Shown here piece by piece: positions 1-64,000 of a DNA stretch of 64,000 nt. The notes below the pieces were generated by a model, which had not been told where the DNA came from, did not search any database, and saw only the letters and a program-made list of their open reading frames with translations. The DNA is from Myxococcota bacterium. GTDB lineage: Bacteria; Myxococcota_A; UBA796. The stretch spans positions 1 through 64,000 of the forward strand of contig JAQXDW010000054.1 in NCBI GenBank assembly GCA_029251165.1, given 5' to 3'. The translations under genes and the position numbers were made by a program. The stretch's first letter is position 1. The number at the start of each line of letters is the position of its first letter.

Positions 1-108
1 ATGTCTGAGAGACTGTCGATGTCTGAGAGACTGTCGACGTCTGAGAGGCTGTCGATGTCTGAGAGACTGTCGATGTCTGAGAGACTGTCGATGTCTGAGA
101 GGCTGTCA
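1..108. repeat. 18-bp tandem repeat, six copies, in the Hsp70-like gene
   Basis: Six successive 18-nt units (consensus atgtctgagagactgtcg on the plus strand) start at 1, 19, 37, 55, 73 and 91. They encode SLSDID on the minus strand. The array reaches base 1, so it probably continues outside the window. The unit length keeps frame, so copy-number change would only lengthen or shorten the tail. Confidence 0.95.
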
Positions 109-2030
109 AGCTCAGGCTCAACCATCGAGAGCAGCTCGGGCTCCGCGAGCGGAAGCAGCTCGGGCTCAACAAGCGGAAGCGGCTCGGGCTCAACAAGCGG
201 AAGCGGCTCGGGCTCAACGAGCGGAAGCGGCTCAGGCTCAACAGGCTGAACCTCCGGCGTCGCCTCAGCAGGTGGCGAAGAAGCCTCAGCGGGGTCGCTC
301 GAGACCGGCGCATCCGCCGAAGCCTCTGCTGGCGTGGCTGGCTTGGAGTCACGCCGAAACAGACCACGGAAGAAGCCAACCTTAGCGGGCTTCGTGTCTG
401 CCGTGGTGCTCTCTGGAGGAGCCTCAGAGACGCCTTCAGAATCGAGCTCGGTCGGCTGCGGTACAGCTCCGCTGCCACCTAGCGTGGTGCTGCCCTCTCC
501 CTCAAGCTCGAGCGTACCGCCCCCCTGCGAGGCAAACTGCGCGTAGTTGCGCACCGTGATCTTCTTGCGCTCTCCGGTGGTCGGCTCGACCGCAGAGATG
601 TGGAGCATGCCGTTGGAGTCAATGCGGAAGGTCACCTCGACCTGACAGCGGAGGTTCTCCCCAGGAGTCAGGCTGGTCATCAGGAATTCGCTCAGGAATT
701 CATTCTCGACCGCGACCTTGCTCTCCCCCTGCCGAATGACGATCCGCACTGCGTCCTGGTTTTCTCGTGCTGTGGAGAACTTCTGTGTGGCAGAGATGGG
801 GACGTGGGTGTTGCGGATGATGATCGGGCGGAACAACCCACCAGCCAGATCGAGGCCGAGGTTGAACGGGGTGACGTCGAGGAGAATGGTGGCGTTCTCG
901 GTGTCATCAACCAGAGAGCCCGCATGGACCGCTGCACCGATGGCGACCACCTCCTCGGGGTGTACACCGCGGCTGGGCTCCTTCTGAAACATGCCTGAGA
1001 TTGCTTCGCGAACCCGGGGCATTCGGGTCTGACCACCGACCAGGATGACATCATCGATGTCGGAGATCTGAAGGCCGGCGTCGGTCAAGGACTTGCGGGT
1101 GACGTCCAGGGTTCGCTCGACAAGATCGTCGACGAGTCCCTCAAGGGTCAGTCGGTCGATGGTCATCTCGAGGTTCCGGCTGGCGGTCACCCGGGGAATG
1201 AGCACGGTGGTCGAGTCGGTGAACGACAGCTCACACTTGGCACGCTCGGCGGCGTCTTTGAGACGCTGCAGCGCGACCACATCGTCTCGGAGGTCGACGC
1301 CGTAGCGGTTCTGGAAGTCATCCGCGAGGTGATCAACGAGCCGGAAGTCGAAGTCCTCACCGCCGAGGTAGGTGTCTCCACGGGTGGCGAGGGTCTCGTA
1401 CACTCCAGATGCAAGCTGCAGAATGGAAACATCAAAGGTTCCGCCACCGAGGTCGTAGACGACGATGGTGCGGTCGTAGTTGCGCCGGAATCCGTAGGCC
1501 AGAGCAGCTGCTGTCGGCTCGTTGAGCAGGCGCTCACAGCGCAGCCCAGCCATACCGGCAGCCTCGATGGTCGACTGGCGCTGGGCATGGTTGAAGTAAG
1601 CCGGGACCGTGATGACAGCCTGATCGACGGGCTCTCCCAGAGCATTCTCCGCGAGGCGCCTGGCCTCAGCGAGGATGCGGGCCGAGACCTCCACCGGGGT
1701 CATGCGCTGGCTGCCGATGACCACCTCGCACAGTCCGGCGTCCGACTCCGCGATCTCGTAGCCCATCCGACGCTGCGCCTGGAGAGACTGAGGGCTGTCG
1801 AAGCGACGCCCCATCAGTCGCTTGATCGCGCTCACGGTCCGATCTGGACGGGTCATGATGAGACTCTTGGCGGTGGCTCCGATGAGATAGCCACCCTCGT
1901 CGGTCAGGGAGATGCAGGACGAGAAGACGTTGTAGCCCTTGTCGTCCTCAAGCACCCTGGGTCGCCCGTCACGCATCACCGCGACTGCGGTGTTTGTCGT
2001 ACCAAGGTCGATCCCGATGGCTCGTCCCAT
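1..2030 (-). CDS. Hsp70/DnaK-like chaperone with repetitive acidic tail (3' end cut by window)
   Basis: The ATG at 2030 begins MGRAIGIDLGTTNTAV, the Hsp70 phosphate-1 motif. Phosphate-2 (DLGGGTFDVS, about residue 190) and the adenosine motif (VGGQTRMPR, about residue 330) follow, so the ATPase domain looks intact. A beta substrate-binding domain runs to about residue 490 (ISAVEPTTGERKK). Where DnaK normally has its helical lid there is instead a Pro/Ala/Glu linker containing FFRGLFRRD. After that come four EPEPLPLV-type octapeptides and at least six SLSDID hexapeptides, still open at the window edge. It is therefore a lidless Hsp70-like protein rather than housekeeping DnaK. It lies 111 nt downstream of purF on the same strand. 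The clients are unknown and the true C-terminus is outside the window. Confidence 0.9.
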   Translation of the reverse strand, partial: MGRAIGIDLGTTNTAVAVMRDGRPRVLEDDKGYNVFSSCISLTDEGGYLIGATAKSLIMTRPDRTVSAIKRLMGRRFDSPQSLQAQRRMGYEIAESDAGLCEVVIGSQRMTPVEVSARILAEARRLAENALGEPVDQAVITVPAYFNHAQRQSTIEAAGMAGLRCERLLNEPTAAALAYGFRRNYDRTIVVYDLGGGTFDVSILQLASGVYETLATRGDTYLGGEDFDFRLVDHLADDFQNRYGVDLRDDVVALQRLKDAAERAKCELSFTDSTTVLIPRVTASRNLEMTIDRLTLEGLVDDLVERTLDVTRKSLTDAGLQISDIDDVILVGGQTRMPRVREAISGMFQKEPSRGVHPEEVVAIGAAVHAGSLVDDTENATILLDVTPFNLGLDLAGGLFRPIIIRNTHVPISATQKFSTARENQDAVRIVIRQGESKVAVENEFLSEFLMTSLTPGENLRCQVEVTFRIDSNGMLHISAVEPTTGERKKITVRNYAQFASQGGGTLELEGEGSTTLGGSGAVPQPTELDSEGVSEAPPESTTADTKPAKVGFFRGLFRRDSKPATPAEASADAPVSSDPAEASSPPAEATPEVQPVEPEPLPLVEPEPLPLVEPEPLPLVEPELLPLAEPELLSMVEPELDSLSDIDSLSDIDSLSDIDSLSDVDSLSDIDSLSD
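127..242. repeat. 24-bp tandem repeat in the Hsp70-like gene
   Basis: Four full 24-nt units begin at 147, 171, 195 and 219, preceded by a degenerate partial copy from 127. They encode EPEPLPLV or EPELLPLA on the minus strand. This is a second, independent in-frame array in the same C-terminal tail. Confidence 0.9.
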
Positions 2031-2141
2031 CCAGCGCTCCTGCCCGGCCTGGTCATTGCTCCGCGCCTGGAATGAGCGCGGCGCTCTTTTCGCCGTTCTG
2101 GCTTTGTACCAGAACTGCAGGAGCATCGCGGAAGTGAAGCG

Positions 2142-3560
2142 CTAATTCTCCTGGGAGTTCCCCTGAAACAACGGCAATTGCACCTCATCTTCGCCGACCT
2201 GGGGCGGGGCGATTGGGTAGTCGCCAGAGAAACAGGCCTCGCAATACCCCCCTCTTCCTGCGCCCTGAACGGTCCTCAGCCCCTCCAAGGAGAGGTAGCC
2301 GAGGCTGTCCGCACCGAGGTGCGCGCAGATCTGAGCGACATCCATGCGGTGCGCGATCAGCTCCTCGCGGTTGGGGGTGTCAACGCCGTAGTAGCAGCCA
2401 CCAGTGGTCGGCGGGGCAGTGATCCGGAGGTGAACCTCAGCAGCCCCCGCCTGCCGAAGCATGCGCACGATCTTGCGAGAGGTGGTGCCGCGCACAATGG
2501 AGTCATCGACCACCACCACACGCTTGCCACGGAGCACGCCATGGAGCGGCGATAGCTTGAGCTTCACTCCGAAGTCACGGATCTGCTGGCTGGGCTCGAT
2601 GAAGGTCCGGCCGACATAGCGAGAGCGAAGCAGTCCGACCTGGAACTGGATTCCGCTTCGCTGAGCAAATCCCAGCGCACCAGGGATCCCCGAGTCCGGC
2701 ACAGGCACGACAACATCCGCATCGACCGGATGCTCCTCAGCCAGGAGGCGTCCCAGGGCCACCCGCTGGCTGTAGACGCTCTCTCCGAACACCTCAGAGT
2801 CCGGACGCGCAAAGTAGATGTGCTCAAAGATGCACGCCCGACGCGGCTGCTCAGGAAACGGCCGAAGAGACTGGAGGCCGTCAGCGTCGATGATGACCAT
2901 CTCGCCGGGCTCGACCTCTCGCACCAGCTCACCGTCGATGAGCGACAGCGCGCAGGTCTCACTACAGACCACCCAGGCATCCCCACGCTTGCCAAGCACC
3001 AGCGGGCGGAAGCCCATCGGGTCCCGGACCGCGACGAGGGTGTCTCCGGTCATCACGACCAGGGAGTATGCCCCCGAGACCCGCGCCAGGGCATCAACCA
3101 GGCGGTTGACAAAGGTGCTCTGCGGTGAGCCCGCGATGAGGTGGAGGATGACCTCAGTGTCAGAGGTCGTGTTGAAGATGCTCCCGCGCGCCTCCAGCTC
3201 TGCCTTCAGCTCCACAGCATTGACCAGGTTGCCGTTGTGAGCGACCGAGACCTGACCGTCGCGATAGCGCACGGTGAACGGCTGGACGTTGAGCGGGCTG
3301 GAGCCCCCAGCGGTCGAGTAGCGAACGTGTCCGATGGCCATGGTGCCGGGCAGCTCGGCGAGGTGGTCGGCGCTGAAGACGTCTCCCACCAGGCCGAGAC
3401 CGCGCCGGGTACGGATCAGGCTCCCATCCGATGCAGCAATTCCTGCTCCCTCCTGCCCCCGATGCTGGAGCGCATGAAGGCCGAGGTAGGTGAGGTTTGC
3501 AGCCTCAGAGTCCCCGAAGACTCCGAAGACCCCGCACTCGTCGCGGAAGCTCGTGCTCAC
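2142..3560 (-). CDS. purF: Amidophosphoribosyltransferase
   Basis: PurF makes phosphoribosylamine from PRPP and glutamine, the first committed step of purine synthesis. The 472-residue product starts at a GTG preceded by TGAGGGA. Cys9 (FRDECGVFG) is the N-terminal glutamine-hydrolysing nucleophile, implying removal of an eight-residue propeptide. The PRPP loop VVVVDDSIVRGTT is intact. Cysteines in PRRACIFEH, DVAQICAHL and YCEACFSGD match the [4Fe-4S] ligands of the Bacillus-type enzyme, so this is the iron-sulfur form. The GTG overlaps the purC stop by one base (TAGTG), indicating translational coupling. Confidence 0.97.
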   Translation of the reverse strand: MSTSFRDECGVFGVFGDSEAANLTYLGLHALQHRGQEGAGIAASDGSLIRTRRGLGLVGDVFSADHLAELPGTMAIGHVRYSTAGGSSPLNVQPFTVRYRDGQVSVAHNGNLVNAVELKAELEARGSIFNTTSDTEVILHLIAGSPQSTFVNRLVDALARVSGAYSLVVMTGDTLVAVRDPMGFRPLVLGKRGDAWVVCSETCALSLIDGELVREVEPGEMVIIDADGLQSLRPFPEQPRRACIFEHIYFARPDSEVFGESVYSQRVALGRLLAEEHPVDADVVVPVPDSGIPGALGFAQRSGIQFQVGLLRSRYVGRTFIEPSQQIRDFGVKLKLSPLHGVLRGKRVVVVDDSIVRGTTSRKIVRMLRQAGAAEVHLRITAPPTTGGCYYGVDTPNREELIAHRMDVAQICAHLGADSLGYLSLEGLRTVQGAGRGGYCEACFSGDYPIAPPQVGEDEVQLPLFQGNSQEN

Positions 3561-4297
3561 TATCCCTCAGTCAGGCCGTGCCCGAAGACACGCTTGAACA
3601 GCTCGCGGTAGGTGTCGCCGAGATCGCCGAGGTCCTTTCGGAAGACGTCCTTGTCGAGACTCCGGTTGGAGCCCTTCTCCCACAGGCGGCTGCCGTCGGG
3701 CGTGATCTCATCGGCGAGGAGGATGTGGCCGTTCTTGTCACGACCGAACTCGATCTTAAAGTCGACCAGGGTGACACCAAGCTCGTCCCAGAACGCCTGG
3801 AGGACGGCGTTGACCTTCAGCGCAGCGTGGCGAAGGTAGGCCAGCTCCCACTCCACGGCCCAGCCGAACTGCAGTGCATGCACGTCGGACATCGGCGGGT
3901 CGTTGAGCTCATCAGACTTGTAGAAGAACTCGACCATCGGCTCCGCGAGGACCTTGCCCTGCTCCAGACCGAACCGGCGGCAGATGGAGCCCGCGCAGAC
4001 ATTTCGGACGACAACCTCGACGGGGATGATGTCGACCTTGGTGCAGACGTGATCGCGGACGCTGACCACGGTGTCCATGTGAGTCGGAATGCCTGCGCTG
4101 GACATCCGCTCCATCAGGTACGCGCTGATCCGGGCGTTGACCTCTCCCTTGTCGCGGATCGAAGCTTTTTTCACGCCGTTGAAGGCTGTGGCATCGTCCT
4201 TGTAGTGGATCCAGACATGGTCGGGAGAGCTGGAGTGGAAGACCTGCTTGGCCTTGCCCTCATGGAGAAGCTCGCCTCGCTCGATTGACTTGCTCAT
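3560..4297 (-). CDS. purC: SAICAR synthetase (phosphoribosylaminoimidazole-succinocarboxamide synthase)
   Basis: PurC condenses CAIR with aspartate in purine synthesis. The start at 4297 (MSKSIERGELLHEGKAK) is chosen because AGGAGAG lies five bases upstream; the open frame extends further but without a site. At 245 residues it has normal family length. Family motifs include LLHEGKAKQVF near the N-terminus, VEVVVRNVCAG, and DFKIEFG with LADEITPDG towards the C-terminus. It is the first gene of a purC-purF pair with a one-base overlap, and diverges from the TPR gene at 4419. Confidence 0.96.
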   Translation of the reverse strand: MSKSIERGELLHEGKAKQVFHSSSPDHVWIHYKDDATAFNGVKKASIRDKGEVNARISAYLMERMSSAGIPTHMDTVVSVRDHVCTKVDIIPVEVVVRNVCAGSICRRFGLEQGKVLAEPMVEFFYKSDELNDPPMSDVHALQFGWAVEWELAYLRHAALKVNAVLQAFWDELGVTLVDFKIEFGRDKNGHILLADEITPDGSRLWEKGSNRSLDKDVFRKDLGDLGDTYRELFKRVFGHGLTEG

Positions 4298-4418
4298 GTT
4301 CTCTCCTGTTCTGTGTTCAGGGACCTCGAGTGTCGCCGCTGTATCCGACGGCCCATCCCTCGCCCACACGATTACGGAGCCGTCACAAACCCGTCGATTT
4401 CTGCTATCGGTAGAAGAC

Positions 4419-6131
4419 GTGACCACCTCCCCTTACCACCGCTGGTTTGCCCCCCTTTGCTGGATCGGCGGCGCCGTGGCTGCGCTGCTTGCACTGCCTG
4501 CCGCAGCCCTTTCGGTCGGCGACCGCATCAGCGCGCCGCTGCACACCGGTGAGAGCACCACCGTCGTAGAGGACTGGCGAGGTGCGCGGCTGGCGTATCG
4601 GGTCGGGCGGATTTCTCCGTTCTTCTGGGGAGCCGCTGCGGAGCGTGAGGACACCGTCGATCGCGCGCTGTCGGAGGTCTACCTGCGGCAGGTCGTCGAG
4701 GGGACCATCGCGGAGCACAGCGCGCACCTCGACTTCCTGGACAACCGCAGCCAAGAGGTCGGCTGGCGAGCACCGATGCTCGAGACCATGCTTCGCTACG
4801 GAGATGCTGCCGGGGTGCTGGAGGAGGCCTGGGGGGCACGCGAGGCCTGTGTCGCGACCGCCGCTGCGATCTCTACTGGGAGCCGCGCATCGCTCGTGGA
4901 GTGGCTGCCCCGCTGCGAGAATGCCCCGTCGGTGCTCTACCTGCTGGCCGATCTGCCTGATCAGATTCCTGCCGGCAGCAGCCCGCTGACCACCTTCATC
5001 GAGGCCGAGGGGCTCCGACGCTCGGGAGAAACAGAGTCCGCAGCGGCACTGCTCAGCGGCCTCCTCCGCGATCCAGAGGTCGGGCCGTGGGCGATCGAGG
5101 CGACCATCCTCACGCTGAGCGATCCCCAGGAGATCCCCGCAGCACTCGCCGAGTCCCCCGAGGACGATCCCCGCTGGATCGGTGCCTGGCTGGCCGCAGC
5201 TGCACTCCTCAAGCGAAGCGATCGCCCCGACGAGTCTGCAGCCGCCATCAGCCGTGCGCTCGCACTCTCAGCAGCCCTGCCAGACCTCGTCATTGCCTAC
5301 CGCTTCCTCTCCGCACCCTACCTCCCCCACCCGGCACGGTTCGAGCCGCTGCTGTCCGACCCCGATCCCGAGCGACAGGCACGGCTGCGCACCCTCCAAG
5401 CACGCGCCGCGCTCCAGGGGATGGACATCGCCGCAGCGCAGTCTGCTCTCAAGCCGATCCGCGAGCTGTCCGTCTCCGATGCCATGCAGGCCGAGCGGCT
5501 GATGCTTCGGGTGCTGGCCCGTGAACTGAGCGGAGATCTGGAGGGCGCTCAACGGTACGCTGTGGAGGGATTATCGTTTGACAAAGCTCGGTTCAAGCTG
5601 ATCCAGGCTCGCCTGATGCTGCTCGCAGGAGCCCGAGAGGAGCCGCTGGCCCTGCTGGACAACCTCGGGCACTACAACCTCTCCGAGGACATGGAAGCCC
5701 AGCGACAAGAAGCCATCCAGCTCGCCCGTCGGCTCAACGGTGCCCGAGAAGGCTTCACCCTCGCCGGGCGCGCGGCTGACGAGAGCATCTTTCAGCAGGA
5801 CACCGTCTTCCGCACCTGGTTCGCCGAGTACCTCGCCGAAGCCGTCGCCAGCCCGAACCCGACCCCGTCTCTGGCGCTTCCGATGATGCGGTACTGGCGA
5901 GGGGCGAACAAGCATGGAGACTTCCTGATCAGCATCCGACTCGACGCGTCTCTCTCCGTCGAGGGTGAAGTGGTTCGCGCCCACCTCGGGTTCCTTCGCG
6001 GACAGCTCACCGACGGCGACAGCTCGGGCTGGTCGGACTTTAGCGCGGCACGGGTGTGGGGAATGGAGGAGCCGTTCCGCTTTCTGCTCCCCCACGCACA
6101 GGTTCCCTACCGGGTGAGTGTGCCCCGGTAG
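4419..6131 (+). CDS. Exported TPR-like repeat protein of unknown function
   Basis: The 570-residue product begins at a GTG (VTTSPYHRWFAPLCW). A hydrophobic segment at about residues 11-30 could be a signal peptide or a membrane anchor. The rest is rich in Ala, Leu and Glu and has the helical-hairpin spacing of degenerate tetratricopeptide repeats. No catalytic motif is visible. The start is uncertain because the frame is open upstream into the region opposite purC. It diverges from purC across about 120 bases. I cannot assign a function. Confidence 0.7.
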   Translation: MTTSPYHRWFAPLCWIGGAVAALLALPAAALSVGDRISAPLHTGESTTVVEDWRGARLAYRVGRISPFFWGAAAEREDTVDRALSEVYLRQVVEGTIAEHSAHLDFLDNRSQEVGWRAPMLETMLRYGDAAGVLEEAWGAREACVATAAAISTGSRASLVEWLPRCENAPSVLYLLADLPDQIPAGSSPLTTFIEAEGLRRSGETESAAALLSGLLRDPEVGPWAIEATILTLSDPQEIPAALAESPEDDPRWIGAWLAAAALLKRSDRPDESAAAISRALALSAALPDLVIAYRFLSAPYLPHPARFEPLLSDPDPERQARLRTLQARAALQGMDIAAAQSALKPIRELSVSDAMQAERLMLRVLARELSGDLEGAQRYAVEGLSFDKARFKLIQARLMLLAGAREEPLALLDNLGHYNLSEDMEAQRQEAIQLARRLNGAREGFTLAGRAADESIFQQDTVFRTWFAEYLAEAVASPNPTPSLALPMMRYWRGANKHGDFLISIRLDASLSVEGEVVRAHLGFLRGQLTDGDSSGWSDFSAARVWGMEEPFRFLLPHAQVPYRVSVPR

Positions 6132-6375
6132 AGGCCCTCTCCAGCGCCGGTACTCCCGATGGTGCGGGCACTCTCTCGGCTCACCCGGCGGCCTCGGTGT
6201 CCCGATGTCTGCCAGCGCGAGTGCAACCGGTCTACAGCCCTGCTTGATGCGCGCGGTAATCGTCGTCACGGTCTACGGCGGACTGCGGCAGCAGTGCACG
6301 CTCAGGTGGAGAGAACCTGGAAGGGGAAGAACAACCGCTGAGCATACCGGATGAGGTCAGGCTACCTTTGCAATC

Positions 6376-8223
6376 ATGCACCTCACCGTTCTGCTCCTGT
6401 CTGGCTGCACCATCAACCTTCCCGCACCAGTCACAAGCGGCGACGGCTTCTTCGACAGGCCGTGGCCCTCAGACACCCGAACGGTCGACGGTCGGCCCGA
6501 TCTCTCCGACTTTCCTCACCTCGGCGAGTACAGCCTCCTCAGCGGCTTCATCGCGCTGGGTGAGAGCCTGGATGGCTTCGGCACCAACACCCCGATCTAC
6601 TTCCGCTTTGATGGGGTGCTGCCCACCGGAAAGCTCCCCTCTCCCGACCAGTCCATGCGAGAAGATGCCTCGGTCCTGCTCGTCAACATTGACCGTGACA
6701 GCCCCCGGCGTGGCGAGCTCATCCCGGTGGAGTGGTCGTTCCAGGAGAGCCAGACGAACTGGCAGCCGGAGAACCTCCTCGCGGTTCGTCCAGTGTGGGG
6801 CTACCCGCTGGAAGGCAGCACCACCTACGCAGCAATCGTCACCACTGAGGTTGCACTCCCGGCCGAGGGCTTCAGCGCGGTCTGGGCGGCCGATCACCCC
6901 GATCACGCCACCTACGAGCCCCTCCAAGAGACCCTCTTCCAGCTCAAGGTGCCCGTCGACAGCGTGGCCGTCGCCACCACCTTCACCACCCAGGACACCC
7001 TCGGAGACATGGTCGCGATCGCTGCAAGCATCCAGCAGCAGCTCCCGATCCCTGTCCTCGATCAAGAGCTGGAGGAGTGGTACTCGACGGGGAGCTTCTC
7101 GGCGTACTTCGGAGAGATCGTGGTGCCGATGTGGCAGCATGGAGAGAAGCCCTACGCAACGGAAGGCGGCGGATTTGTGATGGATGACGAGGGCGAGCCG
7201 GTCCTGTATGGCTGGGATCGCACCGCGTTCACCGTGACCATTCCCATCGGTACCCAGCCCGACGACGGCTGGCCGACGGTCATCTACAGCCACGGCACCG
7301 GCGGAGATCACACCACCTTCGCCTCCGGCAGCAACAACGTCCCCGCCACCCTGCTCGCGCAGGAAGGGATCGCGGTCATCGGAATCTCTCAGCCGCTACA
7401 CGGCGATCGCGGCAGCGGCGTGAACCCGGCACTCTACTCCTTCAACTACATCAACCCCGAGGCTGGCCGGACCATGTTCCGTCAGGGTGCCCTGGATCAG
7501 GTGTTCATGGCAGAGCTGATGACCCGCCGCAGTGCCGTCTTCTCCTTCGAGGGCCGAGAGCTCCGTCTGGATCCAGAGCGGGTCGCATACCTCGGGCACT
7601 CCCACGGCGGTGAGGTCGGAGCGAAGGCCGTTCCCTTCTTCGGAGACCGCATCAAGGGCGCCGTGCTCTCAGGAACCGGAGGCGGACTCGGCATCACCCT
7701 CATCGAGCGCAATGCGGACGACTTCGACATCCAGTCCCTCATCACCGACACCCTCGAGTTCGACAGCGACGAGGTGCTCGATACCTTCCACCCTGCCATC
7801 ATGCTCGTGCAGATGGACGCAGAGGCCACCGATCCGATCAACTATGCACGGTACTGGCACAGCCAGCAGCCCACCTGGGAGTCCGCCCCGATGTCGGTCC
7901 TCCAGACCGAGGGCCTCCTCGACGTAAACACCCCTCCCCACAGCACCGAGGTGCTCGCTGGGGCTGCCGGAAGTCCGATGCTCGACCCGACAGCTCAGAT
8001 CGCCACGGTCCAAGAGCTGACTGGCCTCGTCGACGAGCCCACTCCCGCCGTCTCCAACGTCACCGGCTGGGACGGCTCAGACGTCAGCGTAGGACTCGCG
8101 CAGTTTCCGGACGACGGGCACTTTGCGATCTTCCGAAACTACCAAGCAGTCCAGCTGTATCAGACCTTCCTCAGCACCGCGCTTCAAGGAGAGGCCCCAG
8201 AGATCCCGAGCTTCACGCCCTGA
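6376..8223 (+). CDS. Predicted lipoprotein, alpha/beta-hydrolase (lipase/esterase-like)
   Basis: The product has 615 residues. The N-terminus MHLTVLLLSGC gives a lipobox (LLSGC) only ten residues from the start; an in-frame stop at 6352 prevents a longer signal. The region after FFDRPWPSDTR resembles the N-terminal region of secreted bacterial lipases. A YSHGTGG loop (possible oxyanion hole) and GHSHGG (nucleophile elbow, Ser in GxSxG) show the alpha/beta-hydrolase core. Late D-x-x-H (FPDDGHFAI) could supply the catalytic His. Substrate unknown. No good ribosome-binding site is visible. Confidence 0.75.
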   Translation: MHLTVLLLSGCTINLPAPVTSGDGFFDRPWPSDTRTVDGRPDLSDFPHLGEYSLLSGFIALGESLDGFGTNTPIYFRFDGVLPTGKLPSPDQSMREDASVLLVNIDRDSPRRGELIPVEWSFQESQTNWQPENLLAVRPVWGYPLEGSTTYAAIVTTEVALPAEGFSAVWAADHPDHATYEPLQETLFQLKVPVDSVAVATTFTTQDTLGDMVAIAASIQQQLPIPVLDQELEEWYSTGSFSAYFGEIVVPMWQHGEKPYATEGGGFVMDDEGEPVLYGWDRTAFTVTIPIGTQPDDGWPTVIYSHGTGGDHTTFASGSNNVPATLLAQEGIAVIGISQPLHGDRGSGVNPALYSFNYINPEAGRTMFRQGALDQVFMAELMTRRSAVFSFEGRELRLDPERVAYLGHSHGGEVGAKAVPFFGDRIKGAVLSGTGGGLGITLIERNADDFDIQSLITDTLEFDSDEVLDTFHPAIMLVQMDAEATDPINYARYWHSQQPTWESAPMSVLQTEGLLDVNTPPHSTEVLAGAAGSPMLDPTAQIATVQELTGLVDEPTPAVSNVTGWDGSDVSVGLAQFPDDGHFAIFRNYQAVQLYQTFLSTALQGEAPEIPSFTP

Positions 8224-8262
8224 GAATGACTGGAATCCGGTGACCCGGATTCCAGAGAGTTC

Positions 8263-8352
8263 CAGAGAGCAGAGAGACTCCAGAGAGCAAGGAGACTCCA
8301 GAGAGCAAGGAGACTCCAGAGAGCAAGGAGACTCCAGAGAGCAAAGAGACTA
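8263..8352. repeat. 18-bp tandem repeat, five copies, between convergent genes
   Basis: Five contiguous 18-nt units (consensus cagagagcaaggagactc) begin at 8263, 8281, 8299, 8317 and 8335. The last copy ends in cta, which is the TAG stop of the minus-strand glucosaminidase gene; the other copies have ctc there. No spacers are present, so this is not CRISPR. Confidence 0.95.
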
Positions 8353-9165
8353 CTGCGCGCCGGTGTCGTCGCCAGCAGCATCCGCGAGCGCCCGGCTGTC
8401 CGGGGCGGTGTAGGCCATGTCGACCGTCTCGACGACGAGGTGATCCCAGCGGTCGAGATCATAGCGCCGGACGAGGGTGGAGACGCGGGAGACATACAGC
8501 GGATCACTGGCGTACATCGGTGCGATGAGGCGAATGAATCGCTCCCAGTCCGTCCAGTTCTCGCGCGCCTTGTTGTAGCGAGGGTGCGTCAGCAGTTCGC
8601 CGTGCTGCGCGATGGCGTGCTCCCAGCTCTCGAACACGGCAAAGGCGGCCCGAGTGGGCACAAGGACACCGTCGAGAACTTCAGCGCTCTTCAGGGTGAT
8701 GGAGGGATGTCCGGTAAAGGCCTTCACGCCAAACAGGTTGTTGTAGCGGCTGGCGAGAGAGGACCGACCCCAGCCGCTCTCCTGCGCAGCCTGCGCGAGG
8801 GTGATGGAGGGTGGGATCTGGTGCTCGTGTGCCGCGATCAGGGCACCCGGAGCGAGCGCGAGGAAAAATTCACCGCGGTAGTCGTCCGGCCAGTCCGCAT
8901 CCTCAGCGATGATCTGAGCAGCAGCCCAGCGCCGGTCATCGGGCGCACCAAAGACGAAGGTGTCGAGCAGGTGTGCCCGGCGCATGGCCTGTCGCTGTCC
9001 CTCAGAGAGCGGCGGCAGCGGCACGACATCCGCAGCCATGGAAGCCTCAGGCATCAGCTGGCTGCTGGCGATGACCTCGTTGCCGCCCGCGATCACCAGA
9101 AGCGCTGAGAGACTCCCGAAAGAGAGGGCAAGAAATGAGCTCAGCTTTCGACCTTTTATCCCCAC
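8350..9165 (-). CDS. Secreted glucosaminidase (GH73/FlgJ-Bax type)
   Basis: The 271-residue protein starts MGIKGRKLSSFLALSF, a typical basic then hydrophobic signal or anchor. The central motif ITLAQAAQESGWGRSSLA carries the catalytic Glu of peptidoglycan N-acetylglucosaminidases and is followed by YNNLFGVK. FESWEHAIAQHGELL is the family's second conserved block. It probably cleaves glycan strands for wall turnover or growth. It converges with the lipoprotein gene ending at 8223, with a tandem repeat filling the gap. Whether it is flagellum-related is unclear; no flagellar genes are near. Confidence 0.85.
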   Translation of the reverse strand: MGIKGRKLSSFLALSFGSLSALLVIAGGNEVIASSQLMPEASMAADVVPLPPLSEGQRQAMRRAHLLDTFVFGAPDDRRWAAAQIIAEDADWPDDYRGEFFLALAPGALIAAHEHQIPPSITLAQAAQESGWGRSSLASRYNNLFGVKAFTGHPSITLKSAEVLDGVLVPTRAAFAVFESWEHAIAQHGELLTHPRYNKARENWTDWERFIRLIAPMYASDPLYVSRVSTLVRRYDLDRWDHLVVETVDMAYTAPDSRALADAAGDDTGAQ

Positions 9166-9222
9166 GCTCTGACACCCTCTCGTCTCGGTTCACACCCCTA
9201 AAGCATCACCTTAACGTTGCTG

Positions 9223-9234
9223 TTGACCAGTCAA
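9223..9234. promoter_or_regulatory. Palindromic TTGAC element between divergent genes
   Basis: The stretch ttgaccagtcaa lies between the glucosaminidase and coaC starts, in a locally AT-richer region. It reads as a -35-like TTGAC on both strands. Matching -10 boxes are weak in either direction, so it may instead be an operator. Confidence 0.3.
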
Positions 9235-9344
9235 TAGCTAAGTTAAAGGTCACTTTTGGGTCACGATTTACTTTGGCGCATCGGCAATCGCGACGCCAGT
9301 CAGAAAATGACGGACGATTTCGCTTCAGTGGTTAGATCAGCGCC

Positions 9345-9893
9345 ATGAACCTCCTCCTCGGCGTGACTGGTGGCATCGCAGCCTACAAGGCATGTGCGCT
9401 CTGCAGTGCGGCCATCAAGCGGGGCCACACGGTGCGCGTGGTGATGACTGCCAGCGCCACAAAGTTCGTCGGCCCGCTCACCTTCGAAGGTCTGACCGGG
9501 CAGCGCGTGATGGTCGACACCTTCGCCGACGCCATGGATCACATCCACTGGGCCAAGTGGGCAGATGTGGCGGTGGTCGCTCCGCTGACGGCCAACACCC
9601 TGGCGAAGCTGGCGATGGGCATGGCGGACGATGCCCTCACCACGGTCCTGATGGCCCTCCCGGCTGGCCGGCCCGTTGTGCTCGCTCCGGCCATGAACAC
9701 CCAGATGTGGCACAACCCGGTCGTCCAGCGAAACCTCCGCTGGCTCCATGAGCTGGGCCGATACCACCTCGTCGAGCCCGCCGTGAAGCGCCTTGCCTGT
9801 GGCGACTTTGGGCCAGGAGGGCTCGCGACCCCCGCTGAGATCCTTGCGGCCTGTGAAAGCGTCGCAGCGCTCCCGGTGGCACCGCCGGCTTGA
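9345..9893 (+). CDS. coaC: Phosphopantothenoylcysteine decarboxylase (CoaC domain only)
   Basis: This flavoprotein decarboxylates phosphopantothenoylcysteine in coenzyme A synthesis. MNLLLGVTGGIAAYKA is the FMN-binding start. DHIHWAKWAD contains the catalytic His region, PAMNTQMW is the substrate-recognition clamp, and LACGDFGPGGL matches the active-site Cys loop. At 182 residues it is only the N-terminal half of the usual bifunctional CoaBC; no CoaB domain follows in any frame. Other HFCD-family flavoproteins such as peptide decarboxylases are possible, but the motifs fit CoaC best. Confidence 0.85.
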   Translation: MNLLLGVTGGIAAYKACALCSAAIKRGHTVRVVMTASATKFVGPLTFEGLTGQRVMVDTFADAMDHIHWAKWADVAVVAPLTANTLAKLAMGMADDALTTVLMALPAGRPVVLAPAMNTQMWHNPVVQRNLRWLHELGRYHLVEPAVKRLACGDFGPGGLATPAEILAACESVAALPVAPPA

Positions 9894-10130
9894 TGGGCCG
9901 GTCACCGCATGGGTCTCGGTGTGGAGAAGCGCGCGCCAGGATGGACCTCAAGCCGCTCGCCATCGCCGAGCCTCAACCAATCAATCGAGAGTGAGACATG
10001 GCCGTCAGCATCGCCACTACCGCTGCCCTGCGCGTCACCATCATGGAGCATCTCGACGGAGTGGCAGCCTCCGAGCCGCCTCCCCGAGGAGCCCACACCA
10101 GCGCATCCTCCATTACCGGAGGGCGCTGAG

Positions 10131-11297
10131 ATGAGGCCGCTCTCCGAGCTCCCAGAGCTCGATCACCAGGACATCGCCCGGTTCTCTCGTCACCTCATCC
10201 TCGACGAGGTCGGAGTCGAGGGTCAGCGGCGCCTGAAGGGTGCGTCGGTGCTGTGCGTTGGAACCGGCGGACTGGGCAGCCCCGTGCTGATGTACCTCGC
10301 CGCTGCGGGCGTTGGACGGATCGGCATCGTGGACTTTGACACCGTCGATGAGTCCAATCTCCAGCGTCAGATCATCCACGGCACCGACACCATCGGACAG
10401 GCCAAGGTGCGGTCCGCGAAGGCTCGAATCCGCGACATCAACCCCCGCTGTCAGGTCGACACCTACGAGACCGCGCTGCGGGTGGAGAATGCACTGGAGA
10501 TCCTGTCCCCCTATGACGTGGTCGTCGACGGGACCGACAATTTCCCGACCCGCTACCTCGTCAACGATGCCTGCGTTCTGCTGAGCAAGCCCAACGTCTA
10601 CGGCTCGATCTTCAAGTTCGAGGGGCAGGCAAGCGTGTTCAACTACCGCGACGGTCCCAACTACCGCGATCTGTACCCTGAGCCGCCGCCGCCGGGCCTG
10701 GTTCCCTCCTGTGCAGAGGGCGGCGTCCTCGGCGTGCTCCCCGGCATCATCGGCTGTATTCAGGCAAACGAGACCCTCAAGATCATCCTCGGAAAGGGCG
10801 ACACCCTCTCCGGTCGCCTCCTGCTGTTTGACGCAATGCAGATGACCTTTCGGACCCTCAGGCTTCGCCGAGATCCCGAGGCTGAGCCGATCACCCAGCT
10901 CATCGACTACAAGCAGTTCTGCGGAGTCGGCTCCATCGAAGAGGGCGCAGATGCCAACACCGCTGGTGCAGAGGGCTTCACGCGCCTGAGCGTCGGTGAG
11001 ATCAAGGCGCGCATGGATGATGGCTGGACCCCGTTCATTCTCGACGTACGAAAGCCTCCAGAGGCCGACATCGTCTCGATCAGCGCTGACCTGCTGCGGC
11101 CGCACGAGGCCGTGGTCGCCGGTGACATCTCCGGCATCCCCCGGGACCGCCCGGTGGTGGTCCACTGCAAGCTGGGGCGACGCTCTGCGAAGGCTGCTGC
11201 TGCGCTCATCGACTCCGGCTACACCGACGTGATCAATATGGAAGGCGGCATCACGGCCTGGGCCAGGGAGGTCGACACCAGCCTGCCGGTCTACTGA
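10131..11297 (+). CDS. MoeZ/MoeB-type sulfur-carrier adenylyltransferase with C-terminal rhodanese domain
   Basis: The 388-residue protein starts at ATG 10131 behind GGAGGG. The N-terminal E1-like domain has GTGGLGSPVLMYLAAAG (nucleotide loop), DTVDESNLQRQ and DGTDNFPTRY. Around PSCAEGGVLG the CxxC zinc pairs of E. coli MoeB are missing, as in MoeZ proteins. The rhodanese domain (about residues 290-388) keeps the active-site Cys in VVHCKLGRRSA. It should adenylate a ThiS/MoaD-like carrier and load sulfur on it for cofactor or cysteine synthesis. No carrier gene is evident next to it. Confidence 0.9.
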   Translation: MRPLSELPELDHQDIARFSRHLILDEVGVEGQRRLKGASVLCVGTGGLGSPVLMYLAAAGVGRIGIVDFDTVDESNLQRQIIHGTDTIGQAKVRSAKARIRDINPRCQVDTYETALRVENALEILSPYDVVVDGTDNFPTRYLVNDACVLLSKPNVYGSIFKFEGQASVFNYRDGPNYRDLYPEPPPPGLVPSCAEGGVLGVLPGIIGCIQANETLKIILGKGDTLSGRLLLFDAMQMTFRTLRLRRDPEAEPITQLIDYKQFCGVGSIEEGADANTAGAEGFTRLSVGEIKARMDDGWTPFILDVRKPPEADIVSISADLLRPHEAVVAGDISGIPRDRPVVVHCKLGRRSAKAAAALIDSGYTDVINMEGGITAWAREVDTSLPVY

Positions 11298-11359
11298 GGT
11301 CACCGCTGTAGAACAGCCTCAAGGCACCCGTGCTGCTATGTTGTGCCGGGAGGCGCAGT

Positions 11360-12556
11360 GTGCTTGAGACCGCTGTCCGGATCATGAAGCCGGTTGTTCG
11401 CAATGTTCTTCTGGGTAGCCTGCTTCTCGGAGGGATTGCCCTCGCGGCAGGTCGCCGTGGCGGCACACCACCACCACCGGAAGACGCCATCGAGGCACCA
11501 GAAGTCGAGGCATCAGCGGTGCCCGCTCCGGTCCTCTTTGACGGAAACCTTCCGATCGCAGTCGAGGAGATCCCAGCAGGGCTCGCGAACCTCTCTGCAC
11601 AGTCCTGCAACGCCTGCCACTGGCAGTCCCATGACGACTGGTCAGACTCCAGCCACGCACAGGCCTGGCGCTCAGAGCGCTACCAAGAGGCCCTGCATCG
11701 GGTCGGCGACTCCACCGCCTGCACCACCTGCCACCTCCCGCTCACCAACCAGCACGACCGCCTGGCGACCAGCTACATCGAGGGCGATCTCACCCGCCCG
11801 ACCTTCGCTGACAATCCCTCCTGGGACCCAAGCCTGATGTCCGAGGGCGTCGGCTGCGTGGCCTGCCATGTGCGAGATGGTGTCGTGCTTGGTCTCCACG
11901 AGAGCACGTCCGCACCGCATCCGGTCGTCGTCTCTGAGGAGCTGACTCAGAGCACCTTCTGCGCGTCCTGCCATCAGCTGACCTGGCCGGACGCCGACAA
12001 GCCGTTCTACGACACCTACGGCGAGTGGGAGGCCAGCCCCTATGCGGCTGCTGGGATTCGGTGTCAGGACTGCCACATGCCTCCGGTCGCGGCACCGGTC
12101 ACTGCGACCCACTTCGCCGGGCAGGCCAGCCACCGGTTCTCCGCCGATCTCGCGCGCGCAGTCTCGGTGCTGATGAGCATGGAGGCCGCTCAGATCCAGC
12201 GCGGGATCGTGTTCCCGGTCTCGATGCGCATCCAGAACACCGGCTCCGGTCACCACTTCCCCACCGGCTCGCCGTTTAAGCGCTACCAGCTGCTCGCTGA
12301 GCTGATCGGCGCAGAGGGCCTCCCGCTGAGTGAGCCGTTCGCCTTCGACCTGGCTCGGGAGATCGAGGCGGCTCCGCCATGGAACACCCTGTCCGATACC
12401 CGCCTCCCCGCAGGAGAGGAGCGCGCGCTTTCCTGGGAGTTCCTTGTCGATCAGCGCACCAGTGCTCAGGATGCGATAATCCGAGTGTCCGTACAGCCCG
12501 TCGGTGCCGGTGAAGCCCCGACGGTCCTCCAGGAGATCCCGGTGCAGGTTCTCTGA
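11360..12556 (+). CDS. Exported five-haem c-type cytochrome
   Basis: Five CxxCH motifs are present: CNACH, CTTCH, CVACH, CASCH and CQDCH, all in the N-terminal two thirds. This arrangement resembles cytochrome c554-type multihaem proteins. The C-terminal third (after MRIQNTGSGHHFPTG) looks like a beta-rich domain. A signal or anchor helix (VVRNVLLGSLLLGGIALAAG) precedes the haem region. I chose GTG 11360 because GGGAGG lies six bases upstream; ATG 11384 is the alternative. It is probably periplasmic and takes part in electron transfer; the redox partner is not identifiable. It is followed by the phosphatase gene after 15 bases. Confidence 0.85.
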   Translation: MLETAVRIMKPVVRNVLLGSLLLGGIALAAGRRGGTPPPPEDAIEAPEVEASAVPAPVLFDGNLPIAVEEIPAGLANLSAQSCNACHWQSHDDWSDSSHAQAWRSERYQEALHRVGDSTACTTCHLPLTNQHDRLATSYIEGDLTRPTFADNPSWDPSLMSEGVGCVACHVRDGVVLGLHESTSAPHPVVVSEELTQSTFCASCHQLTWPDADKPFYDTYGEWEASPYAAAGIRCQDCHMPPVAAPVTATHFAGQASHRFSADLARAVSVLMSMEAAQIQRGIVFPVSMRIQNTGSGHHFPTGSPFKRYQLLAELIGAEGLPLSEPFAFDLAREIEAAPPWNTLSDTRLPAGEERALSWEFLVDQRTSAQDAIIRVSVQPVGAGEAPTVLQEIPVQVL

Positions 12557-12571
12557 GCTTGTGAGGCCAGC

Positions 12572-13843
12572 ATGATCCAGTATGCCGCGCAGACCGACGT
12601 CGGACGACGTCGAAACCAGAACGAAGACGCCCTTTTCGCCAGCGTGGAGAACGGGGTGTTTGTGGTCGCTGATGGCGTGGGGGGCCGAGCTGCCGGAGAG
12701 CTCGCGAGCGCACTGACCGTCGAGACCTTCGAGGCTGCCTGCAGTGAGCTGAATGCGGCGGTCGATCGGTACACCGCGCGTCCAGAGTGGCAGACCCGCA
12801 ACGAGGTCCTCGAGCTGCTCGACGGCATCTGCCAGCGGGCCAGTCGCTCCGTCTACGATGAGTCTGAGCGCCGAAACAAGCGCGGCATGACCACCACACT
12901 GGTCACCGCAGTGGTCGGCGGCGGCGCCGTCTTCCTCGCACACGTCGGGGACTCCCGGGCCTACCTCATCCGCGACGGACTCATTCGCCAGCTCACCGAG
13001 GATCACTCGATGGTCAACGAGCTGGTCCGGTCGGGTCAGATGACCTACGAGGAGGCCATCCGGTCTCGCTACCGCAGCGTCATCACCCGCGCAGTCGGCC
13101 TGTACCCCACCGTCCAGGCCGACGTCATGTGCATCGAGGTCCTTCCCGGTGACCGGCTGGTGCTCTGCTCCGATGGTCTCTCCGATCCGGTCTCAGAAGA
13201 AGACATCGAGTCCATCGCCAGCCAGGACGATGTCGAGACCGCCACCAGCCAGCTCATCCTCCGCGCCCTCGAGAACGGCGGCCCAGACAACGTCACCGTC
13301 GTGCTCATTGAGCCAGAGGCCTCTGAGGAAGCGGAGGCAGCACGCGCCCGGGCGCAGGTCATGGAGGAGCTGTTCCTGTTCACCGACCTGCCGTTCCATG
13401 CCCGCCTCCGGGTCTCTCGGATCTGCGAGGAGCTGTTCTTCACGCCCGGTCAAGTCCTCGTCTCAGAGGAGGCTCCGGGAGACGCGATGTTCGTCATCGT
13501 TCAGGGACATGTCGTTGTCTCTCGCAACGACATTCCCCTCGCCCGCTTAGAGGCCGGACAGCACTTCGGCGAGCTGGGCTTGCTCGATGACACCCCGCGC
13601 TCCGCGACGGTCAGCGGCGGCTCCTATGGCTCGGCGGTTGTGGTGCGACGGGCGCAGCTGCTGGAGTTCACCCAGCGAGATCCAGAGCTCGGCAACCACA
13701 TCCTCTTGCGGCTCCTTGCTGCGCTCGGTGAGCGCCTGCGAGACATGAACGCCCGCTTGACCAACAACGTCATCCAGGACATCCCGGCGAGCGCGCTGGA
13801 GACGGTAGAGCTGACGGCAGAAGAGCCGAACAGCAACGCCTGA
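12572..13843 (+). CDS. PP2C-family Ser/Thr phosphatase fused to a cyclic-nucleotide-binding domain
   Basis: Residues 1 to about 245 form a PP2C (Stp1-type) phosphatase. Metal-binding and core motifs are ADGVGG, GMTTTLV, HVGDSRAYL, LCSDGLSD and GGPDNVTVV. Residues about 270-400 form a CRP-like cyclic-nucleotide-binding fold with the phosphate-cassette-like HFGELGLLDDTPRSATV. The protein is soluble. The fusion suggests that phosphatase activity is gated by a cyclic nucleotide or another ligand; this is inference from architecture. GAGG lies just before the ATG. The next gene begins five bases after its stop. Confidence 0.92.
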   Translation: MIQYAAQTDVGRRRNQNEDALFASVENGVFVVADGVGGRAAGELASALTVETFEAACSELNAAVDRYTARPEWQTRNEVLELLDGICQRASRSVYDESERRNKRGMTTTLVTAVVGGGAVFLAHVGDSRAYLIRDGLIRQLTEDHSMVNELVRSGQMTYEEAIRSRYRSVITRAVGLYPTVQADVMCIEVLPGDRLVLCSDGLSDPVSEEDIESIASQDDVETATSQLILRALENGGPDNVTVVLIEPEASEEAEAARARAQVMEELFLFTDLPFHARLRVSRICEELFFTPGQVLVSEEAPGDAMFVIVQGHVVVSRNDIPLARLEAGQHFGELGLLDDTPRSATVSGGSYGSAVVVRRAQLLEFTQRDPELGNHILLRLLAALGERLRDMNARLTNNVIQDIPASALETVELTAEEPNSNA

Positions 13844-13848
13844 ATTCG

Positions 13849-14730
13849 ATGCTCCGCTGGACCCCCTCAGGCGCTGTCTCCCTTCCCCTCACCGTTCAGA
13901 TCCGGGTACAGCAGCGGTATCCAGGACGGGTACAGGCAGGCGCACCGCTGCCGACTCGTAGCCTCTCCCCCAAAGAGCTGGCGGACAACATCCGCTACTT
14001 CACCGTGGGACTTCGCACCCCACGGACCGCGCCCTGTACTGCGCTGGTGCTCTCAGGAGTCGGGGTCGCACACCGCCCAGACGTGCCCGAGGCCATGGCA
14101 CTGGCCCGGGCAGAGGGCATCCAGCGCATCATCCTTCATGCCGGCACTGGTGATCTGACGGGACTGCCGCTGGTGGACTTCTCCGAGACCGTAAGCCTGC
14201 TGGTGGTGCCCATCCACGGTGAGCCTGCGGCTGCACTCGCCGCCATTCAGGCAGCCCATGCCGCTGGTCTCGCGGTCTGCGCCAACGTCGTCCTCTCCGC
14301 AGCCACCCTTCCCCACCTCCCGCAGATCGCCGCCGCGCTTGCACAGCTCGGTCCGCAGCAGACCAACCTCACCTACCCCCTCCCGACCTCTGAGCGTCTC
14401 CGCACCGTCCCAGAGCCGGCGGAGGCTTCTGCAGCGGTCGCCGCTGCGGTCGTGATCCTGGAGGAAGCGAGCAGGGCGGTGAACATCAAGGGGCTGCCGG
14501 TCTGCTACCTCGCCGGGCTCGCTCGCCTGATCCGCCGCACCAACAATCGCTGGTACGTCGACGCCGATCACCAGCAGGATCAGGCGCTGCTGTTTTTTCC
14601 GGGCGTGGTCTCCTTCCACAAAGAAGACACCTGCCGGTTCTGCACCGCAGATGCCCACTGCGACGGCTTCTTCACCGAGTACCTCAGCCGGGATGGCTTC
14701 CCTCCGCTCTCGCCGCTCGCGCGCGGCTGA
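13849..14730 (+). CDS. Degenerate radical-SAM-like protein lacking the SAM-cluster cysteines
   Basis: The 293-residue protein follows the radical SAM sequence order. LSGVGVAHRPDVPEAMALARAEG resembles the Gly-rich strand and following helix, and IILHAGTGDL resembles the next strand. At the place where CxxxCxxC should lie, it reads VQIRVQQRYPGRVQAG (residues 16-31), with Tyr24, Val28 and no third Cys. The C-terminus retains Cys262, Cys265 and Cys271 (CRFCTADAHC), like a SPASM/twitch auxiliary-cluster motif. It probably cannot cleave SAM. It is tightly coupled to the upstream phosphatase gene, and its stop lies one base from the stop of the convergent gene. Confidence 0.65.
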   Translation: MLRWTPSGAVSLPLTVQIRVQQRYPGRVQAGAPLPTRSLSPKELADNIRYFTVGLRTPRTAPCTALVLSGVGVAHRPDVPEAMALARAEGIQRIILHAGTGDLTGLPLVDFSETVSLLVVPIHGEPAAALAAIQAAHAAGLAVCANVVLSAATLPHLPQIAAALAQLGPQQTNLTYPLPTSERLRTVPEPAEASAAVAAAVVILEEASRAVNIKGLPVCYLAGLARLIRRTNNRWYVDADHQQDQALLFFPGVVSFHKEDTCRFCTADAHCDGFFTEYLSRDGFPPLSPLARG

Positions 14731-14731
14731 C

Positions 14732-15325
14732 TCACTGAGTACTGAGCAGAATCTGAAGCTGACGGTGCTGCTTCTGAGCACGCTCCCGATAGCGTATAGA
14801 GCCTCCTTCGGCGCGCTTCAGGGAATCCAGCGCACACTCGACGTCGCCCTCCAGCAGACACGCTTGAGCGAGATACCACCACAGCTGTCCAGAGGGTTCA
14901 GGGGCATCCGCGAGCGGCAGGAGCACCTCACGGGCCTCTCGCGAGTCTCCTGCACAGAGAAACGATGCTCCCTCCATCACCCGAATCTTCGCGTGGTCGG
15001 GATTCCGACGCCCGGCGGTACGAAAGTGCGCAGCAGCGGTCTGACAGTCACCGCGCGCAAGATCCATCATCCCGATCTCGGCAGACTCTGGAAGCGAGTC
15101 GGAGAACTCCACCCGCGGGGCAGCGGTGATGGCGATGTCTGCGTAGGGAGATGGAGTGCTGGCGGCATGCCGCCCCTGCAGACTCCATACCGCTCCGACG
15201 ATGATCACAACCAGCGGGATCGCAGCACGGAGAAGCGGCCACGGACCTGAAGGCGGATCGGGTGGTTGCTGCTGCCACTGGGGGCGCAGGATGTTGTCAT
15301 CTTCCGGTCGCTGAGTCCCGTCCAT
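14732..15325 (-). CDS. Membrane-anchored TPR protein, unknown function
   Basis: The 197-residue protein has a Pro/Gln-rich cytoplasmic N-terminus of about 30 residues. One transmembrane helix follows (LLRAAIPLVVIIVGAVWSL). The remaining roughly 120 residues form TPR-like helical hairpins (ARGDCQTAAAHFRTAGRRNPDHA; CLLEGDVECALDSLKRAE). This topology suggests a periplasmic scaffold. It converges with the radical-SAM-like gene with a single base between the two stop codons. Confidence 0.7.
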   Translation of the reverse strand: MDGTQRPEDDNILRPQWQQQPPDPPSGPWPLLRAAIPLVVIIVGAVWSLQGRHAASTPSPYADIAITAAPRVEFSDSLPESAEIGMMDLARGDCQTAAAHFRTAGRRNPDHAKIRVMEGASFLCAGDSREAREVLLPLADAPEPSGQLWWYLAQACLLEGDVECALDSLKRAEGGSIRYRERAQKQHRQLQILLSTQ

Positions 15326-15480
15326 CGAGCACGACCATACCCCCCGACAGGAAACTGTGCGTAGACTGCACTGCTGCCGCAGGAGAGATATGTGATCTCA
15401 ATTGAGCACCTACGGCCAGCACGATGTGGGCACTTCGATTTCACTATTAGACAGATCGTTCCAACACAATCGGGAGTATC

Positions 15481-16551
15481 ATGAGCATCTTTACTGAACT
15501 CGCAGAGCTTGGTCACGAGCAGCTCCTCTTTTGCCGAAACGACGAGGTCGGCCTCCGTGCAATCATCGGCATCCACAGCACCGCGCTGGGGCCTGCGCTG
15601 GGTGGCACTCGGCTGTATCCCTACGCCAACGAAGAAGATGCGGTCCGCGATGTCCTCCGGCTTTCCCGCGGCATGACCTACAAGGCTGCGGTCGCAGGAC
15701 TCGATCTTGGCGGCGGCAAGGCCGTCATCATCGGTGATCGTTCCATCAAGAACGAAGCCCTTTTCCGAGCATTTGGTCGTCACATTCAGAGCCTGTCGGG
15801 GCGCTACATCACCGCCGAAGACATGAACACCACCGTGCAGGACATGTCCTGGATCCGCCGAGAGACCCAGTGGGTCACAGGCCAAGAGAAGCTCACGGGG
15901 GGCTCTGGAGACCCCTCTCCGGTCACCGCCTGGGGCACCTACCAGGGCATCCGTGCTTGCCTGGAGGTTGTCTATGGAAGCCCAGATGTCGGCGGCCGCA
16001 CCGTCGCCATTCAGGGCATCGGCTCGGTGGGCTTCCACCTCGCACGCTTCCTTCATGAAGCGGGCGCAAAGCTCCTCTACACAGACGTCAATGAGCGCCG
16101 TCTCCGCTCAGCCACCGAGCAGTTTGGCGGCAAGATCGTGAGCCAGGATGCCTTCTACAGCGCCGAGTGCGACGTCCTCGCCCCCTGTGCCATCGGCGGC
16201 ATCATCAATTCCCGAACCATCCCGATGCTCCGTGCCCCGATCATCGCCGGTGCCGCCAACAACCAGCTCGACGATGAGACTCGCGACGGCGAGGCTCTCG
16301 AGCAGGCCGGCATCACCTACGCGCCGGACTACGTGATCAACGCCGGCGGCCTCATCAACGTCTATGCGGAGCTGAAGAACCTGCCCGCTGAGATGGCCAT
16401 GAACGACGCGGGAAACATCTTCAACACCGTCAAGCAGGTCATCAACAAGGCGCGCGCAAACGGCATCACGACCACAGCAGCCTCCAACCAGGTTGCTGAG
16501 GAGCGGATCGAGTCGGTCAGCAAGCTCAAGCGACTGCACCTGATCCGCTGA
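15481..16551 (+). CDS. Leucine/valine dehydrogenase-type amino-acid dehydrogenase
   Basis: The enzyme deaminates a branched-chain amino acid with NAD. The ATG follows GGGAGTATC. GPALGGTRLYPY and MTYKAAVAGLDLGGGKAVI are the substrate and catalytic-Lys regions of the Glu/Leu/Phe/Val dehydrogenase family. IQGIGSVGFHLARFL is the Rossmann loop, and NAGGLINVYAEL closes the active site. Length (356) matches leucine dehydrogenase better than glutamate dehydrogenase. Phenylalanine or valine as substrate cannot be excluded from sequence. Confidence 0.92.
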   Translation: MSIFTELAELGHEQLLFCRNDEVGLRAIIGIHSTALGPALGGTRLYPYANEEDAVRDVLRLSRGMTYKAAVAGLDLGGGKAVIIGDRSIKNEALFRAFGRHIQSLSGRYITAEDMNTTVQDMSWIRRETQWVTGQEKLTGGSGDPSPVTAWGTYQGIRACLEVVYGSPDVGGRTVAIQGIGSVGFHLARFLHEAGAKLLYTDVNERRLRSATEQFGGKIVSQDAFYSAECDVLAPCAIGGIINSRTIPMLRAPIIAGAANNQLDDETRDGEALEQAGITYAPDYVINAGGLINVYAELKNLPAEMAMNDAGNIFNTVKQVINKARANGITTTAASNQVAEERIESVSKLKRLHLIR

Positions 16552-16590
16552 GGGGCAGGCTCGACGTGCTGAGGGCTCCAGGCTCCGCCC

Positions 16591-17340
16591 TCACAGCTGC
16601 CGAGCGCCCTGCTCTTCATCCCAGGACAGCGTTCCCCCTCCCGCCCTCACCTCAATGAGCGGGGCGGCAAGCTCTCGAGACACCCGCGCCCGGATCTGGG
16701 CGGCCCGAGCCACCAGGCCGCGCTCCTCGAATTGAAAGCGCCGCCAGACGCTCAGCCATGCGGCTTGCTCCAGAAGATCCGAAGCGCCAGCATGCTCTGG
16801 CTCCTCCTCAGCAAGCCGCGCGGCGATCCAGTCGGTGCGCGGTGGGCTGGGACGGTAGTAGCGAACACGAACCTTGAACTCACCGATCACTCCCCCTCGG
16901 CCCTTCACGCTCACCACGTGGTTGACCGCTCGCTGGCGCTGCAGTCCATCGAGGAAGATGGGCAGGTTGAACGGGTCGCCCGTCAGCGAGAGGGTGGCAT
17001 CGACCGGAAAGAGTCCCTCCTCTGCGGGCGCGGTGAGGCTGGGGTTGAGGGTGAGGCTGAGCAGCCTCAGCTCAGCGGCTTGGCTGAGGAGCTGAAGGAA
17101 CAGGGTCGCACGTTGCTCATCGTCCGGCTGCAGGGCGCGACCGCTGTCGGCCGCTGCAATCGCGTCTGTGACGCCAGCGCCTGCCTGGCGCAGGTCTAAG
17201 CCATCCAGGCGCTCGGACATCGGCGGCGGCCGTGGCGGGAGCGTGCGAAGCCCCGCCACTATCAGCATGCTGAGGATCAGGATCTGGAGCCCGCCGAGGA
17301 GCGGCCATGCCGATATCTTCGAGCGCCTTCGGATGTCCAT
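16591..17340 (-). CDS. PilO/GspM-like single-pass membrane protein
   Basis: The start at 17340 (MDIRRRSKISAWPLLGGLQ) gives a short basic N-terminus, one transmembrane helix (ILILSMLIVAGL) and a periplasmic portion. The segment from VDATLSLTGDPFNLPIFLDGLQRQRAVNHVVSV resembles the ferredoxin-like domain of type IV pilus alignment protein PilO. No pilM, pilN, pilP or pilQ is nearby, so it would be an orphan. The assignment rests on pattern alone. The gene diverges from scpA. Confidence 0.55.
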   Translation of the reverse strand: MDIRRRSKISAWPLLGGLQILILSMLIVAGLRTLPPRPPPMSERLDGLDLRQAGAGVTDAIAAADSGRALQPDDEQRATLFLQLLSQAAELRLLSLTLNPSLTAPAEEGLFPVDATLSLTGDPFNLPIFLDGLQRQRAVNHVVSVKGRGGVIGEFKVRVRYYRPSPPRTDWIAARLAEEEPEHAGASDLLEQAAWLSVWRRFQFEERGLVARAAQIRARVSRELAAPLIEVRAGGGTLSWDEEQGARQL

Positions 17341-17466
17341 GGAGCGGATTGTAATCGACTGCTTGCCCCGATCGGGTCGAGGTGTAATTATTCGTCTCGG
17401 CCTCTCCCGATCAGAGCCTGACGCCTCCTGTGTCAGCACCGTCAGCAATCCAACCCGGCTGTCCAC

Positions 17467-18243
17467 TTGCTCGCATACGACGCGCCATCCAATTCCGTCC
17501 ACACTGAGACCTTTGATGGGCCGCTTGAGCTGCTGCTCTACCTCGTCCGCAAAGAGGGCGTCGACATCACCGAGCTGCGGATCGCACCGATCACAGATGC
17601 CTACCTCCAGCACCTGGAGATGCTGGAGATCCTCGATCTCGACATCGCGGGTGACTTCCTGGTGCTCGCAGCGACCCTCTGCTTCCTCAAGAGCCGAGAG
17701 CTGCTTCCCCGAGCCGCTGCCCTCGACGACGACGGCGACGATCAGGATCCCGATGCCCTCCGAGAGGCCCTCGCTCGACGCCTCATCGAGTACCAGCGCT
17801 ACCAGGAAGCCAGCATCAACTTAGGCAACCGCGCTTGGCTGGGGCGAGATGTCTTCGCTGCACCGTTCCGGCCAATCGCTCCCGAAGAGCGCCCGATCGA
17901 TCCCCGCGTTGGCCCGCTGGGGCTGCTGGAGATCTTCCAGACGGTCCTCACCCGTCATGCCGCACCGGAGCCCGTTCACGAGGTCCACAGGGAGCACTAC
18001 TCCCTCAAGGAGATGGCCGGCTGGGTGCTCGCTCAGATCCGCACTGGTCCCCGAGAGCTCACGGATCTCCTCAGCGCGCTGGACTACCGGATGGACCGGG
18101 TGGTGGCCTTCCTGTCCACCCTGGAGCTGGCCCGCCTTCAGTACCTCCATCTCGAGCAGCGATACCACCTCGGTCCCGTCGTCCTCCGCTCGCTGAACAC
18201 CGAAATCAACCCCGACCTCCGGGCACTCGCCGGAGAGGACTGA
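17467..18243 (+). CDS. scpA: Segregation and condensation protein A
   Basis: ScpA is the kleisin that bridges SMC heads in the bacterial condensin. ETFDGPLELLLYLVRKEGVDI and FLVLAATLCFLKSRELLP are the family's N-terminal signature, and the C-terminal winged helix is present (LSTLELARLQYLHLEQ). The start is probably TTG 17467; no ATG or GTG and no clear ribosome-binding site is available, as an in-frame stop lies at 17419. The TGA overlaps the scpB ATG by one base. The scpA-scpB-pseudouridine synthase order is conserved in many bacteria. Confidence 0.93.
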   Translation: MLAYDAPSNSVHTETFDGPLELLLYLVRKEGVDITELRIAPITDAYLQHLEMLEILDLDIAGDFLVLAATLCFLKSRELLPRAAALDDDGDDQDPDALREALARRLIEYQRYQEASINLGNRAWLGRDVFAAPFRPIAPEERPIDPRVGPLGLLEIFQTVLTRHAAPEPVHEVHREHYSLKEMAGWVLAQIRTGPRELTDLLSALDYRMDRVVAFLSTLELARLQYLHLEQRYHLGPVVLRSLNTEINPDLRALAGED

Positions 18244-19070
18244 TGGGCGGCAACGACGACGGAGATGGCCGCAGCGATCTCGGCAGCAATCTCGGCAGCG
18301 ATCTCGGCAGCGATCTCGGCAACGTCATCCTCTTGCCAGGCTTCGGACGCCCCAAGCAGCGCTCCGGACCCAACCGCCCGCCGCCCCGCACCGTTGCGCT
18401 GCCGCCTTCTGAGGGCCTGGAGCACATCGAGAAGAGCGGGCCGCCTGCCGATCACCTCATCGAGGCGGCGCTTGAGGCGCTCCTGCTGGCTTCAGACGGT
18501 CCCGCGACCATCGAGCAGCTCAACACCTGGCTGGAGGATCCCGGAAAGCGCCGAGTGCGGAGCGCGCTGTACAACCTCCAGACCCGCTGGAAGCGCGAGA
18601 ACCGAGGCATCATTCTCGTGCAGGTCGCCCGAGGCTGGCAGCTCCGCACCGATGTGCGCTTCTCCCGCTGGGTCGCCACCATGCGGGGTGGAAAGCCCCT
18701 GCGGTTGTCCAAGGCTGCCCTGGAAACCCTCGCGGTGGTTGCCTACCGGCAGCCCGTCACTCGGGCAGAGATTGAGGAGCTGCGGGGCGTGGACTCCGGC
18801 GGCGTCCTCCGGATGCTCTGCGAGCGGCAGCTTACCCATGTGACCGGCCGTGCCGAGGTTCCTGGACGCCCACTCATCTATGGGACAACGCCAGGCTTCC
18901 TGTCCATGTTTGGCCTCCGCGACCTCTCCGATCTGCCCACCCTCCGAGATCTCCGTGCGCTCCAGCGCGACACTCGAGAAGGCCCCGCCGCAGGGAGCGC
19001 GCCGACCCCCAAGCCAGAGCGGCGCCCGCCGGGGCTGACCCGAGCAGACATCGAGGGCGCTGAGGAGTAG
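18243..19070 (+). CDS. scpB: Segregation and condensation protein B
   Basis: ScpB dimers bind ScpA and regulate SMC. From about residue 75 the two winged-helix domains are recognisable: AALEALLLASDGPATIEQL, then LSKAALETLAVVAYRQPVTRAEIEELRGVDS and GRPLIYGTTPGFL. The 70-residue N-terminal extension is unusual: it is Gly/Asp/Pro-rich and contains four SDLG/SNLG tetrapeptides encoded by a 12-bp tandem repeat. The start overlaps the scpA stop (TGATG). Total length is 275, longer than the usual roughly 200. Confidence 0.92.
   Translation: MGGNDDGDGRSDLGSNLGSDLGSDLGNVILLPGFGRPKQRSGPNRPPPRTVALPPSEGLEHIEKSGPPADHLIEAALEALLLASDGPATIEQLNTWLEDPGKRRVRSALYNLQTRWKRENRGIILVQVARGWQLRTDVRFSRWVATMRGGKPLRLSKAALETLAVVAYRQPVTRAEIEELRGVDSGGVLRMLCERQLTHVTGRAEVPGRPLIYGTTPGFLSMFGLRDLSDLPTLRDLRALQRDTREGPAAGSAPTPKPERRPPGLTRADIEGAEE
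18276..18323. repeat. 12-bp tandem repeat, four copies, at the scpB N-terminus
   Basis: Units of 12 nt (gatctcggcagc with single-base variants) begin at 18276, 18288, 18300 and 18312. They encode DLGS/NLGS/DLGS/DLGN in ScpB. The unit preserves frame, and the segment lies outside the conserved domains. Confidence 0.9.
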
Positions 19071-19178
19071 TGCTGGCCGGGACCAGAGATTCGGAATAGA
19101 CCGCGTTTCCTGGTCGCGCCCCATGCCCGGTGATGAATCCCGGATGGCAGCCTGCAGCGACCCGAGCGTGAGAGACCG

Positions 19179-20042
19179 ATGAGCACAGATCGCATCCAGA
19201 AGATCATCGCCCGCAGCGGGCTGGCAAGCCGACGTGAAGCCGAGCAGCTCGTCTTAGACGGGCGCGTCAAGGTCAACGGCGAGACCATCTACCAGCCCGG
19301 ATACCCGGTGGACTCCGAGAAGGACCTCATCAAGGTCGATGACGAGCCGCTGCCGGGTGCCCCAGAGCCCGTCTACTTGCTGCTGTTCAAGCCGCGTGGA
19401 TACATCACCTCTCGGCGGGATCCAGAAGGGCGCAAAGAGGTCCTCTCTCTGGTCGCCCACCTCAAGGTCCGGGTGGAGACCGTCGGCCGGCTCGACATCA
19501 ACACCACCGGCGCGATCCTGCTGACCAACGACGGCGATCTCGCCAACAAGCTCACCCATCCCAAGAGCCGTGTCCCCAAGCGGTACATGGCGAAGGTCTG
19601 GAAGACCCCCTCAGAGCGGACCCTCAACCGCATCCGTCGAGGTGTCCACCTCGAAGATGGCCGCACCTCTCCCTGCAAGGTTCGGCTGGCAGACCAGACC
19701 GAGGGCGAGAATGCCTGGGTCGAGATCACGGTCACCGAGGGGCGCAACCGCCTCATCCGCCGTCTCTTCGAGACCGTAAATCACCCCGTCAGCAAGCTCC
19801 GCCGCGAGAGCTTCGCGACCATCTCGGTCCGCGGGATGGAGCCCGGACAGGTCCGTCGGCTGTCCGGCGAGGAACTTCAGCGCCTGAGAGACATCGCGGA
19901 TGGCAAGCAGCCCTCCACTGCGGGACACGGCTCTCGCTACGGCAAGGGCCATGCCCGTCCCAAGGCCAAGCGCTCCGGCACACCGCTGTCTCGCAAGAAG
20001 GGACGCCGCCGGTCCGGCACACCAGGCAAGGGACGACGCTAA
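19179..20042 (+). CDS. rluB: Ribosomal large-subunit pseudouridine synthase, RluB/RsuA family
   Basis: An S4 RNA-binding domain opens the protein (RIQKIIARSGLASRREAEQLV, then DGRVKVNGE). The catalytic Asp sits in VGRLDINTTGAILLTNDG, the family hallmark. EGRNRLIRRLFE is the second conserved block. After about residue 245 there is a basic Lys/Arg/Gly tail that probably binds rRNA. It likely modifies 23S rRNA (RluB), supported by its position after scpAB. It begins about 110 bases after scpB. Confidence 0.92.
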   Translation: MSTDRIQKIIARSGLASRREAEQLVLDGRVKVNGETIYQPGYPVDSEKDLIKVDDEPLPGAPEPVYLLLFKPRGYITSRRDPEGRKEVLSLVAHLKVRVETVGRLDINTTGAILLTNDGDLANKLTHPKSRVPKRYMAKVWKTPSERTLNRIRRGVHLEDGRTSPCKVRLADQTEGENAWVEITVTEGRNRLIRRLFETVNHPVSKLRRESFATISVRGMEPGQVRRLSGEELQRLRDIADGKQPSTAGHGSRYGKGHARPKAKRSGTPLSRKKGRRRSGTPGKGRR

Positions 20043-20073
20043 CCAACACGTCGGCTCTGGCATAAATGGAGTC

Positions 20074-22356
20074 ATGCAAAAACCTGCGCTCCTCAATGTC
20101 TCCCTTGAGTTCTCCCCCAAGATCGGGGTTCGGGAGCTTCCCGACATCGACGGCAAGCATGAGTCCAACGTCAGCGGGCTCTATGTTGTCGGGGATCTTG
20201 CCGACGCGCCGATCATCAAGGTCGCGCTGCGCCAGGGGCATGAGGTCGCCCAGGAGGTCGCCGGCTCTCTGAAGGGCTCCGCTGAGGGAGTAATCGACGT
20301 CCTCATCATCGGGGCGGGGCCCGCCGGGATCGGCGCGGCGCTGGCGCTGAAGGACACGGACTGCTCGTTTGCCATCCTGGAGCGGGAGCAGCCATTCGCG
20401 ACCATCCAGAATTTCCCGAAGGGAAAGCTCATCTTCAGTGAGCCTCGCGAGATGTCCAACCCGGCGAACCTCTGGTTTGAGGACGCCGCCAAGGAAGATC
20501 TCGTGCAGCGCTGGGAAGAGGCGCTCGCCGCGCATGCCCTGCCCATCCAGCAGCCCGAGGAAGTGTTCAGCATCGACAAGAAGGGCGGCGTCTTTGTCGT
20601 CAAGACCGTGGTGGGCGACGGCGGCCTCCTGGCGACCCACCTCCCCGGCGGCGCCACCGAAGCCGGGGCTGAGAACATCTGGCGCGCACAGCGCATCATC
20701 CTGGCGACCGGCAAGCGTGGACAGGTCCGACGCCTCGGCATCCCTGGCGAAGAGCTCGACCATGTCCGGTATGCCATGAAGGACGCCGCGCGCTCTGCCG
20801 GCAAGCGGGTCCTGGTGGTTGGCGGCGGGGACAGCGCCGTCGAGACCGCCGTGGCGCTCGCAGAGGCCGGTGCCTCGGTTGACATCAGCTACCGCAAGGA
20901 TGCCTTCCACCGCGCCAAGAAGAAGAACCAGGGGCGCATCTCTGCCCTGATCGCTTCCGACAAGATCACCCCACACTTCGGAACCACTCCGACCCAGATC
21001 ACCGCCGAGTCCACGACGCTCAGCGATGGCACCGTCCTGCCGAGCGAGGTGGTGTTCATCGCCATCGGCACGAAGCTTCCCACCGGCTTCCTCAAGCGCA
21101 TCGGGGTGCGCATGAAGGGGGAGATGACGAAGCTCCGGGTCGCCTGGATCGGTACCTTCGCGCTGATCACCTACCTGTTCTACATTCTCAAGTCTGGTGT
21201 GAATTGTGTGGGCGGTGCAGCCAACGGAGCGCTCTGTGAGGGCGGACAGTGGGTCGCGAAGAAGGCGCTGTTTCCGTTCGGAGCGGAGGATCCGCTGTCA
21301 ATGGTCCCGGGCCTGCTGAAGGTCGACCTCGGCTTCCGTGTCGTCGACGGGGCGTTCTGGGGAACCAGCCTGTATGCCGTTATCATCCTCGTCTTCGGGC
21401 TCCGCGCGATCGCGAAGTACCCAGCCCTCGTGCAGAAGAAGCGCTACGCCTCGCTGATCGCGTTTCAGTGGATCTTCCTGTTTGGGATCCCGGAGGTCAT
21501 CGCCCCGCTTGTCATCTCCATCGGCGGCGAGGGCGGGCTGTTCTGGAACCTCTTCGGCGGCGACCGGGCCTGGAAGCTCTACGGCCTGTCGGTGCCCTGG
21601 CCGCTGAACATCTGGGCGCTCATCGATGCCCCTTCTTGGACCGCCACCGGAGCCACCACCACTGTCGTGCTCTGGCTGATGCTGGCAGCGACCGTCTCCT
21701 TCGTCGCAGTGCCGCTGTATGTCCGCCGCAACGGACAGCAGTTCTGCTCCTATCTCTGCGGCTGCGGAGGCCTGGCAGAGACGCTGGGAGACTTCTGGCG
21801 TCACCTGGCTCCCCGGGGCATCACCGCCAAGAAGTCCGAGACCTTCGGGCGCATCATCCTGCTGCTCGCCGCTCCCGTCACCCTCCTCATCCTCAATGAC
21901 GCCTGGGGGTTCTTCGCGACTGACGCCCTCTACAACGTCAAGACCTTCGGCGAGCAGTGGTACACGCTCATGGTCGACTTCTGGCTGGCGAGCGTGCTCG
22001 GTGTGGCGCTGTACCCCTACCTGGGCAACCGGATGTGGTGCCGGTTCTTCTGCCCGCTGCGGGCGTACATGGAAGAGCTGGCGCGCCGCTTCTCGACGAT
22101 CGCCATCAAGGCAGATGACCGCTGCATCGGCTGCGGAGAGTGCACCCGGTACTGCCAGATGGGCATCGACGTGCAGCAGTTCGCCCAGACCCAGACGCTG
22201 ATGGACAACCAGAACTCCGCCTGCATCCAGTGCGGCATCTGCGTACAGGTCTGCCCGATGGAGGTGCTGGAGGTGAGACGGGGTGAGGTCGTCCGCCTCA
22301 GCCTCGATGCCCCGATGCGTCCGCCGCACGCCGAGTGGGAGAAGCGCTCCTGGTAG
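20074..22356 (+). CDS. Fusion: thioredoxin-reductase-like flavoprotein plus membrane NapH/NosR-like polyferredoxin
   Basis: The 760-residue protein starts at ATG 20074, preceded by GGAG. Residues 25-60 contain NVSGLYVVGDLADAP, the FAD-binding GD motif that normally ends such reductases. Next come the FAD loop VLIIGAGPAGIG (about 77), an LATGKRGQ motif and the NAD(P) loop VLVVGGGDSAVE (about 247). From about 350 there are several transmembrane helices with FCSYLCGCGG and WCRFFCPLRAYMEE, as in NapH/NosR/CcoG proteins. Two [4Fe-4S] ferredoxin motifs follow (CIGCGECTRYC, CIQCGICVQVC, about 684-730). It could carry electrons from NAD(P)H to a membrane or periplasmic acceptor. The gene starts 31 bases after rluB. 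Confidence 0.8.
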   Translation: MQKPALLNVSLEFSPKIGVRELPDIDGKHESNVSGLYVVGDLADAPIIKVALRQGHEVAQEVAGSLKGSAEGVIDVLIIGAGPAGIGAALALKDTDCSFAILEREQPFATIQNFPKGKLIFSEPREMSNPANLWFEDAAKEDLVQRWEEALAAHALPIQQPEEVFSIDKKGGVFVVKTVVGDGGLLATHLPGGATEAGAENIWRAQRIILATGKRGQVRRLGIPGEELDHVRYAMKDAARSAGKRVLVVGGGDSAVETAVALAEAGASVDISYRKDAFHRAKKKNQGRISALIASDKITPHFGTTPTQITAESTTLSDGTVLPSEVVFIAIGTKLPTGFLKRIGVRMKGEMTKLRVAWIGTFALITYLFYILKSGVNCVGGAANGALCEGGQWVAKKALFPFGAEDPLSMVPGLLKVDLGFRVVDGAFWGTSLYAVIILVFGLRAIAKYPALVQKKRYASLIAFQWIFLFGIPEVIAPLVISIGGEGGLFWNLFGGDRAWKLYGLSVPWPLNIWALIDAPSWTATGATTTVVLWLMLAATVSFVAVPLYVRRNGQQFCSYLCGCGGLAETLGDFWRHLAPRGITAKKSETFGRIILLLAAPVTLLILNDAWGFFATDALYNVKTFGEQWYTLMVDFWLASVLGVALYPYLGNRMWCRFFCPLRAYMEELARRFSTIAIKADDRCIGCGECTRYCQMGIDVQQFAQTQTLMDNQNSACIQCGICVQVCPMEVLEVRRGEVVRLSLDAPMRPPHAEWEKRSW

Positions 22357-22421
22357 TGATTCCTTGCATTGACGGGTCTCACCGGATATCGCGGCGCTTT
22401 CCAGCACTCCAGAGATTACCA

Positions 22422-23495
22422 ATGTCCATGCTTTTCGACGCCTCGCTGGCCGAGCTGTCTCGCCTTAAGGGAGCGGAGTACAGCTTCCTCAAGCAGCTGT
22501 CAGCTCCGGAGGGTCAGCCTACCCGTGCGTGGCTCGAGGGTATCGGTGCTGCGGTCGGTTCTCCCGTCGCTCAGCGGGCGACTGATCTGCTGAACTCTCT
22601 GGACAACCGACGCTTCTTTCAGGGCTTCGCAGAGCTCTCCGTCAGCGAGACCCTGCTGCGCTCGGGCTGGGGCGTCTCTGATCTGTCCTGGCCAGGTCCG
22701 ACCCTCGCGGTGACCTCCCCCGATGGCACTCCGTACAATGTCATCGTGCTCGCCTTCATCCGACAGGTCCGCCTCAAGCCGGATCGTCAGACCATCGAGC
22801 GCCTCATCCGGTCGCTCAACCGAGTCAGCTCCCGCACCCGAATCGCAGTTCACATTCAGCGCTGGCTTCCCCACGATCTGGATCCAGAGCCGATCCGTCG
22901 GGCCGTCGAGCTGTGGCTTCGCGATGTCGACCGCCACGGAAGCCAGGATCGCTACGCGGTCTACTCTGACGCCAACGTCTCTCTTGAATTCGCCCTGACC
23001 GCAGAGCGTGCCCGAGCCGGCCAGAGCGTGGTCGCCTTTACCGTCGCTCCCTGCACTGGACAGGCCACAATGGAGCTGGTTGAGTCGCGCATCCTCAGCG
23101 CGCTGGATGCCTACCGACTCGGTCCGCTCGGTCGCCAGCCGGTCCTGCTGGCCTGCGTCACCGAGCAGCCCTGGCAGCTGTCGCGGGGCTGGATTCGGCA
23201 GCTCCTGTACGGAAAGCCGGGCTGGGCAGGCACCATGGGAACCCCACCAGCCTTCGAGGTTGCGTTCGACGAGAAGAGCGACCCAGGCATCTTCCGAGAC
23301 CCACTGTATCGGGTGCTTGGAGGGGCACTGCTCATCGACCGTGCCCTCGATGGTGCCGCTCTGGCTGCCCGCGCCTACCTCAACCCCTGGAGCAACACAC
23401 CGCTGCCGACAGCGTCCCTGAGCGTCCAACGGCTGGCACCTGACCGTAGCGAGCACAACCACACCGTGCTCCGCTGGCTCGACGCCGTCGCCTGA
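22422..23495 (+). CDS. Hypothetical protein
   Basis: The product of about 357 residues starts MSMLFDASLAELSRLKG; ATG 22428 is an equally good start. It has no signal peptide or membrane helix, so it is probably cytoplasmic. An Arg-rich segment (FIRQVRLKPDRQTIERLIRSLNRVSSRTRI) is in the middle. I do not recognise any family. It follows the flavoprotein fusion by 65 bases on the same strand and may be co-transcribed. Confidence 0.65.
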   Translation: MSMLFDASLAELSRLKGAEYSFLKQLSAPEGQPTRAWLEGIGAAVGSPVAQRATDLLNSLDNRRFFQGFAELSVSETLLRSGWGVSDLSWPGPTLAVTSPDGTPYNVIVLAFIRQVRLKPDRQTIERLIRSLNRVSSRTRIAVHIQRWLPHDLDPEPIRRAVELWLRDVDRHGSQDRYAVYSDANVSLEFALTAERARAGQSVVAFTVAPCTGQATMELVESRILSALDAYRLGPLGRQPVLLACVTEQPWQLSRGWIRQLLYGKPGWAGTMGTPPAFEVAFDEKSDPGIFRDPLYRVLGGALLIDRALDGAALAARAYLNPWSNTPLPTASLSVQRLAPDRSEHNHTVLRWLDAVA

Positions 23496-23572
23496 TCCAG
23501 GTCATCGATTCGCAACTTCAAACAGGACCTTGACCCCTCTGGGATGGCGACCGGCGGCAGCATCAAGTAAAA

Positions 23573-23596
23573 CCGGAGTCTTAGACAAGACACCGG
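23573..23596. terminator. Inverted repeat after the hypothetical gene
   Basis: The arms ccgg-a-gtctt and aagac-a-ccgg enclose a four-base loop about 80 bases after the stop at 23495. No T-run follows, so it is a hairpin that could act in termination or as an operator for the next gene. Confidence 0.3.
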
Positions 23597-23631
23597 GGTT
23601 ATCTGCCTGTGTCCTGTGATCGGAGGTTTTC

Positions 23632-25413
23632 ATGACACCGCTCCTTCTAATGGCGGCCAGCATTGCCGCGACTCCCCGGGGCTCCAGCACGCTCCGCGAC
23701 ACCGACGGCGTCCGCCACACACCGGACCTCGCCTTCGACGGCCTGATGAAGACCGGCTGGGCTGAGGGAGACGGCGGCTACGGCGAGGGCTCGTGGCTGG
23801 AGCTGAGCCTGGACCGCAAGACCCCCCTGAACGTCCTCAGCATCTGGCCCGGCGATCTGTCGCAGGGGGCACGGAGCCACAGAGAGCACTCCCGTCCCAA
23901 GCTCGTGCGCGTCTTGGTCGACGGTGAGCAGGTCGGTGAGGCCCACCGCCTCCAGGATGAGCTCAAGCGAATCGACTTGCCGCTCGGCGGGATCGAGGGC
24001 CGCACGATCCGCCTGGTGATCGACGAGGTCTTCGAGGGCTTCGTCTACAGCGACCTCTACATCGCAGAGATGGCGGTCAACTTTCCCGACGCCGCCCCCC
24101 TGACTCGGATGGAGAAGTGGCTGGGCAGCGCAGATGCCGCGAAGCAGCTTGAGCGGCACATCGCTGAGGTCGAGGCCGACTACTTCGCTCACAAGGAGGC
24201 CGAGTTTGGAGACGAAGAGGCCTTTGCGCGCCTCTGCGACGCCGCCTCGGATGGCCCCGCCTACCTCGCAAGCAAGGCAAAGTCTTACGTCCCGATGGGG
24301 TACCGGGTCCAGGCAATTCAGTCCTCCGAGAAGGCGCGCGAGGCCCTGCGCAAGCTCGGCGATGCCAACGCCATCCCCGCCCTGGAGATGGCCGCCCTGC
24401 GCTCGCACGGCACGGAGCAGGCCGCCCGCGAGGAGCAGGTCGAGATCTTCTACGCGTACCAGGAGCTGACCGGCGGTCCCAACCTCAACGTTCCCTACTG
24501 GGGGGTAGAAGGCTGGGCGCCAGGTGCACTCCAGAGCTTCGGCGAGCCGCTGGCCATCGTCGCGGACAGCGACACCAACCTCTACGTCGCCGACACCGGC
24601 AACAACCGCATCCAGCGGTTCACCGACCAGGGGCAGGCTGACCGACAGTGGGGCCCCGGCCCAGACATCACCAACGACTGGTTTGAGAACGGTCGTCCCT
24701 GGTATGTCAGCGGTGCGGCTTCCGGAAGCGAAGCCGGTCGGTTCGTCAACCCGCTCGACATCGAGATCCTTCCGGAGAAAGAAGGGAACGGCTTCGCGGT
24801 CTTGGATGCGGAAGGTCGCATCCAGATCTACGACACCGAGGGGCGGCTGACCATCGGCTGGACCATGGATGTGCGCTGGCCGGCAGAGCCGAAGCTCGGC
24901 GGCCAGGGCTACCTCACCTGGCTGCCCAAGCAAGAGCTCCTCATCGGCATCATCGGTGACGAGGCCATTGCCTACACGCTCGACTCTGAGGAGGTCAGCC
25001 GGTTCGAGCTCGAGGACGGCACTCCAGGTGCCCTGGTGCTCGACAAGAAGGGCAAGCAGCTGATGATGGCCTACGGCGATGAGATCATCCTGTACAACAC
25101 CGACGGCTTCCGATTTGGCAGCATCATCGACCTCGGCGAGTACACCAGCGGCTTCGAGAGCGTGGACATGACGCTCGACGAGGACCGACGGCTGTGGGTC
25201 ATCACCGACACCGGCTGGGTCTACAAGTTCAAGAAGCCCGGCAAGCTGGAATTCTCGATCCGCGTCACCGAGCGCCCCCTCATCCATCCCCGGATCGCGG
25301 TGTACGATGGCATCATGTACATGACCAGCAACAACGTCATTGAGCGGGTTGACGTGCTCCAGATGCTCCTGGATCGGGCGGAGGCAGAGGAGGCTGCGGA
25401 GCGTAAAGAGTGA
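23632..25413 (+). CDS. Exported NHL-repeat protein with N-terminal discoidin/glycan-binding-like domain
   Basis: The ATG follows CGGAGGT. MTPLLLMAASIAA is a very short signal peptide. Residues about 20-145 (FDGLMKTGWAEGDGGYGEGSWLEL and onward) resemble the F5/8-type carbohydrate-binding domain found in bacterial exported proteins. From about residue 285, LYVADTGNNRIQRFTDQGQ is a classic NHL beta-propeller repeat, with further blades after it. The last residues are a Glu-rich helix. It probably binds a surface or extracellular ligand. Its stop overlaps the next gene's ATG (TGATG), so the two are coupled and may act together. Confidence 0.75.
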   Translation: MTPLLLMAASIAATPRGSSTLRDTDGVRHTPDLAFDGLMKTGWAEGDGGYGEGSWLELSLDRKTPLNVLSIWPGDLSQGARSHREHSRPKLVRVLVDGEQVGEAHRLQDELKRIDLPLGGIEGRTIRLVIDEVFEGFVYSDLYIAEMAVNFPDAAPLTRMEKWLGSADAAKQLERHIAEVEADYFAHKEAEFGDEEAFARLCDAASDGPAYLASKAKSYVPMGYRVQAIQSSEKAREALRKLGDANAIPALEMAALRSHGTEQAAREEQVEIFYAYQELTGGPNLNVPYWGVEGWAPGALQSFGEPLAIVADSDTNLYVADTGNNRIQRFTDQGQADRQWGPGPDITNDWFENGRPWYVSGAASGSEAGRFVNPLDIEILPEKEGNGFAVLDAEGRIQIYDTEGRLTIGWTMDVRWPAEPKLGGQGYLTWLPKQELLIGIIGDEAIAYTLDSEEVSRFELEDGTPGALVLDKKGKQLMMAYGDEIILYNTDGFRFGSIIDLGEYTSGFESVDMTLDEDRRLWVITDTGWVYKFKKPGKLEFSIRVTERPLIHPRIAVYDGIMYMTSNNVIERVDVLQMLLDRAEAEEAAERKE

Positions 25414-26690
25414 TGCTCTCCCTGCTGCTGCTGATCGCTTGTGGAGACTCTGAGCCCCCTCAGCCGACTGAGGAGACTCCAGAACCGGCGGCACCGGCTG
25501 CGCAGACAGCCCCCGCATCGGCAGCCAAGACCGCCCAGGTCTGGTCCGCACAGAACATCGCACAGCTCATGCCACAGCCCGCATCGCGCGCGGCAAAGAC
25601 CCCAGTCCCCCTGGAGTCTTCAGAGATATACACTTCCACTCTCGCCATTCTCGGCGGCATCGTCGATGCCGAAGCCACCGATCCCGAGAACCCCTGGGCG
25701 ATTGGCCACGGCATGCTGGCACGCGGTGCAGACATGAAGCTGCGCGGCGGACAGGACGCCGTCGACTGGCTGTTCTCGGAGTACGCTGAGGAGTTTGACG
25801 CTGGGGGAGCCACCCTGGTGCGCTTCCCACGCGCGCGCGGTGACATTCGCATCGAGCCCCATACAGACCTCATCCTCAAGGCGCTCACCGAGGCCCGGGT
25901 CGACCCGGAGCGCATCGTCACCGTGGGCGGCAACCCCCACCCAGTGGCAGACCTCTACCGGGGCAGCCTGCTGCGCACCCACCTTGATCCCTACAAGAAC
26001 CACTCCTCGTTCGACAACCCCAACGATGTACCGTGGGCGGTCCAGGGGCTCGCGGCCTGGGCTCCCGGTGATCTCACCTGGCTGGCGCTGGACGGCACCG
26101 CCATGAAGCTGACCGGTCTGATCGGATTCAACATCGCGGTGCTCGACTCCGAGACAAAATTCATCGCCGATGCGATGCGCTCCGGAGCAGACTTTGAGCG
26201 CAAGGGGCAGGCGATCTTCCAGTACACCTGCGGCGGTGCCCACCTCCTCCAGGGTGCGGCGCTGGCGGCAGCCCGGTTCGACAGTCCCCCCGCCCTCAAG
26301 CAGACGGTCGCAAAGCAGGTCGATCAGATGTTCTACCGGCTGCCCCGCGAGCTGGCGATCTACGACGCAGCAGCCAAGCGGCTCGGTCCCCGCTACGCCA
26401 CGACCATGATGGTGCAGCGCCTCAAGTTCACCGGACACTTCCTGGAGAGCATGCACAAGCTCGCGGCGATGGGGTACTACACCCCCACTCCAGAGCAGCA
26501 GGTGCTGCTTGAGGGAGCCGCGAAGCAGGTTGCCCTGGTCGCACAAGGGCTCGAGAAGTCAGGTGCCCTCAGCGAGCTTGCCAGCATCCGCGAAGAGGAC
26601 GAGCAGCTGTACCTCGACATCGTCGGGGATGCCGCCCATGCCATCCGGGGACTTGAGCTGGCCCTGGGACAGCGGGGCGTCTTCTACTGA
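25413..26690 (+). CDS. Predicted lipoprotein of unknown function
   Basis: The start MLSLLLLIACGDS gives a lipobox (LIAC) after only nine residues. A Pro/Ala/Glu-rich linker runs to about residue 60. The rest is about 365 residues of a mainly helical domain with no motif I recognise. HGMLARGADMKLRGGQDAVDWLF and GGAHLLQGAALAAARFDSP are distinctive segments. It is translationally coupled to the NHL-repeat gene, suggesting a shared cell-envelope role. Confidence 0.7.
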   Translation: MLSLLLLIACGDSEPPQPTEETPEPAAPAAQTAPASAAKTAQVWSAQNIAQLMPQPASRAAKTPVPLESSEIYTSTLAILGGIVDAEATDPENPWAIGHGMLARGADMKLRGGQDAVDWLFSEYAEEFDAGGATLVRFPRARGDIRIEPHTDLILKALTEARVDPERIVTVGGNPHPVADLYRGSLLRTHLDPYKNHSSFDNPNDVPWAVQGLAAWAPGDLTWLALDGTAMKLTGLIGFNIAVLDSETKFIADAMRSGADFERKGQAIFQYTCGGAHLLQGAALAAARFDSPPALKQTVAKQVDQMFYRLPRELAIYDAAAKRLGPRYATTMMVQRLKFTGHFLESMHKLAAMGYYTPTPEQQVLLEGAAKQVALVAQGLEKSGALSELASIREEDEQLYLDIVGDAAHAIRGLELALGQRGVFY

Positions 26691-26709
26691 AGGCGACCGC
26701 CCCTGGTGG

Positions 26710-27855
26710 CTACTGACCAGGCAGGATGATCGGGCTCTTCTTTCCGACCTCACTGTCAGCCTCTCCCCCTTCAGAGAGGGCCCCCATCTGGGCCATGTTC
26801 TCTGCAGCATGGTGCAGCTGGGTGTCGACCCACTCTCGGATGAAGGGAATGTCCCGCCCCGCCATCTCCGCCCGAAGCGCGAGGGCAGTGTGACGGGCAC
26901 ACTTGGCCACCGCGTCGTCTTCACGGCGCGTCGCGAGGTAGGTCACCACGTCCATCGCCAGCGCCCAGGAGCGCCGGGTCACGTCGTTGAGGAGGGCATC
27001 GGCCACATCGTCGATGACCACGCTGATCCGCTGCTTGCGGCTCTCGTCGTCAAACTCCAGCTTGCTGGTCAGGGCATCCATGACGCCGACAAAGCCGGCC
27101 TCCATGTCGGTCTCGCCCAGCGCCAGATAGACCCCACCGCGGGGATCCATCAAGGCATCGATCTCGAACAGCGCATCGCGATCAAGCGCTGTGGGCTGCC
27201 CCTCCAGCGGGTCGAGCAGGCGCGCGGAGTTCTGGACGCCATCGGGCACGGAGGCGAGCATGTGGTCAAAGCCTTTGGGCTTGCCAGAGCTGGCCTCGTC
27301 GAAGGCCTTTAAGACAAAGTGCAGCGCGACGTGGAAGGGAACCTCCTGGAGGCCCTGCTGGGTGCGGCCGTGCTGGAGGATCTCTCGTGCCGACTTGCGA
27401 CCGACGTGGGCATGATCGGTGTCGGTGAAGCCCTGACCGCCGCCGGCGAGACCTGCGCTGGCGCAGCCCTCCTCTTTGCCAAACGCGATCATGATGAACG
27501 GAAAGTAGCCGTGGGGATCGGGCATACCGAGCTGGGCCACTGGAGCCGGGATTTCATCCAGGCCCGCACGCGGAGTCCACTGCTGGGTAGCCACAGCGTC
27601 AACCGAGATCCCGCTGGCCTTGAGACGATGGATGGCGGTACCAGCAGCCTTGCGGACCAGCTTGTGTGCCGCGCCCTTTCGCGCTTCCTGCAGCCGGGTG
27701 CTGTTCTCCGCTCGGCGGGCAGCCTCGATCGCAGAGATCGCATCTCGGAGATCGAGGCTGTCGAGGCCTTCACCAGTAGAGAGCCACGCAGAGGCGGGAT
27801 GCTCCTCCGCGAGGATGGCCTCTACTGTCGCTGCATCAAACTTCATCTTCGCCAT
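26710..27855 (-). CDS. Hypothetical protein downstream of maeB
   Basis: The start at 27855 (MAKMKFDAATVEAI) has AGGAGC upstream; the frame continues further 5' but overlaps maeB. The 381-residue product is soluble. A basic helical segment (RLQEARKGAAHKLVRKAAGTAIHRLKA) lies at about residues 50-80, and a run of short polar turns with paired His/Asp (TDTDHAHVGRKSAREI) follows later. I do not recognise the family. It starts 28 bases after maeB on the same strand, so it is probably co-transcribed. Confidence 0.65.
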   Translation of the reverse strand: MAKMKFDAATVEAILAEEHPASAWLSTGEGLDSLDLRDAISAIEAARRAENSTRLQEARKGAAHKLVRKAAGTAIHRLKASGISVDAVATQQWTPRAGLDEIPAPVAQLGMPDPHGYFPFIMIAFGKEEGCASAGLAGGGQGFTDTDHAHVGRKSAREILQHGRTQQGLQEVPFHVALHFVLKAFDEASSGKPKGFDHMLASVPDGVQNSARLLDPLEGQPTALDRDALFEIDALMDPRGGVYLALGETDMEAGFVGVMDALTSKLEFDDESRKQRISVVIDDVADALLNDVTRRSWALAMDVVTYLATRREDDAVAKCARHTALALRAEMAGRDIPFIREWVDTQLHHAAENMAQMGALSEGGEADSEVGKKSPIILPGQ

Positions 27856-27883
27856 CGAGGGTGCTCCTGTTTGGAGCGTTATA

Positions 27884-30169
<2,286 letters not shown>

Positions 30170-30234
30170 CTTCACTCCGATCCGTATTCGACCCGCAGAG
30201 CGTAACCCGGCTGGATCCCGCGCCCAGAAGTGCG

Positions 30235-30256
30235 CCACCCCGGCATGCCGGGGTGG
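30235..30256 (-). terminator. Hairpin just after rnpB
   Basis: A perfect 22-base palindrome (ccaccccggca/tgccggggtgg) begins at the 3' end of rnpB. No T-run follows, so it may be a terminator or a 3' processing/stabilising stem. It separates rnpB from maeB. Confidence 0.5.
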
Positions 30257-30700
30257 GTTGGAGGGGTCCGTAAGCCGAGTCTTGTTTCGCAGGTTTGTCT
30301 CCTCTCCTGCGACGATGATCATTCATCTAGGCCTGCCGTTACCGACAGGCTCGAGCGACCAACCCGGGAGTCTCGGGCGGACAGCCCTCAAACACCCCCA
30401 ATTAGGTCTTGCTCCAAGTGGGGTTTACCTGGCCGACCCTGTCACCAGGGCCGCCGATGTGCTCTTACCACACCGTTTCAGCCTTACCGACACCTTGCGG
30501 TGCCCCGACCCTCACCGCCACCATGCCCGAAGGTTTGTGACGGTGCGGAATCGGATGCGTACATGGCGGTCTGCTCTCTGTTGCGCTTTCCTCCGGGTCA
30601 CCCCGACCGGGAATTACCCGGCACCCTGTCCTGTGGAGCTCGGACTTTCCTCTCGTGAGCCGCTACAGCCCACCAGCGATCACCCTGACTCCTCCAACCC
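30255..30700 (-). ncRNA. rnpB: RNase P RNA, bacterial type A
   Basis: The catalytic RNA of RNase P matures tRNA 5' ends. On the minus strand I see GAGGAAAGTCCGAGCTCC (CR I), the ACAGAGAGCAGACCGCC block, GGTAAGGCTGAAACGGTGTGG, AGGTAAACCCC and the P4 3' strand in GAAACAAGACTCGGCTTA. The ends were set by P1: GGGTTGGAGG at 30700-30691 pairs perfectly with CCTCCAACCC at 30264-30255. The length is about 446 nt, slightly longer than E. coli. Its first 21 bases overlap the end of the upstream coding sequence. Confidence 0.95.
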
Positions 30701-31402
30701 TGGACGGTTAACCGAAAAGAAGAAGCGGTCACAGCCTCGGCAACGCCGAATCCGCTTTCCCTGCTCGACCTCGATGATGACCTGGGCGGGAGCCTCGAGG
30801 TGGCAGGCTGCGCAGACCGGGTAATTGATGTGGGTCAGCGCTCGCCGGCCGGCCTTGTGGTGGTCCCCATAGACGCGGCGATAGTCGGGGTTGAGCCGGT
30901 CCAGCAGCGCGGGCCTGCGCTCCGTCAGCGCAGCGATCTCAGCCTTGAGCCCAGGAGACTTCTCAGTGTAGGTCCCCCTGCCCCGGCTGTCCTGATCTCG
31001 AAGCGCGGCAACCTGAGCCTCAGTCGTTGCGATCTGCGCCTCCAGCGCCTCCCGCTGCTCCATCTGCTCCAGGACCTCGACCTCAAGGTCATCGACAATG
31101 GCAGCACACTGTTCCAGCTGCCGCTGGGCGGAGAGAAAGTCTGGCGCCTGTCCGGCATCAATAAGCTTCTTCGTTCGATCTCTCCGCAGGATGTACTCCT
31201 CCATCCTGCGGTTGAGCTTTCGCTCTTCCTCCTTCACCGTGTCGAGACTCGCGGTGGTCTCCACGATGGCCTTCTTTGCGGCATTGATGGCGTCAGTGGT
31301 GGCGCGAACGTCCGCGATCATTCTCGCGAGGGCGCCGCGCGCGGTCTCGATCTCACCGTCGATGTGGTTGAGATCCCGGATGACAAACAGCTCTTCGTGC
31401 AT
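30680..31402 (-). CDS. Coiled-coil protein with C4-type zinc ribbon (DUF164 family)
   Basis: The 240-residue product is a long coiled coil over about residues 5-165 (IDGEIETARGALARMIADV, EEERKLNRRMEEYILRRD). A zinc ribbon follows: CAACHLEAP and CRGCDRFFF supply four Cys. This architecture matches the C4-zinc-ribbon family often found beside rnpB in deltaproteobacteria and actinobacteria. Nucleic-acid binding is presumed. The last seven codons overlap the rnpB 5' end on the same strand. No clear ribosome-binding site precedes the ATG. Confidence 0.88.
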   Translation of the reverse strand: MHEELFVIRDLNHIDGEIETARGALARMIADVRATTDAINAAKKAIVETTASLDTVKEEERKLNRRMEEYILRRDRTKKLIDAGQAPDFLSAQRQLEQCAAIVDDLEVEVLEQMEQREALEAQIATTEAQVAALRDQDSRGRGTYTEKSPGLKAEIAALTERRPALLDRLNPDYRRVYGDHHKAGRRALTHINYPVCAACHLEAPAQVIIEVEQGKRIRRCRGCDRFFFSVNRPGLEESG

Positions 31403-31592
31403 ACACCGTCACAATGCAGGGTACCAGTCATCGACTCAGACAGAATCCGGCCCGACTGGTTTGGTTTTTACTGAGGGCAATCCGATTCTACCCCAGCGAC
31501 AAGATGAAGCCGGCGCCACGGTCTCAGCGACAGGAAAACTGTGGCGGCGCACGGACAACACACAGACCGAGCGGCTGCAGCGTCCCATACAG

Positions 31593-31624
31593 GCATCGCC
31601 CTTCCCGGCTGGGAAGGGCGATGC
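31593..31624 (-). terminator. Strong hairpin downstream of the tRNA
   Basis: Two perfect 14-base arms (gcatcgcccttccc / gggaagggcgatgc) enclose a four-base loop, 12 bases beyond the 3' end of the tRNA. There is no T-run. It is probably the end of the rpoD-tRNA transcript or a processing signal. Confidence 0.5.
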
Positions 31625-31635
31625 GGAGAGGAAAG

Positions 31636-31709
31636 TAGGCCCACCAGGGCTCGAACCTGGGACCCTCCGGTTATGAGCCGGGTGCTCTAACCAACTGAGC
31701 TATGGGCCC
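31636..31709 (-). tRNA. tRNA with CAU anticodon (elongator Met, or Ile2 if lysidinylated)
   Basis: A complete cloverleaf reads from 31709: acceptor GGGCCCA pairs with TGGGCCT (G1-U72 wobble), D arm GCTCAGTTGGTTAGAGC, anticodon loop CTCATAA, and T arm CCAGGTTCGAGCCCTGG. The discriminator is A and CCA is not encoded. A CAU anticodon in a non-initiator context can be Met or Ile2; I cannot decide from sequence. The gene begins six bases after the rpoD stop. Confidence 0.93.
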
Positions 31710-31715
31710 TTTCTC

Positions 31716-33482
<1,767 letters not shown>

Positions 33483-33796
33483 GCATCGTCCTCAGCGGGG
33501 TGCGGGCAAGAATCTACGAAAGCGGACACCGTTGGGACCGCGCAGAGTAGACTCTGTGGAGAAGAGAAGTCCAGAGCCACCGAACTACAGAGCCTGTCAG
33601 CCATGTTGCGCTTTCTCTTTCGAATCGGGAAGATGACGCATTGGGATTTGCTGAGGCTCCGTACATGAAAAACGGCTCAGAATATCGAGTCTTACGAAGA
33701 AGACTGTGTGTAATCTGATCATTGTGGCAGACTTGTCACACGCTGGAACACATAGCCATTATTGTCCGGTTGTTGCAAAAGAAATTCGCACTCGAC
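33483..33796. other. AT-richer gap between dnaG and rpoD
   Basis: No convincing gene lies in these 314 bases on either strand. A small inverted repeat (agtctt/aagact, 33688-33705) is present, without a T-run. The region probably holds an rpoD promoter; I could not find a near-consensus one. The rpsU gene that usually accompanies dnaG-rpoD is absent. Confidence 0.5.
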
Positions 33797-35635
33797 TCAA
33801 GACGGCGGCTCAACTTCGCCCTCTTCTGGAGCTGAATCTGCCAGTTTAGACTGACCCATATCCCGGCTCATAAGTGCTTTCTTCAACAGCCCTCTCCGCT
33901 TTTGGTGGCGCCCACGCTCTCTCAGAAGAGTTCGCAGCTCAGAAATCTGGTCTGCGCGGATCTGACCGAGTTGAACATTAATCTCGGACAGACGCATGGA
34001 GAGATGTCGGTCCTCCAGCTCGATGATGTAGCGACGGATCTGGCGAGCGACCTTCTCCTCCTTAAATTCTCGGTCATTGGCCGCCTCCATCCGAAGCACT
34101 CGCGCGACATCCTGGTCACCGACCTGCTGGAGAATCTCTGTGAGCTCGACCCCCTGAAGCAGCAGACCGATGGCACGAAGTGCCTCAGGATTGTCGGTTA
34201 GCCACTCAGGATGAGAGAAATCAAGCAGCTCTTCAATTACAGCATCGGGGTGGTGGAGGAGCAACCAGAACATGGTCCTCAAGCGACCGCCGGGCTGCCA
34301 CCGGAGCGGTGGAGCAGGTACCTGCTGCTGGGGAGTGGAGCGTCCGATGCGCTCCTGAATCGAGCGCTCATTGATCGCGAGGACTCCAGCGACTCGGGCC
34401 ACCCACACTGAGCGAGAGGCTGTGGGAAAGCGGCGGAGCAGCGGTGCCACCTCCTCGACCGCGCGCTGACGACCGCCGGGAGTGGTCCCACACCGCTCGG
34501 CGACCCGGTGCAGGACCAGCTCAAACAGCGGCTCGCTCCGCGCGAGCTGGGTCTCGAACGCCTCTGCACCGAATTCCTGGATAAATTCGTCGGGGTCTTT
34601 TGCTCCCTCCAGAGAGAGGTGCATCGGCTCGACACCGCTGTTGAGGAACAGCGGCATGCTGCGCTCTGCAGCGCGCAGTCCAGCCTCGTCGGAGTCAAAC
34701 AGCGCGATCACTCTGGGGGTGAGCGTGCGGAGGGCCTGGAGATGGTCGGTGGTCAGCGCAGTGCCACAGGTCGCGACAGCCTCCAGGAAGCCCGCCTGAC
34801 TCAGCGCGATGACATCGAAGTACCCCTCGACGATGAGCGCGCGCTCCTTGCGCTGGATCGCAGAGAGGGCTTGGGAGAGCCCATAGAGGGTGCGGGACTT
34901 CCGATAGATGTCCGTCTCCGGAGAGTTGACGTACTTCGGGGCATCATCTGGCCCCTCGAACAGCCGCCCACCGAACGCAATCACCCTCCCCCGGCGATCC
35001 ATGATCGGGACAATGATGCGCCCTCGAAACAGGTCATAGCCACCGCGTCGGGAATTGGAGGCATCCCGAAACCGAGCCAGCCCAGCCGCGACCGCCTGCT
35101 CTAGCGTGATGCCGAGGGTGTGGAGATTGTTGAGGAGGTCATCCCATTTATCAGGGGCATAGCCAATCTTAAAGGTCTTGATGCTCTCATCGCTGACCCC
35201 GCGCTTGTGCAGGTAGTCCAGCGCGGGCTGCCCCTCGGCAGAGGTCAGCAAGCGGCTCTGGAAGTGCTCAAGAGCATGCTGACAGATCTCATGGAGGCCA
35301 GCACGGGCTTTGATTCGACGAAGCTCATCGATGGACAGCTCGCGCTCCGGCAAGGCCACGCCGGCCTGGTCCGCCAGTTCCTTTGCTGCCTCGTAGAAGC
35401 CCAGTCCGCGAGTCTTTTGGACAAAGGTGAAGATGTCTCCACCCTCGCCGCAGCCAAAGCAGTGGAAAATCCCCTTGCTCGGGACCACGCTGAAGCTCGG
35501 ACTCTTCTCCTGATGGAACGGACACAGCCCCATCATGCTGCCGCCCTTCCGCTTGAGGGTGACAACCGGGGAGATCACCTCAGTGATGCTGATCCGCTCC
35601 CGAAGCTCTTCGATGACCTCACGGGGTATGCGCAC
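33797..35635 (-). CDS. dnaG: DNA primase
   Basis: DnaG makes RNA primers at the fork. The GTG start has GGGGAGGG upstream. The zinc finger is Cys38, His41, Cys59 and Cys62 (LCPFHQEK, FHCFGCGEGG). The core RNAP fold follows (YDLFRGRIIVPIMDRRGRVIAFGGR). The TOPRIM motifs are ALIVEGYFDVIALSQAG and IALFDSDEAGLRAAER. The C-terminal helicase-binding region is less conserved. Length 612 is normal. It begins 22 bases after murA, forming a murA-dnaG unit. Confidence 0.97.
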   Translation of the reverse strand: MRIPREVIEELRERISITEVISPVVTLKRKGGSMMGLCPFHQEKSPSFSVVPSKGIFHCFGCGEGGDIFTFVQKTRGLGFYEAAKELADQAGVALPERELSIDELRRIKARAGLHEICQHALEHFQSRLLTSAEGQPALDYLHKRGVSDESIKTFKIGYAPDKWDDLLNNLHTLGITLEQAVAAGLARFRDASNSRRGGYDLFRGRIIVPIMDRRGRVIAFGGRLFEGPDDAPKYVNSPETDIYRKSRTLYGLSQALSAIQRKERALIVEGYFDVIALSQAGFLEAVATCGTALTTDHLQALRTLTPRVIALFDSDEAGLRAAERSMPLFLNSGVEPMHLSLEGAKDPDEFIQEFGAEAFETQLARSEPLFELVLHRVAERCGTTPGGRQRAVEEVAPLLRRFPTASRSVWVARVAGVLAINERSIQERIGRSTPQQQVPAPPLRWQPGGRLRTMFWLLLHHPDAVIEELLDFSHPEWLTDNPEALRAIGLLLQGVELTEILQQVGDQDVARVLRMEAANDREFKEEKVARQIRRYIIELEDRHLSMRLSEINVQLGQIRADQISELRTLLRERGRHQKRRGLLKKALMSRDMGQSKLADSAPEEGEVEPPS

Positions 35636-35657
35636 AGGATCCCTCCCCGGGCAGCCT

Positions 35658-36965
35658 TTAACTCACCGCGCGCTGCTCGCTGAGGGTACCGACAGGAACC
35701 CGAGCATCGTCCGGGACTCGGGTCAGACACGCCCCGACAGCACGGAGCTTCTCGACGAGACGCTCATAGCCACGGTCGAGGTGATAGAGCCGCAGGATCT
35801 CAGTCTGCCCTCCCGCTGCAAGCCCAGCGAGGACGAGGCATGCACTGGCCCGGAGGTCGGTCGCCATGACCGTCGCACCGTTGAGCGCTGTGACGCCGGA
35901 GATCCGGGCGACGTTGTTGTTCGTGGCGATGTCTGCCCCGAGCCGACACAGCTCCGGAACGTGCATGAAGCGGTTCTCGAAGATGTTCTCTGCAACGTCA
36001 CACTCCCCCTCAGCCAGCGACATCAGGGACATCCACTGCGCCTGCATGTCGGTGGGGAAGCCGGGGTGAGGCTCAGTGGAGACCGAGACCGGCTTGAGCG
36101 GACCGGAGCGGGTAATCGTGACGCTGTCGCCGTCGATCTCCAGGTCACAGCCCGCATCGGTGAGCGCGGAGAGAACCGCCCCAAGCTCCGGCACCGGGGC
36201 GCCAGAGATGGTCAGCCGCCCCCCCGTGAGCGCGCCAGCGACGAGGTAGGTACCCGCCTCGATGCGGTCCGGGAGGATGCGGTGCGGGATTCGCGCCGGA
36301 CGGAGCGCCGGGACACCGTCGATCTCCAAGACGCTGGTTCCAGCCCCCTTGATGCGGGCGCCCATGGAAGACAGGAACCGGGCCAGATCGACAATCTCGG
36401 GCTCACAAGCGGCGTTGTGAATGCGGGTGATGCCTTCCGCCAGCACCGCAGCCATCAGGATGTTCTCCGTACCAGTGACGGTCGGCACGTCGAGGTGGAT
36501 CTCTGCACCGATGAGGCGATCGACCCGACCGTTGATGTAGCCATTCTCCAGCTTGAACTCACAGCCGAGGGCCTCGAGTCCCTTGAGGTGCTGGTCGACC
36601 GGACGGACACCGATGGCACAGCCGCCGGGGAGACTGACCCGCGCTTCACCGCAGCGGGCAAGCAGCGGACCGAGCACCAGGACGCTGGCGCGCATCTTCC
36701 GGACGACGTCATAGGGAGCCTCACAGAACGCGATCCGACTGGTGTCAAGCTTGACGCGCCCGCCAGCAACCAGAGATGGACAGCCGATTCGACCAAGCAG
36801 CGACAAGGTGAAGCTGATGTCGACGAGCGCCGGGACGTTCTCAATGATGTGCTCGCCAGGTGCGAGGAGGGTGGCGATGAGAATGGGCAGCGCCGCGTTC
36901 TTGGCGCCGCTGATCGGGACGATTCCGTTTAGGGGCTGGCCGCCCTCGATGACGAGCTTGTCCAT
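35658..36965 (-). CDS. murA: UDP-N-acetylglucosamine 1-carboxyvinyltransferase
   Basis: MurA transfers enolpyruvate to UDP-GlcNAc in the first step of peptidoglycan synthesis. The start at 36965 ([27 protein letters not shown]) matches the family N-terminus exactly. [16 protein letters not shown] holds the active-site Cys (the fosfomycin target in most species), so it is the Cys rather than the resistant Asp form. Length 435 is near the usual 420. It is upstream of dnaG on the same strand and diverges from the giant repeat gene. Confidence 0.97.
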
Positions 36966-37171
36966 GGCTGGATCCTGTCTGGTGGGAGTGTCGCGGTCGC
37001 TGGTGGTGACGGGGGAGTGTCGCCAGCAAGTCGCGGGAGAGGCCCGACAGTATATCGAGTTTCCGGCACCTGCGGCGCACCGTCCCCGCTCGACTGGTGA
37101 CGGAGCGGGCGTTCGGTTGTGTCCCTTGTTTCGTATGCATGGCCTGTGCCACCCCCCCAGGATGCTCCCCC

Positions 37172-40100
37172 GTGCGTTACGATGGGTCTGTGGCAAGCGG
37201 CTCAGATGGACACCCCCAGCCCCCTCCCAAGCCTCAGGAGGGCTATCGGGGGCGTGATCTCACCGGCACGGACCTCTCAGGTGCGGAGCTGCAGGGCCAG
37301 AATTTCATCCAGGCCAACCTGACCGCAGCCAACCTCTCCGGCGCCAACCTCACCACCGCGCGCCTCCATGGTGCCCGGCTCCGAAGCGCAGACCTGTCCA
37401 ATGTTCAAGGTGAAGGCCTCGGTGCGAGAGAGGTCGACCTGGAGAGCGCCGACCTCACCGGTGCAGCCCTCCGCGCGGCACGCCTGACGGACGCGGTCCT
37501 CCTTGAGGCCAACCTGACCCGCGCCGATCTCCAGCAGGCGGACCTGTCTGGAGCCGATCTTCGCGCCTCGAAGCTGGTGGGTGCGAATTTATCTGGAGCA
37601 GACCTGTCCGGAGCCGATCTATCCGGAGCAGATCTCACCGATGCTGTGTTGGATGGCGTCCGGGCTCGTGGCGCGCGCATCGCCAACATCCAGGGTCTCT
37701 CCGAGGAAGCGCTCCAGGTGCTCCTTGATGCAGGAGCCACCAGCGGTGCACTCCAGCAGGCCACCGCAGCATTTCAGCGCGCCACCACGCGTCTGACAGC
37801 GGCGATCAGTGATCTTCGCTCGTCGGCAGACCGCCCCGCAGACGACCTCTCGACGGCGGACATCCCTGAATCGGACATCCCCGACTGGCGAGAGCGAACC
37901 TCGCGGCTGCAGCAGAACTGGCGCGAGAGCCGTCAGCGCGCCGCAGCGGCCCGGCAGCGTCAAGAAGAAGAGTGGATGGCACGGCGTGCAGCCGAAGCCG
38001 AGCAGCGTCAGTATCGCCGCGAAAACCGTGAAGAGTACCGCGAGGAGCGGGAGTCGCTTCAGCGCAAGGCCGCAGAGGTCCTCCAGCGCGAGCGCCAGCG
38101 GCTCCAGCAGCGGCGTCGTGCCGAAGAGGCCATCGAGGAGCAGACCAGCCGCCTCCTCCGGCAAGCACGCTTGGAAGCTCGCCAACGTTTCGAAGAGCAG
38201 GCGCGTGTCCAGGCCGCAGAGCAGGCAATGCAGCAGGCGGCTCAGGATGCCGTCGAGGCCGAGCGCCAGCGCATCGAAGCCGAGCGCCAGCGCATCGAGG
38301 CGAAGACGCAAGCCGAGCGCCTCACCATGCTCGCCCAGCAGCACTCCGCGGCAGCCACCCGGCTCAACGAGACCATTCGACACCTCTCAGAGGATGATCG
38401 TCGTCGCACTTCGGTTATTGAAGACCGTGCTGCAGAGCTCGACGACCAGCAGCGTCAGGTCGATGCCCTCCGCAGACGCCTCCTTCTCCTGGAGCGGACA
38501 CGGCACACGGAGGAGCAGAGCCCCACCAGCGATCGACTCGACGCCATCAACGCCCAGCTCACAGCGCTGAGCAGCGAAGAGCAGGCCCACAGTGCAGCAC
38601 TCGCAGAAAGCACGGCAGCCCTTGAGGATGCTCGCTCTGAGCGGAGGCGTCTCCAGGAGCGTCTGACCCTGACCCGCGACAAGGCTGGTGCTGCTGAGCA
38701 GCTCGCGGTGCAGACCGCAGCGCAGGCCGACCTCGCTCGGAACGCTGCCGGTACCGCTGAGCTCCCCGCGCTGCCCGCAGGCATGCTCCGGCGCCTGACC
38801 GATCGAAACTGGTTCGCCCTGACCGACCGCATCGGCCAGCAGAGCCCTCGGCTGGCCAATGCCCTCGACCACAGGCGAGAGCAGCTGCTTACCCTCCCGA
38901 GTCGACTCCGCAGCCAGTGGAGAGCTCAGGAAGCCGACGCAGACAAGAATGCCCAGAGTCGCATCGAGCGACGTCTCCGTCGACTCAGCCCCGACACCGC
39001 TCCCCCCCTCCCCCAGCGGCGAGCTGCGGCTGAGGAGCGGGTCCGCGCTGCGCTGAGTCGCGCTGAGGACAGCGGACTGCCACCGGACAGCAGCGCACTC
39101 GAGCGGCCGGCCGGCCCTGCCAAGCGCCTGTTCGACGCGATCTGGTACCAGGGAACAGACCTGCTCGCGGCGCTCAGCCGCCCGCTGGCGTCCCGCCTTG
39201 ACCGCCTCAAGGAGCGCCTGGAGTGGGAATTCATCTCTCGTCGCAGCGAAGCCGCCCGCCTGCTTGACCAGCAGCAGCGGGATGCCGAGCAAGCGCGGAG
39301 CAAGAACCGGATCGCCGAGCACAGCGTTCGGATCGGTCGCCTCCAGCGCCTCCGAGAGCGAGAAGAGACCCGAGCACAGCAGCGCGCCGCCGAGTCGGCT
39401 CGACGTGCCGAGGAAGCCGCCGAGAACCAGCGCCTCACCATGCTTCGTGCGCTCTCTGCTCCAGAGCGTCACGAGCGCCGTCGAGAGCAGTACAGCACCC
39501 GCACCGCACACACCACCATCGACCACCGTGGCGCGGACATGCGGGGGCGGAAGCTGACGGAGGTGGAGTGGGCCGATGCGGACCTCCAGGACGCTCGACT
39601 CGACAATGCCCGTCTCGACAACGCCGATCTCACCGCAGCCAACCTCCAGGACGCCTCCCTCGCCGGTGCTCGTCTGGATGGGGCAACCCTCGACGGCGCC
39701 ACGCTCGACCATGCCACCTTCGACGGTGCCCGACTTCGTCGCGCGTCCCTCCTCGGTGCCCAGCTCAGCAACGCTCGAATGGTCGATGTCGATCTTCGGA
39801 ACGCAGACCTCACCGGCGCAGACCTCACCGGCGCAGACCTTCGGGGGGCCAGCCTGTTTGGTGCAGCCCTCGCCGGTGCCAACCTCACCGCTGCGCGCAT
39901 GCCGAACCTGGAGCTGGAAGGCGTAATCCTCGACGGCGCGATGCTGGATCAAGCCGATCTCGCCGGTGTTCAGTGGAGCGGTGCGAGCGTGTCCGGCGCA
40001 GACCTGTCGGGCGCGCTGGGGCTGTCCGGGGCCACCCGCGAGGCGCTCGCGCGGCAGGGAGCACTGGCCGGTGATGTGGCGCTGGATGATCTGTTCAGCC

Positions 40101-43100
40101 GGCTCGGCTCTCGGCAGGTTCGAGTGGCTGCCGCAGTGCTCATCCTCGGCCTCACAGCCTTCCTGGCCACCAGCTACCTCACCGATGACACCCTCGACAC
40201 TGCTGCAGTCGAGGGACAAGCCGAGGAGCTGCGCAGCACCGACCCCCTCGCCGCCAGCGCGCTGTATCTGGAGCTCGCAGAGGCCGGCACCCGAATCGAG
40301 GAGCGCATCGCCTACCTCATCGAGGCCGCGGTGCTCGCAGATCAGGGCGGAGACTCCCCCCTCGCCAGCACGCTGTTCGCACGCGCCCTGGAGGAAGCCG
40401 GCGACGACGCCACCCTCGCTGCACGGGTTCGCCTTCGGCGGGCCAGCTTCTACGCCGACCATGACCGCTGGGAAGATGCCCTGGAGGCAGTGGACCCGGT
40501 CCTGTTCATCACCGGTCAGCCCACCGAGCAGCGTGCACGAGCGGTCCTCCTCTATGAGCGCATCAGCGCGAAGCTGGAGCAGCCTGCGGATCGCCTGGAG
40601 GCTGTGTTTGAGGAGCTAGACGGTCTACCGGATGCCGCTGCTGAGCTTCGGATGTCGCTGGCTGAGGTCCGCTCCGCTCAGGGGGAGATCGATGACGCGA
40701 TTGCCGAGCTCGCTCACATCGACAGCGCAACCATCTCCAGTGACCTCGCGCTGAGGGTCCTGGAGACCCGTGCGCGGGTGCAGGATCGTGGCGGAGACCT
40801 CGCTGGCTCAGCGGAGACCCTCGACGCGCTCACCGACGCCGCCGAGGAAGGGTCGCTGATGTGGCAGGCCGCTAGCCTCCAGCTCGCCGATCTCAAGCAG
40901 CGCGCTGGTGAGACCGAGGGAGCGCTGGCGTTGGTAGAGCGCATCCTCAACGACGAGCCCGATCCCCGCATCCAGGGCCGGGCACTTCTCGTTATCGCTC
41001 GCCTCCACGAGGGAGACGACGACGCCACCCAAGCTGCCGAGGCCTATCAGACACTGCTGGCAGCAGAGGGGCTTGATCAAGAGGTCATCGAAGAAGCCCG
41101 TGTCGGACTCGCCCGCATCCTGCTGAGCGACGGCGGCTCGGAGGCGGTCCAGGCTGCGCTCGCCGAGCTTCCTCCAGAGTACGCCGACCAGATCCTGGGC
41201 CAGGCGCGCCTCGGTGATGCACGCCGGATGCTCGACGATGGCGATCCGGCTGCGGCCCGCGTCCTCTATGAAGAGATCCTTGAGGCCAGTCAGCTCTCCG
41301 ACGCTCTCAGCCGCGCTGCGCGCTCTGGCCTCGGCGAGGCGCTCTCTGCGCTCGGGAATGCGGACGAGGCCGCACAGGTCTGGTCCGATCTACTCGCCGA
41401 GAGCCCTCCGCCGTCGGAGCGGGTCTACATCGAATTGCTGCTCGCCAGCGGACTGCTCCAGTCAGGCAAGCGCGAACAAGCGGAGACCGCGTTCACCTCT
41501 CTGGCGTCCTCAACGGAGCCGGAGATCAAGATCCAGGGCATCCTTGGTCTCGCAGAGGTTGCCCGGGCAAACAACGAGCGAGAGCGCTCCCGGGGGCTCT
41601 ACCAGAGCGTCGTCGATGACTCTGATGACCCTGCGTGGCAGGTCCAGGCCCTCCAAGAGCTCGCAGATCTCGCCCTGGAAGAAGATCGACTCCCAGACGC
41701 CATGGCAGCCTGGCGCACCGTCATCGGCCTCGTATCAGCCGGAGATCCAGCTGGAATCAGCGCTCGGCTCGCCCTGGTCGGTGCCATGGCAGAGCGCGGT
41801 CAGGCCGACCGAATCACTCAGTATTGCCAAGAGGCCACCGCAGCTGCTGCCACACAGCCGAGCATCTGGCAGACCTGTGCCGAGGCGCTGGAGCAGGCCG
41901 GAGAAAACGAAGCCGCGCTCTCCTCGTGGGAGTCCCTCACCGCTCTCGACTCTGACGAAGCCCTGGATGATGACATCTTCGCTGAGGCTGCCCTGGGCAC
42001 CGCTCGAGCGCTGACCAGCCTCGGCCGACACAGCGACGCGCTCGTCCGCTGCGATGAAGGCTTGAGCCGCAGCACTGACCCCACCGTCACCATGCTGCTG
42101 CTCTCCACCCAGATCGCCGCGGCGACCATCCTGGGGAACGATGCTGCGCTGTCCGAGGCCCTTGCCGCACGAGACGAGATGGCCAGCAACACCCCCCGAC
42201 TCGCTGCCGCGATCCTCCTGGAGTCGGCACAGCTCGCACGGGGTGCTGACGATCCCGACCAAGCGCTGGTTCTCCTGAGGCAAGCCATCGCGCTGCCACT
42301 GAGCGATGAGATGCGTGCAGGAGTGGCCTTGGAGCTCGGCGAGTCCCTCATCGACAGCGGGGCGCTCTCTGAGGCTGCCGCTCCACTCACCCAGGCTGCG
42401 GCCTCAGAAGATCCGCACACTGCCTTCGCTGCCAGCATGGCCCTCTCCGAGTTGTCACGCCGCAGCGGAGACATCACGGGTGCAATCACCCGGCTCAGCA
42501 AGCTCACTCCACCCGATGACGAGACCCGTCAGTGGTGGCTTGAGGCACAGGCCAGCGCGCTCACGGAGGCCGGCGACCCCGCCTCTGTGGAAGCGTGGGA
42601 GGCGCTGGCATCCTCCAGCAGCACAGACCCAGGACTCCAGAGCGCCGCGCTCCGCGGTCGAGCCGAGGCCCTCCTCTCTCAAGACCGGTTCGAGGATGCC
42701 CTGCCGCTGTTCCGTGAAGCCGCAGAAGCTGCCGCAGAGCCGTCGATGGTCGGCTGGGCACAGCTGGGTGAGGCCGAGGCCCTGCGATACCTGACCCGAC
42801 TCGACGAAGCGCGCACCCTCCTCTCGGAGCTCTCTGCGCACTCCGACCCCGAGGTCTCCCTTCAAGCGGCGATCCTGGTCGCTCGCCTGGAGCTCGATGC
42901 CGAGCAGCCCGATGAAGCCATTGCAGCGCTGCTGGATCGAGAAGCGACCACGATGGGCCCAGCCTGGGATGCCAGCCTCTGCGAGATTCGGGTCGCCGCG
43001 CTCCAAGAGGTCGACCGCGCAGCAGAGGCCCGCGCTGAGCTTGAGGCGCTTGCGGAGCGCTGGCCCGATGAGGAAGAAGCACAGCTTCCGGCCTGGCTTG

Positions 43101-43237
43101 GTCTCGCAGATCTCGCCCGAGATGACAACAACCCTGAAGATGCCCGTCGCTGGGCGGCCCTCGCTCTGAATTCCGCCCAGGATCCAGCCTATCGGGATCG
43201 GGCCCAAGAGATGGTGGATCAGCTCGGCGGAGAGTGA
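37172..43237 (+). CDS. Giant pentapeptide-repeat / coiled-coil / TPR membrane protein
   Basis: The product has about 2021 residues. Residues about 24-170 are pentapeptide repeats (TDLSGAELQGQ, ANLSGANLTTARL). Residues about 220-640 are a highly charged Arg/Gln/Glu coiled coil, and another charged helical stretch follows to about 780. A second pentapeptide block spans about 784-955 (DLTGADLTGADLRG). One transmembrane helix (AAAVLILGLTAFLATSYL) is at about 985-1005. The remaining 1000 residues are TPR-like hairpins, presumably outside the cytoplasm. No catalytic motif is visible. GTG 37172 is my choice; GTG 37190 or an upstream start at 37097 are possible. It looks like a long scaffold spanning the inner membrane; the role is unknown. 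Confidence 0.85.
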   Translation: MRYDGSVASGSDGHPQPPPKPQEGYRGRDLTGTDLSGAELQGQNFIQANLTAANLSGANLTTARLHGARLRSADLSNVQGEGLGAREVDLESADLTGAALRAARLTDAVLLEANLTRADLQQADLSGADLRASKLVGANLSGADLSGADLSGADLTDAVLDGVRARGARIANIQGLSEEALQVLLDAGATSGALQQATAAFQRATTRLTAAISDLRSSADRPADDLSTADIPESDIPDWRERTSRLQQNWRESRQRAAAARQRQEEEWMARRAAEAEQRQYRRENREEYREERESLQRKAAEVLQRERQRLQQRRRAEEAIEEQTSRLLRQARLEARQRFEEQARVQAAEQAMQQAAQDAVEAERQRIEAERQRIEAKTQAERLTMLAQQHSAAATRLNETIRHLSEDDRRRTSVIEDRAAELDDQQRQVDALRRRLLLLERTRHTEEQSPTSDRLDAINAQLTALSSEEQAHSAALAESTAALEDARSERRRLQERLTLTRDKAGAAEQLAVQTAAQADLARNAAGTAELPALPAGMLRRLTDRNWFALTDRIGQQSPRLANALDHRREQLLTLPSRLRSQWRAQEADADKNAQSRIERRLRRLSPDTAPPLPQRRAAAEERVRAALSRAEDSGLPPDSSALERPAGPAKRLFDAIWYQGTDLLAALSRPLASRLDRLKERLEWEFISRRSEAARLLDQQQRDAEQARSKNRIAEHSVRIGRLQRLREREETRAQQRAAESARRAEEAAENQRLTMLRALSAPERHERRREQYSTRTAHTTIDHRGADMRGRKLTEVEWADADLQDARLDNARLDNADLTAANLQDASLAGARLDGATLDGATLDHATFDGARLRRASLLGAQLSNARMVDVDLRNADLTGADLTGADLRGASLFGAALAGANLTAARMPNLELEGVILDGAMLDQADLAGVQWSGASVSGADLSGALGLSGATREALARQGALAGDVALDDLFSRLGSRQVRVAAAVLILGLTAFLATSYLTDDTLDTAAVEGQAEELRSTDPLAASALYLELAEAGTRIEERIAYLIEAAVLADQGGDSPLASTLFARALEEAGDDATLAARVRLRRASFYADHDRWEDALEAVDPVLFITGQPTEQRARAVLLYERISAKLEQPADRLEAVFEELDGLPDAAAELRMSLAEVRSAQGEIDDAIAELAHIDSATISSDLALRVLETRARVQDRGGDLAGSAETLDALTDAAEEGSLMWQAASLQLADLKQRAGETEGALALVERILNDEPDPRIQGRALLVIARLHEGDDDATQAAEAYQTLLAAEGLDQEVIEEARVGLARILLSDGGSEAVQAALAELPPEYADQILGQARLGDARRMLDDGDPAAARVLYEEILEASQLSDALSRAARSGLGEALSALGNADEAAQVWSDLLAESPPPSERVYIELLLASGLLQSGKREQAETAFTSLASSTEPEIKIQGILGLAEVARANNERERSRGLYQSVVDDSDDPAWQVQALQELADLALEEDRLPDAMAAWRTVIGLVSAGDPAGISARLALVGAMAERGQADRITQYCQEATAAAATQPSIWQTCAEALEQAGENEAALSSWESLTALDSDEALDDDIFAEAALGTARALTSLGRHSDALVRCDEGLSRSTDPTVTMLLLSTQIAAATILGNDAALSEALAARDEMASNTPRLAAAILLESAQLARGADDPDQALVLLRQAIALPLSDEMRAGVALELGESLIDSGALSEAAAPLTQAAASEDPHTAFAASMALSELSRRSGDITGAITRLSKLTPPDDETRQWWLEAQASALTEAGDPASVEAWEALASSSSTDPGLQSAALRGRAEALLSQDRFEDALPLFREAAEAAAEPSMVGWAQLGEAEALRYLTRLDEARTLLSELSAHSDPEVSLQAAILVARLELDAEQPDEAIAALLDREATTMGPAWDASLCEIRVAALQEVDRAAEARAELEALAERWPDEEEAQLPAWLGLADLARDDNNPEDARRWAALALNSAQDPAYRDRAQEMVDQLGGE

Positions 43238-43243
43238 GGTTCG

Positions 43244-44737
43244 CTACAGGACCTGGTTGAGCAGCGCCTGCTCGGACTGCCGCCATCGGCGCGTGGTCAC
43301 CTGGGCCCGGTCTGCCGCAAACCAGGCCTCGACCGCATCATCCAGCCGCCCTCCTCGCATCGCAATCGAGAGCGCCTGTCCGATGAGCCGGGGACGCTTG
43401 AGGGCGACGGAGGTCAACCGCGCGGCGTAGCCGATGTTGCGTGGATGGAGATAATTCCGTCGAAACGCTTCATTCTGCGCAAGCTTTCGAAACACTGCCA
43501 GCTGATCGGGGGTGAGGTTGGTCATCGCAAACGGAGTCTGCCGCTGGCGGTTGTTCCATGCCTCACCGTAGTCGGGGAACAGCTCGAAGAAGCTCGTCTC
43601 ACGCACCTGTCCCCACAGCTCAGTTCCCGGGTAGGGCGTCGAGAAGAAGAAGACCGTCCAGTCTGACTTCAGCTGACGGGCCAGCTCAATGGTCTGCTGT
43701 GCGTCATCTTCTTCTTCACCAGGGGTGCCAAAGATGAACGATGCGCCGGTCCGAAGTCCGACATCATGGACCAGCTCAAAGGCCTTGCGGATCGTGTCGG
43801 GACGAGTGCCCTTCCGCATCCGGTTGAGGATCTTCTGCGAGCCACTCTCTACACCAAAGTCAATCTGGACACAGCCCGCATCGCGCATCGCCTCCAGGGT
43901 TACCCGATCGATCCCGGTAACCCGACTCTGGCAGCCCCACTCCAGCTTGTACGGGCGCTGACGAAGGGCAGCACACAGCTCACGGACCCAGGCCCGATCG
44001 CCAGTGAAGATGTCATCGACCCAGTACACTCCCTTGATGGCATACCGATCGACAAGGTGGTCCAGCTCAGCGAGCACATTCTCGACGCTGCGGAGTCGAA
44101 ACCGCCTCCCGAGCTGGAGATGACTGGCGCAGAACGTACAGCGAAACGGACAGCCACGGCTGGCAAGCATCGAGGCATGTCGAGATGATGCCCAGCCCCG
44201 GATCAGACCGGGCGGGCTGAGGTAGCGCTCAAATTCCAGGAGATCACGTGCGGGAAAGGGCACCGAGTCCAGATCATCAATCGCAAGACGCGGTGGCCCC
44301 TTGCCAGCAGCCGTCAGGGTCCCCGGAATGCCGTCCAGGTGGTCTCCGTTCTCCAGACGCTCAGCAATCTCGACCGCGCTGCGCTCTCCCTCTCCGATGA
44401 CCACAATGTCTGCGGCAAAGTCGACATGGCTGCGAGCGGGCTCCGCCGTGACATGAGGACCACCGAGCATCAGCGGGATGTCAGGAAGGGTCTGGCGGAG
44501 CTGTTGGCTGAGCTGGCTGGCACGAGCGATCGTCATGGTCAGGAATGACATACCGATCAGCTCGGGCTCAAACGCCACGATTCGATCAACCATGTCGACC
44601 TCAAGGAGCGGATCACCATCCAGAACCTGAACCCGATGTCCAGCCTCACGCAGCGCAGCGGCCACATACATCAAGCCAAGCGGTGGAAACATGTTGTTTC
44701 CTTCGTGGAACTGAACGTTGACCAACGAAATTCGCAC
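43244..44737 (-). CDS. B12-binding-domain radical SAM protein
   Basis: The GTG start has GGAGGA upstream. Residues 1 to about 140 form the cobalamin-binding-type Rossmann domain (PPLGLMYVAAALREAGH, MLGGPHVTAEP, VIGEGE). The SAM cluster motif is Cys196, Cys200 and Cys203 (RGCPFRCTFC). Later strands are typical (FGVESGSQKILNRMRKGT, SFIFGTPGEE). The family includes methyltransferases and ring-forming enzymes acting on lipids, pigments and natural products, so the substrate cannot be inferred. It diverges from the FHA-GGDEF gene and converges with the giant repeat gene six bases away. Confidence 0.88.
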   Translation of the reverse strand: MRISLVNVQFHEGNNMFPPLGLMYVAAALREAGHRVQVLDGDPLLEVDMVDRIVAFEPELIGMSFLTMTIARASQLSQQLRQTLPDIPLMLGGPHVTAEPARSHVDFAADIVVIGEGERSAVEIAERLENGDHLDGIPGTLTAAGKGPPRLAIDDLDSVPFPARDLLEFERYLSPPGLIRGWASSRHASMLASRGCPFRCTFCASHLQLGRRFRLRSVENVLAELDHLVDRYAIKGVYWVDDIFTGDRAWVRELCAALRQRPYKLEWGCQSRVTGIDRVTLEAMRDAGCVQIDFGVESGSQKILNRMRKGTRPDTIRKAFELVHDVGLRTGASFIFGTPGEEEDDAQQTIELARQLKSDWTVFFFSTPYPGTELWGQVRETSFFELFPDYGEAWNNRQRQTPFAMTNLTPDQLAVFRKLAQNEAFRRNYLHPRNIGYAARLTSVALKRPRLIGQALSIAMRGGRLDDAVEAWFAADRAQVTTRRWRQSEQALLNQVL

Positions 44738-44898
44738 CGTTTTCCTCCGTCTTCAAACACAGATTACCCCACCCGCATCTCCTTACAAAAGCGGACCTCA
44801 ATCAACCAACCTGATTTTGATCCCCATTATTCTCAAAGAACGTGCTCGTTCATCCGTTGAGTATTGTGTGCGTGTACTCGCTGAGACTTGGAGCAGAG

Positions 44899-45888
44899 AT
44901 GGACTACGGGACCCTGCTAGATGAACCAGGAATCAGCATCACGGGCGAGGCCACCTCACACCCAACCTTGATCGTTCTGTCTGGGTCACGATCAGGGCAG
45001 TGCTTCCGACTCGAGCCCGGTGAGCACGTCCTCGGACGAGGCTGGGATGCCGACCTGTTCCTTGATGATGAGAGCGTCTCTCGTAAGCATGCAGAGTTCA
45101 CCGTTACCCAAGATGGGCAGTACTTCGTCAGAGACCTCAACAGCACCAACGGCACCAAGGTCAACGGCGAGCCCATCGCGACCGAGCGTCGGCGAATCAC
45201 AATCGGAGACCGCATCCGCCTCAGCGCAACCGCCAGCGTGAAGCTTCGGGTCCAGGACACCACCGAAGAGAAGCTTCAGCAGAACCTGTACAACATGGCG
45301 ATTCACGATCCGCTGACGGGTGCCTTCAACAAGCGCTATCTCGCCGAGCGAATCGACCAGGAGGTCGCATTTGCCTGGAGGCGCGGTCGCCCCCTCTCAC
45401 TCATCATCCTCGACATCGATCGCTTCAAGCAAGTCAACGACAACTATGGTCACCATGTCGGCGACGAAGTCCTCCGAGAGGTCGCGCGCTTCGTCCAGAG
45501 TTCTCTGCGACTTGAAGACATCTTCTCCCGCTTCGGTGGAGAAGAGTTCGTCGTGCTAATGCGCGACACCGACACCGAGATGGCCCGTCAGGTCGCTGAG
45601 CGGCTCCGGTGCGGGATCGAAGATCTCTCTATCCAATCTGGTGAGCAGAGCCTGTCCGTGACCATCTCGGCAGGCATCGCCGTGACCACCGACTCCACCT
45701 GCACCTCTTCGATGGATCTGTTCTCTCAGGCTGACCGCCGGCTGTATACCGCAAAGAACACTGGACGAAATCGAGTCGTCATCACCGACACACCCGAGAC
45801 CGCAGAGCTCACCAAGGCCGAGGCCGAGGCCGCAGAGCACACCGAGGCCGAGGCCGCAGAGCACAGCGGACTAAACACAGCGGACTAA
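44899..45888 (+). CDS. FHA-GGDEF diguanylate cyclase
   Basis: The start at 44899 (MDYGTLLDEPG) has GGAG upstream. An FHA domain occupies about residues 20-110 (LGRGWDADL, SVSRKHAEF, NSTNGTKVNG), which binds phosphothreonine peptides. The GGDEF domain (about 130-300) has HDPLTGAFNKRYL and an intact active site GGEEF at 213-217. RLED at 204-207 is the inhibitory RxxD site, so cyclic di-GMP feedback is likely. The last 30 residues are an Ala/Glu repeat tail (two 24-bp units), and the stop lies inside a 14-bp tandem repeat. It should make cyclic di-GMP in response to a protein-kinase signal. Confidence 0.93.
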   Translation: MDYGTLLDEPGISITGEATSHPTLIVLSGSRSGQCFRLEPGEHVLGRGWDADLFLDDESVSRKHAEFTVTQDGQYFVRDLNSTNGTKVNGEPIATERRRITIGDRIRLSATASVKLRVQDTTEEKLQQNLYNMAIHDPLTGAFNKRYLAERIDQEVAFAWRRGRPLSLIILDIDRFKQVNDNYGHHVGDEVLREVARFVQSSLRLEDIFSRFGGEEFVVLMRDTDTEMARQVAERLRCGIEDLSIQSGEQSLSVTISAGIAVTTDSTCTSSMDLFSQADRRLYTAKNTGRNRVVITDTPETAELTKAEAEAAEHTEAEAAEHSGLNTAD

Positions 45889-45925
45889 ACACAGCGGACT
45901 AAACACAGCGGACTAAACACAGCGG
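45862..45925. repeat. 14-bp tandem repeat over the diguanylate cyclase stop codon
   Basis: Four full units (cacagcggactaaa) at 45862, 45876, 45890 and 45904 plus a partial fifth copy. The cyclase TAA is at 45886-45888, inside copy two. The array ends one base before the stop of the convergent barrel gene. A 14-bp unit is not frame-preserving. Confidence 0.95.
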
Positions 45926-45926
45926 G

Positions 45927-46691
45927 TCAGTAGCGAAACGCCGCCCAGAAGTGTGCCCCCTGTGACAGCCCCAGTGAGCCCTCTGCGCCGACTGAGATCC
46001 GCCAATCAGGCGTCCAGCCAGGTCCCAGAGGCTCGGAGATGAGCTCAATCCCAAGCACGCCAGAGAACGGAAATCCAGAGCGAAGAGCAATCTGGTAGCG
46101 CGGCTCGCTCGCGGGAGAGCTCTCGCGCTGCTCGACAGTGTGATCCCACAGCAAGACTCCCTGCACCCCACCCCAAGTCGAGATGTTGGAGTCTCGCCAG
46201 GCGAGAGCACCGGTCAGGGTTCCGAGTCGGTAGGAATTCTCTCCATAGGAATCGGAGGTGTTGCTCTTTCCGACGCCGGACTCATAGCGGCCAATCCCAG
46301 AGAGCCACCAGCCGGTCGCTCCCATAGGAATACCGCCGCGAACTCCGACGGCAGAGCTGAGCCCTGCGCCGCTGAATTGGGCCTGACGAAGCTCATCGTT
46401 CATCCAGCCCAGCTCTCCGTCGATGGAGAGTCCATCCACGATCACGATGCGTCCCGTCGCAATGTATCCACCATGGCTCCAAGAGCCGCCACAGCTTGAA
46501 GAGTCCCTGGGAACCCCCTGGCAGCTGGTGTCTTTTTCCCAGAGACTCTCCGCGCCGATTCGAGCGCCGACGATGAAGCGGCCTTCGTCAAGGAGCGGAA
46601 CAGGATCACCGGTCGGAGCGGCGGCAGCAGAAGCCATGAGAACGGAGAGGAGCATCGGCGGAAGTGTATACCGCAGGCCCCTCACTCGCAC
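45927..46691 (-). CDS. Predicted outer-membrane beta-barrel protein
   Basis: The product of 254 residues has a signal peptide ending in MASAAAA; the start is GTG 46691, or ATG 46655 for a shorter signal. The mature part has alternating polar/hydrophobic strands with many Gly, Trp and Tyr (GYIATGRIVIVDGLSIDGELGW, GWWLSGIGRYESGVG). It ends in FRY, the terminal aromatic signature used by the BAM complex. Two Cys near residue 60 (DTSCQGVPRDSSSCGG) could form a loop disulphide. Pore or receptor function is unknown. Confidence 0.7.
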   Translation of the reverse strand: MRVRGLRYTLPPMLLSVLMASAAAAPTGDPVPLLDEGRFIVGARIGAESLWEKDTSCQGVPRDSSSCGGSWSHGGYIATGRIVIVDGLSIDGELGWMNDELRQAQFSGAGLSSAVGVRGGIPMGATGWWLSGIGRYESGVGKSNTSDSYGENSYRLGTLTGALAWRDSNISTWGGVQGVLLWDHTVEQRESSPASEPRYQIALRSGFPFSGVLGIELISEPLGPGWTPDWRISVGAEGSLGLSQGAHFWAAFRY

Positions 46692-46760
46692 CCGGTGAAC
46701 CGGGAATGCCCCGCCCTATGCTCCGGGTTACCCACTTCCGAATACCCTGAGGTACCGGTC

Positions 46761-49106
46761 ATGCGCCCAATCACTCTCCTCGCGCTGCTCATCGGCTGCG
46801 ACGACTCTCCGCCAGCCTCCGAGACACCGGCTTCCGAGACACCGGCTTCCGATACGCCCGTTCCCGTGGCAACCGGTCCCTCCATTGTGCTCATCACCCT
46901 CGATACCACCCGAGTCGATCACATCGGCGCGTATGGACATGAGCCTGCCCGCACACCGGTCATCGATGGCCTGGCAGCTGAAGGCATCCGGTTCGAGCGC
47001 GCCTACTCGACGGTGCCCCTGACCACTCCAGCCCATGCCTCGATCCTCTCCGGTCTCTACCCCCCTCGGCACGGCATCCGGAACAACGGCGACGCCATCC
47101 TCAGCGACACAATCACCACCTTCCCCGAGCTGCTCTCAGGGGCCGGTTACCGAACCGCAGCATCGGTCTCTGCGTTCGTGACGACGAAGCTCTGGAACCT
47201 CGATCAGGGCTTCGACAGCTACTTCGACGAGGTCCAGGCTGCCCAGCCAGGCAACCGATGGGGGCAGGAGAGACCGGCCAATGAGGTGGTCGACGATCTC
47301 CTCGGCTGGATGGACGAGTCAGACAACGCCAGCAGCCCGTTCCTTCTGTGGGCGCACTTCTACGACCCCCATCACCCCTACGCCTCTCCGGAGCCCTACG
47401 CCTCGGAGTTCGAGGATCCCTACGACGCAGAGATCGCCTTCGTCGACGCGCAGATCGCGCGGCTCAAGGAGCGGGTCGATGCTGCGGCCAATCCCGAGGG
47501 CACCATCTGGATCGTGGTCTCCGACCACGGAGAGGCGTTTGACCGCGAGCACGGTGAGCACACCCACGGCCTGTTCGTGTTCGATCCCACCATGCGGGTG
47601 CCGTTCATCGTGCGCCCGGCAACGCCGCTGAGCGAGCCGGTGGTGGTCTCCGATGCGACGGTCAGTATTGTCGATGTCGCACCGACGGCGCTGAGCATGC
47701 TCGGCCAGGCCGTCCCCGATGGACTCGACGGTGTCGATCTCTCTCCAATGCTCACGGCACCAGACACCGCCCGCAAGGGGGTCTACATGGAGGCCCTCTC
47801 TCCACAGCAGCGCTTCGGCTACCACCCGGAGATCGCGGTTGCAGAGGGGCCCCTCAAGCTCATCGACACCCCCTCTCCTCGCCTGTTCGATGTCGTCGCG
47901 GATCCCGGTGAGCTGACCAACCTCATCGGCCAGCACACCGACGCCGAAGCCCGAATGCGTACGATCGCCCAGGAGACCTGGATCTCAGCCAGCACCGATG
48001 GCGAGGCCATGGCACCAGAAGTGCTCGAGCAGCTCGCGGCCCTCGGCTATGTCAGCAATGACTTCACCCACGACGAGTCCGCAAGCACGGTCGATGCCAA
48101 GGACAAGATCGATGTCATCAGCGCCATTGAGGACATCCGAGCAAAGATGATAGAGGATCAGAACTTTGCGAAAGCAGAGGCCGCCTACCGCGTCCTCCTG
48201 GAGAAAGAGCCTTCTCTCGCAGAGGCTCGGATGGGCTTGGCTCGGGCGCTGGGTGCTCAGGGCAAGGATGCGGAGTCTGAGGCGATCTACCGCGAGGCCC
48301 TTGAGCTGCAGCCCACGTCCTCAATCCTTCGCGTCAACCTCGCCAATGTCTTGGCGGCCCAGGATCGTCACGAAGAAGGACTCGCTGAGATAATGCAGGT
48401 CCTCGAGCAGGTCCCTGGCGACAACAACGCCCAGACTGGCACGCTGCGGATGATGACCGATCTGGGCAGAGAAGATGAGGCCCTCGCCCTGGCGAGAACA
48501 TGGCTCTCCGAGAAGCCCGGTGACCATGGACTACAGGCTCATATCGGCGTGCTCCTGTCCCGTAAAAAGGAGTACGAAGAGGCGTACACGCTGCTCAAGA
48601 AGAGCACGGAGGATGACGTCCCCCGGCAGCTTGTCCATCGCTCCCTGGCGCTGCTTGAGATGCAGAAGAACCATCCCCGCCTTGCGCTGCTGCACTACCG
48701 CAAGGAGCTGCAGTACTTCCCACGGGATGCAGAGATGCACCTCAGCTGCGCCCGGATTCTGATGAGCCTCAAGAACTGGGAGGAGAGCATCAAAGAGTTT
48801 ACGCAGTACAACAAGCGGGTCCCGAACAACGTCATTATCCGACGTCCCTGGGCGCAGGCAGTCTTCAACACCAAGGACTATCCTGCGGCGGCTGCGGTTC
48901 TTGCCCCGGCGCTCGCAGCCTTTCCCGATGATCCAGACGTCCTGCTCCTGCACGCCAACATCTTGTCGAAGCGTGGCAAGAAAGCGGAGGCAACGGAGGT
49001 TGCAGCACGGGCCAACAAGCTGAACACCGAGCGGGTCGAGACCATGAAGAAACGCCTCCCCGCGGGGACTCCGGACCCCCAGGCTCCTCCTACTGATGCT
49101 CCTTGA
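46761..49106 (+). CDS. Lipoprotein: alkaline-phosphatase/sulfatase-superfamily domain plus TPR domain
   Basis: ATG 46761 has GAGG upstream and begins MRPITLLALLIGCDDS, a lipobox at Cys13. Residues about 47-400 form the sulfatase/alkaline-phosphatase fold: VLITLDTTRVDHIGAYG and VVSDHGEAFDREHG hold metal ligands. The sulfatase CxPxR signature is replaced by TTPAH (88-92), so a formylglycine cannot form; Thr88 may be the nucleophile as in phospho-transferases of this superfamily. Residues about 460-770 are TPRs (YREALELQPTSSILRVNLANVL). It probably acts on a phosphorylated or glycosylated envelope substrate. The 3' end overlaps the convergent gene by 17 bases. Confidence 0.85.
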   Translation: MRPITLLALLIGCDDSPPASETPASETPASDTPVPVATGPSIVLITLDTTRVDHIGAYGHEPARTPVIDGLAAEGIRFERAYSTVPLTTPAHASILSGLYPPRHGIRNNGDAILSDTITTFPELLSGAGYRTAASVSAFVTTKLWNLDQGFDSYFDEVQAAQPGNRWGQERPANEVVDDLLGWMDESDNASSPFLLWAHFYDPHHPYASPEPYASEFEDPYDAEIAFVDAQIARLKERVDAAANPEGTIWIVVSDHGEAFDREHGEHTHGLFVFDPTMRVPFIVRPATPLSEPVVVSDATVSIVDVAPTALSMLGQAVPDGLDGVDLSPMLTAPDTARKGVYMEALSPQQRFGYHPEIAVAEGPLKLIDTPSPRLFDVVADPGELTNLIGQHTDAEARMRTIAQETWISASTDGEAMAPEVLEQLAALGYVSNDFTHDESASTVDAKDKIDVISAIEDIRAKMIEDQNFAKAEAAYRVLLEKEPSLAEARMGLARALGAQGKDAESEAIYREALELQPTSSILRVNLANVLAAQDRHEEGLAEIMQVLEQVPGDNNAQTGTLRMMTDLGREDEALALARTWLSEKPGDHGLQAHIGVLLSRKKEYEEAYTLLKKSTEDDVPRQLVHRSLALLEMQKNHPRLALLHYRKELQYFPRDAEMHLSCARILMSLKNWEESIKEFTQYNKRVPNNVIIRRPWAQAVFNTKDYPAAAAVLAPALAAFPDDPDVLLLHANILSKRGKKAEATEVAARANKLNTERVETMKKRLPAGTPDPQAPPTDAP

Positions 49107-50010
49107 AGTACATCAGCGCGGCGGTGACCTCCAGGTTGGCACCATAGTGCTGCTCAGCGAGCGCCACCCAGTCCTTCGCTGAGGCTGCATCTTCCAGATC
49201 GGCATAGACCCGAAGCCGTGTCGCGATCAGCTCTGGGGTCTCCATCGTCCGCCACCGGTTGCGCTCCAGAACGTCGGCAGCAGCGTGGGGATCTCCCTGG
49301 AGGCGCAGGACCTCTGCGCGCAGGCTGGCGAGACGAGGGGTGGGGTTGCGGAACATGCGGGCTGCCTCCAAGATCTCGGAAGCCTCCGCGAAGTCTTCAT
49401 CCAGCATCGCACGCCGGGCACGCGCGGACGCTCCACGGCTGGTTTGTCCATGGAGGGTGTTCGCCCAGAGGGCCGCGTCCGCTTGGTCGAGATCACCTGC
49501 ATCCATCCAGATGTCCGCCAGGACTGCAGAGACCATCGGAGAGCGTGGGAAGAGAGCCTCGGCGCGATAGGCCTGCTCCAGGGCACCGCGATAGTCTCCA
49601 GCCGCTCGAAGATCATCAGCGGCCCACAGCAAGATCCGAAGCTGCTGTCCCTCGCTCAGATCGGACGTCAGGAGGCGCTGAATTCGAAGCGAAGCAGCCG
49701 CCTCTCCGCTGCCGAGGGCACGCAGCGCATCTGCGTGAGCATCAAGACCGTGCGCTTCGTAGTAGCTCGCTCCAGGGCAGAGCTGGAACATCACCAGTGC
49801 GTCGACGGAGAACCCCATCTTCGACCATGCCACCCCGAGCATTGCAGACAGCTCAGTGTTGTCTGGATTCTGTTCAAGCTGGCGGGTGATGTTCTGAACC
49901 GCGAGGCGATACTGGCCACGCCGAAGGAACAGCTCTACAGCTCCAGCGCCCTGGGCCTGAGCGATTCCTGCCAGTCCCATCAGACCAGCAGCCAACAACC
50001 AACGCGTCAT
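49090..50010 (-). CDS. Secreted TPR protein, unknown function
   Basis: The 306-residue protein has a clear signal peptide (MTRWLLAAGLMGLAGIAQAQ). The mature region is a run of TPR-like hairpins (RRGQYRLAVQNITRQLEQNPDNTELSAMLG; DEDFAEASEILEAARM). There is no enzyme motif. GAGGATTGG precedes the ATG. The last 17 bases overlap the end of the plus-strand lipoprotein gene, an unusual tail-to-tail overlap, but both reading frames look real. Confidence 0.75.
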   Translation of the reverse strand: MTRWLLAAGLMGLAGIAQAQGAGAVELFLRRGQYRLAVQNITRQLEQNPDNTELSAMLGVAWSKMGFSVDALVMFQLCPGASYYEAHGLDAHADALRALGSGEAAASLRIQRLLTSDLSEGQQLRILLWAADDLRAAGDYRGALEQAYRAEALFPRSPMVSAVLADIWMDAGDLDQADAALWANTLHGQTSRGASARARRAMLDEDFAEASEILEAARMFRNPTPRLASLRAEVLRLQGDPHAAADVLERNRWRTMETPELIATRLRVYADLEDAASAKDWVALAEQHYGANLEVTAALMYFKEHQ

Positions 50011-50024
50011 CCAATCCTCACCGC

Positions 50025-50050
50025 AAAAACCCCCGCCATATGGCGGGGGC
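50025..50050 (-). terminator. Rho-independent terminator of the Asp/Tyr-rich lipoprotein gene
   Basis: On the minus strand a perfect ten-base-pair palindromic stem (cccccgccat/atggcggggg) is followed at once by five T residues. It lies 40 bases beyond the stop at 50090 and before the next gene's ribosome-binding site. Confidence 0.88.
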
Positions 50051-50089
50051 TAATTGACTATGCTGTCATTTCTAACAGCTTAGCTCACA

Positions 50090-50659
50090 CTACTCGACGG
50101 TGATCTGACCGTACTGGTAGTAGGAGTAGTAGGCACCGTTATAGGGGTAGTCGGTGTAGCCGTAGTAGTACACGAACTCGGTACCAGCGAACTCACCGTA
50201 GCCCCACCAGTAGTAGGTGCCGTAGGAGCTGTAGACCCAGGACGCGCCGTAGCCGTCAAAGCTGCTGCTGTAACCGTAGGCGCCAACGGAGTCCGCGATG
50301 CCACAGGTACCGTCATCGTAGACGTAGGACTCGTCACGAAGGGTGTAGGTGACGTCGAAGAGGAACTCACAGTCTTCGCAGTCAGCATCCATCGGGGTGA
50401 TGGGGGTACCCGTGAGGTCCCAGACACCCTGACAGTTGAACTCACCAGCGCCCAGCTCACCGTCGTTGCGGTCGAGGGACTCCCAGCCGTTGTAGCTGGT
50501 GAAGCTGTGCTCGATGTCCGCATCGGTATCGGAGTCGGTGTCGGCATCAGAGTCGGTGTCGGCATCAGCGTCAGCCTCAACCTCGCCAGAATCAGTCTTG
50601 CCATCACATGCTGCAGTAAACAGACCAGCGGTCAGGATCAGCCAGATGTAGTTCTTCAT
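50090..50659 (-). CDS. Asp-rich, Tyr-rich predicted lipoprotein
   Basis: ATG 50659 is preceded by TAGGAGGCG, the best ribosome-binding site in the window. The signal MKNYIWLILTAGLFTAAC ends in a lipobox. An acidic spacer follows with repeated D-T-D-S/D-A-D units (about residues 26-48), then a domain with Cys pairs (FNCQGVW, DADCEDCEF, DDGTCGI). The last 60 residues have more than ten Tyr (YYYGYTDY, YYSYYQYGQ). Asp-rich spacers are common in myxobacterial lipoproteins. A calcium-binding or adhesive role is possible but unproven. Confidence 0.8.
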   Translation of the reverse strand: MKNYIWLILTAGLFTAACDGKTDSGEVEADADADTDSDADTDSDTDADIEHSFTSYNGWESLDRNDGELGAGEFNCQGVWDLTGTPITPMDADCEDCEFLFDVTYTLRDESYVYDDGTCGIADSVGAYGYSSSFDGYGASWVYSSYGTYYWWGYGEFAGTEFVYYYGYTDYPYNGAYYSYYQYGQITVE

Positions 50660-50806
50660 TGCGCCTCCTAAGGTCGTTGAAGTAACGAAATGCACCTTAC
50701 TCAGTAGGCCTATTGACTGCAAGAGTTTTCACAGTCCATGTGCTCCTTTTCAAGCAGCACAGACCAATTCTATAGGCCAAGGCTCCGAGCGTCTAAGCAG
50801 CACGGC

Positions 50807-50995
50807 TCAGTCTCCGTATACCCACGACTCCATCTCAGCAGCGATGGTGTGGGCTCCGCGCTGAAAGTCAGGCATGTAGACATATGACGCGACAATCACC
50901 GCGACAGCAACGACGGTGACGGTGAGCAGGTCTTCGATAAACGTCCCGCCCCGGCGAGCGGGGCGGGCGCGAGCACGGTTCACCCCTCGGCTCAC
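50807..50995 (-). CDS. Small pilin-like single-helix protein
   Basis: The 62-residue peptide starts at GTG 50995, whose GTGA overlaps the TGA of the aldehyde dehydrogenase gene by four bases. It has a basic leader (MSRGVNRARARPARRGG), then TFIEDLLTVTVVAVAVIVASYVYMP. The G-TFIE sequence resembles the prepilin-peptidase site of type IV or Flp pilins, with Glu at position five after the cut, followed by the hydrophobic helix. No pilus genes lie nearby. An alternative is an ordinary small membrane protein. Confidence 0.5.
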   Translation of the reverse strand: MSRGVNRARARPARRGGTFIEDLLTVTVVAVAVIVASYVYMPDFQRGAHTIAAEMESWVYGD

Positions 50996-52506
50996 AGGTC
51001 GAAGACCACGCCCTGAGCCAGCGGAAGGTCCGGGCTCCAGTTGAGGGTGCAGGTCTGCCGTCGCATATACGCCTTCCAGGAATCCGAGCCGGCCTCGCGG
51101 CCACCTCCGGTCTCCTTCTCACCACCAAACGCCCCACCGATCTCAGCACCCGAGGTGCCGATGTTGACGTTGGCGATGCCGCAGTCGCTGCCCTCGTGAG
51201 ACAGGAAGCGCTCGGAGGAGCGGAAGCTGTCCGTGAAGATCGAGCTGGAGAGCCCCTGAGGCACATCGTTCTGCATCGCGATGGCCTCGCTGAGGTCTTC
51301 GTACTCAAAGACATACAGGATCGGCGCGAAGGTCTCGTGGCGGCAGATCGCCATGTCGGGGGTGGCTCGGACGAGAGCGGGAGTGACGAAGTGCCCCGGA
51401 CCGTCGACGACCTCTCCACCAGCAAGGATCTCGCCGCCCTGCGCCTTGATCTGCTCAATGGCATCGAGGTACATCTGCACCGCCTGCGCATCGATGAGCG
51501 GCCCCATCAGGGTCCCCTCTGCAAGCGGATCGCCGATGCGAACCTGCTTGTAGGCAGATGCCAGGCTCGCAGTAAGGTCCGCGGCGATGTTCTTGTGGAG
51601 GAACAGGCGACGCGTCGAGGTGCAGCGCTGACCGGCCGTGCCGACAGCACCAAACAGGATGCCACGCAGCGCGAGGTCAAGATCCGCGCTCTCCTCGACG
51701 ATGATGGCGTTGTTTCCGCCAAGCTCCAGCAGGCAGCGCCCGAGGCGGCCAGCGACAGTCTTGTTGACGTGACGCCCCATGCGGGTCGAGCCGGTTGCAG
51801 AGATGAGGGGCAGGCGCTGATCGTTGATCATGGTCTCGCCGATCTCAGCATCTGAGCCAATGATGAGGCCGATGGCGCCACCGTAGCCGTGCTTCTCCAA
51901 GACCGTGTTGAGCAGGCGGTGGGTGGCGATGGCGGTCAGAGGCGCCTTCAGCGAAGGCTTCCAGATCACCGTGTCGCCCGCAACGAGTGCGACCAGCGCG
52001 TTCCAGGCCCACACGGCGTTGGGGAAGTTGAACGCGGTGATGACGCCGATGGGGCCGAGGGGGTGCCACTGCTCGTACATCCGGTGGCGATCCCGCTCAG
52101 AGTGCATGGAGAGGCCGAACAGCTGGCGGGACATGCCCACGCAGAGATCCGCCATGTCGATGCTCTCCTGGACCTCACCGAGCCCCTCTGAGAGGATCTT
52201 GCCGACCTCAAGAGTAACGAGGCGACCGAGGTCGTCCTTGTGCTCGCGCATCGCGTCGCCCATCTCACGGACGATCTCGCCACGCTTGGGGGCCGGCAGC
52301 ATGCGCCAGCGAAGGTAGGCATCCTGAGCGGCGGTGACCACCTGCTCGTAGTGCTCAAGAGAAGCGAGCGCGACCGAGGCGATGGTCTCGCCAGTGGTCG
52401 GATTCTCGGAGGCGACCAGCTCACCACCAGTGGTGTCCAGTGCGCCGCCAGCCCAGGCTCCGCTGTTGATGTCAGAGAGGCCGAGTCGGCTCAACAGATC
52501 GGTCAT
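50992..52506 (-). CDS. Antiquitin-type aldehyde dehydrogenase (ALDH7; aminoadipate-semialdehyde dehydrogenase)
   Basis: The 504-residue enzyme oxidises an aldehyde with NAD(P). FNFPNAVWAWN, LELGGNNAIIV (catalytic Glu) and GTAGQRCTSTRRL (nucleophilic Cys) form the active site. The C-terminal block CGIANVNIGTSGAEIGGAFG and GGREAGSDSWKAYMRRQ is characteristic of ALDH7/antiquitin proteins, which oxidise alpha-aminoadipic semialdehyde in lysine breakdown. No other lysine-catabolism gene is in the window, so substrate remains an inference. It is translationally coupled to a small pilin-like gene. Confidence 0.92.
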   Translation of the reverse strand: MTDLLSRLGLSDINSGAWAGGALDTTGGELVASENPTTGETIASVALASLEHYEQVVTAAQDAYLRWRMLPAPKRGEIVREMGDAMREHKDDLGRLVTLEVGKILSEGLGEVQESIDMADLCVGMSRQLFGLSMHSERDRHRMYEQWHPLGPIGVITAFNFPNAVWAWNALVALVAGDTVIWKPSLKAPLTAIATHRLLNTVLEKHGYGGAIGLIIGSDAEIGETMINDQRLPLISATGSTRMGRHVNKTVAGRLGRCLLELGGNNAIIVEESADLDLALRGILFGAVGTAGQRCTSTRRLFLHKNIAADLTASLASAYKQVRIGDPLAEGTLMGPLIDAQAVQMYLDAIEQIKAQGGEILAGGEVVDGPGHFVTPALVRATPDMAICRHETFAPILYVFEYEDLSEAIAMQNDVPQGLSSSIFTDSFRSSERFLSHEGSDCGIANVNIGTSGAEIGGAFGGEKETGGGREAGSDSWKAYMRRQTCTLNWSPDLPLAQGVVFDL

Positions 52507-52603
52507 GACGAGACTCCGTGGTTGTCAGTACAGGGGGCCGGAGGTAACCCGTTGGCCGCTTGGATACCTGCCCGCAACCGCAACCCCTGCGTGACAAGCT
52601 GCC

Positions 52604-53209
52604 TCAGTACCCGACGGTGGGAACCTGTCGACCGTCGATCTCAACCACGTTGCCCTCGACGGCATACGCAAGCCCAGACAGTGCGGGATCGACCAGTCGA
52701 GGCTCTCCAGCCACACTGACCAGTCCCTCGGGGCTGATGAAGCCCGGCAGTCGGCCCGCACTCCAGTCGCTGGCATGCTTCGCACAGAAACCATCTTTAG
52801 AGGCTTCTTCGTTGCAGTTCAGGACCTTGCACATCCCCTTCTTGACGGAGCGCTCAGCCCAGGTCTGCCGCTCCCCAAGCGGCTCCGTGGGGGGCTCTGG
52901 AACCTGGGGAATGAGCGAAGGCCGAGGCCCTGTAGCCGGCTCTGCTGGCCGGTTTGCAAGCTCCGCACGCAGCGCATCTACGCTCTCCTGAAGCGCCACG
53001 GCAGCGGACTCCAGCTCAGCAAGCCGCGCATCCACGCTGCCCAGTCGACCTCGGAGTCCATCGGCATCCGCCTTGAGCGCAGCAAGCTCAGCAGGACTGG
53101 CGTAGCCGTGATCGGCGAGGATCTCGTTGACGATGTCACGAACAGGGCCATCGACGACCCGACCAGCAGGGCGGGACAGGGCAGCGGCGAGGATGTCTCG
53201 GATGGGCAT
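52604..53209 (-). CDS. Coiled-coil protein with small Cys/His motif
   Basis: The 201-residue product has a helical N-terminus (DILAAALSRPAGRVVDGPVRDIVNEI), a coiled coil at about 45-95 (DGLRGRLGSVDARLAELESA) and a Pro-rich linker. A compact C-x4-C-x8-C-x2-H motif follows (CKVLNCNEEASKDGFCAKH). This spacing resembles small zinc-binding modules in some bacterial DNA-associated proteins. No enzymatic motif is present. It sits between the aldehyde dehydrogenase and the beta-propeller gene on the same strand. Function unknown. Confidence 0.65.
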   Translation of the reverse strand: MPIRDILAAALSRPAGRVVDGPVRDIVNEILADHGYASPAELAALKADADGLRGRLGSVDARLAELESAAVALQESVDALRAELANRPAEPATGPRPSLIPQVPEPPTEPLGERQTWAERSVKKGMCKVLNCNEEASKDGFCAKHASDWSAGRLPGFISPEGLVSVAGEPRLVDPALSGLAYAVEGNVVEIDGRQVPTVGY

Positions 53210-53221
53210 TGGGCCTCAGAG

Positions 53222-54439
53222 TCAGTGGGAACGAGGGGGAAAAGTACCAAAGGAGCCACGAACCAGCTCGACAGGCCTCGGGATCTCTGCGCCGAGATCC
53301 ACAGCCCACAGCCTGGGGCTTGGGTTCGGGTCGGTCCCTGGCGGAGAGTGACCCGCATAGATCAGGGTCTCGCCGTCTGCTGAGATTAGCGGATGGCTGT
53401 GGATGTACTGCTCGAAGAAGTGGAGATAGAAGAGTTGATCACGGCTCGGCCAGAACGAGCAGATGTTTGACACTTCACGGCTCTCCAGATCGAGCTTCTT
53501 CCACCAGAAGCAGCGGTTGTCGTTGTCGAGCTGTGCGAACACCAGGGCCATGCTTCCCGGGATCCAGAAGAACGCCTGACACTCCTCGGCGAGAACCTGC
53601 TGGCGCTCACCACCAGCCGTCGGCACCACCCACAGCCCCTCATAGGGCGAGCCCTCTCCACCTGGCGCTGCTGCGACCGCGACCAGCTCACCATCTGGCG
53701 ATGGAATCACGGCCAGCAGCCCGTCCATCGACGTAAGGACGCGCCTGCTGCTGCCGTCTGGCTCACAGATACAGACACTGGACCGACGCTCGCCCTTGTT
53801 GATGGCCAGGATGAGCTTCCCCTTGGAGAACTGGGGCGTGCAGAACGAGCCTGGAGATTCCATAAAGACGCAGTCCTCACCAGTCGCTTGCAGCGAGCGG
53901 AGAACCAGGCGTCCGGCCTTTCGGCGAGCACTGCCGGTGTGGAGCATCACCTGCCCCCCACCCGGTGCCCATGAGAAAAACAGCGGGATGCCGTTGTCGA
54001 CCATCCGCGCATGCCCGACCGTATCCAGCGCGCACAGCCACAGCTGCAGCTCCTCTTCTTCCTGGACGAGGACGGCGATCTGCTGGCTCTGCTCGTTCCA
54101 CTGAGCGTAGATGGGAAGCTGCCCGGACAGCTCGGCGAGGCCACGCTCCTCCACACCGTCGACCTCGACCGCACAGATCCGGGACGTGATCAGGCCATCT
54201 CCGCCCTCCGACTGGAAGCAGATGATCCAGCGGCCATCGGGCGAGAAGCCCGGCCATGCGCAGGTGTCCTGACCGCTGCTGCCCCCCCAGCGGGTCAGGG
54301 CAGATGGAACCTTGGACCACGTGACCTGCTGCAGCGCGCTCCCGTCCGCCTCAATGACATAGACCTGACGATCGTCTCCGATGAACGCGATCCGACTGGC
54401 CGGTGACGCCGCTGACGTCGGGGGAGAAGATGAAATCAC
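53222..54439 (-). CDS. TolB/WD40-like beta-propeller protein
   Basis: The likely start is GTG 54439 (then ISSSPPTSAASPASRIAFIGDD), 11 bases after the stop of the upstream gene; the frame is open further 5' but overlaps that gene. The product of about 405 residues has repeated blades ending in D-x-x-G or S-x-D-G-x (FSPDGRWIICF, IPSPDGELVAVAA, ISADGETLIYAGHSPPG). This matches the PD40/TolB-type propeller. It has no evident signal peptide with this start. The gene stops 12 bases before the coiled-coil gene begins. Confidence 0.75.
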   Translation of the reverse strand: MISSSPPTSAASPASRIAFIGDDRQVYVIEADGSALQQVTWSKVPSALTRWGGSSGQDTCAWPGFSPDGRWIICFQSEGGDGLITSRICAVEVDGVEERGLAELSGQLPIYAQWNEQSQQIAVLVQEEEELQLWLCALDTVGHARMVDNGIPLFFSWAPGGGQVMLHTGSARRKAGRLVLRSLQATGEDCVFMESPGSFCTPQFSKGKLILAINKGERRSSVCICEPDGSSRRVLTSMDGLLAVIPSPDGELVAVAAAPGGEGSPYEGLWVVPTAGGERQQVLAEECQAFFWIPGSMALVFAQLDNDNRCFWWKKLDLESREVSNICSFWPSRDQLFYLHFFEQYIHSHPLISADGETLIYAGHSPPGTDPNPSPRLWAVDLGAEIPRPVELVRGSFGTFPPRSH

Positions 54440-54452
54440 TGAGGGAGGCCTA

Positions 54453-54857
54453 TCAGGCTCCGGTAAACAGACGCCAGAAAACGAAAGACTGCACCAGAAG
54501 CGCCACGAGCGGGAGAGCCATCGCGACTCGGGGAGAGGCACGAAGCGCCATCGTTCCAGAGCGGTCAACCTCCAGCTCCTCAGCGACTTCCCGCGCGAGC
54601 TTCTGCGACAGCTGGCCGCCGTCGCTTCCTGAGCGAGATCGAATGGCGAGGGCGAGCGCAGTGTCGTGGTTCGCACCGAAGCTGGCGAGAGACATTCCGC
54701 AGCCAAACACTCCAAGCATCACCGTCAACATCGAGCCACCACGCACAGCGAGGCTCAGCGCCCACATCAGCATCACGAAGCCCGACAGCAGCAAGGGTGC
54801 CCCAACCCAGCGCAGCCGGGCATGAAATGAGGCGTTGTCAGCATCCGCATTGACCAT
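54453..54857 (-). CDS. Two-helix membrane protein, unknown
   Basis: ATG 54857 is chosen because GGAGGG is well placed; GTG 54860 directly precedes it. The 134-residue protein has two or three hydrophobic segments (LLLSGFVMLMWALSLAV, LTVMLGVFGCGMSLASFG, VAMALPLVALLVQSFVF). A polar, Arg/Glu-rich loop lies between them. No family recognised. It immediately precedes the beta-propeller gene and is probably co-transcribed, perhaps anchoring it. Confidence 0.6.
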   Translation of the reverse strand: MVNADADNASFHARLRWVGAPLLLSGFVMLMWALSLAVRGGSMLTVMLGVFGCGMSLASFGANHDTALALAIRSRSGSDGGQLSQKLAREVAEELEVDRSGTMALRASPRVAMALPLVALLVQSFVFWRLFTGA

Positions 54858-54923
54858 CACGTCCCTCCAGAAGCGAATGTGTCACATCATGCCGTCACGG
54901 TGCAACAGCACGAGAAGCAGAAG

Positions 54924-54988
54924 CCGGCAACCCCAGCTCGAGATCTGGTGGTTGCCGGTGGGTAGGTGACCGACGAAGGCTTCGTCGG
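54924..54988 (-). terminator. Two consecutive hairpins after the radical SAM gene
   Basis: One stem is ccgacgaag/cttcgtcgg (54970-54988). The second is ccggcaacc-ccag / ctgg-ggttgccgg (54924-54958). Both lie within 80 bases after the stop at 55004. T-runs are lacking but CTTCT tracts follow. They probably terminate the radical SAM transcript. Confidence 0.5.
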
Positions 54989-55003
54989 AGAAGGAGCGCT
55001 GCG

Positions 55004-56584
55004 CTACTTCATCTGGTTCGCGACCCGCTTCAGCTCACGCCAGGAAGTGATCTCCAGGAGCTTGCCCTTCACAGCAAAGGTGGAGAGCTTCTGGGCCCGG
55101 CGGACGTACTCCCCTCCCCGGTATGCAAGCCCCCAGAAGCGGTCATACTTCTTCTGATTGAGGGTCCGCACGAAGGAATCGCGAGCCATAAACTGCACGA
55201 TCTCCTTGGGGAGGTTGTTGAACAGGGTGAGGAAGAACAAGAAGTTCAGGTAGCTGCCCGCCGGGGAGTGAAACTCCTTCCGGTAGATCTGGTTGTACTC
55301 ATCCGTCACGAAGCCATCCTCGAGGGCCTTGTGATAGAACTCAGTTCCCGGATACGGCACGAGCGAGCTGGGAAGAAGGTTGTATGGCGGCGGGAGCGTC
55401 CACAGCAGCCGCAGCCCCTTCATGGTGTCCTCAGTCGACTCCCAGGGGTTGTCGAGGATCATGTGGTAGTCGGGGATCTGTGTGTACTCGCTGTACTTGG
55501 AGATGATGTTGACCGCCTTGAGCAGCTGCTCGTTGGTCATTCCCCGGCGGTACATGCGCATGGTCTCCGAGCTTCCGGTCTGGATGCCAAGCTCGGTGAA
55601 GCAGAGGCCGGCATCGATGAGCGCAGCGTACTTGGTCTCGTTGATCGTGGTCGGGCTGCACTGAGCCCGGAACGGAAGACCAACCTCGCGCTTCCAGAGC
55701 TTCGAGAACTTGACGATCTCTTCGTTGGAGGTCGAGAAGAAGACATCGTCCTGGAAGTGAACGAGGCCAAGCTCCGGGAACTTCCGAACGACCTCCTTCA
55801 TCTCTGCGACCATGTGCTCCACGCTCCGCCGGCGCAGGTAGCGCTGGCCCTTGTAGAGGTCGTGGTTGAACGCGACACCACAGTAGCTGCACTTGTGCGG
55901 GCAGCCGCGAGTGATCATGGTCTTGTAGGTGTACCGCATGTCGCCGTTACGGTCGACGTAGCGTGACATCCGAGGAAGAAAGGTCTCCCAGTCCAGCTTG
56001 ATCAGGTTCTTGCTGTCGTCGCTCCAGCTCCAGTCATCCTCGAAGCTGTAGTCCTGGAATGGAAGCGTATCGAGGTCCTGAACGAGCGGACGGTGTGGAT
56101 TTCCAACAACCTTTCCGTTGGGCTTACGGAACCAGAAGTTGCGGACATCGTAGTAGTCCTCTCCCTTCTCCATCCGCTCGATGAGCTCCAGCAGCGCGTG
56201 CTCGCCCTCACCGACACAGACCATGTCGACGAACTCGAGCGCCTGCTGCGGCATGGTGGTCGGGTGGAAGCCGCCCCACATGATCGGCAGATCGGGGTAG
56301 GCCATCTGGAGAGCACGGGTGGCCTGGACGGTGATGTCGAACATCGTCGTAAGGAAGGAGATACCGACGAGATCGGCGTCCTTGCACAGCTCGACCAGGT
56401 CCTCGACCATGGTCTGCTCCATCTGCATGATGTAGCCCTCACGCACGTGGAGGTGCGCGTAGGTATCTGCAGGCAGGAAGACCTGACGGACCGTATGTCC
56501 GTGCATCTTGAGGAACGCTGTGAGCGTTCGAATGCACGGCGAGTAGTGGTCTGCTGGTGTGGGATTGATCAGGACGACGTTCAT
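55004..56584 (-). CDS. B12-binding-domain radical SAM protein (second copy type)
   Basis: ATG 56584 has AGGAGAG upstream. The cobalamin-binding-type domain (residues 1 to about 150) includes LTAFLKMHGHTVRQVFLPAD, MWGGFHPTTMP and CVGEGEHALLEL. The SAM cluster is Cys228, Cys232 and Cys235 (RGCPHKCSYC). LGIQTGSSETMRMYRRGMT and SSLVPYPGTEFYHKALEDG are typical of this class. It has about 526 residues. It is not a recent duplicate of the protein at 43.2 kb: the motifs correspond but the sequences are quite different. It stands alone with its own 5' gap. Substrate unknown. Confidence 0.87.
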   Translation of the reverse strand: MNVVLINPTPADHYSPCIRTLTAFLKMHGHTVRQVFLPADTYAHLHVREGYIMQMEQTMVEDLVELCKDADLVGISFLTTMFDITVQATRALQMAYPDLPIMWGGFHPTTMPQQALEFVDMVCVGEGEHALLELIERMEKGEDYYDVRNFWFRKPNGKVVGNPHRPLVQDLDTLPFQDYSFEDDWSWSDDSKNLIKLDWETFLPRMSRYVDRNGDMRYTYKTMITRGCPHKCSYCGVAFNHDLYKGQRYLRRRSVEHMVAEMKEVVRKFPELGLVHFQDDVFFSTSNEEIVKFSKLWKREVGLPFRAQCSPTTINETKYAALIDAGLCFTELGIQTGSSETMRMYRRGMTNEQLLKAVNIISKYSEYTQIPDYHMILDNPWESTEDTMKGLRLLWTLPPPYNLLPSSLVPYPGTEFYHKALEDGFVTDEYNQIYRKEFHSPAGSYLNFLFFLTLFNNLPKEIVQFMARDSFVRTLNQKKYDRFWGLAYRGGEYVRRAQKLSTFAVKGKLLEITSWRELKRVANQMK

Positions 56585-57315
56585 TGACTCTCCTGGAGAG
56601 TTGGTCTGCTGATCAATAGACCAGTCAGATGTATAGGCCCGGAGGGTACGATACCCGAGTGAATCCACCCATGCCACCCTTACCCGGCGTACATCTTTTC
56701 ATCGCCCATGACAGTTCCTTCAAAGTAAAGATGCTCTCGTGCATGCAGACGGCTGATGCTTCCGCTCATACCTGATCTTAGTTGAGCAGAGAGGGGGGAT
56801 GAAGCACCTCCGAGCGCTCTCGCTGGTCAGGAACGGGGCCGACAATTCTCTCCACAGTTCACCTGCGAGTGACCTGTGCTGGTTTGGCAAGTTGTGCGAC
56901 AGGATGCGCGGTGATGCGGCTGAGGCCGAGCTCTGGCGAGCCAGGCCACTAAAAGAATCGACTCAGCCAACGCCAGCCTTTCCCATAAGGTGATGGCACT
57001 CCAGGCTCCGCTTGCTCTTGAGAGATACGGTCACAATCTGCGCAATGCTCTCGAAAACGTGCGCCCAAAGAGGCGACATTGCGCCTCGGAAGCAGCACGC
57101 TCATTCGTTCCTGCGCTCGGACGCAGAGGCACAGGACATCGACAACGCTCTGGAGCCCCCAGACGCCCAGGATGCCGCTAGACTCTGAGAGATCAGTTCG
57201 CAAATGAACTTTCTCAGGACTTGAGCGGCTCCTCCGCATTGAAGCCGGCCAGTCCTGCGTCCTCAGTGCTCCGCTCGAAAAGGCATGCACGGGCTCACTC
57301 TTGCCGACGAATCGC
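56585..57315. other. Long gap before metK
   Basis: About 730 bases without a convincing gene. On the minus strand a small frame at 56949-57104 could encode 51 residues with a CADC motif near its middle and ending GKGWRWLSRFF. A weak AGGAA precedes it, and I give it low confidence. The base composition is less GC-biased than the flanks. No riboswitch, tmRNA or 6S RNA signature was seen. Confidence 0.5.
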
Positions 57316-57344
57316 TTGACATGCCATCTTCCGTCTCCTAAAAC
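57316..57344 (+). promoter_or_regulatory. Sigma-70 promoter of metK
   Basis: A perfect -35 TTGACA (57316-57321) is followed by a 17-base spacer and a -10 TAAAAC (57339-57344). Transcription would begin near 57351, leaving a leader of about 45 bases, too short for a known SAM riboswitch. Confidence 0.72.
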
Positions 57345-57394
57345 ATCCCGTCCGTTCCGATTGCTCATCTCCTCATCATGATATGGAGAAACCC

Positions 57395-58555
57395 ATGGAT
57401 CTTCGCAACTATCTGTTCACTTCTGAGTCCGTGTCTGAGGGACACCCCGACAAGATGTGCGACCAGATCTCTGACGCCGTCCTCGATGCTCACCTCGCCC
57501 AGGACCCCAAGGCACGCGTGGCCTGTGAGACACTCGTCAAGACCGGTCTTGTTGTTATTGCCGGTGAAATCACCAGCCAGGCGACGGTTCAGTACCCCCA
57601 GCTCATCCGCAAGGTCGTCAACGAAATCGGCTACGATCACAGCGACAAGGGCTTCGATGGCGGTACCTGCGCAATCATGGTCGCAGTCGAACAGCAGAGC
57701 CCCGATATCAGTCAGGGTGTCAACGAGGGTGAGGGTCTCCACAGCGAGCAGGGCGCTGGCGACCAGGGCATGATGTTCGGCTACGCGTGTGACGAGACCG
57801 ACAACCTGATGCCGATGAGCATCGACTACAGCCACAAGCTGCTCGCTCACTTCGCTCACGAGCGCAAGCACGGCGACCTCGGCTGGGCCCGTCCGGACTC
57901 CAAGAGCCAGGTCACCGTCGAGTACCGCGACGGCAAGCCGGTTCGCGTGCACACTGTGGTCATCTCCACCCAGCACAGCCCCGACATCTCCCTGGCCGAC
58001 ATCCGCAGCCAGGTCATCGAGCGCGTCATCAAGCCGGTCATTCCCGGTCACCTGCTCGACAGCGACACCATCTACCACGTCAACCCGACCGGTCGGTTCG
58101 TGGTCGGTGGTCCGATGGGTGACTGCGGCCTGACCGGTCGCAAGATCATCGTCGACACCTACGGCGGCCACGGCGCCCATGGTGGCGGCGCGTTCTCCGG
58201 AAAGGACCCCTCCAAGGTCGACCGCTCCGCAGCCTACCTCGGCCGCTACATCGCCAAGAACCTCGTCGCTGCCGGCTACGCCAGCAAGTGCCTTGTTCAG
58301 CTCGCCTACGCCATCGGCGTCGCCGAGCCGGTCAGTGTCATGGTCGACACCTACGGCACCGGCAAGGTCTCTGACGAGCGCCTCTCGGCCTGCGTCAAGG
58401 AGATCTTCCCCTGCAAGCCCGCTGGCCTCATCGGCAAGCTGGATCTGCTCCGTCCGATCTACCAGAACACTGCCGCATACGGCCACTTCGGCCGCGACGA
58501 GTTCTCCTGGGAGCGCACCGACATGGTCGATGCCGTCAAGAGCTTCCTCAGCTAA
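57395..58555 (+). CDS. metK: S-adenosylmethionine synthetase
   Basis: MetK makes SAM from methionine and ATP. ATG 57395 is preferred because GGAGAA is correctly spaced and the product begins [20 protein letters not shown], aligning with the E. coli start; ATG 57383 is possible. Signature motifs [12 protein letters not shown] and [19 protein letters not shown] are intact. Length is 386, as usual. It is monocistronic, with its own promoter and terminator, as expected for a supply enzyme for the two radical SAM proteins and for methylation. Confidence 0.97.
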
Positions 58556-58577
58556 GCTGAGTCGTCCACTCGGACTG

Positions 58578-58609
58578 AAGGCCGCCAGTACTGGCGGCCT
58601 TCTTTTTTT
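58578..58609 (+). terminator. Rho-independent terminator of metK
   Basis: A near-perfect stem (aaggccgccag / ctggcggcctt) with a very small loop is followed by cttttttt. It lies 22 bases beyond the metK stop. Confidence 0.95.
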
Positions 58610-58788
58610 GTGCTGCGACTCCGCGCCCCGCAGGAGCAGCCGCTTCAGCGGGGCGACCTTGAGACACACCAGTGCTGGGTACCCTCGGCGCGCGCTTCGC
58701 TGCGGTCAGACCAGCCGGGGGCTGACACCGCTCTCTGCTCAGGGCGACCGGACACTGGCAGCCTTCTGCACACGCGTCCTGCTGCCAC

Positions 58789-59583
58789 CTACCCCAGCCC
58801 GAACGCCGTGACGTAGATCCAGGCCACCGGTGCAGAGAAGAGGATGCTGTCGATTCGATCCAGCACACCGCCATGTCCAGGCATGATCCAGCCGGAGTCC
58901 TTGACCCCAAACGAGCGCTTGAGGAGAGACTCGGTGAGGTCACCGACCACGCCGCTGACATCGAGGATGAGGCCGAGCATGATCGCATGGATCCAGGACA
59001 GCTCAGGCAAGCCGACGGTCTTGATGATGCAGGCACCAATGACCGCTGCCACAGCACCACCGATGGCCCCCTCCCAGGTCTTCTTGGGGCTGACCCGCTC
59101 GAACAGCTTCGTCTTCCCAAGCGCTCGCCCAGCGAAGTAGGCGCCGGTGTCCCCCAGCCAGGTCACGACCAGGATCAGAAAGATCCAGGTGAGTCCGTCG
59201 TCAAACCGGCGGACCTGCGGGATGAACGAGATGAGCACCGGCACATACAGCAGCCCTGCGGCCATGCGGGTGGCGACCTTCTCTCCCTCGGCGGTCTGAT
59301 CCACCAGCAGCAGGCCAAATAGAAACACAAACAATGCAGAGGCTGCCAGGGCCGCAACGCCCCACGCCGGTGCCCAGATGACCGCAGCGTAGACCGCGCC
59401 CATCGCAGCCATCAGCGCCGGAATCGCCACGGTACGGCCCGGGACCGCCATCCGTGCATACTCATCCGCCGCGATCAGAACCGCCACGGCACAGAGAATC
59501 TCCACGCCGATGGTGCCGCCGTAGAGGAGAGTCGGTATGACGATTGCGAGGCCGATGATCGCGGTAACAATACGACTAAGCAC
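58789..59583 (-). CDS. cdsA: Phosphatidate cytidylyltransferase (CDP-diglyceride synthase)
   Basis: CdsA activates phosphatidate with CTP for phospholipid synthesis at the membrane. The GTG start at 59583 has GGAGG five bases upstream and overlaps the uppS stop by eight bases. There are about seven or eight transmembrane helices. The family signature is intact near the C-terminus (SLLKRSFGVKDSG, then PGHGGVLDRIDS). Length 264 is typical. It is the last gene of the rpsB-tsf-pyrH-frr-uppS-cdsA group. Confidence 0.95.
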   Translation of the reverse strand: MLSRIVTAIIGLAIVIPTLLYGGTIGVEILCAVAVLIAADEYARMAVPGRTVAIPALMAAMGAVYAAVIWAPAWGVAALAASALFVFLFGLLLVDQTAEGEKVATRMAAGLLYVPVLISFIPQVRRFDDGLTWIFLILVVTWLGDTGAYFAGRALGKTKLFERVSPKKTWEGAIGGAVAAVIGACIIKTVGLPELSWIHAIMLGLILDVSGVVGDLTESLLKRSFGVKDSGWIMPGHGGVLDRIDSILFSAPVAWIYVTAFGLG

Positions 59584-60307
59584 GCCCACCTCCAGACTGG
59601 ATCTGATCGCCAGTCTTGCCAAATCGACGCTCGCGGTTGCCGAATGAAGCAAACGCTTGCTCCAGCTGCGGCCGACGGAACTCTGGCCAGGCGACGTCAG
59701 TGATGTAGATCTCGGCGTATGCCACCTGCCAGAGCAGGAAGTTGGACAGGCGGAATTCACCAGAGGTGCGGATGACAAGATCTGGATCGGGGAGCCCGCC
59801 AGTGAACAGGCTGGCTGAGAACCTGGCCTCGTCGATCTGGCTCGGCTTCAGCCGACCCGCCGCGACTTCTTCAGCGAGGTGCCTCACCGCAGAGAGCATC
59901 TCCGCGCGGCTGCCGTAGGACAGCGCGAGGTTGAGGACCATGCCGGTGTTGCGGCGACTGTCGCGAATGAGACGCTTGAGCGGGACGCGCACGAAGGCCG
60001 GAAGACGCTCGATCTGTCCGATCGCGCGGAGCTGAATCCCGTTGTCGAGGATCTCCGCACGCTCCTGGAAGACATACCGCTTGAGCAGGCCCATCAGGGC
60101 GGTGACTTCATCTGCGGGACGGCGCCAGTTCTCGGTTGAGAAGCTGTAGAGCGTGAGCACTTCAACACCGAGCGCGCGGCTGGCACGCACGATCTCTCGC
60201 ACGCTCTTGGCGCCAGCCTCGTGCCCTCGGACCCGGGGCAGGCCTTGGGAACGCGCCCAGCGCCCGTTTCCGTCCATGATGATGGCGACGTGCCTGGGGA
60301 TCTTCAT
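59576..60307 (-). CDS. uppS: Undecaprenyl diphosphate synthase
   Basis: UppS elongates farnesyl diphosphate to the C55 carrier lipid of wall synthesis. HVAIIMDGNGRWARSQG contains the catalytic Asp, with LTLYSFSTENWRRP following. PDLVIRTSGEFRLSNFLLWQ and the substrate-binding C-terminal block (WPEFRRPQLEQAF) complete the family set. The length is 243. It lies 49 bases after frr and its end overlaps cdsA. Confidence 0.97.
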   Translation of the reverse strand: MKIPRHVAIIMDGNGRWARSQGLPRVRGHEAGAKSVREIVRASRALGVEVLTLYSFSTENWRRPADEVTALMGLLKRYVFQERAEILDNGIQLRAIGQIERLPAFVRVPLKRLIRDSRRNTGMVLNLALSYGSRAEMLSAVRHLAEEVAAGRLKPSQIDEARFSASLFTGGLPDPDLVIRTSGEFRLSNFLLWQVAYAEIYITDVAWPEFRRPQLEQAFASFGNRERRFGKTGDQIQSGGGRA

Positions 60308-60356
60308 CGGGGCTCGCTGGTTCAGGTGGCCGGGACACTGGGAAGCACAGGAGGGC

Positions 60357-60920
60357 TCAGACCTCGAGGACTTCCTGCTCCTTCACCGCAGCGATGCCAT
60401 CGAGCTTCTTGACAGCACCGTTGGTTCCGCTCTGGACAACCTCGAGGAGTCGCTTCATCTCATCCTGAGAGATGTCCTTGTCAGACTCCATCTCCTTGAA
60501 GATGTCGTTGTACTCTCGGCGGATCTGACGGATGCGCACACGGCTGTTCTCCGCCATCTTCCGGACAAGGCGCACCAGCTGCTGGCGACGCTCACCGGTC
60601 AGCGGAGGAATGGGAAGTCGAATGAGCTGCCCGTCGGAGCTGGGGTTGAGGCCCAGACCGCTGGAGAGGATCGCCTTCTCGATGTCCTTGATGGTGCCCT
60701 TGTCCCACGGGTTGACCGTGAGCATCCGGGCATCCGGAGCGGAGATCTTGGCGAGCTGCTTCAGGGGCATGCTCGAGCCATAGGAGGCCACGTGGACCTG
60801 CACACTGTCGAGGATCTGCGGGCTGGCCTGCCCGGTTCGAACGCTTCCGAGATCCTTCTCAAAGGCAGCAAGCGCCTTCTTGAAGTCCTCAGCCATTGCA
60901 TCCAGATATTCATCGGTCAT
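60357..60920 (-). CDS. frr: Ribosome recycling factor
   Basis: Frr splits post-termination ribosomes with EF-G. AGGAGC precedes the ATG. The three-helix bundle is recognisable (LGSVRTGQASPQILDSVQV, then ENSRVRIRQIRREYND). The middle domain reads PDARMLTVNPWDKGTIKDIEKAI. Length 187 matches the family. It is 57 bases after pyrH. Confidence 0.97.
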   Translation of the reverse strand: MTDEYLDAMAEDFKKALAAFEKDLGSVRTGQASPQILDSVQVHVASYGSSMPLKQLAKISAPDARMLTVNPWDKGTIKDIEKAILSSGLGLNPSSDGQLIRLPIPPLTGERRQQLVRLVRKMAENSRVRIRQIRREYNDIFKEMESDKDISQDEMKRLLEVVQSGTNGAVKKLDGIAAVKEQEVLEV

Positions 60921-60977
60921 GTCACTGCTCCTACAAACCGGCAGGTCAGCATAGGGCTCTGACCGCGGCCGGTCAAT

Positions 60978-61733
60978 TCAGGCCGACGTGTCAGCCTCAA
61001 CACCCTGCGTAATCACCGTGCCGATGTCCTCACCACACACCACCCGGCGGATGTTTCCAGGGACGTTGAGGTTGAAGACAACGATCGGGATGTTGTTGTC
61101 CATGCACAGGCTGGTGGCAGTGGCGTCCATCACCTTGAGTCCGTCCTGAAGCACCTTTTGGTAGGTGAGGCGCTTGTAGCGGACGGCGTCCGAGAAGCGC
61201 ATCGGATCGCGGTTATAGACGCCGTCGACCTTGGTGCCCTTGAGGATGATGTCGGCGTGAAGCTCAGCGGCGCGGAGTGCGGCCCCGGTGTCCGTGGAGA
61301 AGTACGGGTTGCCAGTTCCCGCACCAAAGATGACCAAGCGGCCCTTCTCCATGTGGCGGATCGCGCGCCGGCGGATGTACGGCTCGGCAACCTGGTGCAT
61401 CTGGATGGCGGTCATCACACGTGTAAAGCAGCCGCGGCGCTCCAGGGCATCCTGAAGGGCCAGGGCGTTGATCATGGTGGCGAGCATACCCATGTAGTCG
61501 GCATGAGAGCGGTCCATGCCCCGTGAGGCCCCCGCGAGCCCTCGGAAGATGTTTCCACCGCCGATGACCACCGCGATCTCACAGCCAAGATCACGGACTT
61601 CCTTGATCTCCTCCGCGAAGCGACCGATGGCATCCGCGTGAATGCCGAACTCCTGGGTACCGGCCAGCATCTCACCAGAGATCTTGAGGAGGACCCGGCG
61701 ATAGGCCGGAGCGGAAGTCTCGCTTGATGGCAT
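60978..61733 (-). CDS. pyrH: Uridylate kinase
   Basis: PyrH phosphorylates UMP. The start at 61733 ([23 protein letters not shown]) has GGAGAAG upstream; the longer frame would run through the terminator hairpin. [31 protein letters not shown] and [10 protein letters not shown] are family motifs. Length is 251. It is separated from tsf by a terminator-like hairpin, then followed by frr. Confidence 0.97.
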
Positions 61734-61748
61734 GTCTTCTCCAGAAGG

Positions 61749-61779
61749 AAAAAGGCCCCGATGCGTGAGCATCAGGGCC
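61749..61779 (-). terminator. Terminator or attenuator between tsf and pyrH
   Basis: On the minus strand the arms ggccctgatg / catcggggcc enclose a six-base loop and are followed directly by five T residues. It lies nine bases after the tsf stop and ends 16 bases before pyrH. It could limit read-through from the ribosomal genes into pyrH-frr-uppS-cdsA. Confidence 0.8.
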
Positions 61780-61787
61780 AGATGAAT

Positions 61788-62432
61788 CTATCGGCCAGTG
61801 ACCTTGGCAACTTCTTCGGCGAAGTTCTCTTCCTTCTTCGCCAGCCCCTCGCCCAACTTGTAGAGGGTGAAGCGACGAATCTGGATGTTCTCACCGATGG
61901 TGGAGACCGCTTCCTGGAGGACTTCCTTGATGGTCTTGCTGTCGTCCTTGACGAACTGCTGCTCCATCAGAGCGACGTCCTTGTACCACTTGCCGATGCG
62001 ACCATCGACGATGCGTGCGGCGATGTGCTCGGGCTTGCCCTCTTCGACCACGCGTGCGATCTGGACCTGCTTCTCCTTGGCGATGTCTTCCGCGGGGATG
62101 TCATCGACGGAGACGTACTCCGGAGAGGCGGCAGCGATGTGCATCGCGATGTCGTGCACGAGGCCCTTGAACTTATCGTTCATTGCGGCGAAGTCCGTCT
62201 CGCAATTGATCTCGAGCATGACTCCGATCCGACCGTTTCCGTGGATGTAGGAGTGAACGAGTCCCTCGGTCGCAGCCCGGGAGGACTTCTTGGCGGCCTT
62301 CGAGATGCCCTTGGCGCGAAGCCAGTCGATGGCCTCGTCGACGGTGGAGGTGGCCACGAGGGCCTTCTTGCAGTCCAGGATGCCTGCGCCGGTCCGCTGC
62401 CGGAGGTCCTTGATATCAGCCATGCTAGCCAT
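61788..62432 (-). CDS. tsf: Translation elongation factor Ts
   Basis: EF-Ts recycles EF-Tu. ATG 62432 has AGGAG seven bases upstream; a second ATG lies three codons later. IKDLRQRTGAGILDCKKAL and the N-terminal UBA-like domain are clear, as is GRIGVMLEINCETDFAA. At 214 residues it is a short form (E. coli has 283), lacking part of the C-terminal dimerisation subdomain, as in many deltaproteobacteria and Gram-positives. It is 85 bases after rpsB. Confidence 0.96.
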   Translation of the reverse strand: MASMADIKDLRQRTGAGILDCKKALVATSTVDEAIDWLRAKGISKAAKKSSRAATEGLVHSYIHGNGRIGVMLEINCETDFAAMNDKFKGLVHDIAMHIAAASPEYVSVDDIPAEDIAKEKQVQIARVVEEGKPEHIAARIVDGRIGKWYKDVALMEQQFVKDDSKTIKEVLQEAVSTIGENIQIRRFTLYKLGEGLAKKEENFAEEVAKVTGR

Positions 62433-62517
62433 GGTTAAGCTCCTGATAAGCTTGAGAAAAGTTCGCTATAGTTCGGAGCCCTGAGGCACACAGCCCAGGA
62501 CCCCGTGGGATTCAATT

Positions 62518-63297
62518 TCAGGCTTCGTCTTCAGCTGCATCCGCACCGCGACGGACGACCTCGACGCTGGAGGCCTCCTCCTCGGAGATGACCGGGCGGC
62601 CATGGGAGCTGCGGCTGAGGTTGCGGCCCTCGATGGCGGCGTCAGCGATGGCCTCGGTGAACAGACGGATGCTCTTCAGGGCATCATCGTTGCCGGGGAT
62701 CACGTAGCTGATGCCGGTGGGATCGCAGTTGCTGTCACAGAGCGCGACGACCGGGATCTTGAGCTTGTTCGCCTCACGGACCGCGATGTGCTCGCGGCGG
62801 GGATCGATGACGAAGAGCATGCTGGGCAGGCCCTGAGTGGTCTTGATTCCACCGAGGGAGCGGTCCATCTTCTCGATCTTGCGGTTGAGCTCCAGGGCCT
62901 CCTTCTTGGTGAGGAGGTCGAAGCGGCCCTCGTCGCGGGCACGCTCCAGCTCGATGAGGCGCTTGATTGACTCCTTGACCGTCTTGTAGTTGGTCAGGGT
63001 GCCGCCGAGCCAGCGGTTGTTGACGAAGAACATGCCGGAGCTAGCAGCCTGCTCCTTGACGATCTCCTGGGCGGCGCGCTTGGTGCCGACAAACAGGATG
63101 GTGCCGCCACGAGAGACCTCGGTCTCGACGAAGCGAATGGCCTCAACGAGGGCCTGAGCAGTCTTCTGAAGGTCGATGATGTGGACGCCGTTCTTCTCGC
63201 CGTAGATGTAACGGCGCATCTTGGGGTTCCACAGACGAGTCTGGTGGCCGAAGTGGACACCAGCTTCGAGAAGATCGCGGAGTGAGACGTTTGACAT
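62518..63297 (-). CDS. rpsB: 30S ribosomal protein S2
   Basis: The ATG at 63297 (MSNVSLRDLLEAGVHFGHQTRLW) is the family N-terminus; GGAGAACC is 5' to it. MFFVNNRWLGGTLTN, GLPSMLFVIDPRREHIAVREA and IPVVALCDSNCDPTGISYVIPGND are standard motifs. The length of 259 includes an acidic C-terminal tail (SSVEVVRRGADAAEDEA). It heads the rpsB-tsf group and follows the end of secA. Confidence 0.97.
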   Translation of the reverse strand: MSNVSLRDLLEAGVHFGHQTRLWNPKMRRYIYGEKNGVHIIDLQKTAQALVEAIRFVETEVSRGGTILFVGTKRAAQEIVKEQAASSGMFFVNNRWLGGTLTNYKTVKESIKRLIELERARDEGRFDLLTKKEALELNRKIEKMDRSLGGIKTTQGLPSMLFVIDPRREHIAVREANKLKIPVVALCDSNCDPTGISYVIPGNDDALKSIRLFTEAIADAAIEGRNLSRSSHGRPVISEEEASSVEVVRRGADAAEDEA

Positions 63298-63302
63298 GGT
63301 TT

Positions 63303-63327
63303 GGTTCTCCAGGACGCAGCTGCGTCC
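63303..63327 (-). promoter_or_regulatory. Palindrome next to the rpsB ribosome-binding site
   Basis: A perfect 16-base palindrome (ggacgcagctgcgtcc, 63312-63327) abuts the Shine-Dalgarno sequence (63303-63310). It could fold to a hairpin controlling S2 translation. Function is inferred. Confidence 0.4.
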
Positions 63328-63431
63328 GTTCGGGTTTTTCGACCGCCGGCGCTCTCCCCCACCCAGCTTCTCTGGGCACCACCGGGGATGAACATCAGTC
63401 CGACGTGAGAGTGTCCCTGCAGACACAGGGC

Positions 63432-63454
63432 GGGCCGCATGTAGCATGCGGCCC
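63432..63454 (-). terminator. Hairpin after secA
   Basis: A ten-base-pair stem (gggccgcatg / catgcggccc) with a three-base loop lies 37 bases beyond the secA stop. No T-run follows it. Confidence 0.45.
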
Positions 63455-63490
63455 GTCAGTCAGCAACTTCGGTATCGTGGGACAGAGCGG

Positions 63491-64000
63491 CTACGCACCG
63501 GGCTGTGATGCCTCAGCCGCTGCACCAACTTTGTAGCAGCACTTCTTGAACTTCTGGCCGCTGCCGCAGGGGCAGGGAGCGTTGCGCTTGAGGCCATTCT
63601 CCTTGGCGAAGCGGTATGCCTCGAGCCCCTTCTTTGGACGGGCGGGCGGAGGTGGCTTCTGCGCAAAGCCCGGCGGGGGAGCCATCGGAGTCGGCGGTGT
63701 GGCCCCTCCCGGACTGCGGGCGGCGAGCTGCTCCGGAGTGGGCGGAGCAAACGGGACCTGTCCCAGCTGCGGACGCTGGGGAGCGGCGCCGTTGCCGAGG
63801 AGGTTGCCGGCGGCCAGGCGCCGTGCGTTGCCCTTGGAGACTGAGGGAACCTGCTGGTCCGGTGAGAATTCCAGACGCAGAAGCTTGGAGAGCACCTGCT
63901 CGTCTCGCAGCGAGTTCATCAGCATGAACATGTCCGTGCCCTCGCGCTTGTACTCCAGCAGCGGGTTGCGCTGGCCATAGCCACGGAGGCCGATGCCGTC
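63491..64000 (-). CDS. secA: Preprotein translocase ATPase SecA, C-terminal end (5' part outside window)
   Basis: The frame enters from the right edge with DGIGLRGYGQRNPLLEYKREG, a very conserved stretch before the SecA C-terminus. A Pro-rich linker (about 60 residues) follows. The zinc-binding SEC-C motif ends the protein (CPCGSGQKFKKCC), which binds SecB or ribosomes. About 169 residues are visible. Confidence 0.93.
   Translation of the reverse strand, partial: DGIGLRGYGQRNPLLEYKREGTDMFMLMNSLRDEQVLSKLLRLEFSPDQQVPSVSKGNARRLAAGNLLGNGAAPQRPQLGQVPFAPPTPEQLAARSPGGATPPTPMAPPPGFAQKPPPPARPKKGLEAYRFAKENGLKRNAPCPCGSGQKFKKCCYKVGAAAEASQPGA

Follow-up and report, generated by a model that had tools for sequence, protein, structure and literature searches.

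A putative pseudo-radical-SAM protein family with invariant auxiliary-cluster cysteines in an order of Myxococcota

The stretch of Myxococcota DNA analysed here (64,000 nucleotides, hereafter the window) encodes a protein of 293 aa that very probably descends from a radical-SAM enzyme and has lost the site of radical chemistry, with four cysteines of a putative auxiliary cluster kept in every aligned member of its family. Pseudo-radical-SAM proteins are already a recognised kind, represented by the NCBIfam pseudo-SAM/SPASM model TIGR04347 (pseudo_SAM_Halo). By sequence comparison the window protein falls into a new, separate family of this kind, the unusual feature of which is its retention across a whole order. 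This pattern suggests that the protein was given a new job after radical chemistry was lost, and we somewhat favour the combined reading of the family as non-radical, [4Fe-4S]-carrying ligand-binding proteins.

The open reading frame runs on the forward strand from an ATG at 13849 to a stop codon ending at 14730, the coordinates originally given for it being correct, and the gap that separates it from the end of the phosphatase gene at 13843 indeed measures five bases (ATTCG). It is a real gene and not a decaying one: the closest pairs of homologues show dN/dS of 0.07-0.17. Its parts and the gene preceding it are as follows.

12572..13843 (+), PP2C phosphatase (Stp1/IreP-like) with a C-terminal cNMP-binding domain, upstream
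13849..14730 (+), pseudo-radical-SAM (twitch-type) protein, 293 aa
13849..13887 (+), N-terminal beta hairpin MLRWTPSGAVSLP; T5, G8, V10 and P13 invariant across the family
13891..13905 (+), strand beta-1, TVQIR; Q17 and R19 invariant
13909..13965 (+), former RS-cluster loop, residues 21-39; Y24, V28 and G31 replace three Cys; family consensus RxYPGRVRAGAPxPTRSM
14053..14067 (+), SGVGV, residues 69-73, replacing the SAM-binding motif TGGEP; Glu absent in 46 of 46 members
14137..14145 (+), H97-A-G, invariant His ending beta-3; TNG in canonical relatives
14488..14505 (+), KGLPVC (K214-C219), first auxiliary-cluster Cys, invariant
14545..14574 (+), NRWYVDADHQ (233-242), family hallmark between auxiliary Cys 1 and 2
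14632..14661 (+), CRFCTADAHC (C262, C265, C271), CxxCx5C auxiliary-cluster motif

In radical-SAM enzymes the CxxxCxxC motif binds the RS [4Fe-4S] cluster, and GGE after strand beta-2 binds the amino group of SAM. A MAFFT alignment with 25 canonical radical-SAM relatives places the three cysteines of this motif, with no gap, opposite Y24, V28 and G31 of the window protein, within residues 18-31 (IRVQQRYPGRVQAG), which hold no Cys at all; the original claim of a cysteine-free segment in the CxxxCxxC position is thereby borne out. The joint alignment pairs CNNxCxxC with YPGRVQAG, TGGEP with SGVGV, TNG with HAG, and GxPxC and CxxCx5C with KGLPVC and CRFCTADAHC. CxxxCxxC is found in none of the 49 members with an intact N-terminus (46 aligned and three further), and none of the 46 aligned members has Glu at the GGE position, the GGE strings present in seven members lying elsewhere in the family alignment (e.g. 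LHVGGED). The vacated Cys positions are filled by Y or F (37/46), V or I (41/46) and G (43/46).

The C-terminal CxxCx5C motif persists, as had been proposed, in the form of CRFCTADAHC. A fourth candidate ligand, C219 of KGLPVC, was missing from the original list and is equally invariant. These four are the only cysteines conserved throughout, all of them present in 46 of 46 aligned members, and the same positions are also Cys in nearly all canonical relatives of the joint alignment. The cysteine pattern of the family, with four residues universally kept and both radical-site signatures universally absent, is not due to chance. A SPASM domain carries cysteines for two auxiliary clusters in a seven-Cys motif, and the family, with four invariant Cys in the whole protein, does not qualify as such; its C-terminal extension with cysteines for a single auxiliary cluster is of the twitch type.

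The AF2 model, built from 45 homologues (pLDDT 92, pTM 0.90), is a partial TIM barrel. Its top Foldseek matches in the PDB are PqqE (6c8v), SkfB (6efn), viperin (5vsl) and SuiB (5v1s), and radical-SAM proteins also dominate the informative matches of a fold search in the viral library; with TM-scores mostly of 0.5-0.6, these are similarities at the level of fold only. The peptide maturases PqqE, SkfB and SuiB share 8-14% identity with the window protein and, unlike it, are active radical-SAM enzymes with SPASM domains. Profile comparison by hhalign with canonical radical-SAM relatives, mostly from the same order as the family, gives 99.2-99.5% probability over 229-245 columns. The partial barrel and this detectable homology place the family in the radical SAM superfamily by descent. 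The ancestry originally predicted has therefore survived the two observations named in advance as speaking against it: the fold is not other than a partial TIM barrel, and no true homologue keeps CxxxCxxC. Descent from a peptide-modifying enzyme in particular, which was part of the same proposal, is possible, but none of the canonical relatives closest to the family has a function established by experiment. A PDB sequence search with the profile brought up CMP-KDO synthetase and HisA-type barrels, though weakly (E of 0.004 at best); these were set aside, since fold search and profile comparison lead in another direction.

Among named models, the best sequence-level relatives are HxsC and HxsC4 (TIGR03977, NF038332), from which the window protein differs by the absence of CxxxCxxC. 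Its HxsC4 match covers the C-terminal CxxC..CxG region and, at 20.5 bits, lies below the cut-off of 500. TIGR04347 has 27 matches in the genome of the window, none of them this protein, and is also absent from the families matched by the homologues; among 14 control genomes only one has a match over the cut-off of this model. The twitch-domain enzyme BtrN has a comparable single auxiliary cluster site with four Cys but possesses an active RS cluster, whereas the loss in the present family is natural and fixed across the order. No description of the family was found in the open-access literature on pseudo or inactive radical-SAM proteins. The protein also escapes Pfam and NCBIfam, which calls for caution in annotation.

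Matches to the protein occur in 51 of 58 related genomes and in 26 of the 27 good ones (at least 90% complete, at most 5% contaminated). The family profile search recovers true members in 54 of the 63 genomes of the order; the raw count of 55 includes one genome (G020) left out because its sole match, at 47 bits, is a canonical paralogue. Across 284 genomes of the phylum no true homologue was found outside the order, where the best match reaches 62 bits; pieces of members score at least 147 bits, with the exception of one split N-terminal fragment. CxxxCxxC is present in those relatives from outside the order that were examined. When 84,980 species genomes were scanned for the hallmark NR[WF]YVDA[DEA], 40 loci emerged, all of them strong family matches; many are recognisably on contigs already known from the order, membership not having been checked individually. 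The public records of relatives, nearly all metagenome-assembled genomes, are labelled Myxococcota, Deltaproteobacteria or Proteobacteria; four further records holding family members (L084, L085, L086 and L110) bear the evidently wrong labels Bifidobacterium breve or Klebsiella pneumoniae. The gene is largely single-copy and order-wide. In a midpoint-rooted tree, with a small sample as outgroup, all pseudo members cluster together (support 0.845) at the end of a long stem, consistent with a single loss in the order's ancestor. Most simply, the RS-cluster cysteines and GGE would have been lost once, before the order diversified.

The vacated site itself has been rebuilt. Residues 20-37 form a conserved loop with the consensus VQRxYPGRVRAGAPxPTR, in which R27, A30, G31, A32, P33, P35 and R37 are each conserved in 41-45 of 46 members, and residues 17-59 carry on average a net charge of +3.6. 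Residues 1-60, which include the remodelled basic loop GRxxAGAPxPxR, show the lowest dN/dS in most close pairs, down to 0.02, with exceptions such as the pair L021/L023. The active site of radical-SAM enzymes lies at the C-terminal strand ends, and here conservation is higher at the C-terminal than at the N-terminal strand ends (Mann-Whitney p = 0.005). Together with the strong purifying selection, this indicates that the former catalytic site is maintained rather than eroding. Computation on the aligned sequences thus shows a former cluster loop turned into a conserved basic G/A/P-rich loop under strong purifying selection.

What could such a protein do? Computation traces the family to a radical-SAM protein that ended in a twitch-type domain, and with the RS-cluster cysteines and GGE lost family-wide, reductive cleavage of SAM would be impossible for the descendants. 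The four auxiliary cysteines probably still hold one fully Cys-ligated [4Fe-4S] cluster. A precedent is the BtrN triple mutant C16A/C20A/C23A, which lacks the RS cluster and retains its four-Cys auxiliary [4Fe-4S] cluster (PMC9012708); the four residues could instead bind zinc. The open end of the barrel may bind an anionic or peptide ligand: secondary structure and conservation outline a putative pocket there, its mouth lined by R19, the new loop, R59, H97, P177 and K214-G215. The cluster would then serve to support the structure or to sense redox state. What auxiliary clusters do in radical-SAM enzymes has been described as largely enigmatic, and they can participate in electron transfer (PMC10470005), so that a redox role is possible. 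A natural family with the auxiliary site and without the radical site would offer a ready system for probing cluster and barrel free of SAM chemistry. A binding or regulatory function, as first proposed for the protein, would be compatible with the absence of radical chemistry. A more specific scenario, a one-time conversion in the order's ancestor to a core non-radical Fe-S protein (regulator or enzyme) with the loop as ligand site and the auxiliary cluster as sole cofactor, is conceivable, and we put it forward tentatively, as rather doubtful.

The alternatives to a ligand-binding protein differ in how much of this picture they give up. The most radical would deny the ancestry, in favour of a TIM barrel of other origin whose C-terminal zinc knuckle resembles CxxCx5C by coincidence. 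Single-sequence Pfam and PDB searches with the window protein, which returned no significant match to radical-SAM families, agree with this; only 2 of 45 members match Pfam Radical_SAM (PF04055) at E up to 0.1 (best 0.0083), short of the curated cut-off, and 8 of 8 canonical relatives match it at E of 0.001 or better. That the Pfam model misses nearly all members is, however, expected because the proteins are degenerate, and the profile-profile match, the fold search, the end-to-end alignment including loop and four Cys, and HxsC4 matches in 22 of 45 members (best E 5.6e-6) all count against an unrelated origin, which was already disfavoured and strikes us as extremely improbable. A less drastic departure would have the barrel reused for non-radical catalysis: the basic loop would hold a substrate that carries a phosphate or carboxylate, R19, R59 and H97 would take part in catalysis, and the cluster would be structural. 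Invariant charged residues at the barrel mouth (H97 in 46/46), the very strong purifying selection on what was once the catalytic segment and the order-wide, largely single-copy distribution would all suit a new enzyme; yet the protein bears no recognisable catalytic signature, no pathway genes travel with the gene, and no convincing sequence match links it to a known non-radical TIM-barrel enzyme. We regard such an enzyme as unlikely, though worth keeping in mind, and lean, without going further than that, towards a binding or redox-regulatory protein.

Two further alternatives assign the protein a partner encoded nearby. Regulation of the PP2C-cNMP phosphatase is suggested by the five-base spacing in the window and by a PP2C gene immediately upstream in G000, G001 and G003. 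These are, however, only three of 44 loci and all belong to one family (f1, that of the window); where other families offer enough flanking sequence, PP2C lies at a greater distance or is not found, the gene occurring anywhere in the fetched upstream stretch at 10 of 44 loci, one of them a short match that may be another PP2C. The coupling to the phosphatase gene implied by the original prediction does not hold as a general property, homologues do not always sit beside PP2C-cNMP genes, and a regulator of this phosphatase is very improbable. A more frequent upstream partner is a protein of roughly 175 aa, which we call c6, encoded on the same strand within 900 bp upstream at 12 of 44 loci, at some of which it extends into the region where the pseudo-radical-SAM gene starts; judging by profile-search coordinates, genomes that have both genes carry them side by side in about 17 cases. 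Within the class c6 occurs in 36 of 71 genomes, all from this order. Its AF2 model (pLDDT 91) finds its best PDB matches among papain-like folds, at E of only 0.04-0.1, and there is a weak match to the C39-like DUF3335; c6 has no invariant Cys or His. Both proteins might accordingly form a module of two pseudoenzymes binding a peptide or protein tail, a suggestion favoured by the adjacency, the restriction of c6 to the order and its faint papain- or C39-like character. It is weakened by the many genomes that have the pseudo-radical-SAM gene and no detected c6, by the occurrence of c6 elsewhere on another contig without a shared neighbourhood, and by the weakness of the fold match itself, and we judge it improbable. 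As a partner of the ligand-binding protein that we prefer, c6 is a candidate only, and a lead.

The remaining surroundings of the gene are less regular. No conserved neighbour points to a ligand or partner, and no conserved small peptide or transporter indicative of a RiPP setting was recognised among the shared neighbours (ORFs of at least 60 aa), most of which were not formally annotated. PADLOC gave no match for the pseudo-radical-SAM protein. Downstream, among loci with enough flank, leucine dehydrogenase is present at 13 of 26, and either leucine dehydrogenase or scpA/scpB at 15 of 26, which looks like old synteny rather than function.

Several minor observations concern neighbouring or related genes. 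Separated from the pseudo-radical-SAM gene, c6 shows no widely shared neighbour; in the window's genome it lies on a separate contig, and in other families it is often directly upstream (examples of c6 are L040:9049-9567 (-), L048:5420-5932 (-) and G000:C63:22659-23168 (-)). The window's PP2C phosphatase barely exceeds the Stp1/IreP cut-off (232.5 vs 230 bits), and in PADLOC its fused cNMP-binding domain weakly matches Pycsar-type effectors, which probably reflects only the shared domain. A TPR protein at 14732-15325 (-) converges on the pseudo-radical-SAM gene; in family f5 its relatives are encoded by longer open frames (about 440 aa), and their N-terminal part includes an HxxxCxxC segment resembling a zinc finger, so that the copy in the window may be truncated or have another start. 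Elsewhere in the window's genome, seven radical-SAM-like matches within 28 kb (G000:C5:110106-137731) form a possible radical-SAM cluster. Tandem pairs of canonical radical-SAM genes, their open frames overlapping in different frames, are found at L067:1041-3133 and L070:4693-7025.
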